A stretch of 64,000 bases of DNA, from NCBI RefSeq assembly GCF_016894385.1, contig NZ_CP069811.1, positions 1,464,501 through 1,528,500 of the forward strand, in the 5' to 3' direction. Shown in pieces: positions 1 to 64,000 of this stretch. Numbering within the stretch: position 1 is the first letter of the stretch; each line of letters starts with the position of its first letter. The translations under genes and the position numbers were made by a program. This DNA comes from Cupriavidus oxalaticus (lineage in GTDB: Bacteria > Pseudomonadota > Gammaproteobacteria > Burkholderiales > Burkholderiaceae). Below the pieces are notes generated by a model, which saw only the letters and a program-made list of their open reading frames with translations, did not search any database and had not been told where the DNA came from.

Positions 1-1
1 C

Positions 2-580
2 CTCATCTGGTCGCGTTTGCTCCGCCATTATCTGATGGGCGAGCCGCCTGCGATGAGCGACCTCATTGCCTGGAATGCGGATGCGACACGGCTTCCCTAC
101 CGCATGCATTCTGAATACCTCAGGTCGCTCTTCCTGAACAGCGACCTGGCTGCCGGCAGGTACGTGGTGGACGAACATCCGGTTGCAATCCAGAACATCC
201 GGGCGTCGATTTTCGCCGTCGGCACGGAATGGGATCACATCGCACCATGGCCGTCCGTCTACAAGATCCACTATCTGAGCGACACTGATGTAACTTTCGT
301 ACTCACCAGTGGCGGCCACAATGCCGGGATCGTCAGCGAGCCCGGGCATCCGCGGCGGCACTACCGGCTCGCGCACAAGGCGGCGGAAGATCCGTGCCTT
401 CACGCGGACCGGTGGAGCGAGCGGGCCGAATACCGCGAAGGCTCGTGGTGGCCAGCATGGGTCGACTGGCTGCAAGCGAGGTCATCGGGCGATCGCGTCG
501 CACCTCCAACGATGGGGGCGCCACGCCGTGGCTTGCCTATTCTGGCGGACGCGCCTGGGACGTACGTTCATCAACGCTGA
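2..580 (+). CDS. phaC: Class I poly(3-hydroxyalkanoate) synthase, C-terminal part
   Basis: PHA synthases polymerise (R)-3-hydroxyacyl-CoA into polyester on the surface of cytoplasmic granules. Only the last 190 or so of the usual 560-590 residues are here, because the frame is open at the left edge. The synthase/hydrolase-fold motifs are clear: GEPPAMSDLIAWNAD, AVGTEWDHIAPW with the catalytic Asp, and GGHNAGIVSEPGH with the catalytic His. The end, DAPGTYVHQR, matches the normal family C-terminus, so the gene is intact at this end. The nucleophilic Cys lies outside the window. Copies of this gene inside stress islands are usually additional to the housekeeping phaCAB operon; that is inference here. 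Confidence 0.9.
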   Translation, partial: LIWSRLLRHYLMGEPPAMSDLIAWNADATRLPYRMHSEYLRSLFLNSDLAAGRYVVDEHPVAIQNIRASIFAVGTEWDHIAPWPSVYKIHYLSDTDVTFVLTSGGHNAGIVSEPGHPRRHYRLAHKAAEDPCLHADRWSERAEYREGSWWPAWVDWLQARSSGDRVAPPTMGAPRRGLPILADAPGTYVHQR

Positions 581-861
581 GCCAAGCGTAGCGGATTCAA
601 AACAGCCATACATGGCGCAGCCAGGTCGTCATCGAATTCGGTAAGCGTGTCGCGTGCTTGGAGAAGCTGTCGAATAATAGGGCAACCGCTAGTGCGTTCG
701 GAACTACGCGGCCGGGATGGTGACGAAGCAATATACGGACTGTAAATCTTGCTTCGCACTATCCGGCCTTTCTGTCCGCTTTTGGGAAGGTTCCGCACCA
801 CGGCTAACTTAGTGGCGCGGGTCGTGATGGCCAGCATTACGCGCTGCACATTGGACGCGCC

Positions 862-1365
862 ATGACACCGAGAAGAAAGGCCTTATTGGGCATAGTGCTC
901 TTCTGGCTGAGCTGCTCGGCCCAAGGGTCGCAGCCGATCCCTGAAGATCTGTCGCCGTTGGCACGCCTGCTAGTCGGTCTGGTAGAAGGCCAGGAAATCG
1001 GTATGAATGGCACAGGCGGATTGCAGCGCGGTGCCGAGGCGGCCAGTCATGCATTGCGCGATGCTTGCGAAGAGGTTGCTAGCAAGACACCGCGATCAAT
1101 CGATGAACTCAGTGAATTCATGGGCTGTAGCAACGACGGAATGCGACTCACCTTTATCGTCAGACTGAGCGGATTTGATGCGGACCGCGCCGGCACGCAG
1201 GATGCCATGTCGATGGTACACAAGGACATCGGACGGCAGATCTGCCGAAATCCTGATGTGCCAGCATTGACTCGCCTGGGGGTAACGCTCGTGTATCGGT
1301 ATATCGGTGCCCATGGGAAGCTGGTTGGAGACGTGGTTATCGGGTCGACGACATGTACAGTATGA
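862..1365 (+). CDS. Hypothetical secreted protein
   Basis: This 167-residue protein has a typical Sec signal peptide: MTPRRK, then a hydrophobic stretch to about residue 22, and an SAQGSQ cleavage region. The mature part has four cysteines, at DACEE, MGCSN, ICRNP and STTC, which suggests disulfides in the periplasm. The C-terminal part around YRYIGAHGKLVGDVVI looks like beta strands. I do not recognise the family. It lies alone between the PHA synthase and a small membrane protein, in the same direction, and follows 281 bases in which I see no gene. Confidence 0.55.
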   Translation: MTPRRKALLGIVLFWLSCSAQGSQPIPEDLSPLARLLVGLVEGQEIGMNGTGGLQRGAEAASHALRDACEEVASKTPRSIDELSEFMGCSNDGMRLTFIVRLSGFDADRAGTQDAMSMVHKDIGRQICRNPDVPALTRLGVTLVYRYIGAHGKLVGDVVIGSTTCTV

Positions 1366-1493
1366 AGGCTTGGAGGTTACCCGGGATCGCAATCCAATGC
1401 GGCAACAGCGCCACGCACCCTGCATCGAGCGGACGAACATATCGAGCGCGTGTTCGCCGATCCTATCGGCTGCGGCGCAGGAAGTTCATCATC

Positions 1494-1616
1494 ATGAAGC
1501 TAATTTTTCATCGCCGTGGTCATCCAGAGCAACCCTTGCACGGGATTCGCTACTACTTGAGCATTGTAGTAGGACTCGTCTTGATTGCTGCGTTGTACCT
1601 GCTGTGGCCTGACTGA
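1494..1616 (+). CDS. Small single-pass membrane protein (40 aa)
   Basis: The ATG at 1494 gives a 40-residue peptide with a basic, His-containing N-terminus (MKLIFHRRGHPEQ) and one hydrophobic segment, about residues 19-37, ending in LLWPD. An AGGA lies about 13 bases upstream. The frame is open further upstream, but that part is arginine-rich and not protein-like, so I prefer the short form. No function is recognised. Small proteins of this kind are common beside stress genes. Confidence 0.4.
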   Translation: MKLIFHRRGHPEQPLHGIRYYLSIVVGLVLIAALYLLWPD

Positions 1617-1789
1617 ATCCGCGTGTGCGGCGGGCCCTCCCATCACTACGGTAGCTACGTCTTCGCAATTCGCGTAAGGCGACGATAACTAGCGGAGCCC
1701 GCCAGTTTGGCCGCCTTTCTGATCGTAATGGAACGTCAGGTGCGCATCTTGCTTGCGCTCATCCTGCCTGCTCACCCTAGGGGAAGGCC

Positions 1790-4330
1790 ATGGTTTCGCA
1801 AAAGCCTGCCATTCTGATCACCGGCTCCGAAGGTCGGCTTGGGAAGGCGATCGCCGCCGAGTTGGACGGGGCTTATACGATCGTTGGGCTGGAACGTGAA
1901 TGTCACGAGCAGGGGAATGACTGCATCGATGCGGACATCACATCCAGCGAATCGCTCAAGCAGGCACTGGCGCAGGCACGCCGGCATTACGGCACCCGCC
2001 TAGCCGCGGTCATTCACCTTGCAGCCTTCTACGATTTTTCAGGCGAACCGAAGCCGCAGTACGAAGCGGTAAATGTCGAAGGGACGCAACGGCTACTGCG
2101 CGCATTGCAGTCATTTGAGGTGGAGCAGTTTATCTATGCCAGTACCATGCTCGTCCATGCACCGACGGCTCCTGGCCAGCCTATCAACGAAGAATCCCCA
2201 CTTAAGCCGGCATGGCCCTATCCGGAGTCCAAACTCGCAGCTGAGCGTGTTCTACATGCCGAGCGCGGCCGCATCCCGGCATTGACTTTCCGCATCGCCG
2301 GCGTCTATAGCGATCATTGCGAGCTGCCTGGCTTGGCCTATCAGATTCAACGCATCTATGAGCGGCAGCTGCAAAGTCGCCTGTATCCCGGCGATGTGTC
2401 GCGCGGGCAAGCATGCGTCCATCTGGAAGACGTAGCGTCGGCCTTCCGCAAGGCGGTAGAGCGGCGCGCGCACCTGCCTCCGGAAGTCACGGTTCTACTT
2501 GGCGAGCCAGTGACGGAAAGCTATGAAGCCTTGCAGAACCTGATTGGGCAGTTGGTGCACGGCGAAACATGGGACACGAACGAAATCCCGAAAGCCGTCG
2601 CGGCCACCGGCGCGTGGCTGCAGGACAAGGCGGAGGCGATGATCCCGGATGCCATTGATCGCGGGGAGGAAGCGTTCGTCAAGCCATTCATGGTCAGACT
2701 AGCGGATGACCATTATGAACTCGACGTCGGGCGCGCCGAAAGCCTGCTCGGATGGCAACCCCGGCACAGCTTGCGCCGCAGCCTGCCGGCAATGATCGGA
2801 GCTTTACTTCAGGATCCTAAGCACTGGTATCAGCGTAACAAGTTGCCGTTGCCTTTGTGGCTGGAGGATAGCGCGGACCATGGATCGTCGAGCCCTGATG
2901 CCATCACCGATTACCACGCATTGGACCGCTCCGAACATCAACGCACGCTGTGGTGCCACTTCGCAAATGTTGCCTTGGGGCTGTGGCTGGCTACGAGCCC
3001 GTTTATCCTGGGCTACGCGGACAACTGGATGCTGGCGGTTGAACTCATCACGCCCACGGGGCGCGGGTTGGCTTACTCCGATACGTGGATGACCATCAGC
3101 GATGTCGTCACCGGAATGCTAATTGTGCTATTCGGGCTGGTGTCGTTGTCGCGGGATGCCGGATGGGCACGCTGGACCGTGGCAGGACTTGGCTTGTGGC
3201 TGCTATTTGCACCACTGCTGTTCTGGACACCTAGCGCGGCGGCGTACGCCAACGATACGCTGGTCGGCGCGCTTGCCATCGCGCTCTCGGTTGCTATTCC
3301 GTCCGCGCCCGGCATCAACCCGATGGCCCGCATCGGGGGGCCGGATACGCTGCCGGGCTGGGACTATAGTCCATCAGGATGGACCAACCGCATGCCGATC
3401 ATCGCACTTGCGTTCGTCGGCCTGTTTATTTCGCGTTATCTCGCCGCTTACCAGCTTGGGCATATCGATGCCGCCTGGGATCCACTCTTTGGCGACGGTA
3501 CCGAGCGCATCGTGACCTCGTCGGTATCAGAGGCATGGCCAGTCGCAGATGCAGGACTCGGCGCGACCGTATACGTGCTGGAAATCATTACGGGCGTGAT
3601 TGGCGACAAGCGGCGCTGGCGCACGATGCCGTGGCTCGTCCTGCTGTTCGGCATCCTGATCGTACCACTCGGCGTCGTCAGTATCGGCTTCATTATCATC
3701 CAGCCGATCTGGATCGGAACGTGGTGCGCGCTGTGCCTCGTTGGCGCGCTGGCGATGTTGCTGCAGATTCCATACTCGTTCGACGAGATCCTCGCGACCT
3801 GGCAATTCCTGAAAGATCGGCGGCAGCAGGGCAAGAAGTGGTGGTACGTACTGATGCGCGGCGATTCCATGGACGGCGGCAGCGTCGATACTTCAGACGA
3901 CTTTGCGGCCCCTGCTGGCACCGTGGTACGCGAAATGCTTTTTTCGGGGGTCAATCTGCCTTGGACCTTGCTCGCAAGCTGCGTTATTGGCGTCGCGCTG
4001 ATGTGCAGCCGCCTTCTTTTCGATGCGTCGGGCGTAGCGGCCAGCAATGATCATGTCCTTGGGTCCTTGGTGGTTACCGTCACGATCATGGCGTGGGGCG
4101 AAGTCGCGCGGCCGTTACGCCTGTTGAATATCGGCTTCGGCGTATGGCTGATGACAACGCCATGGGTAATCCAGGGTTACACCGATTTGGGAGCAGCGGC
4201 TTCCGGTTTGCTCGGGGTGGCACTGGTCTTTCTTTCCATCCCATTGGGTCGCATCGAAGGCCATTACGGCGAATGGGACCGGATTGCACGTTTGCGTCTG
4301 CACATGCCATTGCGACAAGCGAGTGCCTGA
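1790..4330 (+). CDS. Fusion protein: SDR/epimerase, SPW repeats and VKOR-like domain
   Basis: This 846-residue protein joins three modules. Residues 1-330 are an extended short-chain dehydrogenase/epimerase, with Rossmann motif ITGSEGRLG near residue 10 and catalytic Y144-x3-K148 (YPESK). From about 380 the chain is membrane-embedded. An SPW-type repeat (GLWLATSPFILGY) is followed near 520-665 by a vitamin K epoxide reductase-like bundle carrying W-C646-A-L-C649, the quinone-proximal CxxC of that family. A second SPW-like segment (GVWLMTTPWVIQGY) ends the protein. VKOR homologues feed disulfide formation through quinones. The SDR substrate is unknown. The start has an AGGGGAAGG ribosome site. 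Stress-tolerance islands of beta- and gamma-proteobacteria carry such proteins (from memory). Confidence 0.85.
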   Translation: MVSQKPAILITGSEGRLGKAIAAELDGAYTIVGLERECHEQGNDCIDADITSSESLKQALAQARRHYGTRLAAVIHLAAFYDFSGEPKPQYEAVNVEGTQRLLRALQSFEVEQFIYASTMLVHAPTAPGQPINEESPLKPAWPYPESKLAAERVLHAERGRIPALTFRIAGVYSDHCELPGLAYQIQRIYERQLQSRLYPGDVSRGQACVHLEDVASAFRKAVERRAHLPPEVTVLLGEPVTESYEALQNLIGQLVHGETWDTNEIPKAVAATGAWLQDKAEAMIPDAIDRGEEAFVKPFMVRLADDHYELDVGRAESLLGWQPRHSLRRSLPAMIGALLQDPKHWYQRNKLPLPLWLEDSADHGSSSPDAITDYHALDRSEHQRTLWCHFANVALGLWLATSPFILGYADNWMLAVELITPTGRGLAYSDTWMTISDVVTGMLIVLFGLVSLSRDAGWARWTVAGLGLWLLFAPLLFWTPSAAAYANDTLVGALAIALSVAIPSAPGINPMARIGGPDTLPGWDYSPSGWTNRMPIIALAFVGLFISRYLAAYQLGHIDAAWDPLFGDGTERIVTSSVSEAWPVADAGLGATVYVLEIITGVIGDKRRWRTMPWLVLLFGILIVPLGVVSIGFIIIQPIWIGTWCALCLVGALAMLLQIPYSFDEILATWQFLKDRRQQGKKWWYVLMRGDSMDGGSVDTSDDFAAPAGTVVREMLFSGVNLPWTLLASCVIGVALMCSRLLFDASGVAASNDHVLGSLVVTVTIMAWGEVARPLRLLNIGFGVWLMTTPWVIQGYTDLGAAASGLLGVALVFLSIPLGRIEGHYGEWDRIARLRLHMPLRQASA

Positions 4331-4585
4331 ATGGCGCAGATGGGGGTCCATCCTGCGGCGCACTACGTTCCCATGTAAGCGATACGACCGGCAACTTCGT
4401 CGAATCCAAGCCCATGTCGCGCCACCGCCTGAAGCTGGAGCGCTCGCATGGGCCTGCAGGCTGGCCAGAACGGCTGGTTCACCCGCTCAACGCCGAAGCG
4501 AGCATGCCCTGCCATCGTCATTTTCTCTTGGTTCGAAAGCCATGTCATCCCGGACGGCCTTGCGAAGCGCTCCACGGTCCGGCAA

Positions 4586-5017
4586 TCATTTCTTAGCAAA
4601 GCGGTACACCAATCCCCTTGATTGGCCATCTCGGATGGTGGCCTTCTTTACTTGACTCTGTCCTTCGAATTCGGCCGTGATGCGATAGGCGCCAGGCGGC
4701 AACTTGACGAATAACAAAGGGCCAGTGGACGTAGTATCCAGGACCTTCGCATTATCGGCGTTCTCCATCGTCACCCTGACATCGGCCAAATACTCTCCAC
4801 TTCCCGGGCGCGCGAAGGTAAGCCGGAGGTTGTAATCCTTGCGCAGGACCTTCATCGCGTCTTGCTGTCTATCGCCGATTCCGCCGCTCACATACTCAAT
4901 GCCGGAAGGCGTCGTTTGTGGCTTAATGGTCGTCGTTTCCTGCGCTACCGCGAAGGTGCAGGTTGCGAATATCGCCAACGCGAGAACCGCTCTGAGAGAG
5001 ATCAATCTGCTGTTCAT
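4586..5017 (-). CDS. Periplasmic protein with carboxypeptidase-regulatory-like fold
   Basis: This 143-residue protein has a Sec signal peptide (cleavage after AVAQ, about residue 26). The rest reads as one Ig-like beta sandwich: EYLADVRVTMENADN, then GPLLFVKLPPGAYRITAEFEGQSQVKKATI. The LPPGxYxxxAxFxG pattern is typical of carboxypeptidase-regulatory-like and transthyretin-like domains. It probably acts in the periplasm as a binding or chaperone-like module, with no catalytic residues visible. It is convergent with the SDR-VKOR fusion gene. Confidence 0.7.
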   Translation of the reverse strand: MNSRLISLRAVLALAIFATCTFAVAQETTTIKPQTTPSGIEYVSGGIGDRQQDAMKVLRKDYNLRLTFARPGSGEYLADVRVTMENADNAKVLDTTSTGPLLFVKLPPGAYRITAEFEGQSQVKKATIRDGQSRGLVYRFAKK

Positions 5018-5670
5018 AGCAAAATCCCCTTCAATGACTTCGGTTTACCCTGCCCGTTGGAAGCGCATCATCCATGCCAATCGCCAGACGACAGGTGCTC
5101 CGTGGAGCCGGGTAGCAGCTTGTCTACCCTGGTACAGCGACTTCTGCGCTTCGGAGGGCCAGCAATCGGAATCCGCATCGGGACGTGTGTAGCGCAGGTG
5201 CCTTTGTGCCCGCCCGACCCGCGCACAGCATGGCACATGCGCCGGAAGCATGTCGTTCGGGAGGCTTCTTGTGGATGAGCGCCAGATGTGTCGCAACTGT
5301 GTTCCGCGGGCTAGCTGCTTACGCCTTCCGTGTACTCCAGCCTTGGCATGGGCTGCTCTCAGTGTGCAGAGCGTTAGCAAGCACGCTGCACCACCGAAGC
5401 TGTTCAACACCGTACACGCCAAACCGACGTCAGCCGAACGTCCGTATGGCCGTATTGCGATAGCGCGAAGAGCTTTCTACAACATTTTGTAACTTATGTT
5501 AGCAACGATGCGCAGGATTTCTATTGGGTGCCGCGAAAGATTCTGCACGTGACGAGTGTCGCCACGCACTGTCGGGGAAGCAATCCTGCCTTGGAGTAGG
5601 ATGCCGCCTTTCCCGGCACCGCTCTTGCCTGTTATCGCTTCATAAGTCGTTCGCCATTACCGGAGCGGTT
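5018..5670. other. Intergenic, 653 bases, no gene seen
   Basis: The stretch separates a leftward secreted-protein gene from the rightward HtrA gene and should hold both promoters. Open frames in it are short, overlap one another and have no ribosome sites or recognisable motifs. An AT-rich patch around 5475-5500 is the most promoter-like part, but I cannot assign -35 and -10 boxes. The rightward protease frame stays open upstream to 5524, but that part does not resemble protein. Confidence 0.4.
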
Positions 5671-7098
5671 ATGGATCCTGGATGTCATTCTGTTCGAAGT
5701 GTCCTTCGCGGCACCGTGATGCTGCTGACGCTTATGATTCCTCTGGGATGCGTGGCGCAAGCTGCGTCCCCACCCAGCGGGCAAGCATCCGTTATCGAAT
5801 TGCCCAGCTTCGTCAACCTGGTGCGGCAGCAGGGACCGGCAGTCGTAAATATCAGTATCCGGCGCACCGTTCGCGGACAGGCAACAATGCCTCCAATTCC
5901 GGAAGGCGATCCGTTCTTCGAGTTTTTCCGTCGCTTCTTACCACTGCCCGATCCTGGTGAGGCGCTGTCGGTCGGGTTGGGCTCCGGCTTCATTATCAGC
6001 CAAGACGGCTATATCCTGACCAACGCCCATGTGGTGGCCGATGCTGACGAGGTCACCGTCAGGCTGACCGACAAGCGAGAGTTCAAGGCTAAGGTGCTGG
6101 GCGCCGATGCCTATACCGATGTGGCGCTGGTCAAGGTCGAGGCCGCCGGCCTGCCGGTGGTCAGGATCGGCGATGCCAGCCATCTCCAAGCTGGGGAATG
6201 GGTGGCCGCTATCGGCGCGCCCTTCGGCTTTGAGAACAGTGTGACGGCTGGCATCGTCAGTGCCAAGGGGCGCATCTTGCCCAACGAAAGCTACGTGCCC
6301 TTCATCCAGACCGATGTAGCCGTCAATCCCGGAAATTCGGGCGGCCCGCTGTTCAACATGCGCGGCGAAGTCGTGGGCATCAATTCCCAGATCTACAGCG
6401 GCACTGGGGGCTACATGGGCGTGTCATTCGCGATCCCGATCGGCATCGCTATGGATGTGGCGCAGCAGCTGCGCACCTCCGGCAAGGTCGCGCGCAGCCG
6501 TATCGGCGTTCAAGCGCAGGAACTCACGCGCGGTCTGGCAGCGTCGTTCGGTCTGCAGGAGCCGCGCGGCGCGCTGGTGGCAAACGTAGAGCGAGGCGGA
6601 CCAGCCGACAAGGCCGGCCTGCAGCCGGGCGACATCGTGCTCTCACTCAATGGACAGCCGGTGCAAAGCTCCGCTGACCTCGCGCGCCTCGTAGCAGGAG
6701 TCAAGCCGGCCACGACGGTGACGGCAGAGATTTGGCGCAAGGGCCGCAATGTCCCGATCAAGATCACGACGGTGGAGCTCGCTGCGCCATCGCCGGCAGC
6801 CGGTGCTGGTGCAACGTCGGCGGCGAAGACAGGACTCTACTTGAGCGAGATTCCGACCATGCAACGCCGCAGCCTGGGTATCGAAGGTGGCGCGCTGGTA
6901 CAGCGTGCCGAAGGTGCAGCCTTGCGCGCGGGCATTCAAGCAGGGGATCTCATCTTGAGGCTCAACGACGTGCCGGTGCAAGGCGTATCGCAACTGGAAT
7001 CGCTGTTGAAAAGTCATCATGGAAAATCGGTTGCCCTGCTGGTCAGACGGGGGCCAGATACCTTGTTCTTGGCTCTGCAGGTGCCATCGGCGCAATGA
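5671..7098 (+). CDS. degP: HtrA/DegP-type periplasmic serine protease with two PDZ domains
   Basis: HtrA proteases degrade or hold misfolded envelope proteins. The ATG at 5671 has GGAGCGG just upstream and starts a signal peptide (hydrophobic 15-28, cleavage near AQAA), giving 475 residues. The catalytic triad is intact: H120 in TNAHVV, D150 in YTDVALV, S223 in NPGNSGGPLF. PDZ1 covers about 290-380 (GALVANVERGGPADKAG) and a degenerate PDZ2 about 400-470. The length matches the Do family. It is one of two HtrA genes in the island, which are convergent and of different anchoring. Extra degP copies are a regular part of mobile heat-tolerance loci. Confidence 0.92.
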   Translation: MDPGCHSVRSVLRGTVMLLTLMIPLGCVAQAASPPSGQASVIELPSFVNLVRQQGPAVVNISIRRTVRGQATMPPIPEGDPFFEFFRRFLPLPDPGEALSVGLGSGFIISQDGYILTNAHVVADADEVTVRLTDKREFKAKVLGADAYTDVALVKVEAAGLPVVRIGDASHLQAGEWVAAIGAPFGFENSVTAGIVSAKGRILPNESYVPFIQTDVAVNPGNSGGPLFNMRGEVVGINSQIYSGTGGYMGVSFAIPIGIAMDVAQQLRTSGKVARSRIGVQAQELTRGLAASFGLQEPRGALVANVERGGPADKAGLQPGDIVLSLNGQPVQSSADLARLVAGVKPATTVTAEIWRKGRNVPIKITTVELAAPSPAAGAGATSAAKTGLYLSEIPTMQRRSLGIEGGALVQRAEGAALRAGIQAGDLILRLNDVPVQGVSQLESLLKSHHGKSVALLVRRGPDTLFLALQVPSAQ

Positions 7099-7367
7099 CA
7101 TGGCACATGACCGAATCGCCGCCTGAGTGGAACCCCGGCGTGTGACAGCGGACTTGTTGGAACCTGCGACGCCATCCCATTTCGCCCACTACTTTCGATC
7201 AGCACCGACATGTCTTCGCATTCCATGACCGATGGCAAACCGGTGTCCGGTGGGGCTCAAGCGAATGCAATTAGAGGTCGTTGCATTCAGGCGCAAATGA
7301 CATCCGACCGGGGACGCTGCCGCGGCAGAGTGCTCACAATGCAAATGTCCGTAGGAGGACGGACTTT

Positions 7368-8825
7368 TCAGATGGCGGACTCGAAGAATCCAGGTTGGCG
7401 GAATTCGTGCTGCCGGAAATCACTATGTTGACTGGTGTCAACGGGAATATAGGTTCGCACATCTCCCCGGAGCACCAGCAGCGCAGCTTTCGTATCCGTG
7501 GTCGCCATGGCGGAATGCAGTTGGGCCGCAGTAGTGACTGCGATGCCATTGACGGCGAGAATCACATCACCCGGTAGAATTCCCGCTCGGCGCGCTGAGC
7601 CCCTGGCCTGTTCAACCAGTACTCCTCCGCTTATGCCGCTTGCATAAGCCTCCGATGCGGCAAGACGACGTACCTTGAGTTCCGGAACATTTGCGCCCAC
7701 GGCATCCGATTGGACGGGGCTCGCCGGGAAAGCGAGCGACGGAGGTGCGCCGATGACGACAGCGATGGCTTGTGGAACCCCATTTCGCACCAGTTGCAGC
7801 CGGGTCTTGCTTCCCGGTAGCAGGTCGCTGACCGCCATGGCCAGCGCCATCGCGTCGGCGACCCGGGCATCGCCGATCTGTACGATCACATCGCCAACCT
7901 TCACACCCGCTTGCGCGGCGGGGCTGTCCGGTTCCACCAGGTCGATCAATGCACCCGCAACGGCCGGTAAGCCGAAGGCCTCGGCCAGGTCGTGGTCGAC
8001 ATCCTGCACGCCGACGCCAAGGTGGCCGCGCTTCACATGGCTGGATGCAACAAGCTGTTGCGCGATGCGCATGGCCGGGTTGATCGGAATCGCGAAGGAC
8101 AGGCCCTGGAATCCACCTGTCAGCGTGAAGATATGGGTATTGACGCCAATGACCTCACCGTTAGCGTTGAACAACGGCCCACCGGAGCTTCCGGGATTTA
8201 CAGCCACATCGCTCTGGATCAGTGGTATCGCAGCGGAGCCGGCGGTGATAGTTCGTCTGACGGCGCTGACAATGCCGAATGAGGCGCTGTTCTGAAAGCC
8301 GTAGGGCGCGCCGATTGCCACGACCCAGTTCCCGGCGCGGACCCGTGATGAATCGCCTATCGTCACGACAGGGAGGTGATCGCCCTGAATGCGCAAGACT
8401 GCAATGTCGCTGCGCAGGTCGCTTCCAACCACCGTGGCATCGAACTCACGACGGTCGGGGAGTTTCACGCGCACGAACATGGCGCTCTCGACCACGTGCG
8501 CGCAGGTCAGGATCAACCCTGCCTGGCTGAAGATAAATCCGGAGCCGTTGCCACCAAGAACCTTCTGAGTATTGTCTAATGGCGAGTATGCACCCGAGTA
8601 TGCGCGTTGGGACCACCGGATACGGATATCACCAAAGGCCGGACCCGGAGGCGCTTGCCCGAGATAGGAACGCCCGTCGGAGCTCGCGCTGATACTCACG
8701 ACAGCACTACCGGATGTCCCGATCACGCGGGCGAGGTCCGGAGGGGTGGCCATGTGCCGGTCCAGTCCCTGGGCACAAGCCGCGACCATGACAGGCAACG
8801 CACACGCCAGAAGAGAACGCAGCAT
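7368..8825 (-). CDS. HtrA/DegP-type serine protease, predicted lipoprotein
   Basis: This 485-residue Do-family protease differs from its neighbour at the N-terminus: PVMVAAC places a lipobox Cys at residue 17, so a membrane-anchored form is likely. The triad is complete: H110 in LTCAHVV, D140 in RSDIAVL, S214 in NPGSSGGPLF. A Cys replaces the usual Asn two positions before the catalytic His. PDZ1 lies at about 280-370 (GALIDLVEPDSPAAQAG) and PDZ2 at about 390-465 (GVLVEQARGSARRAG). Sequence drift from the upstream copy suggests two old paralogues rather than a recent duplication. It is convergent with the first degP and upstream of the USP gene. Confidence 0.88.
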   Translation of the reverse strand: MLRSLLACALPVMVAACAQGLDRHMATPPDLARVIGTSGSAVVSISASSDGRSYLGQAPPGPAFGDIRIRWSQRAYSGAYSPLDNTQKVLGGNGSGFIFSQAGLILTCAHVVESAMFVRVKLPDRREFDATVVGSDLRSDIAVLRIQGDHLPVVTIGDSSRVRAGNWVVAIGAPYGFQNSASFGIVSAVRRTITAGSAAIPLIQSDVAVNPGSSGGPLFNANGEVIGVNTHIFTLTGGFQGLSFAIPINPAMRIAQQLVASSHVKRGHLGVGVQDVDHDLAEAFGLPAVAGALIDLVEPDSPAAQAGVKVGDVIVQIGDARVADAMALAMAVSDLLPGSKTRLQLVRNGVPQAIAVVIGAPPSLAFPASPVQSDAVGANVPELKVRRLAASEAYASGISGGVLVEQARGSARRAGILPGDVILAVNGIAVTTAAQLHSAMATTDTKAALLVLRGDVRTYIPVDTSQHSDFRQHEFRQPGFFESAI

Positions 8826-8964
8826 CTTCGTCCGATTTCGTGTAGCGGCAAGGCGTGGGAGTTGTACCCTTCACCTAGCACCATACAAGTTTTGACGACG
8901 CTCGATCACGCCGGTTCCGGGCGGCGCCGTCCATCGCGCGGGCCGGTCGACAACCGCTTCCGGA

Positions 8965-9414
8965 CTATGCGTGCAGGTCTTGATAAAGGTGGCTGGCCAC
9001 TAGCAGCACCGGCACGGGTGCCGTCGACAGAACACGCGCTGCGACTGAACCCAACATCGCCGCCAGGAAGGCCCCGCGTCCGTGCGTGCCCATCACGATC
9101 AGATCGGCGTGGCAGGCGCGGACAACCTCCAGGATCAGAGGGGCGGCTTCGCCGACGCAGCAGTGTTCGGTGACAGTGCATTGCGACACTCTGAGGATGG
9201 GCCGCATCGGAATGAATGCTTCCTCCGCCGCCTCGCTCGCCCATTGGTCCATCTGTGTTCTGGAGAAATAGGCTTGTGGTCTACCGGTAAGTTCTGGGAA
9301 GGCGTGGATCAGATGGACTTGCAAGGGCCTTTCGAACAGGCCGGGAGTCACGAGCCTTCGCGCCGCCGCGATGCAGTGCGGCGAGCCATCGCTCGGGAGG
9401 GCCACGATTGTCAT
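8965..9414 (-). CDS. Universal stress protein (UspA family)
   Basis: This is a single-domain 149-residue USP, the usual length. The N-terminal strand is MTIVALPSDGS. The nucleotide-binding signature G-x2-G-x9-G-S is present near the C-terminus as MGTHGRGAFLAAMLGS, followed by APVPVLLV. It is therefore likely an ATP-binding type. Cytoplasmic USPs help survival under growth arrest and stress. It lies between the second HtrA gene and the spanin-like pair, all on the minus strand. Confidence 0.85.
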   Translation of the reverse strand: MTIVALPSDGSPHCIAAARRLVTPGLFERPLQVHLIHAFPELTGRPQAYFSRTQMDQWASEAAEEAFIPMRPILRVSQCTVTEHCCVGEAAPLILEVVRACHADLIVMGTHGRGAFLAAMLGSVAARVLSTAPVPVLLVASHLYQDLHA

Positions 9415-9513
9415 GATTGCGGAACTGCAGGCCGTTGCGGGCCGTGAGTAAGGCGCTAATATCAGTTGGACGCGCGATATGGGGAGCAGTTCGCTACCTC
9501 TGCGACGACATAG

Positions 9514-9801
9514 CTATCTACAAGCCCTTATCGCTGCCTCGAGCCTCTCCTCATACCGAATCCGTTGCTCGATTTCTGCCAATGCAGCCTTGCCTTTGGT
9601 GTAAATGTCGGCCTCCGGATCGATCGAGTCCAACGCCCATGCCGGACGATCAATCTGCTGCACCTGACATCGGATCTGCGGCGTGTGGACTGCCGTCTTG
9701 GGCTCTGCTGCACATCCCGCGAGCAGAATCGTGATGCACTGCGCACAATAGACCGCACCTTTCCAAAGCGTTGGGGAGCCGGCCTGCATCGGAAGTCTCA
9801 T
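9514..9801 (-). CDS. Rz1-like outer-membrane spanin lipoprotein
   Basis: This 95-residue protein has a lipobox, ITILLAGC, with the Cys near residue 30. A mature part follows containing DRPAWALDSIDPEADIYTKG and an acidic/basic helix ending AAIRACR. That tail is the pattern I know from Rz1-type o-spanins and their partners in Burkholderiales prophages. The start ATG overlaps the stop of the upstream i-spanin-like gene as ATGA (9798-9801), the tight coupling expected for a two-component spanin. O-spanins bridge to the inner-membrane subunit and fuse the membranes during phage lysis. No holin or endolysin is seen nearby. Confidence 0.65.
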   Translation of the reverse strand: MRLPMQAGSPTLWKGAVYCAQCITILLAGCAAEPKTAVHTPQIRCQVQQIDRPAWALDSIDPEADIYTKGKAALAEIEQRIRYEERLEAAIRACR

Positions 9802-10223
9802 TGTTCTCTCCGACGCTTGATCGTGTCGGTTAGCAAGTCGTCGAGTTTCTCGCATGCGTTGGCCGAATCCGCGACCAACGGTCGGCGCGGCTGATCGTTC
9901 GCCCACTTTTGCGCCAACTCGGCTTGCTTCCTGGCAAGAGCCATATCGTCTTGCGCAGTGGCAAGCGCCGCTTCCGCCTGGCTCACCCGTTCGGTCAGGG
10001 TCGCCGTCAGGTCCTGCCCCGCCTTCTTTGCGAGCGCGACGCTCTCCTGGCATGACCGGAATCGTGCCTCGCTGACGTCCAGCTTCTCACCAAACGCTCT
10101 GAGCGTATCCGTCGTATTGGTGAGTAGGGGGCTATACCACATATTGGTGGCCCCAATCCCCAAGGCCAGTCCGAGAATACCAGCTACGATGCAACGCCAT
10201 CGATTTGCGGTGCGCGGGTCCAT
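9798..10223 (-). CDS. Rz-like inner-membrane spanin subunit
   Basis: This 141-residue protein has one N-terminal transmembrane segment (about residues 10-28, CIVAGILGLALGIGATNMW). A long alpha-helical, coiled-coil-rich periplasmic part follows (AEAALATAQDDMALARKQAELAQK). Membrane anchor plus coiled coil plus overlapping downstream lipoprotein is the i-spanin layout. The pair may be a prophage remnant, or it may have been kept for an envelope role in the island. Without the lipoprotein partner I would call it only a coiled-coil membrane protein. Confidence 0.6.
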   Translation of the reverse strand: MDPRTANRWRCIVAGILGLALGIGATNMWYSPLLTNTTDTLRAFGEKLDVSEARFRSCQESVALAKKAGQDLTATLTERVSQAEAALATAQDDMALARKQAELAQKWANDQPRRPLVADSANACEKLDDLLTDTIKRRREQ

Positions 10224-10314
10224 GGATGTGCTTGGTCCTATCTAAGTTTCGACGTTTCCTGCTGTAATCGCCAGCCGGTCTTGCTCGCTTCGCTTCCCTT
10301 GAAAGCGCAGGTGT

Positions 10315-12114
10315 TCACCTCGTTAATCTGCCATGCTGATCCAAGAGCAAGGCCGTGTTGACCAGCGCAATATGGGACAGCGCCTGCGGGAAATTTCCGG
10401 CCATGCGACACATGACCGGATCATATTCTTCGGCGAGCAGACCGACATCGTTGCGCAGCAAAAGGAGGCGCTCGAACAAGTTTCGGGCGTCGTTCCAGCG
10501 GCCCGCCAGCGCATAGGCATCGGCTAGCCAGAAGCTGCAGGCCAGAAAGGTTGCTTCCTGGCCCGGCAGTCCATCCGGTGCTCGTGACGCAACGTAGCGG
10601 TGTACGAGGCCATTTTCCTGCAGTTCTTCTTCAACCGCACGGATGGTGCCAAGCATGCGCGGATCCTTGCCGTCGATGAACCCGACCATCGGCAGCAACA
10701 ACAGGCTGGCGTCACAGGTATTGCCCCCGTACCGCTGGACGAAGCTGTGGCGAGCCGGGTTGACGCCGTTGGCCATCACGTCCGCGTGAATGGCTGCGCG
10801 AACCCTCCGCCAGCGCGAGATGGGCGCCGGCATGTCATGACGTTCGACTGTCTTGATCGCCCGGTCCAGCGCGACCCATGCCATGACCTTGGAGAACGTG
10901 AACTGATGGCGTCCGTTGCGGACTTCCCAGATGCCTGCATCCGGCTGGGTCCAGATCGATGCGACATGCTCGACCAGCGCCCGCTGTAGGGCCCAAGAGG
11001 CTTGTTCCAGGGGCAATCCGCCACGGCGAGCCTGAAAGAGGGTGTCAAGCACCTCTCCGTAGACATCGAGCTGAAGTTGTGTCGAAGCTAGGTTGCCTAC
11101 GCGAACAGGCCGTGCCCCGCGATAACCAGGCAGCCAGTCGAGTTCCCACTCCCACAGATGGCGCTCGCCGCCAACACCGTACATGATCTGGGCCTGCTCG
11201 GGACTGCCCGCCACCGCGCGTACCAGCCAGCTGCGCCAGGCCTGCGCCTCGGCATAGTATCCGGCCGCCATCAGGGCCCGAAGTGTACGCGTGGCGTCGC
11301 GCAGCCAGCAGTAGCGGTAATCCCAGTTCCGCACTCCGTCAGGCGCCTCCGGTAATGACGTGGTCGGGGCCGCCACGATGCCGCCCGTCGGCTCGTAGGT
11401 CAGCGCCTTCAGTGTCAGCAAAGACCGCTTGACCGGTCCGTGCCAATCGCCACCGACAACACATTGGTCTGACCAGTTCGTCCACCAGCGCTGGGTGCGT
11501 GCCAGTTCGTCGAACGCGTCGAGCGGTGCCGGCGTGGCGAGGTGAGAGGCCGAATACGTCAGGACAAAGGGCACGGCCTGCCCTGCCTCAACGGTGAACT
11601 CTGCCACGGTGGATAGGTCCTCGCCGTGCAAGCGAACGGGCGTACGCAAGACCGCCATGGCGGGTCCCGCCACCGCGCGTATGCCGTGTTCACCTGTCAG
11701 CCGTGTCACCCAGGGCACCGTCGCGCCATAGTCAAAGCGCAGAGTCAAGTCCATTCTCATTCGTACCCTGCCGCGCCGGCCGTATACGATACGAATCACG
11801 TTCGCCGGCGCGCTTGCATTGGACATGCCTTGACGCACCGGCATGTAGTCGACGATCGCCACCACACCTTCGGGATGGTCGAATATGGTTTCCAGCACCA
11901 TGGTGCCCGGGTGGTAAGAACGTTTGGTTTTGCCTTCGCTTGCTGACGGCGCCAGCTGCCAACGCCCATGCTCCGGGGTACCGAGCAACGCGGCCAGGCA
12001 GGCGGGCGAATCGAAGCGCGGCAAGCATAACCAATCGATGCTCCCTGCTGCGCTGACCAGTGCGGCCGTTTCACAATCGCCGATCAGCGCGTAGTCTTCG
12101 ATGGAAGCAGGCAT
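10315..12114 (-). CDS. Glycoside hydrolase family 15 (glucoamylase/trehalase-like)
   Basis: This 599-residue protein matches the bacterial GH15 layout. An N-terminal beta-sandwich opens with IEDYALIGDCETAALVSAAGSIDWLCLPRFDSPA, and an alpha/alpha barrel holds NWDYRYCWLRDA and WEWELDWLPGY. Near the C-terminus, LLAEEYDP (Glu562/563) carries the likely general base. GH15 enzymes release glucose from alpha-glucans or cleave trehalose; which one cannot be read here. There is no signal peptide, so it is cytoplasmic and could mobilise glycogen or trehalose. The gene is full length and leftward, upstream of the spanin pair. Confidence 0.88.
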   Translation of the reverse strand: MPASIEDYALIGDCETAALVSAAGSIDWLCLPRFDSPACLAALLGTPEHGRWQLAPSASEGKTKRSYHPGTMVLETIFDHPEGVVAIVDYMPVRQGMSNASAPANVIRIVYGRRGRVRMRMDLTLRFDYGATVPWVTRLTGEHGIRAVAGPAMAVLRTPVRLHGEDLSTVAEFTVEAGQAVPFVLTYSASHLATPAPLDAFDELARTQRWWTNWSDQCVVGGDWHGPVKRSLLTLKALTYEPTGGIVAAPTTSLPEAPDGVRNWDYRYCWLRDATRTLRALMAAGYYAEAQAWRSWLVRAVAGSPEQAQIMYGVGGERHLWEWELDWLPGYRGARPVRVGNLASTQLQLDVYGEVLDTLFQARRGGLPLEQASWALQRALVEHVASIWTQPDAGIWEVRNGRHQFTFSKVMAWVALDRAIKTVERHDMPAPISRWRRVRAAIHADVMANGVNPARHSFVQRYGGNTCDASLLLLPMVGFIDGKDPRMLGTIRAVEEELQENGLVHRYVASRAPDGLPGQEATFLACSFWLADAYALAGRWNDARNLFERLLLLRNDVGLLAEEYDPVMCRMAGNFPQALSHIALVNTALLLDQHGRLTR

Positions 12115-12460
12115 GGCATATCCAGATCAGGAGGACCAACGGGCCATTGTGTTGAGTGGAGTCAAGGGACCGCCGCGTGGGCTTTGCTTCCGCAGGGATG
12201 CATAGCGCCTCAACGGTTCGACGCGAGGTAGCCGCGAAGGTGCCAGCTGTGGTTCATCGTATGCAGCGCGACGGTGCTAACGCGTTGTCGCCCTCTGGGC
12301 TTTTGCAGCACATTTTCCTAGACTGAAGAAACGGACGCCTCCCGACAAAGCCTGGTAGCCCGGCGGGGCCGAAAATTAGCCGGTAAGTGATCCAGCGATA
12401 GTGGACGCATCAACCTTGTCCTTTGTATCTGTTGGAGGCGTCAGCCAGTGGAGCGCAACC
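12115..12460. other. Intergenic, 346 bases, divergent promoter region
   Basis: It lies between the divergent GH15 and slipin genes, so it should hold two promoters. A CTAGACT element at 12318-12324 is a candidate -10 for the slipin. No further gene is supported. Confidence 0.4.
12318..12324 (+). promoter_or_regulatory. Candidate -10 element (CTAGACT) for slipin
   Basis: CTAGACT sits after a T-rich stretch about 137 bases before the slipin start. The same heptamer occurs at 22880-22886 before another small stress-type gene. It differs at one base from the RpoS-preferred CTATACT, and no good -35 is visible, which would fit a stationary-phase promoter. It has not been tested. Confidence 0.3.
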
Positions 12461-13189
12461 ATGGAATTCGTCGTCAGCGCCACCAGCATTGCCGTCTTGG
12501 GAGCCCTGCTTGTCATTTCATCCTTCCGTGTACTGCGAGAGTACGAACGGGGCGTGGTCTTCATGCTCGGGCGCTTCTGGAAGGTCAAAGGCCCGGGGTT
12601 GGTACTGGTCCTGCCGATGGTTCAGCAGATGGTGAGAGTTGACTTGCGCACCGTGGTACTGGACGTGCCGCCGCAAGACGTCATTTCGCGCGACAACGTT
12701 TCAGTGAAAGTCAGTGCGGTTGTGTACTTCCGGGTCGTTGATGCTCAGTTCGCCATCATCCAGGTCGCCAACTTCCTCAATGCCACGAGCCAGCTCTCGC
12801 AGACCACATTGCGCTCCGTGCTGGGCAAGCACGAACTGGACGAGATCCTGGCCGAGCGCGAACGGCTCAATGCGGAAATCCAACAGGTGCTCGATGGCCA
12901 GACTGAAGGCTGGGGGATCAAGGTGTCGAACGTCGAGATCAAGCATGTCGATCTCAACGAGAATATGATTCGTGCCATCGCCCGCCAGGCCGAGGCAGAA
13001 CGCGAACGCCGAGCCAAGGTGATCCACGCCGAAGGTGAACTGCAGGCTTCGACGAAGTTGCTCGAGGCTGCGCAGATGCTTGCCAAGGCCCCGGAGGCGA
13101 TGCAGCTGCGCTATCTGCAGACGCTCACACAGATCACTGGCGAAAACAGCTCAACCATCGTCTTTCCGCTGCCGGTCGATATGCGATGA
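12461..13189 (+). CDS. Slipin (SPFH/stomatin family) membrane protein
   Basis: I chose the ATG at 12461, with GGAG 9 bases upstream, giving 242 residues: one N-terminal membrane hairpin (about 6-24), then an SPFH domain ([55 protein letters not shown]). A charged helix ([20 protein letters not shown]) and the C-terminal [18 protein letters not shown] follow, all diagnostic of slipins. Slipins form membrane microdomain scaffolds. Many sit beside an NfeD protease gene, but none is present here, so it travels alone in the stress island. Confidence 0.88.
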
Positions 13190-13260
13190 CACTCAGTTGC
13201 TATTCGGCGCTTGGACAAAGCACCTGAGGGACGGCGCCTTTGCTGAACTGATTCCAAAAT

Positions 13261-13518
13261 ATGAATCAATACCTTTTGACATGCCTAGCGGCGACTACCC
13301 TCGCGCTGTTGCTGGCGGGTTGTCCGACACGACGCCAGGAAAATGCCTGTGTGGCGAAGGGGCAAGTCTGCTGTGTGGTGGATACCGGTCCCGCACAAGA
13401 CATACAGATGTGTGTAACAGATGGCAATGCTTGCTTGGCGAAACGGCCCGCCGGGACAACAACACCTTATCCGCGGCCGCATACCGAAACCGCTGTCGAT
13501 CTGTGTGCCGGCGGCTAG
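13261..13518 (+). CDS. Small Cys-rich lipoprotein
   Basis: This 85-residue protein has a signal peptide ending in the lipobox LLLAGC (Cys near 21). Further cysteines lie in ACVA, VCCVV, MCVT, ACLA and LCAGG. The even spread of Cys suggests disulfides or metal binding in the periplasm. The family is not recognised. The ribosome site is weak (CTGATTCC). It lies between the slipin and nhaA in the same direction. Confidence 0.6.
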   Translation: MNQYLLTCLAATTLALLLAGCPTRRQENACVAKGQVCCVVDTGPAQDIQMCVTDGNACLAKRPAGTTTPYPRPHTETAVDLCAGG

Positions 13519-13711
13519 GTCATCCTGCGCCGGTGGGACCGTGAGTTTGTGTCGACTCCCCGCTAACTGTACTGGCCCGACGCATAAGGTACGCGTCTCG
13601 TGCGAGATTGATCAGTCTTTCCTGTAAAATCAGAATCGCTACAGGGTGTCAGCGCTGCACTTGCAGTGAGACAGGTTGACGCGTTGGTCGGGCCGCCAAC
13701 GCGAATCTTCT

Positions 13712-15112
13712 ATGACCGTGGACCGCCCTCCATCCCAACAGGAGTTGCCGCGCGCGCAGGCCTTGGCTGAAAAGGCCTTCTCGGCGCTCGAGCACTTCAT
13801 TCATATCGAAGCCGTAAGCGGCATAGTGTTGCTGGCCGCCGCCGGGATCGCGCTGCTTTGGGCGAATTCGCCAGCAGCCGAGAGTTATCACGCGCTCTGG
13901 CACGCCCCGCTGTCGGTGGGGGTTGGCCCCTATTTGGTATCGCAGTCGCTCCATTTCTGGGTCAACGACGCCCTCATGACCATCTTCTTTCTCGTTGTCG
14001 GGATGGAAATCCGGCGCGAGATCCATGAGGGTGCGCTGGCGAACTTGCAGTTGGCGACACTACCAATGGCGGCTGCGCTTGGCGGCGTGATCGCCCCGGC
14101 ATTGCTGTATCTTACGCTGAACACAGCGATGCCAGAGCGAGGGGGTTGGGCGATACCGACGGCGACCGACATTGCATTTGCCGTCGGCGTGCTGGCACTG
14201 CTTGGCAAAGCGATACCCGGCAATGTTCGTGTGTTCCTGCTTGCGTTAGCGATTATCGACGACATCGTCGCCGTGCTGATCATAGCGGTAGCCTTTTCCG
14301 CCGGGCTGGACTATTCGGGACTATTGATTGCCGGCGCAGGTATTCTGATGGTTCTCGGGCTGCAATGGATCGGTGTGGGGAGCGCCTACGCTTACGTCAT
14401 CCCCGGGGGCATTCTATGGTGGGGCATGCTGAGAACAGGTGCCCACCCGACCCTCGCCGGCGTTGTGCTCGGTATGATGACGCCGGTGCTTCCTGGCCGT
14501 ACGCGAGAGAGGCCCCTGGACACTGCTACCCAAGCGCTTCATGATCTTCGTGCGCGCGCGCGCGGTCCGGCACCACAGGCCGAGGATCTCGCAGCACCAC
14601 TCAAGCAACTTCGTCAAGCACAGCGCGAGGTGCTGCCGCCGGTGACGCGCGTGCAAATGGCACTCCATCCTTGGGTTGCGTATCTCATTATGCCGCTCTT
14701 TGCGTTGGCAAACGCGGGCGTCAGCCTCGATGGCGTTGATCTCGGGATGGGCAGCGCGCCAAGTGTGCTGCTCGGTGTAGCGGTCGCACTGATTGTCGGC
14801 AAGCCACTGGGCGTTGTGTCGGTCAGCTGGTGTGCAGTGCGTCTGGGCTGGTGCAAACTGCCGCCAGGCGTGACATGGGGCGGCGTCTGCTTGATTGGCC
14901 TGTTGGCGGGGATCGGCTTCACAATGTCCATTTTCATTGCGACGCTTGCCTTTTCGGATGCTAACCTCCTTGGCGCTGCTAAGCTTGGTGTGCTGTTGGC
15001 ATCCGCCCTGGCCGCTGTCAGTGGGCTTATTTGGGGCTTCATCTATGCAAGGCGCCTGAAGCCTGAGACGGAAGAAGGTGCAGGCGAATCTGGTGCGACG
15101 ACCGCAGACTGA
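13712..15112 (+). CDS. nhaA: Na+/H+ antiporter NhaA
   Basis: NhaA exchanges internal Na+ or Li+ for external H+ and supports pH and salt tolerance. The ATG at 13712 gives 466 residues, longer than the usual 390 or so because of a hydrophilic loop around [25 protein letters not shown] and a charged tail. Family hallmarks are present: [17 protein letters not shown] and the paired transport aspartates in [12 protein letters not shown]. About twelve hydrophobic segments are visible. The frame is open upstream to 13676 (TTG), but the first residues there are unlike the family. Confidence 0.92.
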
Positions 15113-15269
15113 TTCTCGCGCAACGCTGGCGAGCTGCAATTGGAGCGGCCTTGCTCAGTAAAGGGCGCATGCAGGCGCGCGAAGCGACGCCGGGATCCAG
15201 TATTGCATGCCGCGGTTGAAGGGCGCATTCGATTGCGAATTCAGGTTCAGCGGAATGGGGGGCGACGTT

Positions 15270-15431
15270 ATGGATGGCAGCTTGAAGATCGGCTTGACGG
15301 TTTTGGCACTGGTCACGGGTGGCATCTACACGGCAGAGCGAGTGATGGGTATGGATATGAGCGCAACGGATGTGGTGAGGTTGTTGGTGCAGCATGGCAC
15401 CGAGTTTCTGCATCGTCTTTTCTATTTTTGA
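15270..15431 (+). CDS. Small membrane protein (53 aa)
   Basis: The ATG at 15270 follows GGGGGCGACG and gives a short protein with one hydrophobic segment, LKIGLTVLALVTGGIYTAERV, and an amphipathic C-terminus. Starts at 15255 or 15207 are also possible. The family is not recognised. It follows nhaA by about 157 bases and precedes the DUF2062 gene, so it may be co-transcribed with either. Confidence 0.4.
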   Translation: MDGSLKIGLTVLALVTGGIYTAERVMGMDMSATDVVRLLVQHGTEFLHRLFYF

Positions 15432-15501
15432 ACTGATAGATTTCACGACAGCCTTTCTGGCGCAGAACGAGCGACGACACCCATCGAGGCAGAGACACCC
15501 C

Positions 15502-16035
15502 ATGCGAAGACTGCGCCGATGGCTGCCCAGCGCCGAGGTCATACGGAGTAACCGATGGCTGCGTTGGCTCGGTCCAGCGCTGCACCACCCCAGATTGTGG
15601 CAGATGAGCCGGCGAGGACTGGCGCTCGGCATGGCGCTCGGATTCTTTTTCGGCCTGCTGATCCCGCTGGCACAGATACCACTGAGCGCAGCCGCTGCGG
15701 TGGCGCTGCGCGCCAACGTGCCCGCCGCAGTAGCCAGCACCCTAGTGACCAATCCGCTGACCTTCGGTCCGATTTACTATGCCGCCTGGCGTGTGGGCAG
15801 CGCGATTCTCGGGGAAGCGGTCGATCCTCCGCCAGCACAAGGCGCAGAGGCACAGCACGAACCGGCCAACGAAAGCTGGTTTCGTATGGCGACTCGGCGA
15901 GTCCTAGGCGTCGGGAAGCCCCTGCTACTGGGCCTGGCAATCATGGCCATCGTGGTCGGGATCACGACCTACTTTCTGGTGTCTGCGGCATGGAAGATGT
16001 CCGTGCTATGGAAACGGCATCGCCGGCGCCGCTGA
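15502..16035 (+). CDS. DUF2062 membrane protein
   Basis: I use the ATG at 15502 (MRRLRRWLPS), giving 177 residues. The protein shows the DUF2062 pattern: basic N-terminus, LGMALGFFFGLLIPLAQIPLSAAAAVALRANVP, then STLVTNPLTFGPIYYAAWRVG and a final transmembrane helix before a poly-basic tail. DUF2062 proteins are inner-membrane proteins of unknown role, often next to glycosyltransferases or transporters. Here it is the last cargo gene before the recombinase. Confidence 0.8.
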   Translation: MRRLRRWLPSAEVIRSNRWLRWLGPALHHPRLWQMSRRGLALGMALGFFFGLLIPLAQIPLSAAAAVALRANVPAAVASTLVTNPLTFGPIYYAAWRVGSAILGEAVDPPPAQGAEAQHEPANESWFRMATRRVLGVGKPLLLGLAIMAIVVGITTYFLVSAAWKMSVLWKRHRRRR

Positions 16036-16056
16036 AGTACGCAGTCGGCTTCGAAT

Positions 16057-16086
16057 CTATTACGATAACTATCCTTATCGTAATAG
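16057..16086. repeat. Perfect 12+12 bp inverted repeat upstream of the integrase
   Basis: The arms CTATTACGATAA (16057-16068) and TTATCGTAATAG (16075-16086) are exact reverse complements around the 6-base spacer CTATCC. The repeat lies 27 bases before the recombinase start. Two 11-13 bp arms around a 6-8 bp spacer is the geometry of a tyrosine-recombinase core site, but an operator for the recombinase gene would look similar. There is no T tract, so it is not a normal terminator. Confidence 0.8.
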
Positions 16087-16113
16087 CTTCATCGGTGCAC
16101 TAAACTGGCAGAC

Positions 16114-17811
16114 ATGAAAATGCTGCCAGCCAACCCCCAGGCCCATCCCACGCCGCCTGACTTCCCCGATGCGGCGTCGCTGGCCGCGCTGCGCGCCTGG
16201 TACGAGGGCGTGTCGGCCCGCGACGCGGTGGTGCGTTACCTGGGCGAGCGCAAGGCCAGCGGCCAGTCCGCGCGCGGCGTCCTCGGCCACATCCGGCGAC
16301 TGCTGGCCGAATTCGCGCGCCGTCGGCAGCGCCAGGACCTGGCCGCCTTGTTCGCACACGGCGCGGCCGAGCGAGTCGGGCGGGCGAAGGCCATCCACCA
16401 GGCGGTCGACTTGCTGCGCCGCCTACCGCCGCCGGAACCGCAGGTCAGTGATGACATCGGTCAATGGCTGCCGGCCCGTGCCGTGGGCGCGCTGCGCGCG
16501 CACGGCATCGAGACGCTGGCGGACCTGACCGTGCGCATTCCGCGCCGGCGTCGGTGGTGGACGGTGGTGCCCGGCCTGGGCCCAGCGAGCGCGCGGCGCA
16601 TCGAAGCCTTCTTTGCCGAACACCGACAGCTCACCGAGCGCGCCCGCGCGCTGATCGCCGTAACGGACCGCGGAGAAATCGTGCCCTGGGAGCAACTGCG
16701 CCTGCCCCACGAAGTCGACGGCTCGTCCGGGGCCTTTCGCGCGCCGCGGCAAACCTGTACCCTCAATGCGGACAACGACTAAGACGCGGTCCAGACCTGG
16801 CTCGCGCTGCACGAGTCGCCAGCCACCCAGAGGGCCTATCGCAAGGAAGCCGAACGGCTCATCCTGTGGGCGATCGTCGAGCGCGAGCGGCCGCTGTCGT
16901 CGCTGACCACCGAGGACGCGATTGCCTATCGTGCTTTCCTGCGCCGGCCGACGCCGCACAAGCGCTGGGTGGGACCGCCGCGGCCACGCACCTCGCCCGA
17001 ATGGCGCCCGTTTGCGCAAGGCCTGTCGCCACGCTCGACCGCCTATGCCTTGTCGGTGCTCGGGGCCATGTACCGGTGGCTGATCCAACAACGCTATGTG
17101 CTGGCCAATCCGTTCGCGGGCATCAAGGTGCTTGGCAGCGGGCGGACTGCGCCGTTGGATACGTCGCACGCGTTCACCGAGGGCGAATGGATGTTGGTGC
17201 GTACGCTCGCCAACGGCCTGGAGTGGTCCTACGGCTGGGACGCCGCAGCGGCGCAGCGGCTGCGCTTCGTGCTGGATTTTGGCTACGCCACGGGTCTTCG
17301 CGCCAGCGAGCTCATTGGCGCGACGCTTGGCGGCATTGAGATCGATCCCCATGGCGACCACTGGTTCAATCTGGTCGGCAAGGGCGCCAAGACGGGCAAG
17401 GTGGCGCTGCCGCCGTTGGCGCGCGTGGCGCTCGACCGCTATCTGGTGGAGCGCGGCCTGCCGGTCACCCGGGCGCGCTGGGACCCGCATACCCCGTTGA
17501 TCGGCGGCCTCGGCAAGGAGCTTGCCAGCGGCATCACCGGCACGCGCCTATGGGGCGTGTTGCGGCGGTTCTTCGTGCAAGCGGCGGACCTGATCCAGGC
17601 CGACCACCCGGTTGCCGCCGAGAAGCTGCGACAGGCCAGCCCGCATTGGATGCGGCACACCCATGCGACCCATGCGCTGGCGCGCGGCGCGGAATTGACG
17701 ACGGTGCGGGATAACCTGCGGCATGCGTCGATCTCGACCACCTCGATCTACCTGCACGGCTACGAGGTGAAACGGGCGCGCCAACTCGGGGCGGCGTTCT
17801 CCCCTCCATAG
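16114..17811 (+). pseudogene. Tyrosine recombinase (DUF3701-type N-terminus), in-frame nonsense
   Basis: The frame reads 565 codons with a single interruption, TAA at 16780-16782 (codon 223). Coding sense continues in the same frame directly after it (DAVQTWLALHESPATQRAYRKEAERL). Homologues as I remember them have Tyr there, so one base change explains it. The N-terminal half carries the DUF3701-like domain with a helix-hairpin-helix (VVPGLGPASARRIEAFF). The C-terminal half is catalytic: Arg in GLRASEL, HWMRHTHATH, then LRHASISTTSIYLH with the Tyr nucleophile. An internal restart near 16969 would give only the catalytic part. It marks the island edge and is probably immobilised. Confidence 0.88.
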
Positions 17812-17939
17812 CGACTTGGGGTGCGCCGCTTGAGGGCACTGCCAGCGAATCCGCGCTTATATCGAAACTGAGTAATTCTTTCCTTTCTATATAACCGCAA
17901 GGCTTATGGTAGCGGATTGGCCGCATCTCGGCACGACCC

Positions 17940-18347
17940 CTACAGCATGACATCGCCGTTGCGGATCGTGCCGGGCCGGCTGGCGTTCGCGGGCAGCGAT
18001 TCCGGCAGTGCCGCGTGTTTCTCGTTGCTGTTGAGGTCGGCCATGTCGATCGAAAGCGGCAGCATCGCGGCGAATGCGCGGGCTGCGTCGGTGTCGGCCA
18101 GGGTGATGGCGAAGCGGCGGTCGCCGACGGTCATCCACATGCGGGACTCCTCCGGTTGGACAGTGGCCGCCGGGATAGCGGCGGCGGGCGAGCCTGACGC
18201 TCCGGGCTGGGCGGCCTCACATCCCCCGAGCACGAGCAGGCCGCAAAGCAGGCCAAGCCCACGCAAGGCCCGCAGGCCACGCGCGTGGCGGTTTTCCATC
18301 GCCGGGCGGCGTAGGCTGCGGCGAGAGGCGCTGAGGCGCGTGGTCAT
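17940..18347 (-). pseudogene. Cyclophilin-like lipoprotein, 3' end lost
   Basis: The 135 residues begin with a lipoprotein signal (LLVLGGC). They enter a cyclophilin-like fold domain (MWMTVGDRRFAITLADTDAARAFAAMLPLSIDMADLNSNEKHAALPESLPANASRPGTIRNGDVML). Homologues continue for about 50-60 more residues after GDxMLYG; here a TAG follows ML and the sequence beyond it does not match. The loss coincides with the recombinase end of the island. The same order (cyclophilin-like, MFS, aldo-keto reductase, LysR) is common in Pseudomonadota, which supports the reading that this is a cut native gene. Confidence 0.7.
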
Positions 18348-18372
18348 GTGTTCTCCTGGTGTGATACGCGGC

Positions 18373-20920
<2,548 letters not shown>

Positions 20921-21064
20921 TCAGGTGGAAGTGGATACGGAATGGGTGACCTGGTGTGTGGAGACGCTCAGGCGGGCATGCGCTCGCAGCGAAATCCCGC
21001 ACGATTGGCTTTCCCTACCCTGAATGCTGGCGCGCGCGGGTCACCTTGACTAGCTAATGAAATC

Positions 21065-21093
21065 TTAAAAGGCATATTAGTTGTACTAATCAA
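21065..21093 (-). promoter_or_regulatory. Promoter of the aldo-keto reductase with LysR box
   Basis: On the minus strand, TTGATT (21093-21088) and TTTTAA (21070-21065) are separated by 17 bases, a fair sigma-70 promoter. The perfect palindrome ATTAGT-TGT-ACTAAT (21076-21090) lies between and over the -35, matching the T-N11-A LysR-type box. It sits 26 bases before the divergent lysR start, so it probably serves both genes. Confidence 0.55.
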
Positions 21094-21115
21094 TGCCCCA
21101 TGGGAAACTTCCGCC

Positions 21116-22030
21116 ATGGTCAAACGCAACCTCAACGATCTCCTGTACTTCGTGACGGTGGCGCGGGAAGGCAGCTTCACGCGCGCCGCCTCGCTGCTGG
21201 GCGTCACGCAATCGGCCCTCAGCCAGGCCATCAGCGGCCTGGAGGCGCGGCTGGGGATCCGGCTGCTCACGCGCACCACGCGCAGCGTGTCGCCCACGGC
21301 TGCCGGCGAGCGCTTGCTCGATGCCATCGGCCGTCGGTTCGATGAGATCGACGCCGAACTGGATGCGCTCTCCGAGATGCGGGACAAGCCTGCCGGCACG
21401 GTGCGGATCACCTGCGGCGAGCACGTCCTTCGGACCACGCTGCTGCCCAAGCTCACGCCCTTGCTGCGCGAATACCCCGACATCAAGGTCGAGTTCGACA
21501 TCAACTATGGGTTCCGGGACATCGTGGCCGACCGCTTCGACGCGGGCGTGCGGCTGGGCGACACCATCGACAAGGACATGATCGCGATGCCGATCGGGCC
21601 GCGACTGCGCATGGCGGCAGCTGCCTCACCTGAGTATTTCGCGGTGCACCCCAAGCCCAGGACGCCGCGCGAACTGGTGAACCACAACTGCATCAACATG
21701 CGCATGCAGACGGCGGGCGGCCTCTACGTGTGGGACTTCGAGCGCCGGGGTCAGCCACTGAACGTGCGGGTCGATGGGCAGCTCATCTTCAACACGTCGC
21801 CCGGCATGGTGGATGCAGCGGTGGTGGGGCTGGGCATCGCGTTCCTGCCTGAAGAGGAGTTCGCACCGCACCTTGAGGATGGCCGGCTGGTGCGCGTGCT
21901 GGAGGACTGGTGCCCGCCGTTCCCCGGCTACTACCTGTACTACCCGAGCCGCCGGCAGCCTTCGCCCGCGTTTTCGCTGGTGGTCAATGCGCTGCGCGTG
22001 GCGCCCCCACCAGGTCCCAAACGGCGTTAG
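21116..22030 (+). CDS. LysR-family transcriptional regulator
   Basis: This 304-residue LTTR has the normal length. The winged helix-turn-helix is at residues 5-64 (LNDLLYFVTVAREGSFTRAASLLGVTQSALSQAISGLEARLGIRLLTRTTRSV). The effector domain runs from about 90 (GTVRITCGEHVLRTTLLPKLTPLLREYPDIKVEFDINYGFRDIVADRFDAGVRLGD), typical of the subgroup found beside aldo-keto reductases and MFS genes. It is divergent from the reductase, and a LysR box lies in the shared promoter. Confidence 0.92.
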   Translation: MVKRNLNDLLYFVTVAREGSFTRAASLLGVTQSALSQAISGLEARLGIRLLTRTTRSVSPTAAGERLLDAIGRRFDEIDAELDALSEMRDKPAGTVRITCGEHVLRTTLLPKLTPLLREYPDIKVEFDINYGFRDIVADRFDAGVRLGDTIDKDMIAMPIGPRLRMAAAASPEYFAVHPKPRTPRELVNHNCINMRMQTAGGLYVWDFERRGQPLNVRVDGQLIFNTSPGMVDAAVVGLGIAFLPEEEFAPHLEDGRLVRVLEDWCPPFPGYYLYYPSRRQPSPAFSLVVNALRVAPPPGPKRR

Positions 22031-22087
22031 GCCGGCTCGCCCAGGGCAAGCACGGCCCGCCCGCTTCTGGCCCTGCCTGACTGCCTG

Positions 22088-22687
22088 TCAGCGGCTCGCC
22101 TGCGGCGTCATCGACACAGCAATCGCTTCGGTGTAGACCGCCTGCACCTGGTCGCCGCGCCGGATGGCCTTGAGTTGCTGCGGATCGCTGACATGCACGT
22201 CGACCGTTTTCCCCTTTGGGCCCTTGAGCGTCACCATGCCGGCCTTGCGGTTGACGGCGACGACATCCGCAGTCACGGTCACCTCCCGGCCGATGCTGCC
22301 GCCGGGCTTGGCTCCGGGTGGCGCGCGTTCGATCGTCTCCCGCTCGATGGCCGAGCGCATGCCGGTCTGCCGGGTCAGGCTCACGGACAGCGCTTGCTTG
22401 TACTCGACGGTCACCATGTCGCCCATGCGGACCTGGTCAAAGTTCCGGACGTCGTCGCCGACCTGCAAGTCGGTAACCTTGCCTTGCTTGTTCTTTAACG
22501 AAACAGTGCGCGTGGCACTGTCGATGGCGACCACGGTCGCGGTCGTCTTGACGGTCTCCGTCGCCATCACCGCCCCGACGCCGGACGCGACATGCACGCT
22601 GGATTCTGGCTGGGCTGGCGCTGCACCACTGGCTGCGACCAGCGCGCAGGCGACGAATAGCTTGTCGAAATGCATGCTCGGCTCCAT
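22088..22687 (-). CDS. Periplasmic protein with two small beta-barrel-like repeats
   Basis: The 199 residues begin with a signal peptide (cleavage near AAPAQ). Two related segments follow: TATVVAIDSATRTVSLKNKQGKVTDLQVGDDVRNFDQVRMGDMVTVEYKQALSVSL, and VTADVVAVNRKAGMVTLKGPKGKTVDVHVSDPQQLKAIRRGDQVQAVYTEAIAVSM. Both resemble an OB-like or SH3-like fold. Such proteins are common and uncharacterised in Cupriavidus and Ralstonia. Met5 is an alternative start. It is convergent with lysR. Confidence 0.7.
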   Translation of the reverse strand: MEPSMHFDKLFVACALVAASGAAPAQPESSVHVASGVGAVMATETVKTTATVVAIDSATRTVSLKNKQGKVTDLQVGDDVRNFDQVRMGDMVTVEYKQALSVSLTRQTGMRSAIERETIERAPPGAKPGGSIGREVTVTADVVAVNRKAGMVTLKGPKGKTVDVHVSDPQQLKAIRRGDQVQAVYTEAIAVSMTPQASR

Positions 22688-22879
22688 TGCCCGGAGAAAC
22701 TTGCGGATACGTGAGGTTTAGTTCATCCACGCCAAAGTACAAGGCGCGCGGCAAGTCACAGGCATGCAGCAACGCGCGGTGTTTCGATGACTTGCCGAAC
22801 ACGCCATCGGCCAGGCAGCTTCCCGGTCCTGGACTTGTGGGTGCGACGCCACAAGGCCTTACCAGCCTGTTTTGTTCAC

Positions 22880-22886
22880 CTAGACT
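22880..22886 (+). promoter_or_regulatory. Candidate -10 element (CTAGACT)
   Basis: CTAGACT follows TTTTGTTCAC and lies 42 bases before the start at 22928, a good distance for a -10. The same heptamer occurs before the slipin gene. No clear -35 is seen. Confidence 0.35.
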
Positions 22887-22927
22887 ACTGAACAGCGGCA
22901 AACATAGCGCGCGGTAAGGGAGAGGAC

Positions 22928-23398
22928 ATGGAAGCAACCTTCTTTCTCGCCATCCTGGTGGCGGCGGCAGTGGCTTGTTTCGTGTGGCAATTGCGAAACC
23001 GGTTTCTGCTGTACTGCAAATCCTATCTCCTGCTCAACGGACTCGTGGTAGCGCCACTGAATGGTCGTGAAGTATCCCTGGTTGGCCATTATGACGGCCG
23101 GGATATCAGTGGTGTGGTCCCGGCGGAAACCATTCTCTACAAGATCGAGTCGCCGTTGAAAAAGAAACTTGTGCCCGCCGAACTCGCACAAGGCGGTGCG
23201 CCGACGGTGCACGCATGGGATATGCCAAAGTATTCAGTACAGGTGTTCTGCCGGGGCGAGACGATATGGTCGGGGGCGGTTTCGCGACGCGAAGCGCTGC
23301 GGATACGCGAGGCAGTCGAGGCTTTCCGCAAGCGCGCCAGGGCGCCTCGAAGCGGAGACAAGGCGGTTCATGACCTGCAGCTTCTCCTGGTGGACTGA
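22928..23398 (+). CDS. Hypothetical membrane-anchored protein
   Basis: This 156-residue protein has one N-terminal transmembrane helix (about 4-20, FFLAILVAAAVACFVWQL) and a soluble part with mixed strands and helices, ending in a charged helix (RREALRIREAVEAFRKRARA). The start follows GGGAGAGGAC, a strong ribosome site. I do not recognise the family. It stands alone with its own candidate promoter. Confidence 0.6.
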   Translation: MEATFFLAILVAAAVACFVWQLRNRFLLYCKSYLLLNGLVVAPLNGREVSLVGHYDGRDISGVVPAETILYKIESPLKKKLVPAELAQGGAPTVHAWDMPKYSVQVFCRGETIWSGAVSRREALRIREAVEAFRKRARAPRSGDKAVHDLQLLLVD

Positions 23399-23545
23399 AG
23401 GTCCCGGAGAATCCCGGCGCACAGGATACTTGCCATGGTCTTTCCCGCAATCGGCCAAAAGGATTAACCGCATCCATCCCTTCTCCTCGTTGCCAAGTCC
23501 TGGTTTGCACTGAAGAATGCAGTCATGGACGAAGGGAGGCTGACG

Positions 23546-23710
23546 ATGGAAATGCGTTGGGAGAAGCTCTACTCTGGCGGCTTGGCCGAATTTCACAAGT
23601 CCGATTCCGAGGCCTGCCGTGCGGCGCGGCGCACAAGCGCGTCGGAGGCAGTGTGGCTGGGAGCGCTGTTAGCGGTATTGATAATCGGTGGCGCCCTCCT
23701 CTTTCAATGA
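23546..23710 (+). CDS. Small membrane protein (54 aa)
   Basis: The ATG at 23546 follows GGGAGG at ideal spacing and gives MEMRWEKLYSGG, a basic middle part (CRAARRTSASE) and one C-terminal transmembrane helix (VWLGALLAVLIIGGALLF). The in-frame ATG at 23525 has no such site. The C-terminal single helix suggests a tail-anchored inner-membrane peptide. Function unknown. Confidence 0.5.
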   Translation: MEMRWEKLYSGGLAEFHKSDSEACRAARRTSASEAVWLGALLAVLIIGGALLFQ

Positions 23711-23857
23711 AACTGACACCGGGATGCCAGCATCCATGCCGTCGCCAGGCGGGGGGTACGGCAAGGATAGCCGAGTCATGCGTCTCTCAGCCGCTTGCGT
23801 CATGCCCCGCCTCGTAGGTATAGTCACCCGCGATGACTCCATCGCGGAGACTTGCCA

Positions 23858-24229
23858 ATGAGCGCCTTCATTGCACGCAGCCGGGCCAGCGCAGTGGCGT
23901 ACATCAACGCCTGCGCGAAAGGTACTGTCGAGCTGGACTATGAGACAGCGTGGGAGGATGCGATCGAACTCGGGCGACTTGGCCAGAAGCTCGGTGTCGA
24001 TGTCCAGTATCGGACAGTCGAGCATATTTGCGTCGAATCTGCCGACGCCCTGACTCGCGGGCTGCGTGAAAAGAAGCTGACCTTCAGGCAGCGATACCTC
24101 TATTGCCGCTTCGACATGGTTGCACTGCCCGAGGCAGTCCTGTGCGAACTCGAGTCGCTTGCCATCGAGCATGGCGACTACATCTTGCCCGGCCATCTGC
24201 TCGGGGAAACCACCCTCGTCTGGCGCTAG
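23858..24229 (+). CDS. Hypothetical cytoplasmic protein
   Basis: The ATG at 23858 has GGAG 9 bases upstream and gives 123 residues with no signal or membrane segment. The composition is that of a small alpha/beta protein: DYETAWEDAIELGRLGQKLGV, KLTFRQRYLYCRFDMVALPEAV. A TATAGT lies about 40 bases upstream of the start and may be its -10. I do not recognise the family. Confidence 0.55.
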   Translation: MSAFIARSRASAVAYINACAKGTVELDYETAWEDAIELGRLGQKLGVDVQYRTVEHICVESADALTRGLREKKLTFRQRYLYCRFDMVALPEAVLCELESLAIEHGDYILPGHLLGETTLVWR

Positions 24230-24390
24230 CGATCTTCGCGGCAAAACCGCGACCTGCAGTCTGGCGTCGCGGCCTGCGGTGGCGGCCTGATAGGCACCGG
24301 ATAGGCAAATTCACCTAAGGATCAATCCCTACAGGCAGCATGTCCCCTCGAAAGTAGGATAAGAGGACGAACTACGCGAGGGTTTCCGCT

Positions 24391-24819
24391 ATGCGTCCTC
24401 ACTATGCTACCGAGGCGGACTGGCCGGACATTAAAGCGCTCCTGCACGCCTCATCATTATCCGTGGCGGGGGTTCAGGACCGCATCGGCCAATACATGGT
24501 CATCCGGGATAACGCCGGCCTGCTGGGTTGCGCGGGCCTGGAGCGCTATGAGAACACGGGCGTGCTCAGAGGCCTTGCGGTTGCACAGCGCGCCCGCTCA
24601 GCCGGCCTTGGCGAACTCCTTATTTCCGCCATCGTCGCAGACGTCCGTCGCGAGGGCGTCGAGTCGATCGTGCTGCAAACCAGCAATGCCTCCGGCTACT
24701 TCGCGCGAATGGGCTTTACCCCCATCAGTTACGCGGAACTCGCGCCGGCGGTCCTTGCCTCCCCGGCAATGCGCCGCGACCAGGTCGAAGTCGGGACATT
24801 GATGCAGATCGCGCTGTGA
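24391..24819 (+). CDS. GNAT-family N-acetyltransferase (ArsN2-like)
   Basis: This 142-residue single GNAT domain has an acetyl-CoA motif A region at VLRGLAVAQRARSAGLGELLISAIVADVRREGV and motif B at SGYFARMGFTPIS. The compact size and GCAGLERYENTGVLRGLAV resemble the ArsN2 group, which N-acetylates organoarsenicals. No arsenic genes are nearby, so a generic acetyltransferase is equally possible. It is followed by the orphan parA. Confidence 0.75.
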   Translation: MRPHYATEADWPDIKALLHASSLSVAGVQDRIGQYMVIRDNAGLLGCAGLERYENTGVLRGLAVAQRARSAGLGELLISAIVADVRREGVESIVLQTSNASGYFARMGFTPISYAELAPAVLASPAMRRDQVEVGTLMQIAL

Positions 24820-24909
24820 AAATCGCCACAATCGCTACCTCTGCCGTGGCCGCGCCGTCCTTCGCTAAGGTATGCTTTCGCCTTCAAAACGGTCCTGGCA
24901 GGGGAAGCA

Positions 24910-25677
24910 ATGCGGCGCGTCGTATTCAATCAGAAAGGCGGAGTTGGCAAGTCAACAATCGTATGCAATCTCGCGGCGATCAGCGCCAGCGAAGGCTTGC
25001 GCACTTTGGTCGTTGACCTCGATGCCCAAGGCAATTCGACCCAGTACCTGATGGGCGCGCGCGCCGGCGAGGCGAGCCCGAGCGCGGCAAACTTCTTCGA
25101 GGCGTCCCTGACCTATAGTTTCAAGCCGGTGGACCTGGCGTCCTTTATCCATCCGACGCCTTTCGAGAACCTCGACGTGATGCCGGCGCATGCCGACCTC
25201 GACGCGCTGCATGGCAAGCTTGAATCGCGCTACAAGATCTACAAGCTGCGCGATGCCCTGGTCGAGCTGGAGGCCACCTACGATGCCATTTACATCGACA
25301 CACCACCAGCGCTGAACTTTTATACCCGTTCGGCGCTGATTGCGGTGGAGCGCTGCCTGATCCCGTTCGACTGCGACGATTTCTCACGGCGCGCCCTCTA
25401 CACGCTGCTCGATAACGTGAAGGAAATCCAGCAAGACCATAACGACGCGCTGGAGGTCGAGGGCATCGTCATCAACCAGTTCCAGCCGCGTGCCAGCTTG
25501 CCGGCAAAGCTGGTCGAAGAACTGGTCACCGAGGGGCTGCCGGTCCTTGCGTCGCGGCTGTCTTCCTCGGTGAAGATCAGGGAATCGCACCAGCACGCCA
25601 TGCCGATGATCCACCTTGACCCGCGGCACAAGCTGTCGCAGGAGTACCTGGCGCTGCACCGGGAGTTGGCCGGCTGA
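24910..25677 (+). CDS. Orphan ParA-family ATPase
   Basis: This 255-residue protein has a deviant Walker A, NQKGGVGKST, at residues 8-17, the switch region VVDLDAQGNST and YIDTPPALNF. These are the marks of ParA/MinD-type partition ATPases. There is no ParB gene downstream (the next gene is convergent) and no parS-like repeats were seen. It is therefore probably not a replicon partition system but one of the orphan ParA proteins that position other cellular cargo. TATGCT at about 24871 is a possible -10. Confidence 0.85.
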   Translation: MRRVVFNQKGGVGKSTIVCNLAAISASEGLRTLVVDLDAQGNSTQYLMGARAGEASPSAANFFEASLTYSFKPVDLASFIHPTPFENLDVMPAHADLDALHGKLESRYKIYKLRDALVELEATYDAIYIDTPPALNFYTRSALIAVERCLIPFDCDDFSRRALYTLLDNVKEIQQDHNDALEVEGIVINQFQPRASLPAKLVEELVTEGLPVLASRLSSSVKIRESHQHAMPMIHLDPRHKLSQEYLALHRELAG

Positions 25678-25708
25678 AGGCCGCCGTTGCAGCGCAGAGC
25701 CAACGCCT

Positions 25709-27739
25709 TCACCGGAACCCGATACGCCGCGCCCCTTCCCTGAACAGTGCCTCCCCGTCGGCATCGAACGGGAACGTCAGCAGGAAGTCGTCGAGCGTAT
25801 AGTGCGGCGCGACCTTGTAGATCGCCGCGGCCTGGGATCGCGCCTGCTCCAGCGAGTCAGCCAGCGCCAGCGTGCAGGCGGCGATGGCGTGGATATGCGG
25901 AAAGACGTTGGGCCGCGCGGCGGCCTTGGCGGCCCAGCCGGCGGCTTCCTCGAAGTGCCCGAGCCGGACCAGCGCCATCGCCCGCGTCGCCAGCATGCCG
26001 AACAGCATCGGGTCGAACGGACTCAGCTGGCGCGACAGGTCCGATGAATCGATGGCCGCCTGCGGGTCGCCGGAGATCGAGCGGACAAACGACAGGTTGT
26101 AGTGCCCCAACGCGAAGTTGGGGCTCAGGTCGATGGATTGCTCCAGCTCGCCGACGGACTCTTCGGGGCGGCCCCGCAGCCACAGCGCCCGGCCCATCGC
26201 CCAGTGCACCGCGGGGTCGCGGTCATCGGCCATCATGCCCTGCACCGCGGCTTCGTAGGCTTTGTCGATTTCCGGTCCGCGCTTTTCCCAGTTCTGGAAC
26301 GCGTCCTGGAAATGCGTGAAGGACAGGCCGGCGTAGGCGCGCGAGAAGGTGGGGTCCAGCCGCAGCGCCGTCTGGAAGAAATGCCGGGCCATCTCGTTGT
26401 CGGCCCGGCGATACCGGTACATGTGCCACAGGCCACAGTGGTAGGCCTCCCACGCATCAAGCGAGCCCGGTGGCTTCAGGATGGCGCGGTTGCGCTCCAG
26501 CGTCTCGATCTCGCTGGCAATGGAGGCGACGATGCGGTTGCCGACTTCTTCCAGCACAAGGAAGGCATCGTTCAGCTTGTGGTGGAAGGTGTCCGCCCAG
26601 ACGATCCGGGCGCTGCGTGTCTCGGCCAGTTCGGCAGTCACGGTCAGGCGCCCTTCCCGCGTGCTGGCGGTGCCGCTCACGACGTAGTCGACATTCAGTG
26701 TCCGGCCGGCTTCTTGCGCGCCGACGTGGCGCTCATGCAGCGCAAACACGGTCCCCTGTGCGATGACAAACAGGCTGCGCAGCTTGGCAAGCCGCGTGAT
26801 GATGTCATGCGTCAGTGCATCGGCAGCGCCGCCGCGCGCCAGCGCCGCGGTGGATGGGTCGGCGAAAGGCATCACCGCGATGGAGCCATGCCGCGAAATC
26901 GCCGGTGAGGCGTCGGCGGCGGCAGCGATGGTGGCGACGGTGGCGATCCCGGCTACTTCGACGACTGCGGTGCGGCTGGCCACCCCGGCCACCGATGCAG
27001 CCATGGCCGAGCGCCAGGCATTGCGGATCGGCCGGCTGTCCAGCCCTTCGGCCTCGAACAGCCGAGTGGTTGCGGCGACATGCTCTTCCCCTTCGCGAAG
27101 GCGGCCCTGGCGGGCAAGCGCGGCAAGGATGGTGGCGTGCACATGCTGGTCGAATGGCGCCAGTTCGCGCCACTTGTCCAGGTAGCCGAACGTCTCCTCG
27201 CCGGCAGCACCCTGCGCGAGCTGCTCCAGCAGTGCGGCGTGGCAGGCGCGGAAGCGCCGCCGTTGCGCGGTGAGCCACGTGCTGAACGCCGGGCAGCGCG
27301 CAAGGTCGAGGCCTTCCAGGAAATCCCCTTCGAACAGCACCGCCAGGCCGCGCTGCCGCTCCGCCGCCAGGGTCGTGACGCCCGCCTCCATGGCCTGCGA
27401 GACCGCCAGCGCATCGACAAACCCGTCTGCCAGGTCTAGCCAGATGCTCTCCCCGCTGGTGAGCAGCCGCTGCCTTGCATCGGAATCGATGAGCTTGCGG
27501 ATCCGGCTGAGGCACCACCGCAATTCGCCGCGTGGATCGTTGGGCACCTCCCACAGCAGTTCGCACAACTGGCTGCGCAACACGGGCCGTGGCGCAAGTG
27601 CCAGGTATGCGAGCAATGCGCGGACTTTCCTCGACGCCGGCAGCGGAAGCGCAACGCCCTGCTGCCGGACGCCAAGCGGCCCAAGCATCCGGATCTGCAC
27701 AGGTGGGATGCCGGTATCGGGCGGCCGGTGAGATTCCAC
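25709..27739 (-). CDS. SARP/BTAD-type transcriptional regulator with TPR repeats
   Basis: The protein starts with an OmpR-like winged helix and BTAD region (MLGPLGVRQQGVALPLPASRKVRALLAYLAL to FEAEGLDSRP). A FlgO-like segment follows (SIAVMPFADPS to VADTFHHK), then TPR helices to the end (AYAGLSFTHF, YNLSFVRSISGDP). It probably activates the divergent MFS-hydrolase operon. The start is uncertain: the frame is open to an ATG at 27814, but that leaves only 20 bases to the MFS start, so I chose GTG at 27739; Met at 27688 is also possible. The length is about 675 residues. Confidence 0.8.
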   Translation of the reverse strand: MESHRPPDTGIPPVQIRMLGPLGVRQQGVALPLPASRKVRALLAYLALAPRPVLRSQLCELLWEVPNDPRGELRWCLSRIRKLIDSDARQRLLTSGESIWLDLADGFVDALAVSQAMEAGVTTLAAERQRGLAVLFEGDFLEGLDLARCPAFSTWLTAQRRRFRACHAALLEQLAQGAAGEETFGYLDKWRELAPFDQHVHATILAALARQGRLREGEEHVAATTRLFEAEGLDSRPIRNAWRSAMAASVAGVASRTAVVEVAGIATVATIAAAADASPAISRHGSIAVMPFADPSTAALARGGAADALTHDIITRLAKLRSLFVIAQGTVFALHERHVGAQEAGRTLNVDYVVSGTASTREGRLTVTAELAETRSARIVWADTFHHKLNDAFLVLEEVGNRIVASIASEIETLERNRAILKPPGSLDAWEAYHCGLWHMYRYRRADNEMARHFFQTALRLDPTFSRAYAGLSFTHFQDAFQNWEKRGPEIDKAYEAAVQGMMADDRDPAVHWAMGRALWLRGRPEESVGELEQSIDLSPNFALGHYNLSFVRSISGDPQAAIDSSDLSRQLSPFDPMLFGMLATRAMALVRLGHFEEAAGWAAKAAARPNVFPHIHAIAACTLALADSLEQARSQAAAIYKVAPHYTLDDFLLTFPFDADGEALFREGARRIGFR

Positions 27740-27834
27740 GGCAATTCCACGCAGGCTACCACGCGCCCTTCCACGCGCGCGGCAAAAGATCGGGACCGGA
27801 ACGACCTGGAACACACAGGAAAGGAGACAGGTTC

Positions 27835-29076
27835 ATGGACACCACCGTGCATGTGCGCAGCCGCAGTCATCTGACCATCGCCCTCGCGGCTGGAGCGGTC
27901 TTCGCGCTGGGGCTGGGGCTGCGCCAGTCGCTGCCGCTCTTCATCAGCTTACTCAACTCTCATACCGGCGTCGGCTATGCCACCGTCAGTTTGGCCTTTG
28001 GCGTCTCGCAACTGATGTGGGGCGTGGCGCAGCCGGTCGCGGGCGTGATCGCCGACCGCTGGGGACCGCGCCCGGTGATGATCGCCGGTGCCACGCTGTT
28101 TGCCGCCGCGGTCGCGGCCACGCCGGCAGCGGGCAGTGCCATGGCATTGATGCTGCTGATCGGGGTGGCCGCCGCTGCCGGCTCCGGCGCGATCGGGCCG
28201 GCCATGCTGATGTCGGCGGCGAGCCGGCTGATCCCCGAGGTACACCGTGCCATGGCGAGCGGCATTATCAATGCGGGCGGCTCGGTCGGCCAGTTCACGA
28301 TCCTGCCCCTGACCCAGTTGCTGATCGGCGGCGCGGGCTGGCAGCCTGCCCTGGTGCTGCTGGGCGCGGCAGGACTGGCCGCGATCCCGGCTATCCGGGT
28401 CATCACCCGCGCCGCGCCGGCGCATGCCGCCGCCAACGGCGGCACGGCAAGCGTTGGTACGGTGGGAGAAGCATTACGCGGCGCGTTGCGCGATCCCAGC
28501 TTCCTGCTGCTCAACGCAGGCTTCTTCGCCTGTGGCTTCCACATTGCGTTCATTTCGACGCACCTGCCCGGCGTGGTCGCGCTTTGTGGAATGCCCGCCA
28601 CCGTCAGCGCGTGGTCGCTGTCGCTGATCGGCCTGTGCAACATCCTGGGGAGCCCGTTCATCGGCAAGGCGATCCAGACCGCGTCGATGAAATATGCGCT
28701 GGCCGTCCTTTACTTCGCACGGGCGTTGCTGATCATGGCGTTCGTCATGTCGCCGAAGACGCCGTTGAGCTTCGCCCTGTTCGCTGCCGGGCTCGGTCTT
28801 ACCTACCTGTCGACCGTGCCGCCGACCATTGGTCTGGTCGCCAGGCTGCGCGGGGCCCGCTATCTGGCCACGCTGTTCGGCGTCGTCATGCTGTCGCACC
28901 AGCTTGGCGGATTTCTCGGCGCGTGGCTTGGTGGCAAGGCCTTCGAGATGACCGGCGGCTACGACTGGATGTGGCAGGCCGACATCGCGCTGTGCCTGCT
29001 TGCCGCCATGCTGCACCTGCCGATCCGGGAGGCACGCCCCCTGCCCCTCGCTGCCGGACAGGCCCAACCCACCTGA
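27835..29076 (+). CDS. MFS transporter (oxalate/formate-type carboxylate family)
   Basis: The ATG at 27835 follows AAGGAGACAG and gives 413 residues with twelve hydrophobic segments. The first half (LRQSLPLFISLLNSHTGVGYATVSLAFGVSQLMWGVAQPVAGVIADRWGPRPVM) is typical of the monocarboxylate/oxalate-formate antiporter-like MFS. It probably imports or exports a small acid. It is divergent from the SARP regulator and 8 bases ahead of a hydrolase gene, so the two likely share a substrate pathway. Confidence 0.85.
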   Translation: MDTTVHVRSRSHLTIALAAGAVFALGLGLRQSLPLFISLLNSHTGVGYATVSLAFGVSQLMWGVAQPVAGVIADRWGPRPVMIAGATLFAAAVAATPAAGSAMALMLLIGVAAAAGSGAIGPAMLMSAASRLIPEVHRAMASGIINAGGSVGQFTILPLTQLLIGGAGWQPALVLLGAAGLAAIPAIRVITRAAPAHAAANGGTASVGTVGEALRGALRDPSFLLLNAGFFACGFHIAFISTHLPGVVALCGMPATVSAWSLSLIGLCNILGSPFIGKAIQTASMKYALAVLYFARALLIMAFVMSPKTPLSFALFAAGLGLTYLSTVPPTIGLVARLRGARYLATLFGVVMLSHQLGGFLGAWLGGKAFEMTGGYDWMWQADIALCLLAAMLHLPIREARPLPLAAGQAQPT

Positions 29077-29084
29077 GGACAATC

Positions 29085-29915
29085 ATGCGTTCATTTCACT
29101 CGGCATCCTTACCCGTGTCCTCCCAGACCTTCTTCCGCGAGGCGGGAAGCGGACCCGGCGTCGTCTGCATCCATGCCAATGCCGGCACCTCCGGCCAATG
29201 GCGTGCGCTGATGGAACACCTCGCACCGAGGTTCCACGTCCTGGCGCCGGATTCCTATGACGCGGGCCGGGGTCCGCAATGGCCGTCGGACCGGGTCATT
29301 TCGCTGCGCAACGAGGTGGCGCTGATCGAGCCGGTGCTTGGCAAGGCGGGCGCATCGCTGGCCCTGGTGGGGCATTCGTATGGCGCCGCGGTGGCACTGG
29401 TCGCGGCGCTGGCACAGCCCGGGCGCATACGCGCACTCGTGCTGTACGAACCCACGCTGTTCTCGCTGCTCGATGCGCCGCAGCCCGCGCCGAATGACGC
29501 CGATGGCATTCGCCATGCCGTCGCTGCCGCTGCCGCCGCGCTCGACGCCGGCAACGAAGACGCCGCTGCCGGGCACTTTATCGACTACTGGATGGGAGCC
29601 GGAGCGTGGCGGCAGACACCCGCACAACGCAAGCCGGCGATTGCCGCGTCCGTGAAGAATGTCCGCCGGTGGGCGCATGCGCTGTTCACGGAGCCCACGC
29701 CGCTGCAGGCATTCCGGTCACTCGACGTACCGGTGCTCTACCTGGTCGGCAAGCGCTCGACACCGTCAGCACATGGCGTGGCGCGGTTGCTGACCGCGGC
29801 CTTGCCGCGGGTGGAGGTGGTGGAGTTCGCGCAACTCGGGCATATGGGTCTGTTGACGCATCCGGAGACGGTCAACCCGGTGATTGCCGAGTTCCTCGAG
29901 CGCCACCGGCAATAA
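29085..29915 (+). CDS. Alpha/beta hydrolase
   Basis: This 276-residue hydrolase has the nucleophile elbow LVGHSYGAAVAL, an oxyanion region near VCIHANAGTSGQW, the acid region VPVLYLVGKRSTPSA and the catalytic His in LGHMGLLTHPE. It is cytoplasmic, with no signal. It hydrolyses an ester, lactone or C-C bond that the sequence does not reveal. Translation starts 8 bases after the MFS stop, with GAGGAC as ribosome site. Confidence 0.88.
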   Translation: MRSFHSASLPVSSQTFFREAGSGPGVVCIHANAGTSGQWRALMEHLAPRFHVLAPDSYDAGRGPQWPSDRVISLRNEVALIEPVLGKAGASLALVGHSYGAAVALVAALAQPGRIRALVLYEPTLFSLLDAPQPAPNDADGIRHAVAAAAAALDAGNEDAAAGHFIDYWMGAGAWRQTPAQRKPAIAASVKNVRRWAHALFTEPTPLQAFRSLDVPVLYLVGKRSTPSAHGVARLLTAALPRVEVVEFAQLGHMGLLTHPETVNPVIAEFLERHRQ

Positions 29916-29959
29916 GCCTCGTCCGTTCCGCCATTGCTGCAATCGCTACTCAATCGCTA

Positions 29960-30874
29960 CTACAAGGCGAGCGTAAACGGCAGCAGCAGCGCATTCACCA
30001 ACAGCAAGCCGAAGAAAAGGATCGCGATGGCCGCGGAGACGCCGCGAGGCCGTCCCTGCCCTGCACCAGCCGTTCGCCGCGTCCACAGGAAACCGGCGCC
30101 CATGCCGAGCACGGCCAGCCCGGAAAACACGCTATCCGCGGTCAGCGCGGCCGGGTAGGCCCGGGCGGGGGTGGTGTTGAAGCTCTCGATGAACGGAAGC
30201 GACGCCATCCCGGGGTCCGGCGGCCTGGGCAAGGGGGCGGCAACCGCCTGTGCAAGCACTACCGGTTCCTGCGCCGCTTGCGTGGCAGGCAATGCCGCCA
30301 GCGGCGACGCGTCCGGAGCGGTCTGCGTCGGCGTCTCGTCCGGTACGGCGGCCAGGGCAATGGCCGGCGTGGCTGCCGGCTCCGGGATGGTCCGGATTGC
30401 CGGAGCCGCAGGGACGATCGGGTTTATCTTGACTTTGGCCGCGGGCGGCGTAGCGGCAGGACGTTCCGACAAATTTTTCATCGAGTCCCGTTCCCGCCAG
30501 AACCGGGCGAACAGGCTTTCCAGGCAGCGTGCCGACTCGCACGCATCGCGCCGCGCACGCCACGCCGTGAGGTCGGCATTGTCGATCCTGCCCTTGCGCA
30601 ACATCCGCTGCTGCTCGGCGTAGATGCGTTCGTAGCGGTCGGACAGCCTGGAGGAATCGCAGATCAGGGCATGCCGCTGGCGCGGCCTGGGCTCGTCGGT
30701 CACCAGCGAGCAGCGCACGCCGGAACCATCCGGGTTATTGCAGCGGACCGTGGATTCGCCCGCAGGCGACTTGCATGCGATGTCGGAGGCCCATGCGCCG
30801 CCGACGGCGAACAGGCACGCGGCAACGGCCGCGGCAACCAGCGAGGGCCGGCGCCACAGGATCCTTTTCATCAT
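29960..30874 (-). CDS. Hypothetical secreted/membrane protein with Pro-Ala-rich linker
   Basis: This 304-residue protein has a signal peptide (AVGGAWAS, cleavage about 29). The mature N-domain has eight or so cysteines (DIACKSP, VRCNN, VRCSL, ICDSS, DACESARCLE) and a helical part recalling LprI-like lysozyme-inhibitor domains (RRDACESARCLESLFARFWRER). A long Ala-Pro linker and two C-terminal transmembrane helices follow. The periplasmic head with a membrane tail suggests envelope sensing or inhibition, but no function is known. It is convergent with the hydrolase gene. Confidence 0.6.
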   Translation of the reverse strand: MMKRILWRRPSLVAAAVAACLFAVGGAWASDIACKSPAGESTVRCNNPDGSGVRCSLVTDEPRPRQRHALICDSSRLSDRYERIYAEQQRMLRKGRIDNADLTAWRARRDACESARCLESLFARFWRERDSMKNLSERPAATPPAAKVKINPIVPAAPAIRTIPEPAATPAIALAAVPDETPTQTAPDASPLAALPATQAAQEPVVLAQAVAAPLPRPPDPGMASLPFIESFNTTPARAYPAALTADSVFSGLAVLGMGAGFLWTRRTAGAGQGRPRGVSAAIAILFFGLLLVNALLLPFTLAL

Positions 30875-31051
30875 GATGCCTCATCGTGAATCGGTCCAAG
30901 GCTTCCAAGCTAGTCGCTAGTTGGCGCGTCATACAAGCTTCGTTTTTTGCAGGCCTGCATCAGCGCACATGGCGCGAGGCCTGCCGGCCGGAAAGCGCGC
31001 TGTCGTTCTCTCGCGGCAACCCTTTGCACGGGGGAAACGCTGGGAAAGGCG

Positions 31052-32053
31052 TTACTCGACCGCGATGCCCTTGTCGCGGATGACCTTGCCCCACTTGGCA
31101 TAGTCCGCGCGGATGCGCTGGCCCATCTGCGCCGGTGCCTGATAGCTGGCGATGGCGCCCGCCTTCAGCAGCTTGTCCTGCACCTCCTTGTCGGCCAGGA
31201 TCTTGCCGACTTCGCCGGAGATGCGGTCGACCACGTCCTTGGGCGTGCCCGGCGGCGCCAGCAGGCCGCCCCACGACACCGCGTCATAGCCCTTGAAGCC
31301 CTGCTCGGCAATGGTCTTGACGTCGGGCAGCATGGCGACGCGCTGCGGCGAGCCGACGGCGATGGCGCGCAGCTTGCCGGCCTGGATATGCGGCAGCGCC
31401 GCGACCAGGTCGGCATACATGATGGGCACTTGCCCGCCGATGGTGTCGCTGATCGCCGGCACGCCACCCTTGTAGGGCACGTGCTGCATCTCGAAGCCGC
31501 CCATCTGCTTGAGCAGTTCCATGCTCAGGTGGCCGAAGCTGCCGGCGCCCGAGCTGGTGTAGTTGAGCTTGCCCGGCTGTGCCTTGGCCTGCGCGATCAG
31601 CTTGGACAGGTCGGTCACGTTGGGCAGCAGCGTCGGGTTGACCACCACCACGATGGGCAGGTCATAGACCGTGGCCACCGGCGTGAAATCCTTGGTGGTG
31701 TCGTAGCCTGCCTTCTTGTACAGGAACGGCGCCAGCAGCGTCGGCGTGGCCAGCATCATCAGCGTGTAGCCGTCCGGCGCGCTCTTGGCGACCTGGGCGG
31801 CAGCGATGGAGCCCGACGCACCGGCGCGGTTTTCCACCACCACCGGCTGCTTGAGGGCTTCGCCCAGCTTCTGGCCGACGATGCGCGACGCGGTATCCGT
31901 GGGCCCGCCCGGCGGGAACGGCACGACCAGCTTGATGGGCTTGGCCGGCCACGATTGGGCGAAGGCGCCGCTGACCAGCAGCGGTGCGGCGGCCAGCGCC
32001 AGGAGCGCGCGGCGGCGCGAGTGAACCATACGGGTAATGTCTCGAATACGCAC
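31052..32053 (-). CDS. Bug/TctC-family periplasmic solute-binding protein
   Basis: This 333-residue protein has a signal peptide (LLALAAAPLLVSGAFAQ) and the Bug fold: WPAKPIKLVVPFPPGGPTDTASRIVGQKL, GASGSIAAAQVAKSAPDGYTLM and a late YKGGVPAISDTIGGQVPIM. Bug proteins bind carboxylates for TctAB-type uptake or sensing. No TctAB genes are near, as is usual for the many orphan copies in Bordetella and Cupriavidus. Met9 is an alternative start. It is downstream of the CoA-transferase in the same direction. Confidence 0.9.
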   Translation of the reverse strand: MRIRDITRMVHSRRRALLALAAAPLLVSGAFAQSWPAKPIKLVVPFPPGGPTDTASRIVGQKLGEALKQPVVVENRAGASGSIAAAQVAKSAPDGYTLMMLATPTLLAPFLYKKAGYDTTKDFTPVATVYDLPIVVVVNPTLLPNVTDLSKLIAQAKAQPGKLNYTSSGAGSFGHLSMELLKQMGGFEMQHVPYKGGVPAISDTIGGQVPIMYADLVAALPHIQAGKLRAIAVGSPQRVAMLPDVKTIAEQGFKGYDAVSWGGLLAPPGTPKDVVDRISGEVGKILADKEVQDKLLKAGAIASYQAPAQMGQRIRADYAKWGKVIRDKGIAVE

Positions 32054-32157
32054 TTTCTTGTTCCAGTTGAATCAGCGCAAGGCAATCCAGCCCCCTTGCC
32101 GGGCGCGCCGCGCGTGCGCCATGGGGCTGCCATGGGCACCGCGCGCGGCGCGAATGC

Positions 32158-33405
32158 TCAGGCGGACGCGGGCGTGTCCGGCAGCGTCAGCACGCCGCTG
32201 GCCTGCAGCGCCTGCAGTTGCTCATCGCTCATCTGCAGCAGGTTTTGCAGCACGGCACGCGTGCCTTCGCCCAGCGTGGGCGGCGCGCTGCGGATCGGCA
32301 GGCGCTGGCCATCGAGCCGGTAAGGCGGTGCAAACACATGGGTGGTGCCGGCGACCGGATGCGGCATCTCGCGCAGCAGGCCGCCCTGGCGGGTGCGTTC
32401 GCTGGTCAATGCTTCGTGCAGCCCGGCCACCTTGCCGCACGGAATGCCGCAGGCGCTCATGCGCTCGAGCAGCAGGTCGCGCGCAAAGCTGCGGATCAGT
32501 CCCGTGATCAGCGGCGTCAGCGTCTCGCGGTTCTTCGCGCGCTCGACATTGGTCGCGTAGCGCGGATCCTCGACGATGTCCGGGCGCTCGATCACCTGGC
32601 GGCAGAATTTGTCGAACTGGCTGTTGTTGCCCACCGCGATGATCAGCGGGCCGTCTGCGGACTCGAACATGCCGTACGGCACGATCGACGGATGGGCATT
32701 GCCGTAGCGCGCCGGATCGTGGCCCAGCAGCATGGCGTCCAGGCCGTAGTAGCCGGTCACCATCAGGCCGCAGTCGTACAGCGCCATCTCGATCAGCTGG
32801 CCCTTGCCCTTGCGTTCGCGGCGGAACAGTGCTGCCAGCACGGCCTGCGCGGCGTACATGCCGGTCATCAGGTCCACCACGGCCACGCCGAACTTCAGCG
32901 GCGGCGTGTCGGCTTCGCCGTTGAGCGCCATCAGCCCGGCCTCGCCCTGGATCACCAGGTCGTAGCCGGGACGCTTGGCCTCGGGGCCGCTGCTGTTGTA
33001 GCCGGAGACCGCGCAGTAGATCAGCTCGGGCTTGATGGCCTTGAGCTGCTCGTAGCCCAGGCCCAGCTTCTCGGCGCCGCCGGTCTTGAAATTGTGGATG
33101 ACCACGTCGAACTGCGGCAGCAGGTCGTAAACGATCTGCACGCCTTCCTTGCTCTGCAGGTCCAGCGTGATCGACCGCTTGTTGCGGTTCATGCTGTTGA
33201 AGTACGTGGTCTCGGTCTTGCCGATGCGCATGCCCCAGTCGCGCGTATCGTCGCCGCGTCCGGGGTGCTCCACCTTGACGACTTCGGCACCGAAATCGGC
33301 CAGGACCTGGCCGCACAGCGGGCCGGCGAACACACGCGACAGATCGAGTACGCGTACCCCCTCAAGCGGGAAGTCGATGCCTTGGGATGATTCGGGCGTC
33401 TGCAA
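32158..33405 (-). CDS. CaiB/BaiF family CoA-transferase (class III)
   Basis: These enzymes move CoA between carboxylic acids. The frame is open to 33483, but I chose TTG at 33405, because AGGAG lies 8 bases upstream and homology begins at LEGVRVLDLSRVFAGPLCGQVLADFGAEVVKVE. That gives 415 residues, the usual length. The active-site Asp lies in FGVAVVDLMTGMYAA. Paired with the Bug protein, it suggests uptake and CoA activation of an unknown dicarboxylate or aromatic acid. Confidence 0.88.
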   Translation of the reverse strand: MQTPESSQGIDFPLEGVRVLDLSRVFAGPLCGQVLADFGAEVVKVEHPGRGDDTRDWGMRIGKTETTYFNSMNRNKRSITLDLQSKEGVQIVYDLLPQFDVVIHNFKTGGAEKLGLGYEQLKAIKPELIYCAVSGYNSSGPEAKRPGYDLVIQGEAGLMALNGEADTPPLKFGVAVVDLMTGMYAAQAVLAALFRRERKGKGQLIEMALYDCGLMVTGYYGLDAMLLGHDPARYGNAHPSIVPYGMFESADGPLIIAVGNNSQFDKFCRQVIERPDIVEDPRYATNVERAKNRETLTPLITGLIRSFARDLLLERMSACGIPCGKVAGLHEALTSERTRQGGLLREMPHPVAGTTHVFAPPYRLDGQRLPIRSAPPTLGEGTRAVLQNLLQMSDEQLQALQASGVLTLPDTPASA

Positions 33406-33553
33406 GTCTTGTCTCCTTGGGCTGTTTCGAGGGTCGAGCCGTCTTAGGGAAATCGTAGCCCATGCCGGGCTGGCGGCACGCATGGCAGGCGTGGCTGCAG
33501 TGTGGCGCCGTGGTGTGGCGCGGTCAGCCCATCATTCTTGCTTGGATAAATAG

Positions 33554-33581
33554 CCTATACAATCCCAATCGACATTGACAA
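33554..33581 (-). promoter_or_regulatory. Candidate sigma-70 promoter of the CoA-transferase
   Basis: On the minus strand TTGTCA (33581-33576) and TATAGG (33559-33554) are 16 bases apart in an AT-rich island within high-GC sequence, about 150 bases before the TTG start. The rest of the 33406-33707 interval holds the actP terminator and no gene. Confidence 0.4.
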
Positions 33582-33620
33582 AATGTTCAATAGAATTTGA
33601 CAACGCTCCGCGCAGGGGCC

Positions 33621-33675
33621 AAAAAGCGTGGCGCCCGGGCGTCCGACAGTAGTCGAATGTCCGGGCGCCACGCTT
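33621..33675 (-). terminator. Intrinsic terminator downstream of actP
   Basis: The arms 33624-33638 and 33661-33675 are perfect 15 bp reverse complements (AAGCGTGGCGCCCGG) with a 22-base loop. Read on the minus strand, the stem ends in a short U run. It begins 33 bases past the actP stop. Confidence 0.65.
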
Positions 33676-33707
33676 GCTTCACATTTGCCGGGAGGTACCT
33701 GCCTGCT

Positions 33708-35369
33708 TCAGTGGCTGGCTCCCTCCACCGCGCCGATGCCGGTCTCGGAACGCAGCTCCTGCGCCTCGAAGCCGGCCTTGTCCACGCGGGCCCGCGCCGA
33801 CTTGTCGGTCACCGAGAAGAACCAGATTCCCAGGAAACCGGCCGTCATCGAGAACAGCGCCGGCGATGTGTACGGGAATGGCGCGTTGTCGAAGTGGAAC
33901 ACGTCCACCCACACCGCCTGCGACAGGATGGTCAGCACCACCGCCGACAACAGCCCGATAAAGCCGCCGACCGTGGCGCCGCGCGTGGTGCAGCCCTTCC
34001 ACAGCACCGACATGAACAGCACCGGGAAGTTGGCCGACGCCGCCACGGCAAAGGCCAGCGACACCATGAAGGCGATGTTCTGCTTCTCGAACACGATGCC
34101 AAGCACCACCGCGACCAGGCCGAGGATGATGGTGGTGATGCGCGACACGCGCAGTTCGACCGAACTCGTTGCCTGTCCCTTCTTGAAGACCGTGGCATAG
34201 AGATCGTGCGAGACGGCCGAGGCGCCGGCAAGCGTCAGGCCCGCGACCACCGCGAGGATGGTGGCAAAGGCCACGGCGGAGATGAAGCCGAGGAACACGT
34301 TGCCGCCCACCGCGCTGGCCAGGTGCACCGCCGCCATGTTGATGCCGCCCAGCAACTTGCCACTGCCGTCCTGGAAGCTCGCGTTGGTGCCCACCAGCAC
34401 GATCGCGCCGAAGCCGATGATAAAGGTCAGGATGTAGAAGTATCCGATCCACGTGGTGGCCCAGAACACCGACTTGCGCGCCTCCTTGGCATTGGGCACG
34501 GTAAAGAAGCGCATCAGCACGTGCGGCAGGCCGGCGGTGCCGAACATCAGCGCAATGCCGAACGAGATCGCGGAGATCGGGTCCTTGATAAAGTTGCCCG
34601 GGCTCATGATCGATTCCTGCTTGGCATGGACCTCCACCGCCTTGGCGAACAGCGCCTCGGGGCTGAAGTGATACTGCGCCAGCACCATGAATGCCATGAA
34701 CGAGGCCCCGCCCAGCAGCAGGCACGCCTTGATGATCTGCACCCAGGTGGTCGCGGTCATGCCGCCGAACAGCACGTACACCATCATCAGCGCGCCGACG
34801 ATGACCACGGCGACCCAGTATTCCAGCCCGAACAGCAGCTTGATCAGCTGCCCCGCGCCGACCATCTGCGCGATCAGGTAGAACGCCACCACCACCAGCG
34901 TGCCCGATGCCGCGAACGCGCGCACCGGCGCCTGTTTGAAGCGGTATGCGGCGACGTCGGCAAAGGTGAAGCGGCCCAGGTTGCGCAGCCGCTCCGCCAT
35001 CAGGAACGTGATGACGGGCCAGCCCACCAGGAAGCCGATCGAATAGATCAGGCCGTCATAGCCGTTGGCATACACCGCGGCGGAAATGCCCAGGAACGAC
35101 GCCGCCGACATGAAGTCGCCGGCGATCGCCAGGCCGTTCTGGAAGCCGGTGATGCCGCCGCCGCCCGTGTAGAACGCCGCGGCGGACTTGGTCTTGGATG
35201 CGGCCCACTTGGTGATGTACAGCGTGCCGAGCACGAACACCACGAACATGCCGATGGCGGTCCAGTTGGTCGGCTGGCGCGCGGCCTGGCCCATGTCGCC
35301 ACCGGCGGCGAACACGCTCGCCGACAGCAGCAGCGCCGCGGCGGCGCAGATTGCGTGGCGGGCGTTCAT
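33708..35369 (-). CDS. actP: Cation/acetate symporter ActP
   Basis: ActP is a sodium:solute symporter that takes up acetate and related short acids. The ATG at 35369 gives 553 residues with a signal-like first segment, thirteen or so membrane helices and family motifs ([80 protein letters not shown]). The start overlaps the DUF485 stop by four bases (ATGA), the standard yjcH-actP arrangement. An intrinsic terminator follows. Confidence 0.95.
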
Positions 35370-35671
35370 GCGACCTCCCGCTTGATACGTTCGGTCAGCT
35401 CGTCGTAGGTGCGGTTGGCATGCTGCACATACAGCCCGGTGATGACCACCGTGAAGACGATCACGAACAGCCCGATCGGCATGCCCCACGTCATCACGCC
35501 CTCGCCCATCTTCCTGGCCAGCAGTTCCTTGTCGAAGGCGATCAGCAGCACGTAGCCGTAGTAGATCACCAGCATCGCCGCGGTCAGCAGCCAGCCGAGG
35601 CGCGAACGCCTGCGTACCAGCTGCAGATAATTGGGATTGGCCTTCAGTCGCCTGACCAGATCTTCATGCAT
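35366..35671 (-). CDS. DUF485 membrane protein (YjcH-like)
   Basis: This 101-residue protein has two transmembrane helices ([21 protein letters not shown] and [21 protein letters not shown]) and the DUF485 N-terminus [23 protein letters not shown]. It is always found with actP and is translationally coupled to it. Its role is unknown, perhaps transporter assembly. AGGAGACAGGT precedes the start. Confidence 0.92.
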
Positions 35672-36046
35672 ACCTGTCTCCTGCCATCTATGCGTGGTCT
35701 TGCCGGATGCACCCGCGGCGGGACGCCGCGAGTCCGTGCTGCATAAGGTAATGGCCGCCCCTTACCTGCTTCTTACACGGGACGGAAATCGGCACCGGGT
35801 AAACGCTGAGTGAGGCGCGGGACAGGAGGCTCCGTGGCGATGCAGGTTGTTGGTTGGCATGGGCGAAGCATGCGCCGCAAGTCGGGCCGCGCCCAACACT
35901 CTTGTCATGGACGAATGGCATTTCCCCGGGTAGCGGGACGTCGGCGGCATTTTCTTCCTGCTGCATCCGGTGGCATGGCTCCTGCGTAAATGCAAGCGGA
36001 CGCTGCAGCGTTCTGCCCTCTTGTTACCGTTCATCGGAGTACCGCC
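35672..36046. other. Divergent promoter region, 375 bases, no gene seen
   Basis: The region separates the actP operon from the repeat-protein gene. It holds two small inverted repeats: CGCGGCG/CGCCGCG around 35714-35730 in the probable actP leader, and AGGTAA/TTACCT at 35746-35767. The second could be an operator. No promoter boxes can be assigned with confidence. Confidence 0.4.
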
Positions 36047-36649
36047 ATGATTCGACAGTTCGCTCACACGTTCCTTGCCACCGCCGCGATCGCAGTGGCC
36101 TGCACCGCCAGCATCGCCCATGCCGCCGCGCCGCGCGACAGCGGGCACGCCGGCGACAGGTACGGCTATTCCTTCCGGGTCGGCATGCACGATGTGTTCA
36201 GCGACGGCGCACGCGCCGCGCGCTTCGACGTGTTTGCCGAAGGCGCCAGCACCGAGGCTTCTTCCGCCGATGCGCAGTCTCTCTCTGGCCTGGACCGCAG
36301 CGGTGTATCTGCTGATCCGGCGCGCAAGTTCGACGTCCATTCCGACGGTGCACTGGCAGGCATGGACCGCAGCGGTGTATCTGCTGACCCGGCGCGCAAG
36401 TTCGACGTCTATTCCGACGGTGCACTGGCAGGCATGGACCGCAGCGGTGTATCTGCTGACCCGGCGCGCAAGTTCGACGTCCATTCCGACGGTGCACTGG
36501 CAGGCATGGACCGCAGCGGTGTATCTGCTGACCCGGCGCGCAAGTTCGACGTCTATTCCGACGGTGCACTGGCAGGCATGGACCGCAGTGGTGTATCGGC
36601 TGACCCGGCGCGCAAGTTCAACATCTATTCCGATGGGGCATTGGCGTAA
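36047..36649 (+). CDS. Secreted protein with five 24-residue tandem repeats
   Basis: The ATG at 36047 (GGAG upstream) gives 200 residues: a signal peptide cleaved near AHAAAP, a short N-domain containing RFDVFAEGAS, then five near-identical units of the form DRSGVSADPARKFDVYSDGALAG to the very end. Each unit has the core FDV[HYF]SDGA, also present once, degenerate, in the N-domain (ARFDVFAEGA). The mature protein would be periplasmic or secreted, acidic and repetitive, with no cysteines. The family is not recognised; similar FDVxxDGA proteins occur in Cupriavidus (from memory). Confidence 0.75.
   Translation: MIRQFAHTFLATAAIAVACTASIAHAAAPRDSGHAGDRYGYSFRVGMHDVFSDGARAARFDVFAEGASTEASSADAQSLSGLDRSGVSADPARKFDVHSDGALAGMDRSGVSADPARKFDVYSDGALAGMDRSGVSADPARKFDVHSDGALAGMDRSGVSADPARKFDVYSDGALAGMDRSGVSADPARKFNIYSDGALA
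36290..36646 (+). repeat. 72 bp coding tandem repeat, five units
   Basis: Units begin at 36290, 36362, 36434, 36506 and 36578. Units 1 and 3 code DVHSDG and units 2 and 4 DVYSDG, so the pattern repeats every 144 bases. Unit 5 has drifted at its end (FNIYSDG). Confidence 0.95.
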
Positions 36650-36665
36650 GCAATGCCAGTATGGC

Positions 36666-38657
36666 CTAGCCGTACTTTCCGCCCGGCAGCGCCATCTCGA
36701 TTGCGCTGATCAGTTCCTGCAGGCGCAGCGGCTTCGCGCACACCGCATCGAAGCCGCTTTCCATTGCCAGGCGCCGGTCCTGCTGGCGCGTGAAGGCAGT
36801 CAGGGCGATGGCCGGCACGCGCGCACGCGAGCCGATCACCTCCTGCGCGCGCACTTCGCGGATCAGTTCATTGCCGTCGCGGCCAGGCAAGCCGATGTCG
36901 CTGATGATCAGGTCCGGCGTGGCGTTCGCCATCTGCGCCAGGGCGTCGTCGCTGTCGCGCGCGCTGCGGACATGGGCGCCAAAGCCGGCCAGAACAGCAG
37001 TGAGGGCGGCGGCCGCATCGCTGTCGTCTTCCACCAGCACGATATCGAGTCCGTCCAGCCGCGTTGCGCTCTCGGGTGCGCCGTGGTCAGTGCCGCCGGC
37101 AGCTTCTGCCTCCACTGGCTCGGTGCCCGGCGCCAGCAGCGGGATGGCAATTTCAAAGGTGGCGCCGCGGCCGACCCCCTCGCTGCAGGCCTGCACGATG
37201 CCGCCATGCATCTCGGCCAGGCGCTTGACGATCGCCAGCCCGAGGCCCAGCCCGCCCTGCACGCGACGATCGGGGCCGTCGCTCTGGGTAAAGCGGTCGA
37301 ACAGGAACGGCAGGAATTCCGGATCGATGCCGCGGCCCGCGTCGACCACGGACACGCTCAGCGTTTCCGCATCGGACTTCGCGATCACGCGGACGGTGGC
37401 GCCTTCAGGCGAGAATTTGATCGCGTTGGAGATGAGGTTCCACAGGATCTGCTGGAAGCGCGCCGGATCGAGCCACGCAGCCTGCGCCAGGTCCGGGGCG
37501 ATCTGCGCCTCCAGCGACAACCGCTTCTCGCTGGCCATCAGTTGCATGCTGTCGAGTGCGGCGCGGATGAGGGTGGCCGGGTTCGCCATCTCGCGTTCCA
37601 GCTTCATCTTGCCGACATTGAGCAGCGACACGTCGACCAGGTCGGCCACCAGCCGCTGCTGGATGGCGACATTGCGCTCGATCGCGGCCAGCCCGCGGCG
37701 TCCTTCGTCCGTGCTCACGTGGCGGCCCAGCACATGGGTCCAGACGGAGATCACATTGAGCGGGTTGCGCAGCTCGTGCGAGAGGATGGCGATGAACTCG
37801 TCCTTCATGCGGTTCACGCGTTCGACGCCGGCACGCGCCGCCTGTTCGCGCTCGATCAGCTGCTCCTGCTGGCGTTCAAGGTGCAGCCGAGCGGTAGCAT
37901 CAGCCACGACCGCGACCCGGTCGCCCGATGGCGTGGTAGGGGAAATGCTCCAGTCGAGGTGGACCGGCGCGCCCGCCGCGTCGAGCAGCGGAAACGATCC
38001 CTGCCAGCCCTCGTCCGCGGACACCGTGGCTTCGGCGGCGCGCGCGGCGAAATCGCCGGGCGCGAGCGCGGTGACGGGCCGCCCGAGCAGGTCCGAGGCG
38101 GGCCTGCGCAGGAGCGTCAGCATGGCGGGATTGACGTCGACCAGCTGGCCGCGAGAGTCAAGCACGCAGATGCCGCTGGTGGCCTGCTGGTAGATCGCGC
38201 GCAGGCGTGCCTCGCTCTCGCGCAACGAGCGCTCGGCAGCGGCGGCGCGGGCCAGCGCCGAAACCGTGGCAATCAGCACCTCCGGCTCGGCGGGATGGAT
38301 CAGGTAGGCCGTGGCGCCGGCATTCAGCCCGCGCGCCTTGTCGTAATCCTGCACGTAGGTGGCTGACAAATGGATCACCGGCAGCGTCGCGGTGTCCGGG
38401 TCGGCACGCAGCTGTTCGCACACCTGGATGCCGTCGATATCGGGCAGGTTGACGTCGAGCACCATCACGGAAATGCCCGGCGTCCGCGCCAGGCGCAATG
38501 CGTCCAGCCCGCAATCGGCCTCGATCGTGTGGAACCCGGCGTTCTTGAGCACGCGCACGGTTGAATAGCGGGTGACCGTATTGTCGTCGACGACCAGTAC
38601 GCGCGGAGGCGACGCGGAGGGTGCTGCCTGCTGCGTGGATAGCGGGTCCATGATCAT
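36666..38657 (-). CDS. Hybrid histidine kinase: REC-PAS-HisKA-HATPase-REC
   Basis: This 663-residue protein starts at 38657, overlapping the upstream kinase stop as ATGA. Domains in order: receiver 1 (VLVVDDN, phospho-Asp D68 in VLDVNLPD), PAS (about 150-265), HisKA with H294 in ILSHELRNPLN, HATPase (IVKRLAEMHGG with GLGLGLAI), and receiver 2 (VLVEDD, Asp about 587 in ISDIGLPG, Lys in CAKPL). With no output domain it is a phosphorelay hub. It is the last gene of the stressosome operon, so it may carry the stress signal onward. Confidence 0.92.
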   Translation of the reverse strand: MIMDPLSTQQAAPSASPPRVLVVDDNTVTRYSTVRVLKNAGFHTIEADCGLDALRLARTPGISVMVLDVNLPDIDGIQVCEQLRADPDTATLPVIHLSATYVQDYDKARGLNAGATAYLIHPAEPEVLIATVSALARAAAAERSLRESEARLRAIYQQATSGICVLDSRGQLVDVNPAMLTLLRRPASDLLGRPVTALAPGDFAARAAEATVSADEGWQGSFPLLDAAGAPVHLDWSISPTTPSGDRVAVVADATARLHLERQQEQLIEREQAARAGVERVNRMKDEFIAILSHELRNPLNVISVWTHVLGRHVSTDEGRRGLAAIERNVAIQQRLVADLVDVSLLNVGKMKLEREMANPATLIRAALDSMQLMASEKRLSLEAQIAPDLAQAAWLDPARFQQILWNLISNAIKFSPEGATVRVIAKSDAETLSVSVVDAGRGIDPEFLPFLFDRFTQSDGPDRRVQGGLGLGLAIVKRLAEMHGGIVQACSEGVGRGATFEIAIPLLAPGTEPVEAEAAGGTDHGAPESATRLDGLDIVLVEDDSDAAAALTAVLAGFGAHVRSARDSDDALAQMANATPDLIISDIGLPGRDGNELIREVRAQEVIGSRARVPAIALTAFTRQQDRRLAMESGFDAVCAKPLRLQELISAIEMALPGGKYG

Positions 38658-39562
38658 GCCTTTGCCGCGCCCGCCGCCGGTGCCGCCGGATAGGTGAGCG
38701 GCAGCGTGACATAGAAGCGCGAGCCCACATCGACTTCGCTCTCGAAACCGACCCGCCCCCCGAGCACCTCGGCCAGCCGCTTGCTGAGCGCAAGGCCAAG
38801 CCCGGAGCCGCGCAGGCGGCGCTGCAGCGGCGAATCGATCTGGATGAAATCCTGGAAGACCGCGCCGTGCATCGCCGCCGGGATGCCGATGCCGGTGTCC
38901 TTGACCGAGAACATGACCTCGCCCTCGCCCACCAGCCTCGCGGAAACGCGGACTTCGCCGCGCGGCGTGAACTTGAGCGCGTTGGAGATGAAGTTGCGCA
39001 GGATCTGCGACAGCTTGCGGTCGTCGCTGTAGAGGGTCGGCACCTCGTGCGGTTCTTCGAAGATCAGCGACACCTCGGGATTGGTCAGCACCGGCTTGAA
39101 CATGCCGCGCAGCGTATCGAACAGCGCGACCATGTCGAACCATGCCGGCGACACGTCGACCCTGCCCGCTTCGAGCTTGGCCAGGTCGAGCAGGTCGTTG
39201 ACCATGTCGGCAAACTCCGCGGCGGTCTCGCGCACGAACATCACCTGCCGTTCCTGCTCGGTGGTGAGCGGACCGTCCACGCGATCGATCAGCAGGCGGG
39301 TGATGCTCTGGATCGCGACGATGGGGGTGCGGAACTCATGGCTCATGTACGCCAGGAAGCGGCTTTTCAGCTCAGTTGCCTGGCGCAGCTGTTCCGCCTG
39401 GATGTCCAGTTCCGCATACAGCGCCAGCACGCCGCGGTTGGTTTCCTCCAGTTCCGCGCGCAGGCCCTCGCATTCGCGGGTCTTGACGTCCAGTGCCTCG
39501 CGCAGTTCGTCCGGGCTCAGCGGGGTGTCCGGCGGCAAGCGGGAGTAGTCGTGGCTGGCCAT
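38654..39562 (-). CDS. Sensor histidine kinase, cytoplasmic
   Basis: This 302-residue kinase has no membrane segment. An N-terminal coiled coil (EALDVKTRECEGLRAELEETNRGVLALYAELDIQAEQL) leads into HisKA with H75 in AYMSHEFRTP and an HATPase (NFISNALKFTP, DTGIGIP, RGSGLGLAL). The coiled-coil input without a sensor domain fits control by partner proteins. It lies between the SpoIIE phosphatase (2 bases away) and the hybrid kinase (ATGA overlap). Confidence 0.92.
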   Translation of the reverse strand: MASHDYSRLPPDTPLSPDELREALDVKTRECEGLRAELEETNRGVLALYAELDIQAEQLRQATELKSRFLAYMSHEFRTPIVAIQSITRLLIDRVDGPLTTEQERQVMFVRETAAEFADMVNDLLDLAKLEAGRVDVSPAWFDMVALFDTLRGMFKPVLTNPEVSLIFEEPHEVPTLYSDDRKLSQILRNFISNALKFTPRGEVRVSARLVGEGEVMFSVKDTGIGIPAAMHGAVFQDFIQIDSPLQRRLRGSGLGLALSKRLAEVLGGRVGFESEVDVGSRFYVTLPLTYPAAPAAGAAKA

Positions 39563-39564
39563 GC

Positions 39565-40617
39565 TCAGTCCTCGGCGCGGCGGATCACGAGCACGGTGGC
39601 GTCATCCCGGCCCCGGCCGAACTTCCACACGATAAACGCGGCGATCACCGTGGGGTCGTGCCGCAACAGGCTGGCATCGTCCAGTTGCCAGCGCGACTGC
39701 ACGCCATCCGAGAACAGGATCACCAGCGCATAGGCCGGCCAATCCATCACCTGTTCCTGGATGGCACGCACCTGGATTCCGGGGGTGCCGTGCTGCGGCA
39801 GCAGCGTGCGGTCGGCAGTGCCGGAGACAACGCGGCCCATCACATTGCCGGCCCCGGCGAAATGGATCTGGTTGCCGCGCAGGTCCAGCCGCGCCGCGCT
39901 GACCGCCGCGCCGCGGGTGCTGCGCAGTGCCGCGTGGGCGCGTTCGACGACCTGGGACGGGCTGGCGCAGGGCATTTCGGCAAACGCCGCCAGCGCGGCC
40001 CTGGCTGCGTCGGCGGCCAGCGGGCCATGACCGAGGCCGTCGGCAAGCACCACGTCGGCGCCGCCATCGTGCTGAGCGATGGCCCAGCCGTCGCCGCTGA
40101 CCTGCTCGCCGGGTGCGGCCAGGTACACCGCCCCGACCGTGCAGCCGCGCACCGGCGCCGCGCGCACCGGGCACCCGCCCGGCTCCCGGTCGCGGTAGAA
40201 CCGCGCCAGGATGACACTGCCCTGGCCGAAGCGGCTGACGATATCGAAGTCGTCGGCCATGCGCTGGACGGCGCCCAGCCCCTGCCCGGCGCTGCCCGCG
40301 CTGGAATAGCCGTCGCGCATGCAGGCCTGCGGATCTCGCATGCCGGGCCCGTTGTCCAGCGAGATCAGCTCGATCAGCATGCTGTCGCCAGCGGCGCGGG
40401 CGCCAATCAACATCCGGCCGCCGACGGCATGGCGTACCAGGTTGCTGGAAAGCTCATTCGCCACCACGGCGATCCGGCCCGCCAGCACGCTGTCAAAGGC
40501 CAGCCGCGCGCACAGGTCGGCTGCGAGCCGGCGGGCTTCACCAACCCGGCTGGCGTCGTCCATGGGCAGCACGGCGGCGGGACCCTGTTCGCTACTTCCA
40601 CCGAGTGACACTGACAC
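39565..40617 (-). CDS. ATP-binding SpoIIE-type PP2C phosphatase (RsbX/RsbU-like)
   Basis: The start is GTG at 40617, because GGAGG lies 6 bases upstream; this overlaps the rsbT end by 26 bases. The 350-residue protein joins an N-terminal anti-sigma/HATPase-like domain (ANELSSNLVRHAVGGRM, DNGPGMRDPQ, GQGLGAVQRMAD) to a C-terminal SpoIIE phosphatase (DVVLADGLGHGPLAADAARAAL, FSDGVQSRW, GRDDATVLVIRR). It probably dephosphorylates RsbR/RsbS to reset the stressosome. The fused HATPase domain is extra compared with RsbX. Confidence 0.88.
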   Translation of the reverse strand: MSVSLGGSSEQGPAAVLPMDDASRVGEARRLAADLCARLAFDSVLAGRIAVVANELSSNLVRHAVGGRMLIGARAAGDSMLIELISLDNGPGMRDPQACMRDGYSSAGSAGQGLGAVQRMADDFDIVSRFGQGSVILARFYRDREPGGCPVRAAPVRGCTVGAVYLAAPGEQVSGDGWAIAQHDGGADVVLADGLGHGPLAADAARAALAAFAEMPCASPSQVVERAHAALRSTRGAAVSAARLDLRGNQIHFAGAGNVMGRVVSGTADRTLLPQHGTPGIQVRAIQEQVMDWPAYALVILFSDGVQSRWQLDDASLLRHDPTVIAAFIVWKFGRGRDDATVLVIRRAED

Positions 40618-41005
40618 AGGTTCCCTCCCCGACTTGGGTGCGGATGGAGAAATCGTTGACCAGCCGGCGGCTGCCGGACAGGCCCATGCCCAGGCCATTG
40701 CCGGTGGTCCAGCCATCGGTCAGCGCCAGGTCTACGTCCCGGATGCCGGGGCCCTTGTCCTCGAAATGCAGCCGCAGGCCGCGGCGACCGCCTTCGTCGA
40801 TGAATTCCCAGCGCATTTCGCCGCCATGGCCGTGCACCACGGCATTGCGGGCCAGTTCGCTGGCCGCCGTAATCATCTTAGTCTGCTCGACCAGAGAGAA
40901 CTGCAACTGGCCGGTCAGCGTACGCACGACGGAACGGGCCTGCACGACATCGCGCTCGTCGCGCAGCGGGATCGTTCCGGTGGTACCGAGCGCGGATTGC
41001 GTCAC
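40592..41005 (-). CDS. rsbT: Serine/threonine kinase RsbT
   Basis: This 137-residue GHKL kinase has the N box SELARNAVVHGHGG, the G1 box FEDKGPGIRD and GNGLGMGLSGSRRLVNDF. RsbT phosphorylates RsbS and RsbR and is freed when the stressosome is activated. Its start overlaps the rsbS stop as ATGA (41002-41005). The length matches the family. Confidence 0.92.
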   Translation of the reverse strand: MTQSALGTTGTIPLRDERDVVQARSVVRTLTGQLQFSLVEQTKMITAASELARNAVVHGHGGEMRWEFIDEGGRRGLRLHFEDKGPGIRDVDLALTDGWTTGNGLGMGLSGSRRLVNDFSIRTQVGEGTCVSVTRWK

Positions 41006-41370
41006 CTGAGCTCACCTCGCTGCGCCTTGTCCAGCAACGCCATGCCGCGCTCGACGTTGAGCGCGGTCCTGACGCCGCTCAGGGGCAGTCCCAGTTCCAC
41101 CAGCGTGATCGCCACGGCCGGGCGGATGCCGACCACGACCGTGGCCGCGCCCAGGATGCGGGCGATGTCGGAAATGCCGATGAACATGCGGCCGATAAAC
41201 GAATCGACCATTTCCAGCGCCGACACGTCGATCAGCACGCCGCGCGCCGTGTTCTGCTCGATGCTGGCCGCCAGGTCTTCCTGCAGCCGCAGCGCGGTCT
41301 GGTCCTGCATGTCGATCTGGATCGTGACCAGCAGGTAGGACCCCATCCGCAGGATCGGAATGCGCTCCAT
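41002..41370 (-). CDS. rsbS: Stressosome STAS protein RsbS
   Basis: This 122-residue single STAS domain has the RsbS phosphorylation site conserved as Ser57 in VDSFIGRMF, followed by IRPAVAITLVELGLPL. RsbS with RsbR forms the stressosome core that holds RsbT. It lies 14 bases after rsbR. Confidence 0.92.
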   Translation of the reverse strand: MERIPILRMGSYLLVTIQIDMQDQTALRLQEDLAASIEQNTARGVLIDVSALEMVDSFIGRMFIGISDIARILGAATVVVGIRPAVAITLVELGLPLSGVRTALNVERGMALLDKAQRGELR

Positions 41371-41384
41371 GCGTGTGCCTCCGG

Positions 41385-42245
41385 TCAGGGGACCGGCTGG
41401 CGGGACACGGTGTGCCCCGTCAGCCGCATGGCGGTGGCCAGCGCGTCGGCCAGCGTCGCCTTGGTCACGATGTCCTGCAGGTCGATGCCCAGATGCACGA
41501 TGGTCTGCGCAATCTGCGGCCGGATCCCGCTGATGATGCTCTCCGCGCCCATCAGCCGGATCGCGGTCACCGTCTTCAGCAGGTGCTGGGCCACCAGCGT
41601 GTCGACCGTCGGCACGCCGGTGATGTCGATGATGGCCAGCGTGGAGCCGGTTTCGACGATGCGCTGCAGCAGGGTTTCCAGCACCAGCTGGGCACGGCTG
41701 CTGTCCAGCGTGCCGATCAGCGGTACCGCCAGCACCCCTTCCCACAGCTTGATCACCGGCGTCGACAGCTCGAGCAGTTCCTGCTGCTGGCGCCGGATCA
41801 TGTCCTCGCGGCTGCGCTGGTAGGTGGACATGGTCCACTGCGCCATGCGATCGACGATGGCGGACGCGGCCCAGATCACTTCGATCTGCGCTTCCAGATT
41901 GCTGCGGTCGCGCTGCAGCGCCTCGAAGATCGGCCGTTTGAGCGCCAACACGAAGCCGCTGGTCACGTCCGCGGTCTCGCCTTGCGCGGCACGCGAAGCC
42001 GACAGGTCGGCGAGCGCCTCGCGCAGCTCGGCGAACGGCGCCTGCTCGAAGCCGCCTGCATCGCCATTGGCGTGCAAGGCTGCCTGGAGGCTCCGCAGGA
42101 TGGAGCGTTGCTCCCTGGCAAGAGTGCCGGTGCAGCCGCGGCCGCCGGACAACGACTGGTATTCGGTGGCCCAGCTATCGGCCAGGTTCTCGGCTTCGGC
42201 GTGCAACAGGTCGGCAAGGCGCTGGTTTTCTGGACGCATGGGCAT
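41385..42245 (-). CDS. rsbR: Stressosome co-antagonist RsbR
   Basis: I use the ATG at 42245 (286 residues); the frame is open to 42371, with another Met at 42332. The N-terminal part is an all-helical, probably globin-like sensor fold without a recognisable haem motif. The C-terminal STAS domain reads STPVIKLWEGVLAVPLIGTLDSSRAQ, DITGVPTVDTLVAQHLL, GIRPQIAQTIVHLGIDL. Against Bacillus RsbRA from memory, T171 corresponds to Ser182 and T205 to Thr216. It heads the six-gene operon. Confidence 0.88.
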   Translation of the reverse strand: MPMRPENQRLADLLHAEAENLADSWATEYQSLSGGRGCTGTLAREQRSILRSLQAALHANGDAGGFEQAPFAELREALADLSASRAAQGETADVTSGFVLALKRPIFEALQRDRSNLEAQIEVIWAASAIVDRMAQWTMSTYQRSREDMIRRQQQELLELSTPVIKLWEGVLAVPLIGTLDSSRAQLVLETLLQRIVETGSTLAIIDITGVPTVDTLVAQHLLKTVTAIRLMGAESIISGIRPQIAQTIVHLGIDLQDIVTKATLADALATAMRLTGHTVSRQPVP

Positions 42246-42342
42246 GGCGAAAGTTGTAAGCGATGCACAGGAGACAAAGGAGTCGGTGTCAGTGCATTCT
42301 AGGAGGGATTGATAGCTCACTCCACGTTTCATCGCGCCCTGC

Positions 42343-42393
42343 AAAACAAAGACGGGCGCAGCCGTGTGCACTGCCGTGCACGGCTGCGCCCGT
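42343..42393 (-). terminator. Intrinsic terminator downstream of the FadB/FadJ-like gene
   Basis: The arms 42352-42366 and 42379-42393 are perfect 15 bp complements (ACGGGCGCAGCCGTG) with a 12-base loop. On the minus strand the stem is followed by CTTTGTTTTG. It separates the catabolic gene from the rsbR operon. Confidence 0.75.
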
Positions 42394-42425
42394 TCCGGGC
42401 CTGTCCTATGCCCGATGGCTGATGG

Positions 42426-44507
<2,082 letters not shown>

Positions 44508-44561
44508 GCAAGCTCCTTGTACGTTCGGGGAAAGGGGACAGGGGAATCGGCCGGCCATGCC

Positions 44562-45914
44562 TCAGTCACGCAGCCCGGCCATGTCGTCGGCGCGGTCCGG
44601 CCGCTTCCGGCGCGAGCGCGGATCGGCAATGCGAAGTGCCAGCACAAAGGCGGCCAGCTTGACCGCGATGGCAACGACGAAGACCAGCGGGAAATGCACC
44701 GACTGCGCCAGCAGCCCGCCGATCACCGGCCCGACGGCCATCATGCCGAACGTGGCCGTGTCGGATACCGCGAGCAGCATCGGCCGGTCCTTGCGTGCGC
44801 CGAACTCCATCACGAGGTTGTCCGCCGAGATAAAGAAGCCGCCGAAGCCCGCGCCCAGGCCGCAGAACGCCAGCAGGAAGCCCGGCAGCGTGGCGCACGC
44901 CAGCAGCCAGGCCGTGGCGGCGATCCACGTGGCGATGCTGGCCAGGAACACCACCCGGTAGCCATGCCTGTCCGCGACGCGGCCCCAGGCGAGATTGCTG
45001 CCCGTCTGCGCCAGCAGGTAGGCCAGGCTCAGATACCCGAGCGTGGCGCCGTCCAGCCCCAGCAGCCGGCCGGCGTAGATCGCATAGAACGGCATCGCCA
45101 TCATGCCCAGCGCCACCAATGCCCGCGCCACGAAGAAGCGCACGAAATCCCGGTCGGCTGCCAGCAGTGCCGGCAATTCACGCACGCGCCGGCCGAAGCC
45201 GGCGCGCATGCGCACGTCGTGCAGGGCCGGCTCGCGCATGCCCGCCAGCGCCGAGATCCCCAGGCTGGTCAGCACGAAGGCAGCCAGGAAGGTGGCGGCA
45301 TAGCCGTTGCCGAACACGTCGTTGCCGACCAGGTAGCGCCCGCCCATCCACGCCACCGCCGCCGCGGTGAGGCCGCCGAAGAAATTGCGCAACGCAGTCA
45401 GCCGCCCGCGCCGCGCCAGCGGGATGATCTTGGAGGTCAGGTAGTTGAAGCTGACGTTCTGCACGCCGTTGAGCAGCCCGAACAGCAGCAGGAAAGCCGC
45501 CGCGGCCAGCAGCGCGCCGCGCCCGCTCAGCAGCAGCGCCGACAGTGCCAGCCCCAGGATCTGGCCGCGCACCAGCCAGCCCACCAGGTAGATCAGCGGC
45601 ATCACGCGCTGGCGATGCTCGATCAGCGTCGCGCCCCAGATCGACGAGGCGGCCATGCCGGCATATTGCGCCGCGAGCACGAGCCCCACAGTGAGTTTCG
45701 AGCCGGACAACAGGTACAGGTAGGCGGGCACGAAGGTGGGCGCGGTCACCAGCCGGAAGCCGGTCATGCCGAGCATGCCGTGGATCAGGAATGCCCTGGC
45801 ATTGCGCGGCAGGTGGCGGTCGACATGGTCGCGGAAATGTTGTTCGGCGCGTTGCTGCTCCACCTGGGCGGCTTCGCCCGGCAGCGCGCCGCTCATGCCG
45901 GCCTGCGTTGTCAC
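44562..45914 (-). CDS. MFS transporter
   Basis: GTG at 45914, with GGGAG six bases upstream, gives 450 residues with twelve membrane segments. The hydrophilic N-terminus (QVEQQRAEQHFRDHVDRHLPRNARAFLIHGMLG) is long for an MFS protein. The middle motif GMMAMPFYAIYAGRLLGLDGATLGYLSLAYLLAQTGSN recalls distant exporters. The substrate is not known; the position upstream of the hydratase/dehydrogenase suggests a carboxylic acid or its ester. Confidence 0.8.
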   Translation of the reverse strand: MTTQAGMSGALPGEAAQVEQQRAEQHFRDHVDRHLPRNARAFLIHGMLGMTGFRLVTAPTFVPAYLYLLSGSKLTVGLVLAAQYAGMAASSIWGATLIEHRQRVMPLIYLVGWLVRGQILGLALSALLLSGRGALLAAAAFLLLFGLLNGVQNVSFNYLTSKIIPLARRGRLTALRNFFGGLTAAAVAWMGGRYLVGNDVFGNGYAATFLAAFVLTSLGISALAGMREPALHDVRMRAGFGRRVRELPALLAADRDFVRFFVARALVALGMMAMPFYAIYAGRLLGLDGATLGYLSLAYLLAQTGSNLAWGRVADRHGYRVVFLASIATWIAATAWLLACATLPGFLLAFCGLGAGFGGFFISADNLVMEFGARKDRPMLLAVSDTATFGMMAVGPVIGGLLAQSVHFPLVFVVAIAVKLAAFVLALRIADPRSRRKRPDRADDMAGLRD

Positions 45915-46446
45915 GTTGTCTCCCGCTATGGGTCCGGCCCGATGCGGTGCCGGATGCTTTTTCGTGTTTTTGGTATGGCTGCGATAAATGCTAGCACAAG
46001 CGTTCGTTTTTCGAGCGTGGCGACACTGAGCAGTTTCGAAATCCGGGCATCGAGGCGGCAAGCTAGCACCGAGGGCGGGAAGGCGAGCGCTGCCAAGGCG
46101 ATGGCAATGCGGCAAGAGTCCCACGATTTCAGCCATACATGCCATGAAAATTCCGCATATTCGCGCAAGTTTGCTGCGCCGCATTAGCGCGCCTGCGCCT
46201 TTGCCGTGGCGGCTTCCACTCCCGTCGTGGCTCTTCCCTTCATTTCCGGATGACAGCGTCCTGCCGCCCGGTTTAGGTTTTGGAGTATTGACGATGCCAG
46301 AAGCGGCTTGTATAAAAGTTCCTGCCGCTGCGTAGCTGTCGACGCTTTTCGAAAACTAAGACTGCTGTCGCAGTGCCCCTGATCCTGCCGGCCGCCAGGC
46401 AACAGCGCAGGACGCGGGCCCACAGGCGCACAACAAGGAGACGAGC
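45915..46446. other. Divergent promoter region, 532 bases, no gene seen
   Basis: It lies between the MFS gene and the acyl-CoA dehydrogenase operon. It is AT-richer than its flanks, with AT-rich patches around 45958-46020 and 46285-46320. The second holds a strong promoter. Short open frames are present but show no protein-like features. Confidence 0.45.
46288..46316 (+). promoter_or_regulatory. Sigma-70 promoter of the acyl-CoA dehydrogenase operon
   Basis: TTGACG (46288-46293), a 17-base spacer and TATAAA (46311-46316) match the consensus in 10 of 12 positions. Transcription should start near 46323, leaving a leader of about 120 bases. Confidence 0.75.
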
Positions 46447-47631
46447 TTGGACGCACTGGAAACGTTCCGGCAGCAGGCACATGCCTGGCTGGAGGCCAAT
46501 TGCCCACCTGAGATGCGCCTGCCGATGCAGGACGAGGAAGACATCTGCTGGGGCGGCCGCAAGTTCCGCTACCAGTCTGAGGCGCAGCGGCTGTGGCTGC
46601 AGCGGATGGCCGAACAGGGCTGGACCGTACCGGAGTGGCCGCGCGAGTATGGCGGGGCCGGATTGAGCGCAGCCGAGGCACGGGTGCTGCGCGCCGAGAT
46701 GCAGCGGCTGCACTGCCGCGTGCCGCTGCAGAGCTTCGGCATCTCCATGCTCGGGCCCGCGCTGCTGAAATATGGCACCGAGGCGCAGAAGCGCGAGCAC
46801 CTGCCCAGGATCGCCCGCGGCGAGATCCGTTGGTGCCAGGGCTATTCCGAACCCAACGCCGGCTCCGACCTCGCCGCGCTGCAGACGCGCGCCGAGGATC
46901 GCGGCGACCATTTCGTGGTCAACGGCCAGAAGATCTGGACCTCGTATGCCGACAAGGCCGACTGGATCTTCTGCCTGGTGCGCACCGATTTCGCCGCGCA
47001 GAAGCACACCGGCATCAGCTTCCTGCTGTTCGACATGGCGTCGCCGGGCGTCTCGACGCGCCCGATCGTGCTGATCTCCGGCAAATCGCCCTTCTGCGAG
47101 ACCTTCTTCGACGACGTGAAGGTGCCGCGCCACCAGCTGGTCGGCGAGCTCAACGGTGGCTGGGCCATCGCCAAGTACCTGCTGACGCATGAGCGCGAGA
47201 TGATCAGCGCGATCGGCAGCCGTGGCTTCCGCCAGCCGCTGGGGCGCCATGCCGCGAAGGTCATCGGCGTGGACGAGCGCCATCGGCTCGACGACCCGAT
47301 GCTGCGCGCGCAGATCGCGCGCTTCGAGGTCGACGAGGCCGCCTTCGCCGCGGCCGGCGAGCGCGCCCGCGACCTGGCGCGGCAAGGCGAAGGCATGGCC
47401 GCGTTCTCGTCCGTGCTGAAGTACTACGGCGCGGAACTGAACAAGCGGCGCTACGAGCTGCTGATGTCGGCCGGCGGCACCGATGCGCTCGAATGGGAAG
47501 GCCCGCGCAGCCAGGAAGGCGCGCTGGCGCGGGCATGGCTGCGCACCAAGGCGAATTCGATCGAGGGCGGCACCAGCGAGGTCCAGCTCAATATCGTCGC
47601 CAAGCGCCTGCTTGGCCTGCCCGGCGCCTGA
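46447..47631 (+). CDS. Acyl-CoA dehydrogenase, first subunit
   Basis: The start is TTG at 46447, supported by AAGGAGACGAGC. The 394 residues have the ACAD fold: WPREYGGAGLS, RIARGEIRWCQGYSEPNAGSDLAALQTRAEDRGDHFVVNGQKIWTS (FAD and substrate loop), FFDDVKVPRHQLVG and IEGGTSEVQLNIVAKRLLGLP at the end. It forms a C=C bond in an acyl-CoA and passes electrons to ETF. It is followed 45 bases later by a second, shorter ACAD, so the two may form one heteromeric enzyme. Confidence 0.92.
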   Translation: MDALETFRQQAHAWLEANCPPEMRLPMQDEEDICWGGRKFRYQSEAQRLWLQRMAEQGWTVPEWPREYGGAGLSAAEARVLRAEMQRLHCRVPLQSFGISMLGPALLKYGTEAQKREHLPRIARGEIRWCQGYSEPNAGSDLAALQTRAEDRGDHFVVNGQKIWTSYADKADWIFCLVRTDFAAQKHTGISFLLFDMASPGVSTRPIVLISGKSPFCETFFDDVKVPRHQLVGELNGGWAIAKYLLTHEREMISAIGSRGFRQPLGRHAAKVIGVDERHRLDDPMLRAQIARFEVDEAAFAAAGERARDLARQGEGMAAFSSVLKYYGAELNKRRYELLMSAGGTDALEWEGPRSQEGALARAWLRTKANSIEGGTSEVQLNIVAKRLLGLPGA

Positions 47632-47676
47632 GCCGCCGCGCAACCCTCCACGATTCCACACCTGCCAAACGCCGCC

Positions 47677-48816
47677 ATGCCCATCGTACTGACCGACACG
47701 CAGGAGATGCTGCGCGACAGCGCCATGACGTTCCTGCAAGAGAACGCCCCGATCTCCGCGCTGCGCACGCTGCGCGACACGCGCGACCCCGCCGGCTTCT
47801 CGCGCGAGCTGTGGCAGCGCTGCGCCGCGCTCGGCTTCGCCGGGGTAATGATCGACGAGGCCTACGGCGGCAGCGGTCTGGGCGCGGTCGAGGCCGGCGT
47901 GATTGCGGAAGCGATCGGCACCACGCTCGCGCCGCTGCCCTTCCTGTCCACCGCCGTGCTTGGCGCATCGCTGGTCGGCCTGTATGGCAACGACAGCCAG
48001 CGCAGCGCGCTGCTGCCGGCGGTCGCCGCGGGCCGGCACCTGATGGCTTTGGCGCTGGATGAAACCGCCCGGCACCGGCCCGAGCGCATCGCCACGCAGG
48101 CGCGGCGCGACGCGGACGGCTATGTGCTCGATGGCAGCAAGGTCTTCGTGGTCGATGGCCATGTGGCCGATACGCTGGTGGTCGCCGCGCGCACGGGCGC
48201 CGCCGGCGCGAGCGACGGCATCTCGCTGTTCCTGGTGCCGCGCGACCACGCCGGCGTGCAGGTGGAGCGCTGCGTGCTGGCCGATGCCACCAACGCCGCG
48301 CGCATCACCTTCGACGCAGCCAGGGTGCCGGCCGATGCGCTGCTGGGCAACGCGGGGGCGGGAGCGCAAATGCTGGAGCGCGTGCTGGACATCGCCCGCG
48401 CGGTGCTGTCGTCCGAACTGCTCGGCATCGCCGATGCCAGCTTCACGCGCACGCTGGCCTACCTGAAGGAGCGCAGGCAATTCGGCAAGGCCATCGGCGA
48501 GTTCCAGGCGCTGCAGCACCGCGCCGCGCATCTCTTTGCCGAGATCGAACTCGCGCGCGCCGCCGTGCTGCGTTGCCAGCAGCGGCTCGACGAAGGCCAT
48601 GCCGACGGCCCCGAGCCACTGGTCTGCGTGGCCAAGGCCAAGGCCGGCGATACCGCCACGCTGGCGGTGCAGGAAGGCGTGCAGATGCACGGCGGCATCG
48701 GCATGACCGACGAATTCGACATCGGCTTCTTCATGAAGCGCGCCCGCACCGCGCAGGAATGGCTGGGCGACGCGAACTGGCAGCTCGACCGCTGGGCCAC
48801 GCTGCGCGGCTACTGA
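47677..48816 (+). CDS. Acyl-CoA dehydrogenase, second subunit
   Basis: This 379-residue ACAD relative has weaker motifs: GFAGVMIDEAYGGSGLGAVEAGVIAEAIG, KVFVVDGHVADTLVVAAR and QEGVQMHGGIGMTDEFDIGFFMKRA. It lacks the usual EGT/S-E segment seen in its partner. Divergent second subunits of this kind are known in alpha2beta2 dehydrogenases for bulky or branched acyl-CoAs. It is probably co-transcribed with the first subunit and perhaps the downstream transporter, after a 233-base gap without a gene. Confidence 0.9.
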   Translation: MPIVLTDTQEMLRDSAMTFLQENAPISALRTLRDTRDPAGFSRELWQRCAALGFAGVMIDEAYGGSGLGAVEAGVIAEAIGTTLAPLPFLSTAVLGASLVGLYGNDSQRSALLPAVAAGRHLMALALDETARHRPERIATQARRDADGYVLDGSKVFVVDGHVADTLVVAARTGAAGASDGISLFLVPRDHAGVQVERCVLADATNAARITFDAARVPADALLGNAGAGAQMLERVLDIARAVLSSELLGIADASFTRTLAYLKERRQFGKAIGEFQALQHRAAHLFAEIELARAAVLRCQQRLDEGHADGPEPLVCVAKAKAGDTATLAVQEGVQMHGGIGMTDEFDIGFFMKRARTAQEWLGDANWQLDRWATLRGY

Positions 48817-49049
48817 GCTGTTGCGCTACTGAGCGACTGACACAGGCGGCTCCATCGGCAGGGGCCTGCAGGACATCACGCAACACCGAGGCGGCAACGG
48901 CTGCCCGGTTGCGGCGCCACGCGCTCGCACCGGCCCGACCGCCAGCAAGGAGGCAGCATGTCGGCAAGTCCATGGACACCCGCATTCCAGACAAGGGCCG
49001 CAACGGCTGGCGGCACGTCACTTAGCCGGCATGCGCACGGAGGCCGGTC

Positions 49050-50006
49050 ATGAGCGCCTATGTCCTGCGCCGCCTGCTGGCGCTGCTGCCCACGCTGGTC
49101 TTCGCCAGCATCATCGTGTTCGCCATCGTGCGGCTGGTGCCGGGCGACGTGGTCGACCTGATGCTGAGCCAGAACGACATCAGCGCCGATACCCGCACCC
49201 GCGAAGACCTGGTCCGCGCGCTCGGTCTCGACCGCCCGATGTGGGAGCAGTACCTGCACTGGGTCGGCAATATCGTGCTGCATGGCGACCTGGGCCAGTC
49301 GCTGTGGCAAGGCGAGCCGGTGCTGAGGATGGTGATGGCGCGCATTCCCGCGACCTTCTCGCTGGGCGTGCTGGCACTGGCCGTGGCGCTGACGGTGGCG
49401 CTGCCGATCGGCGTGCTGTCGGCAATCCGGCAGGACACCGCGGCGGACTATGTGGCGCGCTCCTTCTCGATCCTGATGCTGGCGGTGCCCAGCTTCTGGC
49501 TCGGCACCATGGTGATGGTGTTCCCGTCGGTGTGGTGGGGCTGGTCGCCGGAAGTGCGCTACGTCCCCTTCCTGGAAGACCCGGTGCAGCATGTCAGGCA
49601 GATGCTGGTGCCGGCCATCGTGCTCGGCATGGCGCTGTCGGCCATCACCATGCGCATGACGCGCACCATGATGCTGGAGGTGCTGCGCCAGGACTATATC
49701 CGCACCGCGTGGGCCAAGGGGCTGAACGAGCCGCTGGTGATCGTGCGGCACGCGCTGCGCAATGCGCTGATCCCGGTGGTGACGCTGATCGGCCTGCAGG
49801 CGCCGCTGCTGATCGGGGGCGCCGTGGTGATCGAGCAGATCTTCGTGGTGCCGGGCATGGGCCTGCTGCTGCTCGATGCCGTGCACCAGCGCGACTATCC
49901 GCTGATCACCGGCGTCTTCCTCGTGGTTGGCGTCGCGGTGATGCTGATCAACCTGCTCGTCGACCTGAGCTACGGCCTGTTCGACCCCAAAGTGAGGCAC
50001 CGCTGA
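49050..50006 (+). CDS. ABC importer permease (DppB/OppB type)
   Basis: This 318-residue protein has six membrane helices, the family start (YVLRRLLALLPTLVFASIIVFAIVRLVPGD) and the ATPase-contact loop (YIRTAWAKGLNEPLVIVRHALRNALIPVVTLIG). It is part of a family 5 peptide/opine/nickel-type importer. GGAGGCCGGTC precedes the start. The stop overlaps the next permease start by one base (TGATG). Confidence 0.93.
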   Translation: MSAYVLRRLLALLPTLVFASIIVFAIVRLVPGDVVDLMLSQNDISADTRTREDLVRALGLDRPMWEQYLHWVGNIVLHGDLGQSLWQGEPVLRMVMARIPATFSLGVLALAVALTVALPIGVLSAIRQDTAADYVARSFSILMLAVPSFWLGTMVMVFPSVWWGWSPEVRYVPFLEDPVQHVRQMLVPAIVLGMALSAITMRMTRTMMLEVLRQDYIRTAWAKGLNEPLVIVRHALRNALIPVVTLIGLQAPLLIGGAVVIEQIFVVPGMGLLLLDAVHQRDYPLITGVFLVVGVAVMLINLLVDLSYGLFDPKVRHR

Positions 50007-50956
50007 TGGCACCCCCGACCGTCGATCCGCAAGCCGCTTCCGCCACCCTGCCTGCCGCGCTGCCTGCCGCGCTGCCTGGCACCCTGCCCCGCTCCGCCCG
50101 GCAACGCCAGCCTCGCTTCGCGCTGCTGCGGCGGCTGTTCCGCGACAAGCCGCTGGGCGCCGCCGGCGCGGTGATCTGCGCGGTGTTCCTGTTCTGCGGC
50201 GTGTTCGCCGACCTGCTGGCGCCGTATGGCATGAACGAGATCAACATGATGGCGCGGCTGCAGCCGCCCTCGTGGGCGCATCCGTTCGGCACCGACAACC
50301 TTGGCCGCGACATGTTCTCGCGCTGCCTGTACGGCGCCCGGCTGTCGGTGGTGATCGGGCTGTCGGCGGCGACGCTGGCCACGGTGATCTCGCTGCTGCT
50401 GGGCATCCTGACCGGCTACCTGGGCGGCAAGTTCGACCTGGTGGTGCAGCGCATGGTCGATGCGTGGATGAGCTTTCCCGACCTGGTGATCCTGATCGTG
50501 GTGGTATCGGTGCTGGGCCCGGGCAGCTGGCAGATCGTCTGCACGCTCGGCCTGCTGCTCGGCATCGGCGGCTCGCGCATCGTGCGCAGCGCGGTGGTGT
50601 CGGTGCGCGAGAACATGTACGTGCATGCGGCGCAGTCGATGGGCGCGTCGACCAGCCGCATCCTGTGGCGCCATATCCTGCCCAACGTGCTGCCGCCGGT
50701 GATCGTGCTGTTCACCACGCGCGTGGGCACCGCGATCCTGGCGGAGTCGGGCCTGTCCTTCCTCGGCCTCGGCGTACCGCCGCCGGCCCCGACCTGGGGC
50801 GGCATGCTGTCGGGCGACGGCCGCACCTTCATGTTCCAGGGCCCGTGGCTGGCGCTGGCGCCGGGCGCCTGCCTGACCATCGTGGTCTATGCGATCAACG
50901 TGTATGGCGATGCGCTGCGCGACCTGCTCGACCCGCGCATGCGGGGCAGCCGCTGA
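50006..50956 (+). CDS. ABC importer permease (DppC/OppC type)
   Basis: This 316-residue partner permease has HPFGTDNLGRDMFSRCLYGARLSVVIGL and the EAA loop (ENMYVHAAQSMGASTSRILWRHILPNVLPPVIV), ending DALRDLLDPRMRGSR. The first 35 residues are an Ala-Leu-Pro-rich cytoplasmic tail with a short repeat (TLPAALPAALPGTLP). Confidence 0.93.
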   Translation: MAPPTVDPQAASATLPAALPAALPGTLPRSARQRQPRFALLRRLFRDKPLGAAGAVICAVFLFCGVFADLLAPYGMNEINMMARLQPPSWAHPFGTDNLGRDMFSRCLYGARLSVVIGLSAATLATVISLLLGILTGYLGGKFDLVVQRMVDAWMSFPDLVILIVVVSVLGPGSWQIVCTLGLLLGIGGSRIVRSAVVSVRENMYVHAAQSMGASTSRILWRHILPNVLPPVIVLFTTRVGTAILAESGLSFLGLGVPPPAPTWGGMLSGDGRTFMFQGPWLALAPGACLTIVVYAINVYGDALRDLLDPRMRGSR

Positions 50957-51023
50957 GAACAGCAGATTGACGAGCGGCCGGCAATGACGAGCCGGCACAT
51001 CATGATCCCCAAAGGAGCAGACG

Positions 51024-52754
51024 ATGGTGCGCAGCGTGAAGACGGACGGCAGGATGGCGAGGCGGGCTTCCCTGGCGATAGCGGCGACGGCAATGGCGAT
51101 GGCCGCGGCCTTCGCCTGCGGCACGGCAGCCGCGCAGGCGGAAGCGCCGAAGTATGGCGGCACCATTGAAGTCGGCTCGGTCTACCCCACCATCTCCGCC
51201 TTGTCGTGGGACCTGGGCGACTGGAACTGGAAGCAGAACTACGACACCGGCCAGGTCTATGAGCAGCTCTTCGCCGCCGACCTGTCCAAGGCCCGCCGCA
51301 ACGGCGGCAAGTACGCCTTCCAGGCGGACGCCTGGCTGCCCGAGGATGCCATCCGCGGCGAACTCGCCGAAAGCTGGAAATGGACCGACCCGCTCACGCT
51401 CGAGGTCAAGCTGCGCAAGAACGTCCGCTTCCCGGCCAAGCCGGGCGTGATGGAGGAGCGCGAGCTGACCGCGGAGGACGTGGTGTTCAGCTACAGCCGG
51501 CAAAGCGCCAGCGCCAAGAAGATCCCGACCTACTTCGACCACCTGAGCAAGGTCGAGGCCGTCGACAAGCATACGGTCGTGTTCCGCTTCAAGGAATTCA
51601 ATGCGGAATGGGACTACCGCTTCGGCTGGGGCTACTACTCCGGCATCATGCCCAAGGAGGTTGCCACCGCGGGCGCCGCGAACTGGAAGAACGTCACTGG
51701 CTCGGGCCCGTTCACGCTGAGCCAGTTCGTGCAGGGCAATTCCAGCACGTATGCGAAGAACGCGCAGTACTGGGACACCGAGAAGATCGACGGCAAGGAC
51801 TACAAGCTGCCCTTTGCCGACAAGGTCGTGCTGCGCACCGTCAAGGACGAGGCCACCCGCAACACCATGCTGCGCACCGGCAAGCTCGACGTGCTGGAAA
51901 TGGTGCGCTGGACCGCCGTCGATGAGCTGAAGAAGAGCGCGCCGCAACTCAAGTGGTCGCGCTGGCTGTCCTACACCGGGCAATACCTGGCGCTGCGCGT
52001 CGACACCAAGCCGTTCAACGATATCCGCGTGCGCCGCGCGCTGAACATGGCGGTGAACAAGCAGGAAATCGTCAAGCAGTACTACGGCGGCAATGCCGAG
52101 CTGTTCGCCTATCCGCAGCACCCGGACTACAGCGGCTACTTCGAGCCGCTGAGCGCGATGCCGGAGTCGGTCAAGGAGCTGTTCACCTACAACCCGGAGA
52201 AGGCAAAGAAGCTGCTGGCCGAGGCCGGCTACCCGAAGGGCTTCAAGTTCAAGGTGCAGGTCTGCGCCTGCAGCCAGGACCATATGGAAATGCTGCCGCT
52301 GATCGCAGCGTACCTGGAGCAGGTAGGCGTGCGCATCGAGATCCAGCCGATGGAGTATGGCGCCTTCCTGTCGGCGATGACCACCAAAACCAATGCGCCG
52401 GGCTACATGATGAACAACGGCCATACCAACCCGACCACGACGATCCGCAAGAGCTTTGTCGCGGGACAGGTGTGGAACGCCTCGCAGTGGAGCGACCCGA
52501 AGTTCGATGCCCGCGTCAACCAGGCCTTCCAGATGCGCGACCTGGGCAAGCGCCAGGAAGCGCTGCGCGCCATGACCCGCGACATCCTGGCCGAAGCGCC
52601 GTATATCTGGTTGCCCACGCCCTACCTGTTCACCGCGTGGTGGCCGTGGGTCAAGAACTACGACGGCGAGCTGCGCGCCGGCGCGGTGCGCAACGGGCCC
52701 ATCTATGCGCGCGCCTGGATCGACCAGGAGATGAAGAAGAAGCTCGGCTTCTGA
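51024..52754 (+). CDS. ABC importer substrate-binding protein, family 5
   Basis: The 576 residues begin with a long signal region (cleavage near AAAQA) and carry SBP_bac_5 motifs: YGGTIEVGSVYPTISALSW, LAESWKWTDPLTLEVKLRKNVRFPAKPG, NVTGSGPFTLSQFVQGNSSTYAKNAQYW, NDIRVRRALNMAVNKQEIVKQYYGG. Members bind peptides, opines, sugars or other large amphipathic ligands. It sits between the permeases and ATPases in one direction; the pairing with acyl-CoA dehydrogenases suggests a carboxylated or acylated ligand. Confidence 0.92.
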   Translation: MVRSVKTDGRMARRASLAIAATAMAMAAAFACGTAAAQAEAPKYGGTIEVGSVYPTISALSWDLGDWNWKQNYDTGQVYEQLFAADLSKARRNGGKYAFQADAWLPEDAIRGELAESWKWTDPLTLEVKLRKNVRFPAKPGVMEERELTAEDVVFSYSRQSASAKKIPTYFDHLSKVEAVDKHTVVFRFKEFNAEWDYRFGWGYYSGIMPKEVATAGAANWKNVTGSGPFTLSQFVQGNSSTYAKNAQYWDTEKIDGKDYKLPFADKVVLRTVKDEATRNTMLRTGKLDVLEMVRWTAVDELKKSAPQLKWSRWLSYTGQYLALRVDTKPFNDIRVRRALNMAVNKQEIVKQYYGGNAELFAYPQHPDYSGYFEPLSAMPESVKELFTYNPEKAKKLLAEAGYPKGFKFKVQVCACSQDHMEMLPLIAAYLEQVGVRIEIQPMEYGAFLSAMTTKTNAPGYMMNNGHTNPTTTIRKSFVAGQVWNASQWSDPKFDARVNQAFQMRDLGKRQEALRAMTRDILAEAPYIWLPTPYLFTAWWPWVKNYDGELRAGAVRNGPIYARAWIDQEMKKKLGF

Positions 52755-52770
52755 TTTTGGCCCCGTCACT

Positions 52771-52859
52771 GTCATTCCCGCGCAGGCGGGAATCCAGCGT
52801 CTTTCGAGCCCGCCAGGGCATAAAAAGACACTGGGTCCCCGCCTGCGCGGGGACGACAA
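52771..52859. repeat. Palindromic intergenic repeat, copy 1
   Basis: GTCATTCCCGCGCAGGCGGGAATCCAG is followed 30 bases later by a related reverse-complement half (GGGTCCCCGCCTGCGCGGGGACGAC). Each half is also a hairpin. A second copy of the family lies at 60548-60617. It stands between the substrate-binding protein and the ATPase genes. Confidence 0.85.
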
Positions 52860-52890
52860 GCGAGGCCTTGGCCTTTACCAGGACGCAACC

Positions 52891-53880
52891 ATGACAGAGC
52901 CAATCCTGCAGGTGAAGAACCTGACCACGCGCTTCCGCACCGACCGCGGCGTGGTCACCGCGGTGGACCGGGTCTCGTTCGACGTGGCCGCCGGCGAGAC
53001 GCTGGCGATCGTCGGCGAGTCGGGTTCGGGCAAGAGCGTGACCGCGCTGTCGATCCTCGGCCTGATCCCGCAGCCGCCCGGCGTGATCGAGTCCGGCGAG
53101 ATCCGTTTCGAGGGACAGGACCTGCTCAAACTCAGGCCGGCGGCCATGCGCGCCATCCGCGGCAACCGCATCGCGATGGTGTTCCAGGAGCCGATGTCGT
53201 CGATGAACCCGGCGCTGACGGTGGGCAAGCAGATCGCCGAGCCGATCCGCGTGCACCAGGGCCGCGCCTGGCGCGACGCCTACGAAGAGGCCGCGCAGCT
53301 GCTGGCGCAGGTGCAGATCCCCGAGCCGCGCAGCCGCGTCCATGCCTATCCGCACCAGTTCTCGGGCGGCATGCGGCAGCGCGCGATGATCGCGATGGCG
53401 CTGGCCTGCAAGCCGAAGCTGATCATCGCCGACGAACCGACCACCGCGCTCGACGTCACCGTGCAGGCGCAGATCCTGGACCTGCTGAAGGGGCTGGCGC
53501 AGAAGTCCGGCACGGCGCTGATCCTGATCACGCACGACCTCGGCGTGGTGGCGCGCTATGCCGACCGCGTCGCGGTGATGTACGGCGGGCGGCTGGTGGA
53601 GACGGCGAGCGCGGACGAGCTGTACCGCCATCCCGCGCATCCCTACACGCGCGGCCTGATGGCGTGCGTGCCGCGCCTGGACGGCGACACCAGCCAGCCG
53701 CTGGTGCCGATCGACGGCCAGCCGCCCGACCTGACCGCGCTGGGCCCGGGCTGCGCCTTCCTGCCGCGCTGCCGGCTGGCGCAGGCACAGTGCCGGCAGG
53801 CGCCGCCCGAACTGCGCGCGATATCCGGGCGGACTTCCGACCAACACCTCAAGGCTTGCTTCGTCCATGACGCACATTGA
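52891..53880 (+). CDS. ABC importer ATPase (DppD/OppD type)
   Basis: This 329-residue ATPase has Walker [11 protein letters not shown] loop [10 protein letters not shown], signature SGGMRQR and Walker B LIIADEPT. The C-terminal oligopeptide extension with [20 protein letters not shown] may bind an Fe-S cluster, as in other OppD/DppD proteins. It overlaps the partner ATPase gene by 14 bases. Confidence 0.94.
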
Positions 53881-54976
53881 CACGCCCCTGGCGCGCAGCG
53901 TCGCGCCGCCTGAATGTACGGATCGCACGGATCGCACGGATCGCACGCATGGCAGCGCAAGCGCCGAGGTTCCCGCCTCTCGCCCACCGCTCCCATCCGA
54001 CGACGTGATCCTGAAGGTCGAAGACCTGAAGGTCCACTTCCCCGTGACGCGCGGCGTGCTGCTCAAGCGCCAGGTCGGCTCGGTCAAGGCGGTCGATGGC
54101 GTCTCGTTCACGCTGCGCCGCGGCGAGACGCTGGGGCTGGTGGGCGAAAGCGGCTGCGGCAAGTCCACCACCGGGCTGGCCATCATGAAGATGCTGCCCG
54201 CCAGCGCGGGCCGGATCGCCTTCGACGGCGAGGACCTCGCCGGCTTCAGCGGCGCGCGCGAGAAGCGCTTCCGCCGCAGCGTGCAGATGGTCTACCAGGA
54301 CCCGTTCGCGTCGCTGAACCCGCGCATGAAGGTGCGCGACATCATCGCCGAGCCGCTGCAGGTCCACGGCCTGGCCGGCGATCGTGCCGCGCTGCAGGCG
54401 CGCGTGGCCGAGCTGCTCGACATGGTCGGCCTGCTGCCCTACATGGCCGACCGCTATCCGCACGAGTTCTCGGGCGGCCAGCGGCAGCGCATCGGCATTG
54501 CGCGCGCGCTGGCGCTGAAACCGAGCCTGATCGTGTGCGACGAGCCGGTGTCGGCGCTGGACGTGTCGATCCAGGCGCAGGTGGTCAATGTGTTCATGGC
54601 GCTGCAGCGCAGCCTGGGCCTGTCCTACCTGTTCATCGCCCATGACCTGGCGGTGGTGCGCCATATCAGCGACCGCATCGCGGTGATGTACCTGGGCCGC
54701 ATCGTCGAGATCGCCAGCCGGCACCAGCTCTACGCCGAGCCGCGCCACCCGTACACGCGCGCGCTGCTGTCCGCGGTGCCGGTAGCCGACGTGCGCGCCG
54801 AACGCCGGCGCCAGCGCATCGTGCTGCAGGGCGAAGTCCCCAGCCCGATGCACCCGCCTTCGGGCTGCCGTTTCCACACGCGCTGCCCTTCTGCAATGCC
54901 CCAGTGCCGCAGCGCCGACCCGGTGCTGCGCGACCACGGCGACGGGCAGATGGTGGCCTGCCACCTGTACGGCTGA
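53867..54976 (+). CDS. ABC importer ATPase (DppF/OppF type)
   Basis: This 369-residue ATPase has Walker [10 protein letters not shown], signature SGGQRQR and Walker B LIVCDEPV, plus the C-terminal Cys region [19 protein letters not shown]. The N-terminus is about 40 residues longer than usual and includes a TDR repeat ([12 protein letters not shown]) encoded by three copies of ACGGATCGC at 53918-53944. It is the last gene of the importer and convergent with the TetR gene. Confidence 0.93.
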
Positions 54977-55000
54977 CGGGCGCCGCGCGGCAAACCCGGC

Positions 55001-56245
55001 TCAGCGCAGCAGGCCCATCATCATGGGCCGCACGAACAGCTCGGCGGCGTTGTCGGAGGTGGCGTCGCGGACCCAGCGGCGCAGCTCGACCGCGGCGTTG
55101 ATCATGCCGTGCACCTGCAGCGCGGCGATCGACTGGTCCAGCGGCCGGATCGAGCCGTCCTGCATGCCCTGCACCAGGAAACGGACAAAGCGCGTCGACA
55201 GCCGCGCCATGTCCTGCATCTTGGTCACGCGCATCTCTTCCGGCAGCGCGCCGTAGATGCTCAGCCGCAGCAGCGGCCCCTGGCTGGAGAACTGGTAATG
55301 CACCAGCGCGCGCGACACCGCGCACAGCTTGTCCCAGCCGGTGCCGGGCATCTCGTCGACCAGCGCCTGGGTATCGCGGATCACCGCCGACATGCGGTCG
55401 AAGCACGCGGAGATCAGGTCGTCCTTGTTCTCGTTGTGGTGGTAGAACGCGCCCTTGGTCAGGTTCAGCCGGGCCGAGATCCGGTCCGCCGAGGCGCCGC
55501 GGTAGCCCTGCTCGTTCAGCAGCTCGGTGGCGGCGCGCAGGAACGCCTGCTGCGTCGTTTCCGGCTGGCCCAGCACCGGCAGCAGCGCTTCGGCATCCAG
55601 TTCCGGCTGCCACGCGGTGCCGGGCGCGGCAATGCCGTTGAGCACGATATCCGCCAGCGTCTGCGCGACCTTGGGGTAGTCCGCCGGTTCATAGCGCTCG
55701 ATCCAGCCCATCGCGCCGCTGGCCAGCGACAGCAGCAGGTGGGCGCGCGCGCTCAGCGCGCTGCGCTGTGCCGGGTTCTGTGCCGGATCGGCGGGCATGG
55801 CATCGCGCAGCAGCCCGCGGATCTGCCGGAACATGTCGTTGTAGGCGGAGAACGCCACGTCGGCATGGCTGGCCGGCAGCGCGCGGATCTCGCGGAAACT
55901 CATCAGCTCGGGCCGCTCGCCCGCCGCGGTGCGCGCCAGCCGCGCGACGAACAGCGCGATAAAGGCGGCGACGCGCTCGCCGGCGCTGCCATGCTGCGCA
56001 GCCGCGCCGGCCAGGCCGCGCATTTCCTCGATGGTGCGCATCAGGCAGGCCAGCACCAGGTCTTCCTTCTTGCGGAAGTAGTACGTGATGCTGTTGGTGT
56101 TCAGCCCCACCAGCTGGCCGACGTCCGACAGCGTGGTGCCGCGCACGCCCTTGCGGTTGAACAGCGCCGCGGCGGCATCGAGGATGCCTTCGCGCTTTTC
56201 GACATAACGGCGGGTCTGCCTGGCTTCCGACTGGTCCGTGAGCAT
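55001..56245 (-). CDS. TetR-family regulator with two tandem TetR domains
   Basis: From Met at 56245 the protein has 414 residues, twice the TetR norm. The first helix-turn-helix is at about 19-63 (ILDAAAALFNRKGVRGTTLSDVGQLVGLNTNSITYYFRKKEDL) and the second at about 231-277 (AFLRAATELLNEQGYRGASADRISARLNLTKGAFYHHNENKDDL). Each is followed by its own ligand-binding helices. A single chain could bind two half-sites or two ligands. It is adjacent to the importer/acyl-CoA dehydrogenase genes and probably controls them. The open frame extends to 56362. Confidence 0.85.
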   Translation of the reverse strand: MLTDQSEARQTRRYVEKREGILDAAAALFNRKGVRGTTLSDVGQLVGLNTNSITYYFRKKEDLVLACLMRTIEEMRGLAGAAAQHGSAGERVAAFIALFVARLARTAAGERPELMSFREIRALPASHADVAFSAYNDMFRQIRGLLRDAMPADPAQNPAQRSALSARAHLLLSLASGAMGWIERYEPADYPKVAQTLADIVLNGIAAPGTAWQPELDAEALLPVLGQPETTQQAFLRAATELLNEQGYRGASADRISARLNLTKGAFYHHNENKDDLISACFDRMSAVIRDTQALVDEMPGTGWDKLCAVSRALVHYQFSSQGPLLRLSIYGALPEEMRVTKMQDMARLSTRFVRFLVQGMQDGSIRPLDQSIAALQVHGMINAAVELRRWVRDATSDNAAELFVRPMMMGLLR

Positions 56246-56384
56246 GAGCGGTCCGGTGCGCGGATGGGCGGACCGGTTTTTCGAAGATACGGTGCCAGGA
56301 ATTATAGGCGCGGGTATGGCCAGATAGATATCGGGATGTTCCCGCTTTGCCGCACATACCATATTGTTGAAACGCCGGGGACGG

Positions 56385-57161
56385 CTACGAAGCTGCCTTC
56401 GGCCTCGCCCTGGCCGCCCGCGGCACCGGCGCCATTATCGCGGCGGGCCCGATGCCATCCGCATTGACCAGCACGCCCGCCGACACGATGTAGGCCGCCG
56501 CGCTCTCGATATCGCCGCGCAGCGCCGCGCACGCCTGCTCGCTGTCGTGCCCCCGCAGCGCTTCGACCAGCTTGTCGTGATGCTTGACCGCGACGCGCTC
56601 TTCCACGCGGCGCGATCCGGAACGCAGGTCGTGATTGAGGATCGGTCCGATGCGCAGCCACTGCGACTCGATCATCTGCAGCAGGATCGGCATCCGCGCC
56701 GCCGCATAGACGGCAAAGTGGAACGCCTGGTTGGCGGCGATGACCGCGGCGCCGTCGGGCCGGGGCTTCGACATCTCCGCCGCGAACCGGCTGCGCAGCG
56801 ACTCGACCTGCGCCAGCTCGGCATCGGTGATGCGCTCGGCGGCGGTAGCCGTCGCCAACCCCTCCAGCTGGATCCGGATCTTGGTGATTTCCTCGAACTG
56901 GCTGACGCTCATGCGCGGCACGCGCAGCGCGCGGTTAGGCGTCAGTTCCAGCGCCTGCTCGGCGACCAGGCGGTGCACCGCCTCGCGCACCGGCATCACG
57001 CTCACGCCGAGCGCGGCCGCGATATTGCGCAGCGAAATCTGCTCCCCCGGCATCATCTGGCCGGTGATCAGCAGTTCCCGCAGCTGCGTGTAGACGTCAC
57101 GGCTCAGCGTCTGGCGGGTCAGCGGCGTTACGAGTTCGTTCAGGGACATGCGGCGAAGCAT
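56385..57161 (-). CDS. GntR-family regulator, FCD subfamily
   Basis: The 258 residues have a GntR winged helix (SRDVYTQLRELLITGQMMPGEQISLRNIAAALGVSVMPVREAVHRLVAEQALEL) and an all-helical FCD domain. The domain shows likely metal-binding residues (IAANQAFHFAVYAAA, KHHDKLVEALRGHD). FCD regulators sense small carboxylates. It is divergent from the SDR-BKACE-MFS operon, with a palindrome between them. The C-terminal tail is Arg-Pro-rich. Confidence 0.92.
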   Translation of the reverse strand: MLRRMSLNELVTPLTRQTLSRDVYTQLRELLITGQMMPGEQISLRNIAAALGVSVMPVREAVHRLVAEQALELTPNRALRVPRMSVSQFEEITKIRIQLEGLATATAAERITDAELAQVESLRSRFAAEMSKPRPDGAAVIAANQAFHFAVYAAARMPILLQMIESQWLRIGPILNHDLRSGSRRVEERVAVKHHDKLVEALRGHDSEQACAALRGDIESAAAYIVSAGVLVNADGIGPAAIMAPVPRAARARPKAAS

Positions 57162-57190
57162 ACCACATAGGGTTATCCGCTATATGCGAT

Positions 57191-57202
57191 CTGTGATCAC
57201 AG
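57191..57202. promoter_or_regulatory. Palindromic operator candidate CTGTGATCACAG
   Basis: A perfect 12-base palindrome lies 30 bases before the gntR start and 77 before the SDR start, the right place for a shared GntR/FCD operator. The T-GT-N4-AC-A core fits FCD-type sites in general form. The half-sites also resemble CRP, but the CRP 6-base spacer is missing. Confidence 0.5.
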
Positions 57203-57278
57203 TTTTAATCTTGCTTCCGGAGGCAGGCGGCCGCCTGTCGCATGAACCTGTAAGCACGGGAAGCAAGGAGACCGGAAC

Positions 57279-58061
57279 ATGTGGAAGGATGAATCGCTGG
57301 CGGGCAAGCGCGTATTGGTGACCGCGGGCGCGGACGGAATCGGCCTGGAGATCACGCGGGCCTTCGTCGAAGCCGGTGCCCGCGTCGCGGTATGTGACGT
57401 GTCGGGCGCGAGCCTGGAGCGGATTGCGGCGGAACTGCCCGGTGTGCTGGCGGTCAGGGCCGACGTGTCCCGCGAAGACGATGTCGAAGCGCTGTTCCAG
57501 GCGGTCGATGCGGGACTCGGCGGCCTGGACGTGCTGGTCAACAACGCGGGCGTCGCCGGCCCGACCGGCGGCGTCGAAACGCTGTCGCTGGCCGACTGGG
57601 AGCGCTGCCTTGCCGTCAATATCACCGGCCAGTTCCTGTGCACCCGCGCCGCGGTGCCGCGCCTGCGCCAGGGGCACGCGCCGGCGATCGTCAACCTGTC
57701 CTCGGCGGCCGGCCATCTCGGCATGCCGGGCCGCAGCGCCTACTCCGCGTCGAAATGGGCCGTGGTGGGCTTCACCAAGTCGCTGGCGCTGGAGCTGGGC
57801 GCAGATGGCATCCGGGTCAACACGGTGCTGCCCGGTGCGGTCGACGGCCCACGCATCCGCGCGGTCATTGCCGCCAAGGCGGAGTCGCTCGGCAAGCCGC
57901 TCGACGAAGTCACGCGCAACTACACGTCGCAGGCAGCGCTGGGCCGCATGGTGACGATGCGCGATATCGCCAACATGGTGCGCTTTGCGTGCAGCGGCCA
58001 GGCGGCCAACGTACACGGCCAGGAACTGGTCGTCGACGGCCTGACCCAGGCCCTCAGCTAA
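57279..58061 (+). CDS. Short-chain dehydrogenase/reductase
   Basis: This 260-residue classical SDR has a glycine-rich motif TAGADGIG (Thr-Ala-Gly in place of the usual Thr-Gly), NNAG, catalytic Ser in NLSSAAG and Y-x3-K in YSASK. NAD(H) preference is suggested by CDVSGASL, with Asp after the second strand. It likely oxidises a 3-hydroxy acid for the BKACE enzyme encoded 59 bases downstream. Confidence 0.9.
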   Translation: MWKDESLAGKRVLVTAGADGIGLEITRAFVEAGARVAVCDVSGASLERIAAELPGVLAVRADVSREDDVEALFQAVDAGLGGLDVLVNNAGVAGPTGGVETLSLADWERCLAVNITGQFLCTRAAVPRLRQGHAPAIVNLSSAAGHLGMPGRSAYSASKWAVVGFTKSLALELGADGIRVNTVLPGAVDGPRIRAVIAAKAESLGKPLDEVTRNYTSQAALGRMVTMRDIANMVRFACSGQAANVHGQELVVDGLTQALS

Positions 58062-58120
58062 GGCGCCCTGCCCTGCACGGGCGGCCCGCATTCCCGAACA
58101 ACACAAGACAAGGAACCACC

Positions 58121-59053
58121 ATGGCCAAGCGAGCCAAAGCCATCATCACCTGCGCCCCGACCGGCGCCATCCACACGCCGAGCATGTCGCCGCACCTGCC
58201 GGTGACCGCCGACGAAATCGCGCAGGCGGCCATCGATGCCGCGCGCGCCGGCGCAGCCATCCTGCACCTGCATGCGCGCGATCCCAGGGACGGGCGCCCG
58301 TCGCAGGACCCCGAACTGTTCCGCCCCTTCCTCGCCAAAATCAGCGCCGAGACCAATGCGGTGATCAACATCACCACCGGCGGCAGCCCGCACATGACGG
58401 TGGAGGAACGCATGCTGCCGGCCACGACCTTCAAGCCGGAGCTGGCCTCGCTCAACATGGGCTCGATGAACTTCGGCCTGTTCCCGATGCTGGAGCGCTT
58501 CAAGGACTTGCGCCACGACTGGGAGCGCGAGCACCTGGAGAACAGCCGCAACCTGATCTTCAAGAACACCTACCAGGACATCGAGAACATCCTGCGCATC
58601 GGCAATGCCAACGGCACGCGCTTCGAGTTCGAGTGCTATGACATCAGCCACCTGTACAATCTGCGGCACTTCTTTGACCGCGGCCTGGTCAAGGGCCCCG
58701 TGTTCATCCAGTCCGTATTCGGCATCCTGGGCGGCATCGGCCCCGATCCCGAGGACCTGATGCACATGCACCGCACCGCGCAGCGCCTGTTCGGCGACCA
58801 GTTCCGCTGGTCGATCCTCGGCGCCGGCCGCAGCCAGATCCCGCTGGCGACGATCGGCGCGGCGATGGGGGCCAACGTGCGCGTCGGCCTGGAAGACTCG
58901 CTGTGGATCGGCCCGGGCCAGCTGGCGGCATCGAGCGCCGAGCAGGTCACGCGCATCCGCACCGTGCTGGAAGCGCTGAACATCGACGTGGCCACGCCGG
59001 ACGAAGCCCGCGACATCCTCGACCTCAAGGGCGCGGCAGGCACGGCGTTCTGA
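58121..59053 (+). CDS. Beta-keto acid cleavage enzyme (BKACE, DUF849)
   Basis: This 310-residue enzyme has the DUF849 marks: ITCAPTGAIHTPSMSPHLPVT, zinc ligands in LHLHARD, NITTGG, and VRVGLEDSLW. BKACEs use Zn2+ to convert a beta-keto acid plus acetyl-CoA into acetoacetate and a new CoA ester. Substrates across the family include 3-keto-5-aminohexanoate, dehydrocarnitine and 3-oxoadipate. Which applies cannot be told from these motifs. Ribosome site AAGGAACC. Confidence 0.92.
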   Translation: MAKRAKAIITCAPTGAIHTPSMSPHLPVTADEIAQAAIDAARAGAAILHLHARDPRDGRPSQDPELFRPFLAKISAETNAVINITTGGSPHMTVEERMLPATTFKPELASLNMGSMNFGLFPMLERFKDLRHDWEREHLENSRNLIFKNTYQDIENILRIGNANGTRFEFECYDISHLYNLRHFFDRGLVKGPVFIQSVFGILGGIGPDPEDLMHMHRTAQRLFGDQFRWSILGAGRSQIPLATIGAAMGANVRVGLEDSLWIGPGQLAASSAEQVTRIRTVLEALNIDVATPDEARDILDLKGAAGTAF

Positions 59054-59191
59054 ACGCCGGCGGGGCCGCAGCGGGCCGGCTCGCCGCCACCATCGACACC
59101 CGCCACCCACTGGCGGGCACCGAAGACATCAACCAGGCAGAACGGCAGCCGCGCGGCACGGCGCCGTATCCGCCCAACGGAGACCACGTTC

Positions 59192-60499
59192 ATGCACACC
59201 GTACCCGCTCCCGGCGCGCCATCGCTGGCCGCGCCGACAGACCGCCCGCTGACCGGGCTGCTGTTCCGCAAGCTCATGCCCCTGCTGGTGCTGTCGTATG
59301 TAATCAGCTTTCTCGACCGCACCAACATTGCGCTGGCCAAGACCCATATCGCCGTCGACCTGAACATCTCGGCGGCCGCCTACGGCCTGGGCGCGGGCCT
59401 GTTCTTCCTGAGCTATGCCCTGCTTGAAGTCCCGAGCAACCTGATCATGCATCGGGTCGGGGCGCGCTTCTGGATCACCCGCATCATGATCACGTGGGGC
59501 CTGCTGTCCGCGGCGATGGCCTTTGTCCAGGGAGAGACCTCGTTCTACATCATGCGGGTGCTGCTCGGCGCGGCCGAGGCGGGCCTCTTTCCCGGCGTGA
59601 TGCTGTACCTGACCTACTGGTTCGGCCGCGAGGACCGGGCGCGGGCGGTCGGCTATTTCCTGCTGGGCGTCTGCATCGCCAATATCGTCAGCGGCCCGCT
59701 GGGCGGCGCACTGCTGGGCATGGACGGCATCTGGGGCTTCAAGGGCTGGCAATGGATGTTCGTGCTGGAAGGCCTGCCGGCCGTGTTCCTGGCCGCGGTG
59801 GTGTGGAAGAAGCTGCCCGACGGCCCGGAAAGCGCGCCGTGGCTGACGCCGGCGCAGGCGCAGCAGGTCCGCCGCCAGCTGGCCGCGGAAGCCGCCGACG
59901 GCAGCGCCGGCGCGGGCGGCCACTCGTTCCTGGGCGCCATCCGCGATCCGCAGGTCTGGCTGGCGATCTTCATCTACTTCTGCCACCAGATCGCGATCTA
60001 TACCGTGATCTTCTTCCTGCCGGGCATCATCGGCACGTACGGCAAGCTCACGCCGCTGGAGATCGGGCTGCTCAACTCGCTGCCATGGATTGCCGCCGCC
60101 ATCGGCGCCGCCTGGCTGCCGCGCCATGCCAACACGCCGCAGCGCGGACGCCGCCTGCTGTGCCTGGGCCTGGTCGTGATGGCGGCGGGGCTGCTGGTCG
60201 CGGCGTTCTCGGGCCCGGTGCTGGCACTGGTCGGCTTCTCGATGACGGCGCTGATGTTCTTCGTGGTGCAGTCGATCGTGTTCCTGTTCCCGTCGTCGCG
60301 GCTCACCGTCGTGGCGCTGGCGGGCGGGCTGGCGCTGATCAATACCTGCGGCCTGGTCGGCGGCTTTATCGGGCCGTCGACGATGGGCCTGATCGAGCAG
60401 GCGACCGGCAGCACGCGCAACGGGCTGGTGATCATGGCCGTGCTGCTGCTGGTGGCGTGCGCGGTGGCGCCCCGGCTGCGCCAGGGGCAGGAGCGCTGA
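59192..60499 (+). CDS. MFS transporter (anion:cation symporter type)
   Basis: This 435-residue protein has the ACS-family start LMPLLVLSYVISFLDRTNIALAK, SYALLEVPSNLIMHRVGARFWITRIMITWGLLSAAMAF and twelve helices. ACS members import organic acids such as phthalate, glucarate or tartrate with protons. As the last gene of the SDR-BKACE operon it probably imports the hydroxy or keto acid. Its stop is followed by a nested inverted repeat. Confidence 0.9.
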   Translation: MHTVPAPGAPSLAAPTDRPLTGLLFRKLMPLLVLSYVISFLDRTNIALAKTHIAVDLNISAAAYGLGAGLFFLSYALLEVPSNLIMHRVGARFWITRIMITWGLLSAAMAFVQGETSFYIMRVLLGAAEAGLFPGVMLYLTYWFGREDRARAVGYFLLGVCIANIVSGPLGGALLGMDGIWGFKGWQWMFVLEGLPAVFLAAVVWKKLPDGPESAPWLTPAQAQQVRRQLAAEAADGSAGAGGHSFLGAIRDPQVWLAIFIYFCHQIAIYTVIFFLPGIIGTYGKLTPLEIGLLNSLPWIAAAIGAAWLPRHANTPQRGRRLLCLGLVVMAAGLLVAAFSGPVLALVGFSMTALMFFVVQSIVFLFPSSRLTVVALAGGLALINTCGLVGGFIGPSTMGLIEQATGSTRNGLVIMAVLLLVACAVAPRLRQGQER

Positions 60500-60504
60500 G
60501 CCCG

Positions 60505-60650
60505 CGGTGCACGGAAATGCCGTTCAGTTAAGGTATCAACCACGACAGTCATTCCCGCGAAGGCGGGAATCCAGCGTCTCTTGAAGTCACTGGGTTCCCG
60601 CCTTCGCGGGAACGACGGCGGTTAACTGACCGGCATTACCGTGGTGCACG
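60505..60650. repeat. Nested inverted repeats between convergent genes (repeat copy 2)
   Basis: An inner palindromic repeat (60548-60617, CATTCCCGCGAAGGCGGGAATCCAG and its inverted half) belongs to the same family as 52771-52859. It is enclosed by outer arms at 60507-60531 (GTGCACGG...AATGCCG..CAGTTAA) and 60622-60649, the reverse complement with small changes. The whole could fold as a long hairpin and may serve as a two-way terminator. Confidence 0.8.
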
Positions 60651-60664
60651 GGCCCTTCAGGGAT

Positions 60665-63600
60665 TCAGGGCTCGTGCGCTGCTGCCGGTGCCGCCGGGTG
60701 GAACACCGGCAGCCGGAACACGAACTCGGTGCCGCCGCTGCGGCGGCGCCTGGCCACCAGCGTGCCGCCGTGCGCCTCGACGATCGAGCGGCAGATCGCG
60801 AGCCCCATCCCCATGCCGTCGTCCTTGGTGGTGAAAAAGGCATCGAAGACCCGCGGCAGCACGTCTTCGGCAATGCCGGCGCCGTGATCCTGCACGCTGA
60901 CCACCACCATCTCCTCATCCCCCTGCTCGCGCCAGGAAGCCACCAGCAGCTCGCGCTGCTCGGCCGGCGTGCCGGACATGGCATCGAGCGCGTTGGTGAC
61001 CAGGTTGAGCACCACTTGCTGGAGCTGCACGCGGTCCGCTTCGACCTGCGTAGCGCCGGCCGCCAGCCGGGTCACGGCCCTGACGTTGTGCGCGTCCAGT
61101 TCGGGCCGCACCATCACCAGCACCTCGCGCAGGACGTCGTCCGGCGAAAGCGGCGCGAGCACCGCGGGGGCCTGCCGCGCCAGCGCGCGCAGCGCACGTA
61201 CGATGTCGGCGGCGCGCAGCGCATGCTGGCGGATAAAGGCAAGGCCCTCCAGCGCCTCGCCGAGCTCCGGCTGCGGCCGCTTCAGCCAGCGCACGCTGGC
61301 ATCGGCGGTCGCGACAATGGCAGTCAGCGGCTGGTTGACTTCATGGCCGATCGACGCCGCCAGCGTTCCCATCACGGTCAGGTGCGAGGTGCGGGCCAGT
61401 TCGGCGCGCGCATCGCGCAGGCTTATCTCGGCGGCTACGCGGCGGTTGTTCTCGCCGATCAGCTGCTCGTACAGCCGCGCCGTTTCCAGCGAGATCGCGA
61501 CCTGCGGCGCCAGCATTTCCAGTTCGGCGACGTGGTTCGCGCCGAACACGCCCGGGGCCTCGTTGTTCTCCAGGTAGACCGCGCCGATCAGGCTGTGTCC
61601 ACGCACCAGCGGCAGGCACAGTACCGAGCGCACCCCACTGTCGATGGCCGCGTTGGTGCGGATCGACGGCGCGTCGACCATGGCGTCGGCGAGCACCAGC
61701 GTCTGGCGCGTGCGCAGCACGCTGTTGAGCACTGCCAGCGGCAGCGCATGCTCGGTGGGCGGCGCCGAGCCAAGCGCCACCGTCACCTTGCCGTCGCGCA
61801 CGCGGCCCGAGGCCTCGATCATCGGCTCGCCGTCCCGCATCAGCACCAGCAGCCCATAGCGGGCACCCGCGTGCAGGATCACGGTACTCAGCAGGCTCTC
61901 GACCAGCCGATCCATCACGATCTCGCTGGACAATGCACGCGCCGCCTGCCTGCCGAGTTCCCAGCCTGCTATCGGGGGCATGGATGGCACTGGCGTATCG
62001 CCGGCCGCAGGCGCGTCGAGTTGCGGATATTGCACGGCCAGCAGCGTCGCCTTGTGTTCGGCGCCCCAGCGCCGGTAGCATGCGCGCGCCACCGCCAGGT
62101 GCTGCCGCGCCGCCGTATGCAGGCCGTGCCGCGCGCACAGCATGCCGGCCAGTTCGTGCGCCAGCGCCTGCTCATGCACGAAGCCCGCGGCGGCGGCGGC
62201 CTCGGCCGACTGCTCCAGGCAGGCCAGCGCGCGCAGCGGATCGCCTTCCGCCTGCGCCAGCGCGGCATCGGCCAGCAACAGCTTGCTGCGGAACGTCAGC
62301 GGGTTGAGCGCAGCCCAGCGCGCGAAGCAGGCGCGGTGCGCGGCGATGTCGGCGGCGGCCTGCGGCGCCTGGGCGTGCGCCAGCGCAAGGCTGAGGTACA
62401 GGCGGCAGTCGGCCACGTTGATATGCGCCGGCGCGGACCAGATCAGCTTCTCGGCATGGCGCAGGTTGTGCACCGCTTGCGCCCACTGCCCCAGGAACAC
62501 CGCTGCCATGCCGTCGTACAGGTAGATCCGGAAGCGGGCCGGCAGCGAGTTGCTGCGTGCCAGCCGCTGTGCTGCGGTTCCGCAGCGTGCGGCTTCCTCC
62601 TGCCACCCGCTGCTTTCGCCACCCTCGCCGCCCTTGCCACCTTCGTCGCCCACGCGCAGCCGCTGCACGAAATGCAGCTGCGAATGCAGGATCAGCTCGC
62701 TGTCCCGGTACCGGACCTGGCGCGTCAGCGCCAGGCCGCGCGCGATCTCTTCCGCCACCAGGCACAGCTGCTCCCCCATGACCAGCAGGTCCGACGCGAT
62801 ATGGCTGCAGGCATGGCAAGCCATGCCGATGTCGCCGGAGGCGCGCCCCAGCGTCACGGCTTGCTGTGCGTGGCCCAGGGCATATGACAGCGGACGCGTC
62901 CAGGCGCTGACCTGGTCCAGCGCGACCAGGGTGGCGATGCGTCCCGCTTCATACCTATGGTGGTCGATCAGCGCCATCGCCGCCTGCCCGTACGCGAATC
63001 CGTCCTCGTACGCCTCGTACAGGCTGGCGATCAACACGCCAAACCATGACAGGCCATACGGAGACTCCGGCGTCGCGCCATGGCCGAGGGTCAGCTCGAC
63101 CATCCTGGCCACGTGCAGGAAGCTGATGCCATCGCGCACGGACAGCGAAGAATTCAGCGTGGAGAGCAGCCCCATCACGGCGTGGATGCGCGGGTCTCCG
63201 GTGGCGGGCAGCGACGCCAGGCTGGCGATCGGGCGCGTGCCCAGCGCGGCGCGCACGGCGTCACAGGCATCACGCATGCGCTGCGCGGACGGCGCGCGCT
63301 CCAGGTGTACATCGAGCAGCGCGAGCCCGGACAAGGCGGCGTCGATCGCGCCTTCGTCGTCCGAGCGCACGGTCTGCAGGCTGGCGCGCAGACGGTACGC
63401 GGCGGCCTGGTCGAGCGGGCCATGTGCGCGGGCAAGCAGCGCATCGATGCCCTCCGACGCGGCATCGAGCCGGGCCTGTGCCAGCAGGCATTCGCAACGC
63501 AGCAGGTCGACGGCGTAAGCCGGCGCGTAGTGCGTATCCCACCAATCCGGCTGCATCAGCGCCTGTGCCGTGTCCATGTAGTGCAGCGCCTGGCCGATCG

Positions 63601-64000
63601 CGCCGGAGCGCCAGGCGCGCCGCCCCGCCGCCAGCAGCACCTCGACGAAGGCCACCCGCTGCGGCATCGGCAACGCCTGGCTGGCCCGGACGTCCACGCG
63701 CTCGATCTGGTTGCAGATCTCGAATGCATGCTCCGCCAGCGTACCGCGCCAGTGTTCGAGCATGATCTGCGCGATGCGCGCGTGCTCCGCCGGACGCGCG
63801 TGCGGCGCGATCATCGAATACGCGGCTTCCAGCACGCGGTCATGCTGGAACGCGTAGCCGCCCGGTGCCTGCACCAGCAAGCCGGCCTCGACGAACGGCT
63901 GCAGCCGGCTGGCCAGCTGTGCGGCGCTGACGTCGGCCACGCGTGCCAGCAGGCCGGCATCGCAGCGCAGTCCCACGCAGGCCAGTTGCTGCAGCAGTCC
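60665..64000 (-). CDS. Giant AAA-ATPase / GAF / histidine kinase, C-terminal part
   Basis: The frame is open through the right edge (8 codons past 63976), so the N-terminal kinase-like and AAA parts are outside. What is seen: the end of the AAA/winged-helix region (FVEAGLLVQAPGGYAFQHDRVLEAAYS), a long helical TPR-like solenoid, and a GAF domain (ALSSEIVMDRLVESLLSTVILHAGARYGLLVLMRDG to SLETARLYEQLI). HisKA with His in SIGHEVNQPLTAIV and HATPase (DHGAGIAEDVLPRVFDAFFTTKDDGMGMGLAI) follow. Full-length relatives have about 1,700-1,900 residues and often a protein-kinase N-domain. It is convergent with the MFS gene. Confidence 0.9.
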   Translation of the reverse strand, partial: GLLQQLACVGLRCDAGLLARVADVSAAQLASRLQPFVEAGLLVQAPGGYAFQHDRVLEAAYSMIAPHARPAEHARIAQIMLEHWRGTLAEHAFEICNQIERVDVRASQALPMPQRVAFVEVLLAAGRRAWRSGAIGQALHYMDTAQALMQPDWWDTHYAPAYAVDLLRCECLLAQARLDAASEGIDALLARAHGPLDQAAAYRLRASLQTVRSDDEGAIDAALSGLALLDVHLERAPSAQRMRDACDAVRAALGTRPIASLASLPATGDPRIHAVMGLLSTLNSSLSVRDGISFLHVARMVELTLGHGATPESPYGLSWFGVLIASLYEAYEDGFAYGQAAMALIDHHRYEAGRIATLVALDQVSAWTRPLSYALGHAQQAVTLGRASGDIGMACHACSHIASDLLVMGEQLCLVAEEIARGLALTRQVRYRDSELILHSQLHFVQRLRVGDEGGKGGEGGESSGWQEEAARCGTAAQRLARSNSLPARFRIYLYDGMAAVFLGQWAQAVHNLRHAEKLIWSAPAHINVADCRLYLSLALAHAQAPQAAADIAAHRACFARWAALNPLTFRSKLLLADAALAQAEGDPLRALACLEQSAEAAAAAGFVHEQALAHELAGMLCARHGLHTAARQHLAVARACYRRWGAEHKATLLAVQYPQLDAPAAGDTPVPSMPPIAGWELGRQAARALSSEIVMDRLVESLLSTVILHAGARYGLLVLMRDGEPMIEASGRVRDGKVTVALGSAPPTEHALPLAVLNSVLRTRQTLVLADAMVDAPSIRTNAAIDSGVRSVLCLPLVRGHSLIGAVYLENNEAPGVFGANHVAELEMLAPQVAISLETARLYEQLIGENNRRVAAEISLRDARAELARTSHLTVMGTLAASIGHEVNQPLTAIVATADASVRWLKRPQPELGEALEGLAFIRQHALRAADIVRALRALARQAPAVLAPLSPDDVLREVLVMVRPELDAHNVRAVTRLAAGATQVEADRVQLQQVVLNLVTNALDAMSGTPAEQRELLVASWREQGDEEMVVVSVQDHGAGIAEDVLPRVFDAFFTTKDDGMGMGLAICRSIVEAHGGTLVARRRRSGGTEFVFRLPVFHPAAPAAAHEP

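Follow-up and report, generated by a model that had tools for sequence, protein, structure and literature searches.

A six-gene cassette in Cupriavidus oxalaticus, at 36666–42245 of the window (the whole 64,000 nt stretch of DNA that was analysed), encodes on the minus strand, in this order, RsbR, RsbS, RsbT, a two-domain phosphatase (X), a soluble histidine kinase (H1) and a hybrid histidine kinase (H2). We hold, with somewhat more belief than doubt, that it is a stressosome-to-phosphorelay cassette in which freed RsbT would act on H1 through a helix near the N-terminus of this kinase. The features are the following:

41385..42245, minus strand: RsbR-type stressosome sensor/scaffold, 286 aa, RsbRD_N plus STAS (Pfam PF14361, 2.9e-15; PF01740, 8.7e-14)
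41002..41370, minus strand: RsbS, 122 aa, STAS, Ser57 in VDSFIG (Pfam STAS; PDB RsbS chains; alignment)
40592..41005, minus strand: RsbT switch kinase, 137 aa, GTG start (Pfam HATPase_c/HATPase_c_2; ATP-site residues)
39565..40617, minus strand: X, predicted RsbX-type PP2C/SpoIIE phosphatase plus N-terminal RsbT/RsbW-like ATPase domain, 350 aa, GTG start (Pfam; alignment; model)
40210..40557, minus strand: HATPase_c_2 domain of X (Pfam)
39577..40068, minus strand: SpoIIE/PP2C domain of X (Pfam)
38654..39562, minus strand: H1, soluble histidine kinase, 302 aa, linker helix plus HisKA plus HATPase_c (Pfam; SHEFRTP, His75)
39353..39505, minus strand: H1 residues 20–70, RsbT-associated linker helix (core T41-N-R-G-V-L46, then ALYAELD)
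36666..38657, minus strand: H2, hybrid kinase REC-PAS-HisKA-HATPase-REC, 663 aa (Pfam; conserved phospho-Asp and phospho-His)

Consecutive genes overlap at three of the five junctions (S/T, 4 nt; T/X, 26 nt; H1/H2, 4 nt), and gaps of 14 and 2 nt separate R from S and X from H1. Between positions 36400 and 42700, which includes the region upstream of rsbR, we found no sigma-70-like promoter, and the single terminator-like site, upstream of rsbR, scored below the shuffle mean. An earlier note had described a complete stressosome with Ser57 in RsbS, a SpoIIE phosphatase with an extra N-terminal HATPase domain, a cytoplasmic kinase with a REC-PAS-kinase-REC hub, and overlaps joining most of the genes: the overlaps are those just given, the Pfam domains of X (HATPase_c_2 and SpoIIE), H1 and H2 agree with the second and third statements, and Pfam, PDB matches and ATP-site residues agree with the first. 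Among the NCBIfam matches listed for the six proteins (for the kinases, the best 25 of 78 and the best 25 of 157), no family reached its cut-off.

The STAS half of RsbR can be aligned to PDB chains named RsbR. The best PDB match of RsbS is chain 6qcm_A (E 2.6e-30), named RsbS and which we take to be that of Listeria, and it also matches the RsbS chain 6jhk_A (2.4e-28); it is a single-domain STAS protein whose serine 57, in a DSF motif, aligns with the PDB RsbS chains. RsbT has an intact GHKL ATP site, with its E, N, D and G residues and a conserved equivalent of Asp92. In loci carrying the H1 helix, E45, N49, D78, G80, G82 and G101 of RsbT occur in 97/97 sequences and G103 in 96/97; this count, like that for the ATPase domains of X below, leaves out matches scoring under 45 bits and assigns the domain classes by length. 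With an RsbR that joins STAS to an N-terminal sensor, a single-domain RsbS and an RsbT with its ATP site, the cassette holds, as judged from the genes alone, a complete RsbRST stressosome module. Neither RsbR nor RsbS has a second copy in the genome.

The set recurs in other genomes. In loci selected by the H1 helix alone, all six genes were present in 75 of 80 (the best 80 of 491 confirmed stretches, hence skewed toward near relatives, and some near-duplicates of each other or of further loci: L024/L037, L026/L107, and L101/L102 with identical profiles); the other five are cut by contig ends. The stop codons follow the order R-S-T-X-H1-H2 in 73 of the 80, the discrepancy being due to L077, in which X and H1 lie in one merged frame, and L113, whose H2 counterpart is weak (124 bits). 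The gene set was found in many genera, which argues that the arrangement is not due to chance. Among 300 genomes of the order, the source genome included, 13 carry RsbS and ten of these have the set with the helix; the same order also has stressosomes with other followers (L033–L035). A profile of the helix gave 18 matches in 17 of 398 Pseudomonadota genomes, a figure that may miss some, as at most 17 candidates were scored per genome. Seventeen of the matches adjoin RsbRSTX; the remaining one, which has only an RsbR next to it, belongs to a protein that includes an RsbT-like domain. Such a fusion occurs in nine of the 18, this last one included. No H2 counterpart was found at L145 and L146, though the helix is present in both. 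Clustering of the open reading frames beside H2 and RsbR in the 80 loci revealed no shared flanking gene, with no cluster exceeding seven loci (the frames were called crudely and several clusters look wrong-frame). The strict co-inheritance of the six genes supports a wiring of the stressosome to both kinases.

H1 lacks a REC domain, and no Pfam domain precedes its HisKA. Instead, the helix ETNRGVLALYAELD lies 34 residues N-terminal of the phospho-histidine. Its core TNRGVL is present in 120/120 homologues, which were chosen by similarity to H1 residues 1–70, that is, to the stretch whose conservation is counted, and the spacing of 34 is kept in 120/120 unfused kinases. In fused kinases, likewise chosen by similarity to the scored stretch, the spacing is 34 in 110/120; seven lack the HE[FLI]R motif and three the helix pattern. 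In the predicted model of a fused relative the core (212–217) lies inside a single helix, 177–263, that continues into HisKA. The cis RsbT-like domain has Gly at the Asp92 position in 120/120 fused kinases and, therefore, the fusion is not simply an RsbT docked in cis. Searches matched (E<=1e-3) 3571 of 3733 scored candidates with the H1 N-terminus, and 7693 of 7996 with the N-terminal 260 residues of the fused form, for which the scored candidates were those with most shared words; the helix can thus be used as a search tag for related kinases.

In RsbU, the sites implicated in activation by RsbT include T89, R91, G92 and Q94, and a Q94L variant is active without RsbT, according to the available text of PMC12143880. 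H1 has T-N-R-G-V-L at the corresponding place. The likeness is short and limited to [ST]-x-R, plus the G in relatives of B. subtilis: most of 120 RsbU sequences have D or H at position 92, and G is kept in those relatives. We also note that [ST]-x-R somewhere within such a helix is not rare. Asp92 of RsbT, the partner of RsbU R91, is Asp in 96/97 RsbT sequences of helix loci; as the position is also acidic in 12 of 13 RsbT from loci without the helix, we rejected a specificity of this residue for helix loci. A role of TxRG as a universal RsbT tag was rejected as well, because it is absent from 11 of the 12 readable Pseudomonadota RsbU_N proteins (14 matches) and modules L033–L035 have no TNRG helix. 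RsbT is often encoded near the RsbU_N proteins without the motif, and therefore does not depend on it everywhere. With these bounds, the H1 helix is a plausible candidate docking site for RsbT. More broadly, and with rather more doubt than belief, we propose that a helix of the form (E/D)TNRGVxALYxEL, at a constant distance from the phospho-histidine that follows it, marks a large class of histidine kinases that would be direct RsbT effectors; RsbT would grip the helix whether or not the kinase has an RsbT-like domain fused to it, so that a partner switch built on a serine kinase would become a histidine phosphorelay, and X would combine an RsbT-like kinase and an RsbX phosphatase.

For the cassette itself, we infer the following route. 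RsbR and RsbS would build the stressosome core and keep RsbT bound; upon a signal perceived via RsbRD_N, RsbT would phosphorylate RsbS (at Ser57) and RsbR and depart. Free RsbT would then grip the helix of H1 at T-x-R-G, in the way that RsbT of Bacillus engages the linker of RsbU, and this contact would switch H1 on or off. H1 would pass its phosphate to H2, where the N-terminal REC is the most likely acceptor, and the C-terminal REC of H2 would relay the signal to a phosphotransfer protein or regulator encoded elsewhere. By dephosphorylating RsbS and RsbR, X would reset the complex. The additional ATPase domain of X, which is related to RsbT, probably either directs X to the STAS proteins or lets it work in both directions, as kinase and as phosphatase.

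It is also conceivable, albeit unlikely, that RsbT controls H1 by phosphorylating Thr41 instead of binding the helix. This residue is Thr in 89/89 aligned H1 sequences, and the near-invariant ATP site of RsbT agrees with such an activity; against it, Thr41 would sit midway in a long helix, judging from the model of the relative, and would be an unusual substrate. To our knowledge, RsbU is not phosphorylated. It is binding that activates RsbU in the available account (PMC12143880), which speaks against a phosphorylation of Thr41.

We consider it less probable still that the output is X, with RsbT merely tuning the stressosome and X phosphorylating and dephosphorylating a STAS protein or engaging H1. 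Both active sites of X would permit this, since, in the alignments, their catalytic residues are conserved: the ATP-site residues and the Asp of the Asp92-type loop occur in 95/95 ATPase domains counted and, in an alignment of 85 X proteins scoring >180, G179, D180, D197, G198, D308 and D342 of the PP2C half are invariant and D343 occurs in 84. There is also a precedent in SypE of Vibrio fischeri, in which an RsbW-like kinase, a REC and a PP2C domain act on one STAS protein, as described in the available text of PMC12826045. However, the PP2C half of X is nearest to 3ZT9, a phosphatase from a stressosome paper, and to RsbX 3W40, while the AlphaFold model of X (pLDDT 92.8, pTM 0.93) has the folds of 3ZT9 and SpoIIAB. 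On these matches we read the phosphatase as RsbX-like, a feedback or reset enzyme, rather than as an output phosphatase of the RsbU type. In B. subtilis, RsbX targets RsbS and RsbR (PMC9237108, available part), and apart from RsbS the genome has a single small STAS protein, which is MlaB-like and encoded beside an MlaC-like gene. X fits an RSTX module in being encoded directly 3′ of rsbT, but departs from the single-domain phosphatase of these modules by its added HATPase_c_2 domain. Finally, the least probable reading is that the two kinases form a two-component system of their own, which shares the operon but has no direct contact with the stressosome. The PAS domain of H2 and the other followers at L033–L035 speak for it; against it, 17 of the 18 sampled occurrences of the helix go with RsbT, and half of the 18 are fused to an RsbT-like domain.

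Genome-wide searches for STAS and HATPase_c_2 domains gave no candidate RsbV or RsbW: besides RsbR and RsbS, the seven STAS matches comprise four long SulP-like frames and the MlaB-like protein (names read from the sequences), and the 15 HATPase_c_2 matches besides T and X all lie within frames of at least 386 aa, too long for RsbW. The output must therefore differ from that of Bacillus, as the earlier note had argued from the lack of RsbV/W. RsbU_N (PF08673) had no match in the genome, nor in H1. In H2, the phospho-Asp and phospho-His are conserved; the counterparts at L135 and L141 start with a REC, and that at L137 has two, one of which was taken as N-terminal. Of seven Hpt matches in the genome, four fall within a 2039-aa frame and the others in frames of 678, 1249 and 242 aa, the last adjoining a LuxR-like regulator; none could be linked to H2 and we rejected them as a dedicated partner.

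The cassette bears on the way in which a stressosome passes on its signal where SigB is absent: it is a compact, single-operon system in which T41, R43 and L46 of H1 and the Asp92 equivalent of RsbT make this question testable with few proteins. With the SigB stressosome of B. subtilis it has in common the RsbR/S/T core and, as proposed here for H1, an effector helix before the catalytic domain, comparable to the coiled-coil linker through which RsbT activates RsbU (PMC12143880, available text); in contrast, the effector is a kinase without RsbU_N, and the genome yielded no RsbV/RsbW. X resembles SypE and Rv1364c of M. tuberculosis (3KE6) in joining an RsbW-like kinase domain to PP2C, although SypE has a REC in addition (PMC12826045, available text) and 3KE6 aligns to X only partly (TM 0.45–0.47).

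The closest described arrangement is rsbRSTX-D1-D2 of Vibrio vulnificus, in which two-component genes directly follow RSTX and, in the available text, no SigB cascade operates (PMC9237108; PMC10014275). The Vibrio RsbR has a haem globin sensor instead of RsbRD_N, the RsbX of these clusters is described as single-domain, unlike the two-domain X, and D1-D2 is thought to act on c-di-GMP, whereas here a short H1 is followed by a REC-PAS-HK-REC H2 with no output domain. The available part of Heinz 2022 (PMC9237108) reports that no positive VvRsbT-VvD1 interaction was obtained and that the majority of the downstream proteins considered lack RsbU_N. The first of these results weighs against the proposed RsbT-H1 contact. 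The same survey has phosphorelay-type RSTX modules ('Dogia', Ruegeria) with HisKA/REC proteins after the stressosome, as here, but, in the part available, with globin RsbR. The fused H1 variants likely overlap with them: their relatives include a Dongia protein (P0243) and a 'SigmaB asociated two-component system sensor protein' (P0250). As to the claim that such a switch is little studied in beta-proteobacteria, the open-access literature is indeed thin: we found no paper in it joining stressosomes with betaproteobacteria, and in PMC12189002 stressosome and Cupriavidus co-occur solely in the reference list. The coupling of a stressosome to two-component genes, by contrast, is already published for Vibrio and in the Heinz 2022 survey, and so we regard the cassette as a variant rather than a new class; what it adds to those systems is a recurring six-gene arrangement, an H1 helix associated with RsbT in its occurrence, and an X in which both predicted active sites are conserved.

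The cassette locus, whose closest named relatives are from Cupriavidus, lies in a genome of 6.69 Mb in two contigs and comprises the following genes, with domains assigned by Pfam:

42245 down to 36666, minus strand: six-gene cassette R-S-T-X-H1-H2, a single tight gene run
R (RsbR): RsbRD_N and STAS
S (RsbS): STAS
T (RsbT): HATPase
X (RsbX-type phosphatase with an added ATPase domain): HATPase_c_2 and SpoIIE
H1 (soluble histidine kinase, 302 aa): HisKA and HATPase_c
H2 (hybrid kinase, REC-PAS-HisKA-HATPase-REC, 663 aa): two REC, PAS, HisKA and HATPase_c

The stressosome-kinase cassette proposed in the earlier note is real and coherent. As also proposed there, translational overlaps join most of the genes: with starts inferred from sequence, S/T, T/X and H1/H2 overlap, and gaps of 14 nt and 2 nt separate R/S and X/H1, respectively. 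Ser57 of RsbS aligned with a serine in PDB chains named RsbS (6qcm, 6jhk); in the alignment of RsbR, the Thr of the VDT motif is kept and a Ser replaces the Thr of GTIDT in RsbR chain 7b0u, two positions that we take to be the RsbR phosphosites. Directly downstream of H2, and convergent with it, ORF 35990-36649 (+) encodes a protein with a signal-peptide-like start and contains a five-copy 72-bp tandem repeat (36287-36645, + strand, 95% matches), which is translated as repeats of a 24-residue unit (GMDRSGVSADPARKFDVYSDGALA).

Searches of the whole genome are consistent with an absence of RsbV and RsbW: neither had a candidate among the STAS and HATPase_c_2 matches, because the seven STAS matches were RsbR, RsbS, four long SulP-like frames and one MlaB-like protein, and the 15 HATPase_c_2 matches other than T and X were all in frames of at least 386 aa. 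The MlaB-like protein adjoins an MlaC-like gene, the names SulP, MlaB and MlaC being our reading of the sequences, and RsbS as query retrieved RsbS and RsbR only.

H1 has no known sensor domain, and the approximately 60 residues that precede its HisKA domain hold E-T-N-R-G-V-L-A-L-Y-A-E-L-D, within a linker helix (the H1 helix) with core T41-N-R-G-V-L46. The 120 best H1 homologues, which were chosen by this region, all keep T-N-R-G-x-x-A-L and a spacing of 34 from the T to the phospho-histidine. A profile of the helix gave 18 matches in 17 of 398 Pseudomonadota genomes; inspection of all 18 neighborhoods placed 17 directly downstream of R-S-T-X. In the remaining one, the weakest, the kinase itself includes an RsbT-like domain before the helix and is encoded divergently from an RsbR gene that stands alone. 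Fusion of such a domain before the helix occurs in nine of the 18 matches, in one of which, L028, the domain is degenerate (40 bits). This association is strong evidence for a functional tie between the helix and RsbT, and the main addition of this analysis is this helix as a link between RsbT and a class of histidine kinases. In two loci, L145 and L146, the HisKA domain that follows the helix (by Pfam for L145) lacks the HE[FLI]R motif, and a search for an H2 counterpart found none; the helix therefore behaves as a mobile module. A structure model of the fused relative L112 (300 residues, pLDDT 87.1, pTM 0.62) shows a single helix (177-263) that contains the core (212-217) and runs into HisKA; the N-terminal domain is similar to SpoIIAB/RsbW, and the pTM is too low to place the RsbT-like domain on the helix. 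In locus L147 (8018-10521, genome G056), an RsbR-type gene is divergent from a kinase in which a weak version of the helix occurs together with an RsbT-like domain; the 19.9-kb stretch yielded no credible call for RsbS, RsbX or a separate RsbT, and the locus is possibly a minimal two-gene version of the cassette.

Excerpts of a study of B. subtilis (PMC12143880) report that RsbT activates RsbU through ordering of a helical linker, that mutations at T89, R91, G92 and Q94, among other sites, have an effect, that Q94L is active without RsbT, and that R91 is predicted to pair with D92 of RsbT, a charge swap restoring activity in part. Over the six positions matching RsbU 89-94, H1 reads T-N-R-G-V-L, and the D92 position of RsbT is Asp in 96 of 97 sequences from helix loci. 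By analogy, RsbT may act at the H1 helix. The analogy at residue level is a lead: across 120 RsbU sequences, the only invariant positions within 89-94 are L90 and Q94, R91 is almost invariant, position 89 is mostly S or T and position 92 mostly D or H; RsbT position 92 is also acidic in 12 of 13 sequences from loci without the helix, and is Gly in all 120 fused, cis RsbT-like copies. The motif is absent from 11 of 12 readable RsbU_N proteins from sampled Pseudomonadota, many of which have RsbT within the short stretch fetched around them.

Of 300 genomes sampled from the same order, 13 had matches to RsbS; ten of these (the window counted) contain R, S, T, X, an H1 that bears the helix, and H2, the remaining three having stressosomes with other followers. 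The distribution of the cassette is therefore patchy. In a second search, with the H1 helix alone as query against named genomes, the best 80 loci came from Cupriavidus, Ramlibacter, Variovorax, Acidovorax, Roseateles, Comamonas and others. Of these 80, 75 contain all six genes, the other five being truncated by contig ends, and in 73 the six stop codons are ordered R-S-T-X-H1-H2; no common gene flanks the cassette in these 80, the biggest cluster of flanking genes comprising seven loci. Within the same order, the kinase of L033 (5392-9206), one of those three stressosomes with other followers, has RsbU_N and is followed by a second RsbT-like gene, and L034 and L035 are divergent R-S-T-X modules whose RsbS phosphosite lacks the serine (VMDLTD and VMDLDA).

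The phosphatase half of X is RsbX-like, in agreement with its sequence, its top fold matches being 3ZT9 (TM 0.90 by target), a structure from a stressosome paper, and RsbX 3W40; the added ATPase half is a relative of RsbT/RsbW. All 95 ATPase domains counted share the same ATP-site residues, and the catalytic residues of the two halves do not vary among 85 aligned X proteins, except for D343 (84/85). The relative placement of the two domains is firm in the model (pLDDT 92.8, pTM 0.93). X proteins from the distant modules L033-L035 are short, at about 200 aa.

The H2 phospho-histidine is conserved in 81 of 81 sequences and its receiver aspartates in 79, the other two being gapped. Counterparts in other lineages are REC-PAS-HK-REC (L135), REC-HK (L141) or contain two REC domains, one at the C-terminus and one presumed to be N-terminal (L137). 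Because the N-terminal REC is common to these counterparts, we infer that phosphotransfer from H1 to H2 would occur there. H2 has no output domain and, therefore, the final regulator would be elsewhere; an Hpt match in a 242-aa frame adjoining a LuxR-like response regulator (L173, about position 1061956 of contig C1 in the same genome) is a candidate partner of the terminal REC.

No paper treating the cassette or the helix was found in keyword searches of the open-access literature, by title or start of abstract; the helix suggests a testable route from a stressosome that lacks RsbU to its output. Heinz 2022 (PMC9237108) describes eleven types of stressosome followers, including phosphorelays and, in some, RsbU_N. 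The RsbX proteins that it describes from globin-type clusters are single-domain, so the two-domain X of the cassette is a real difference. Like X, SypE combines kinase and phosphatase in one chain, which according to excerpts of PMC12826045 acts on a STAS protein. As in the cassette, RSTX precedes a pair of two-component genes in V. vulnificus, where mutants in one half resemble those in the other in phenotype (PMC10014275).
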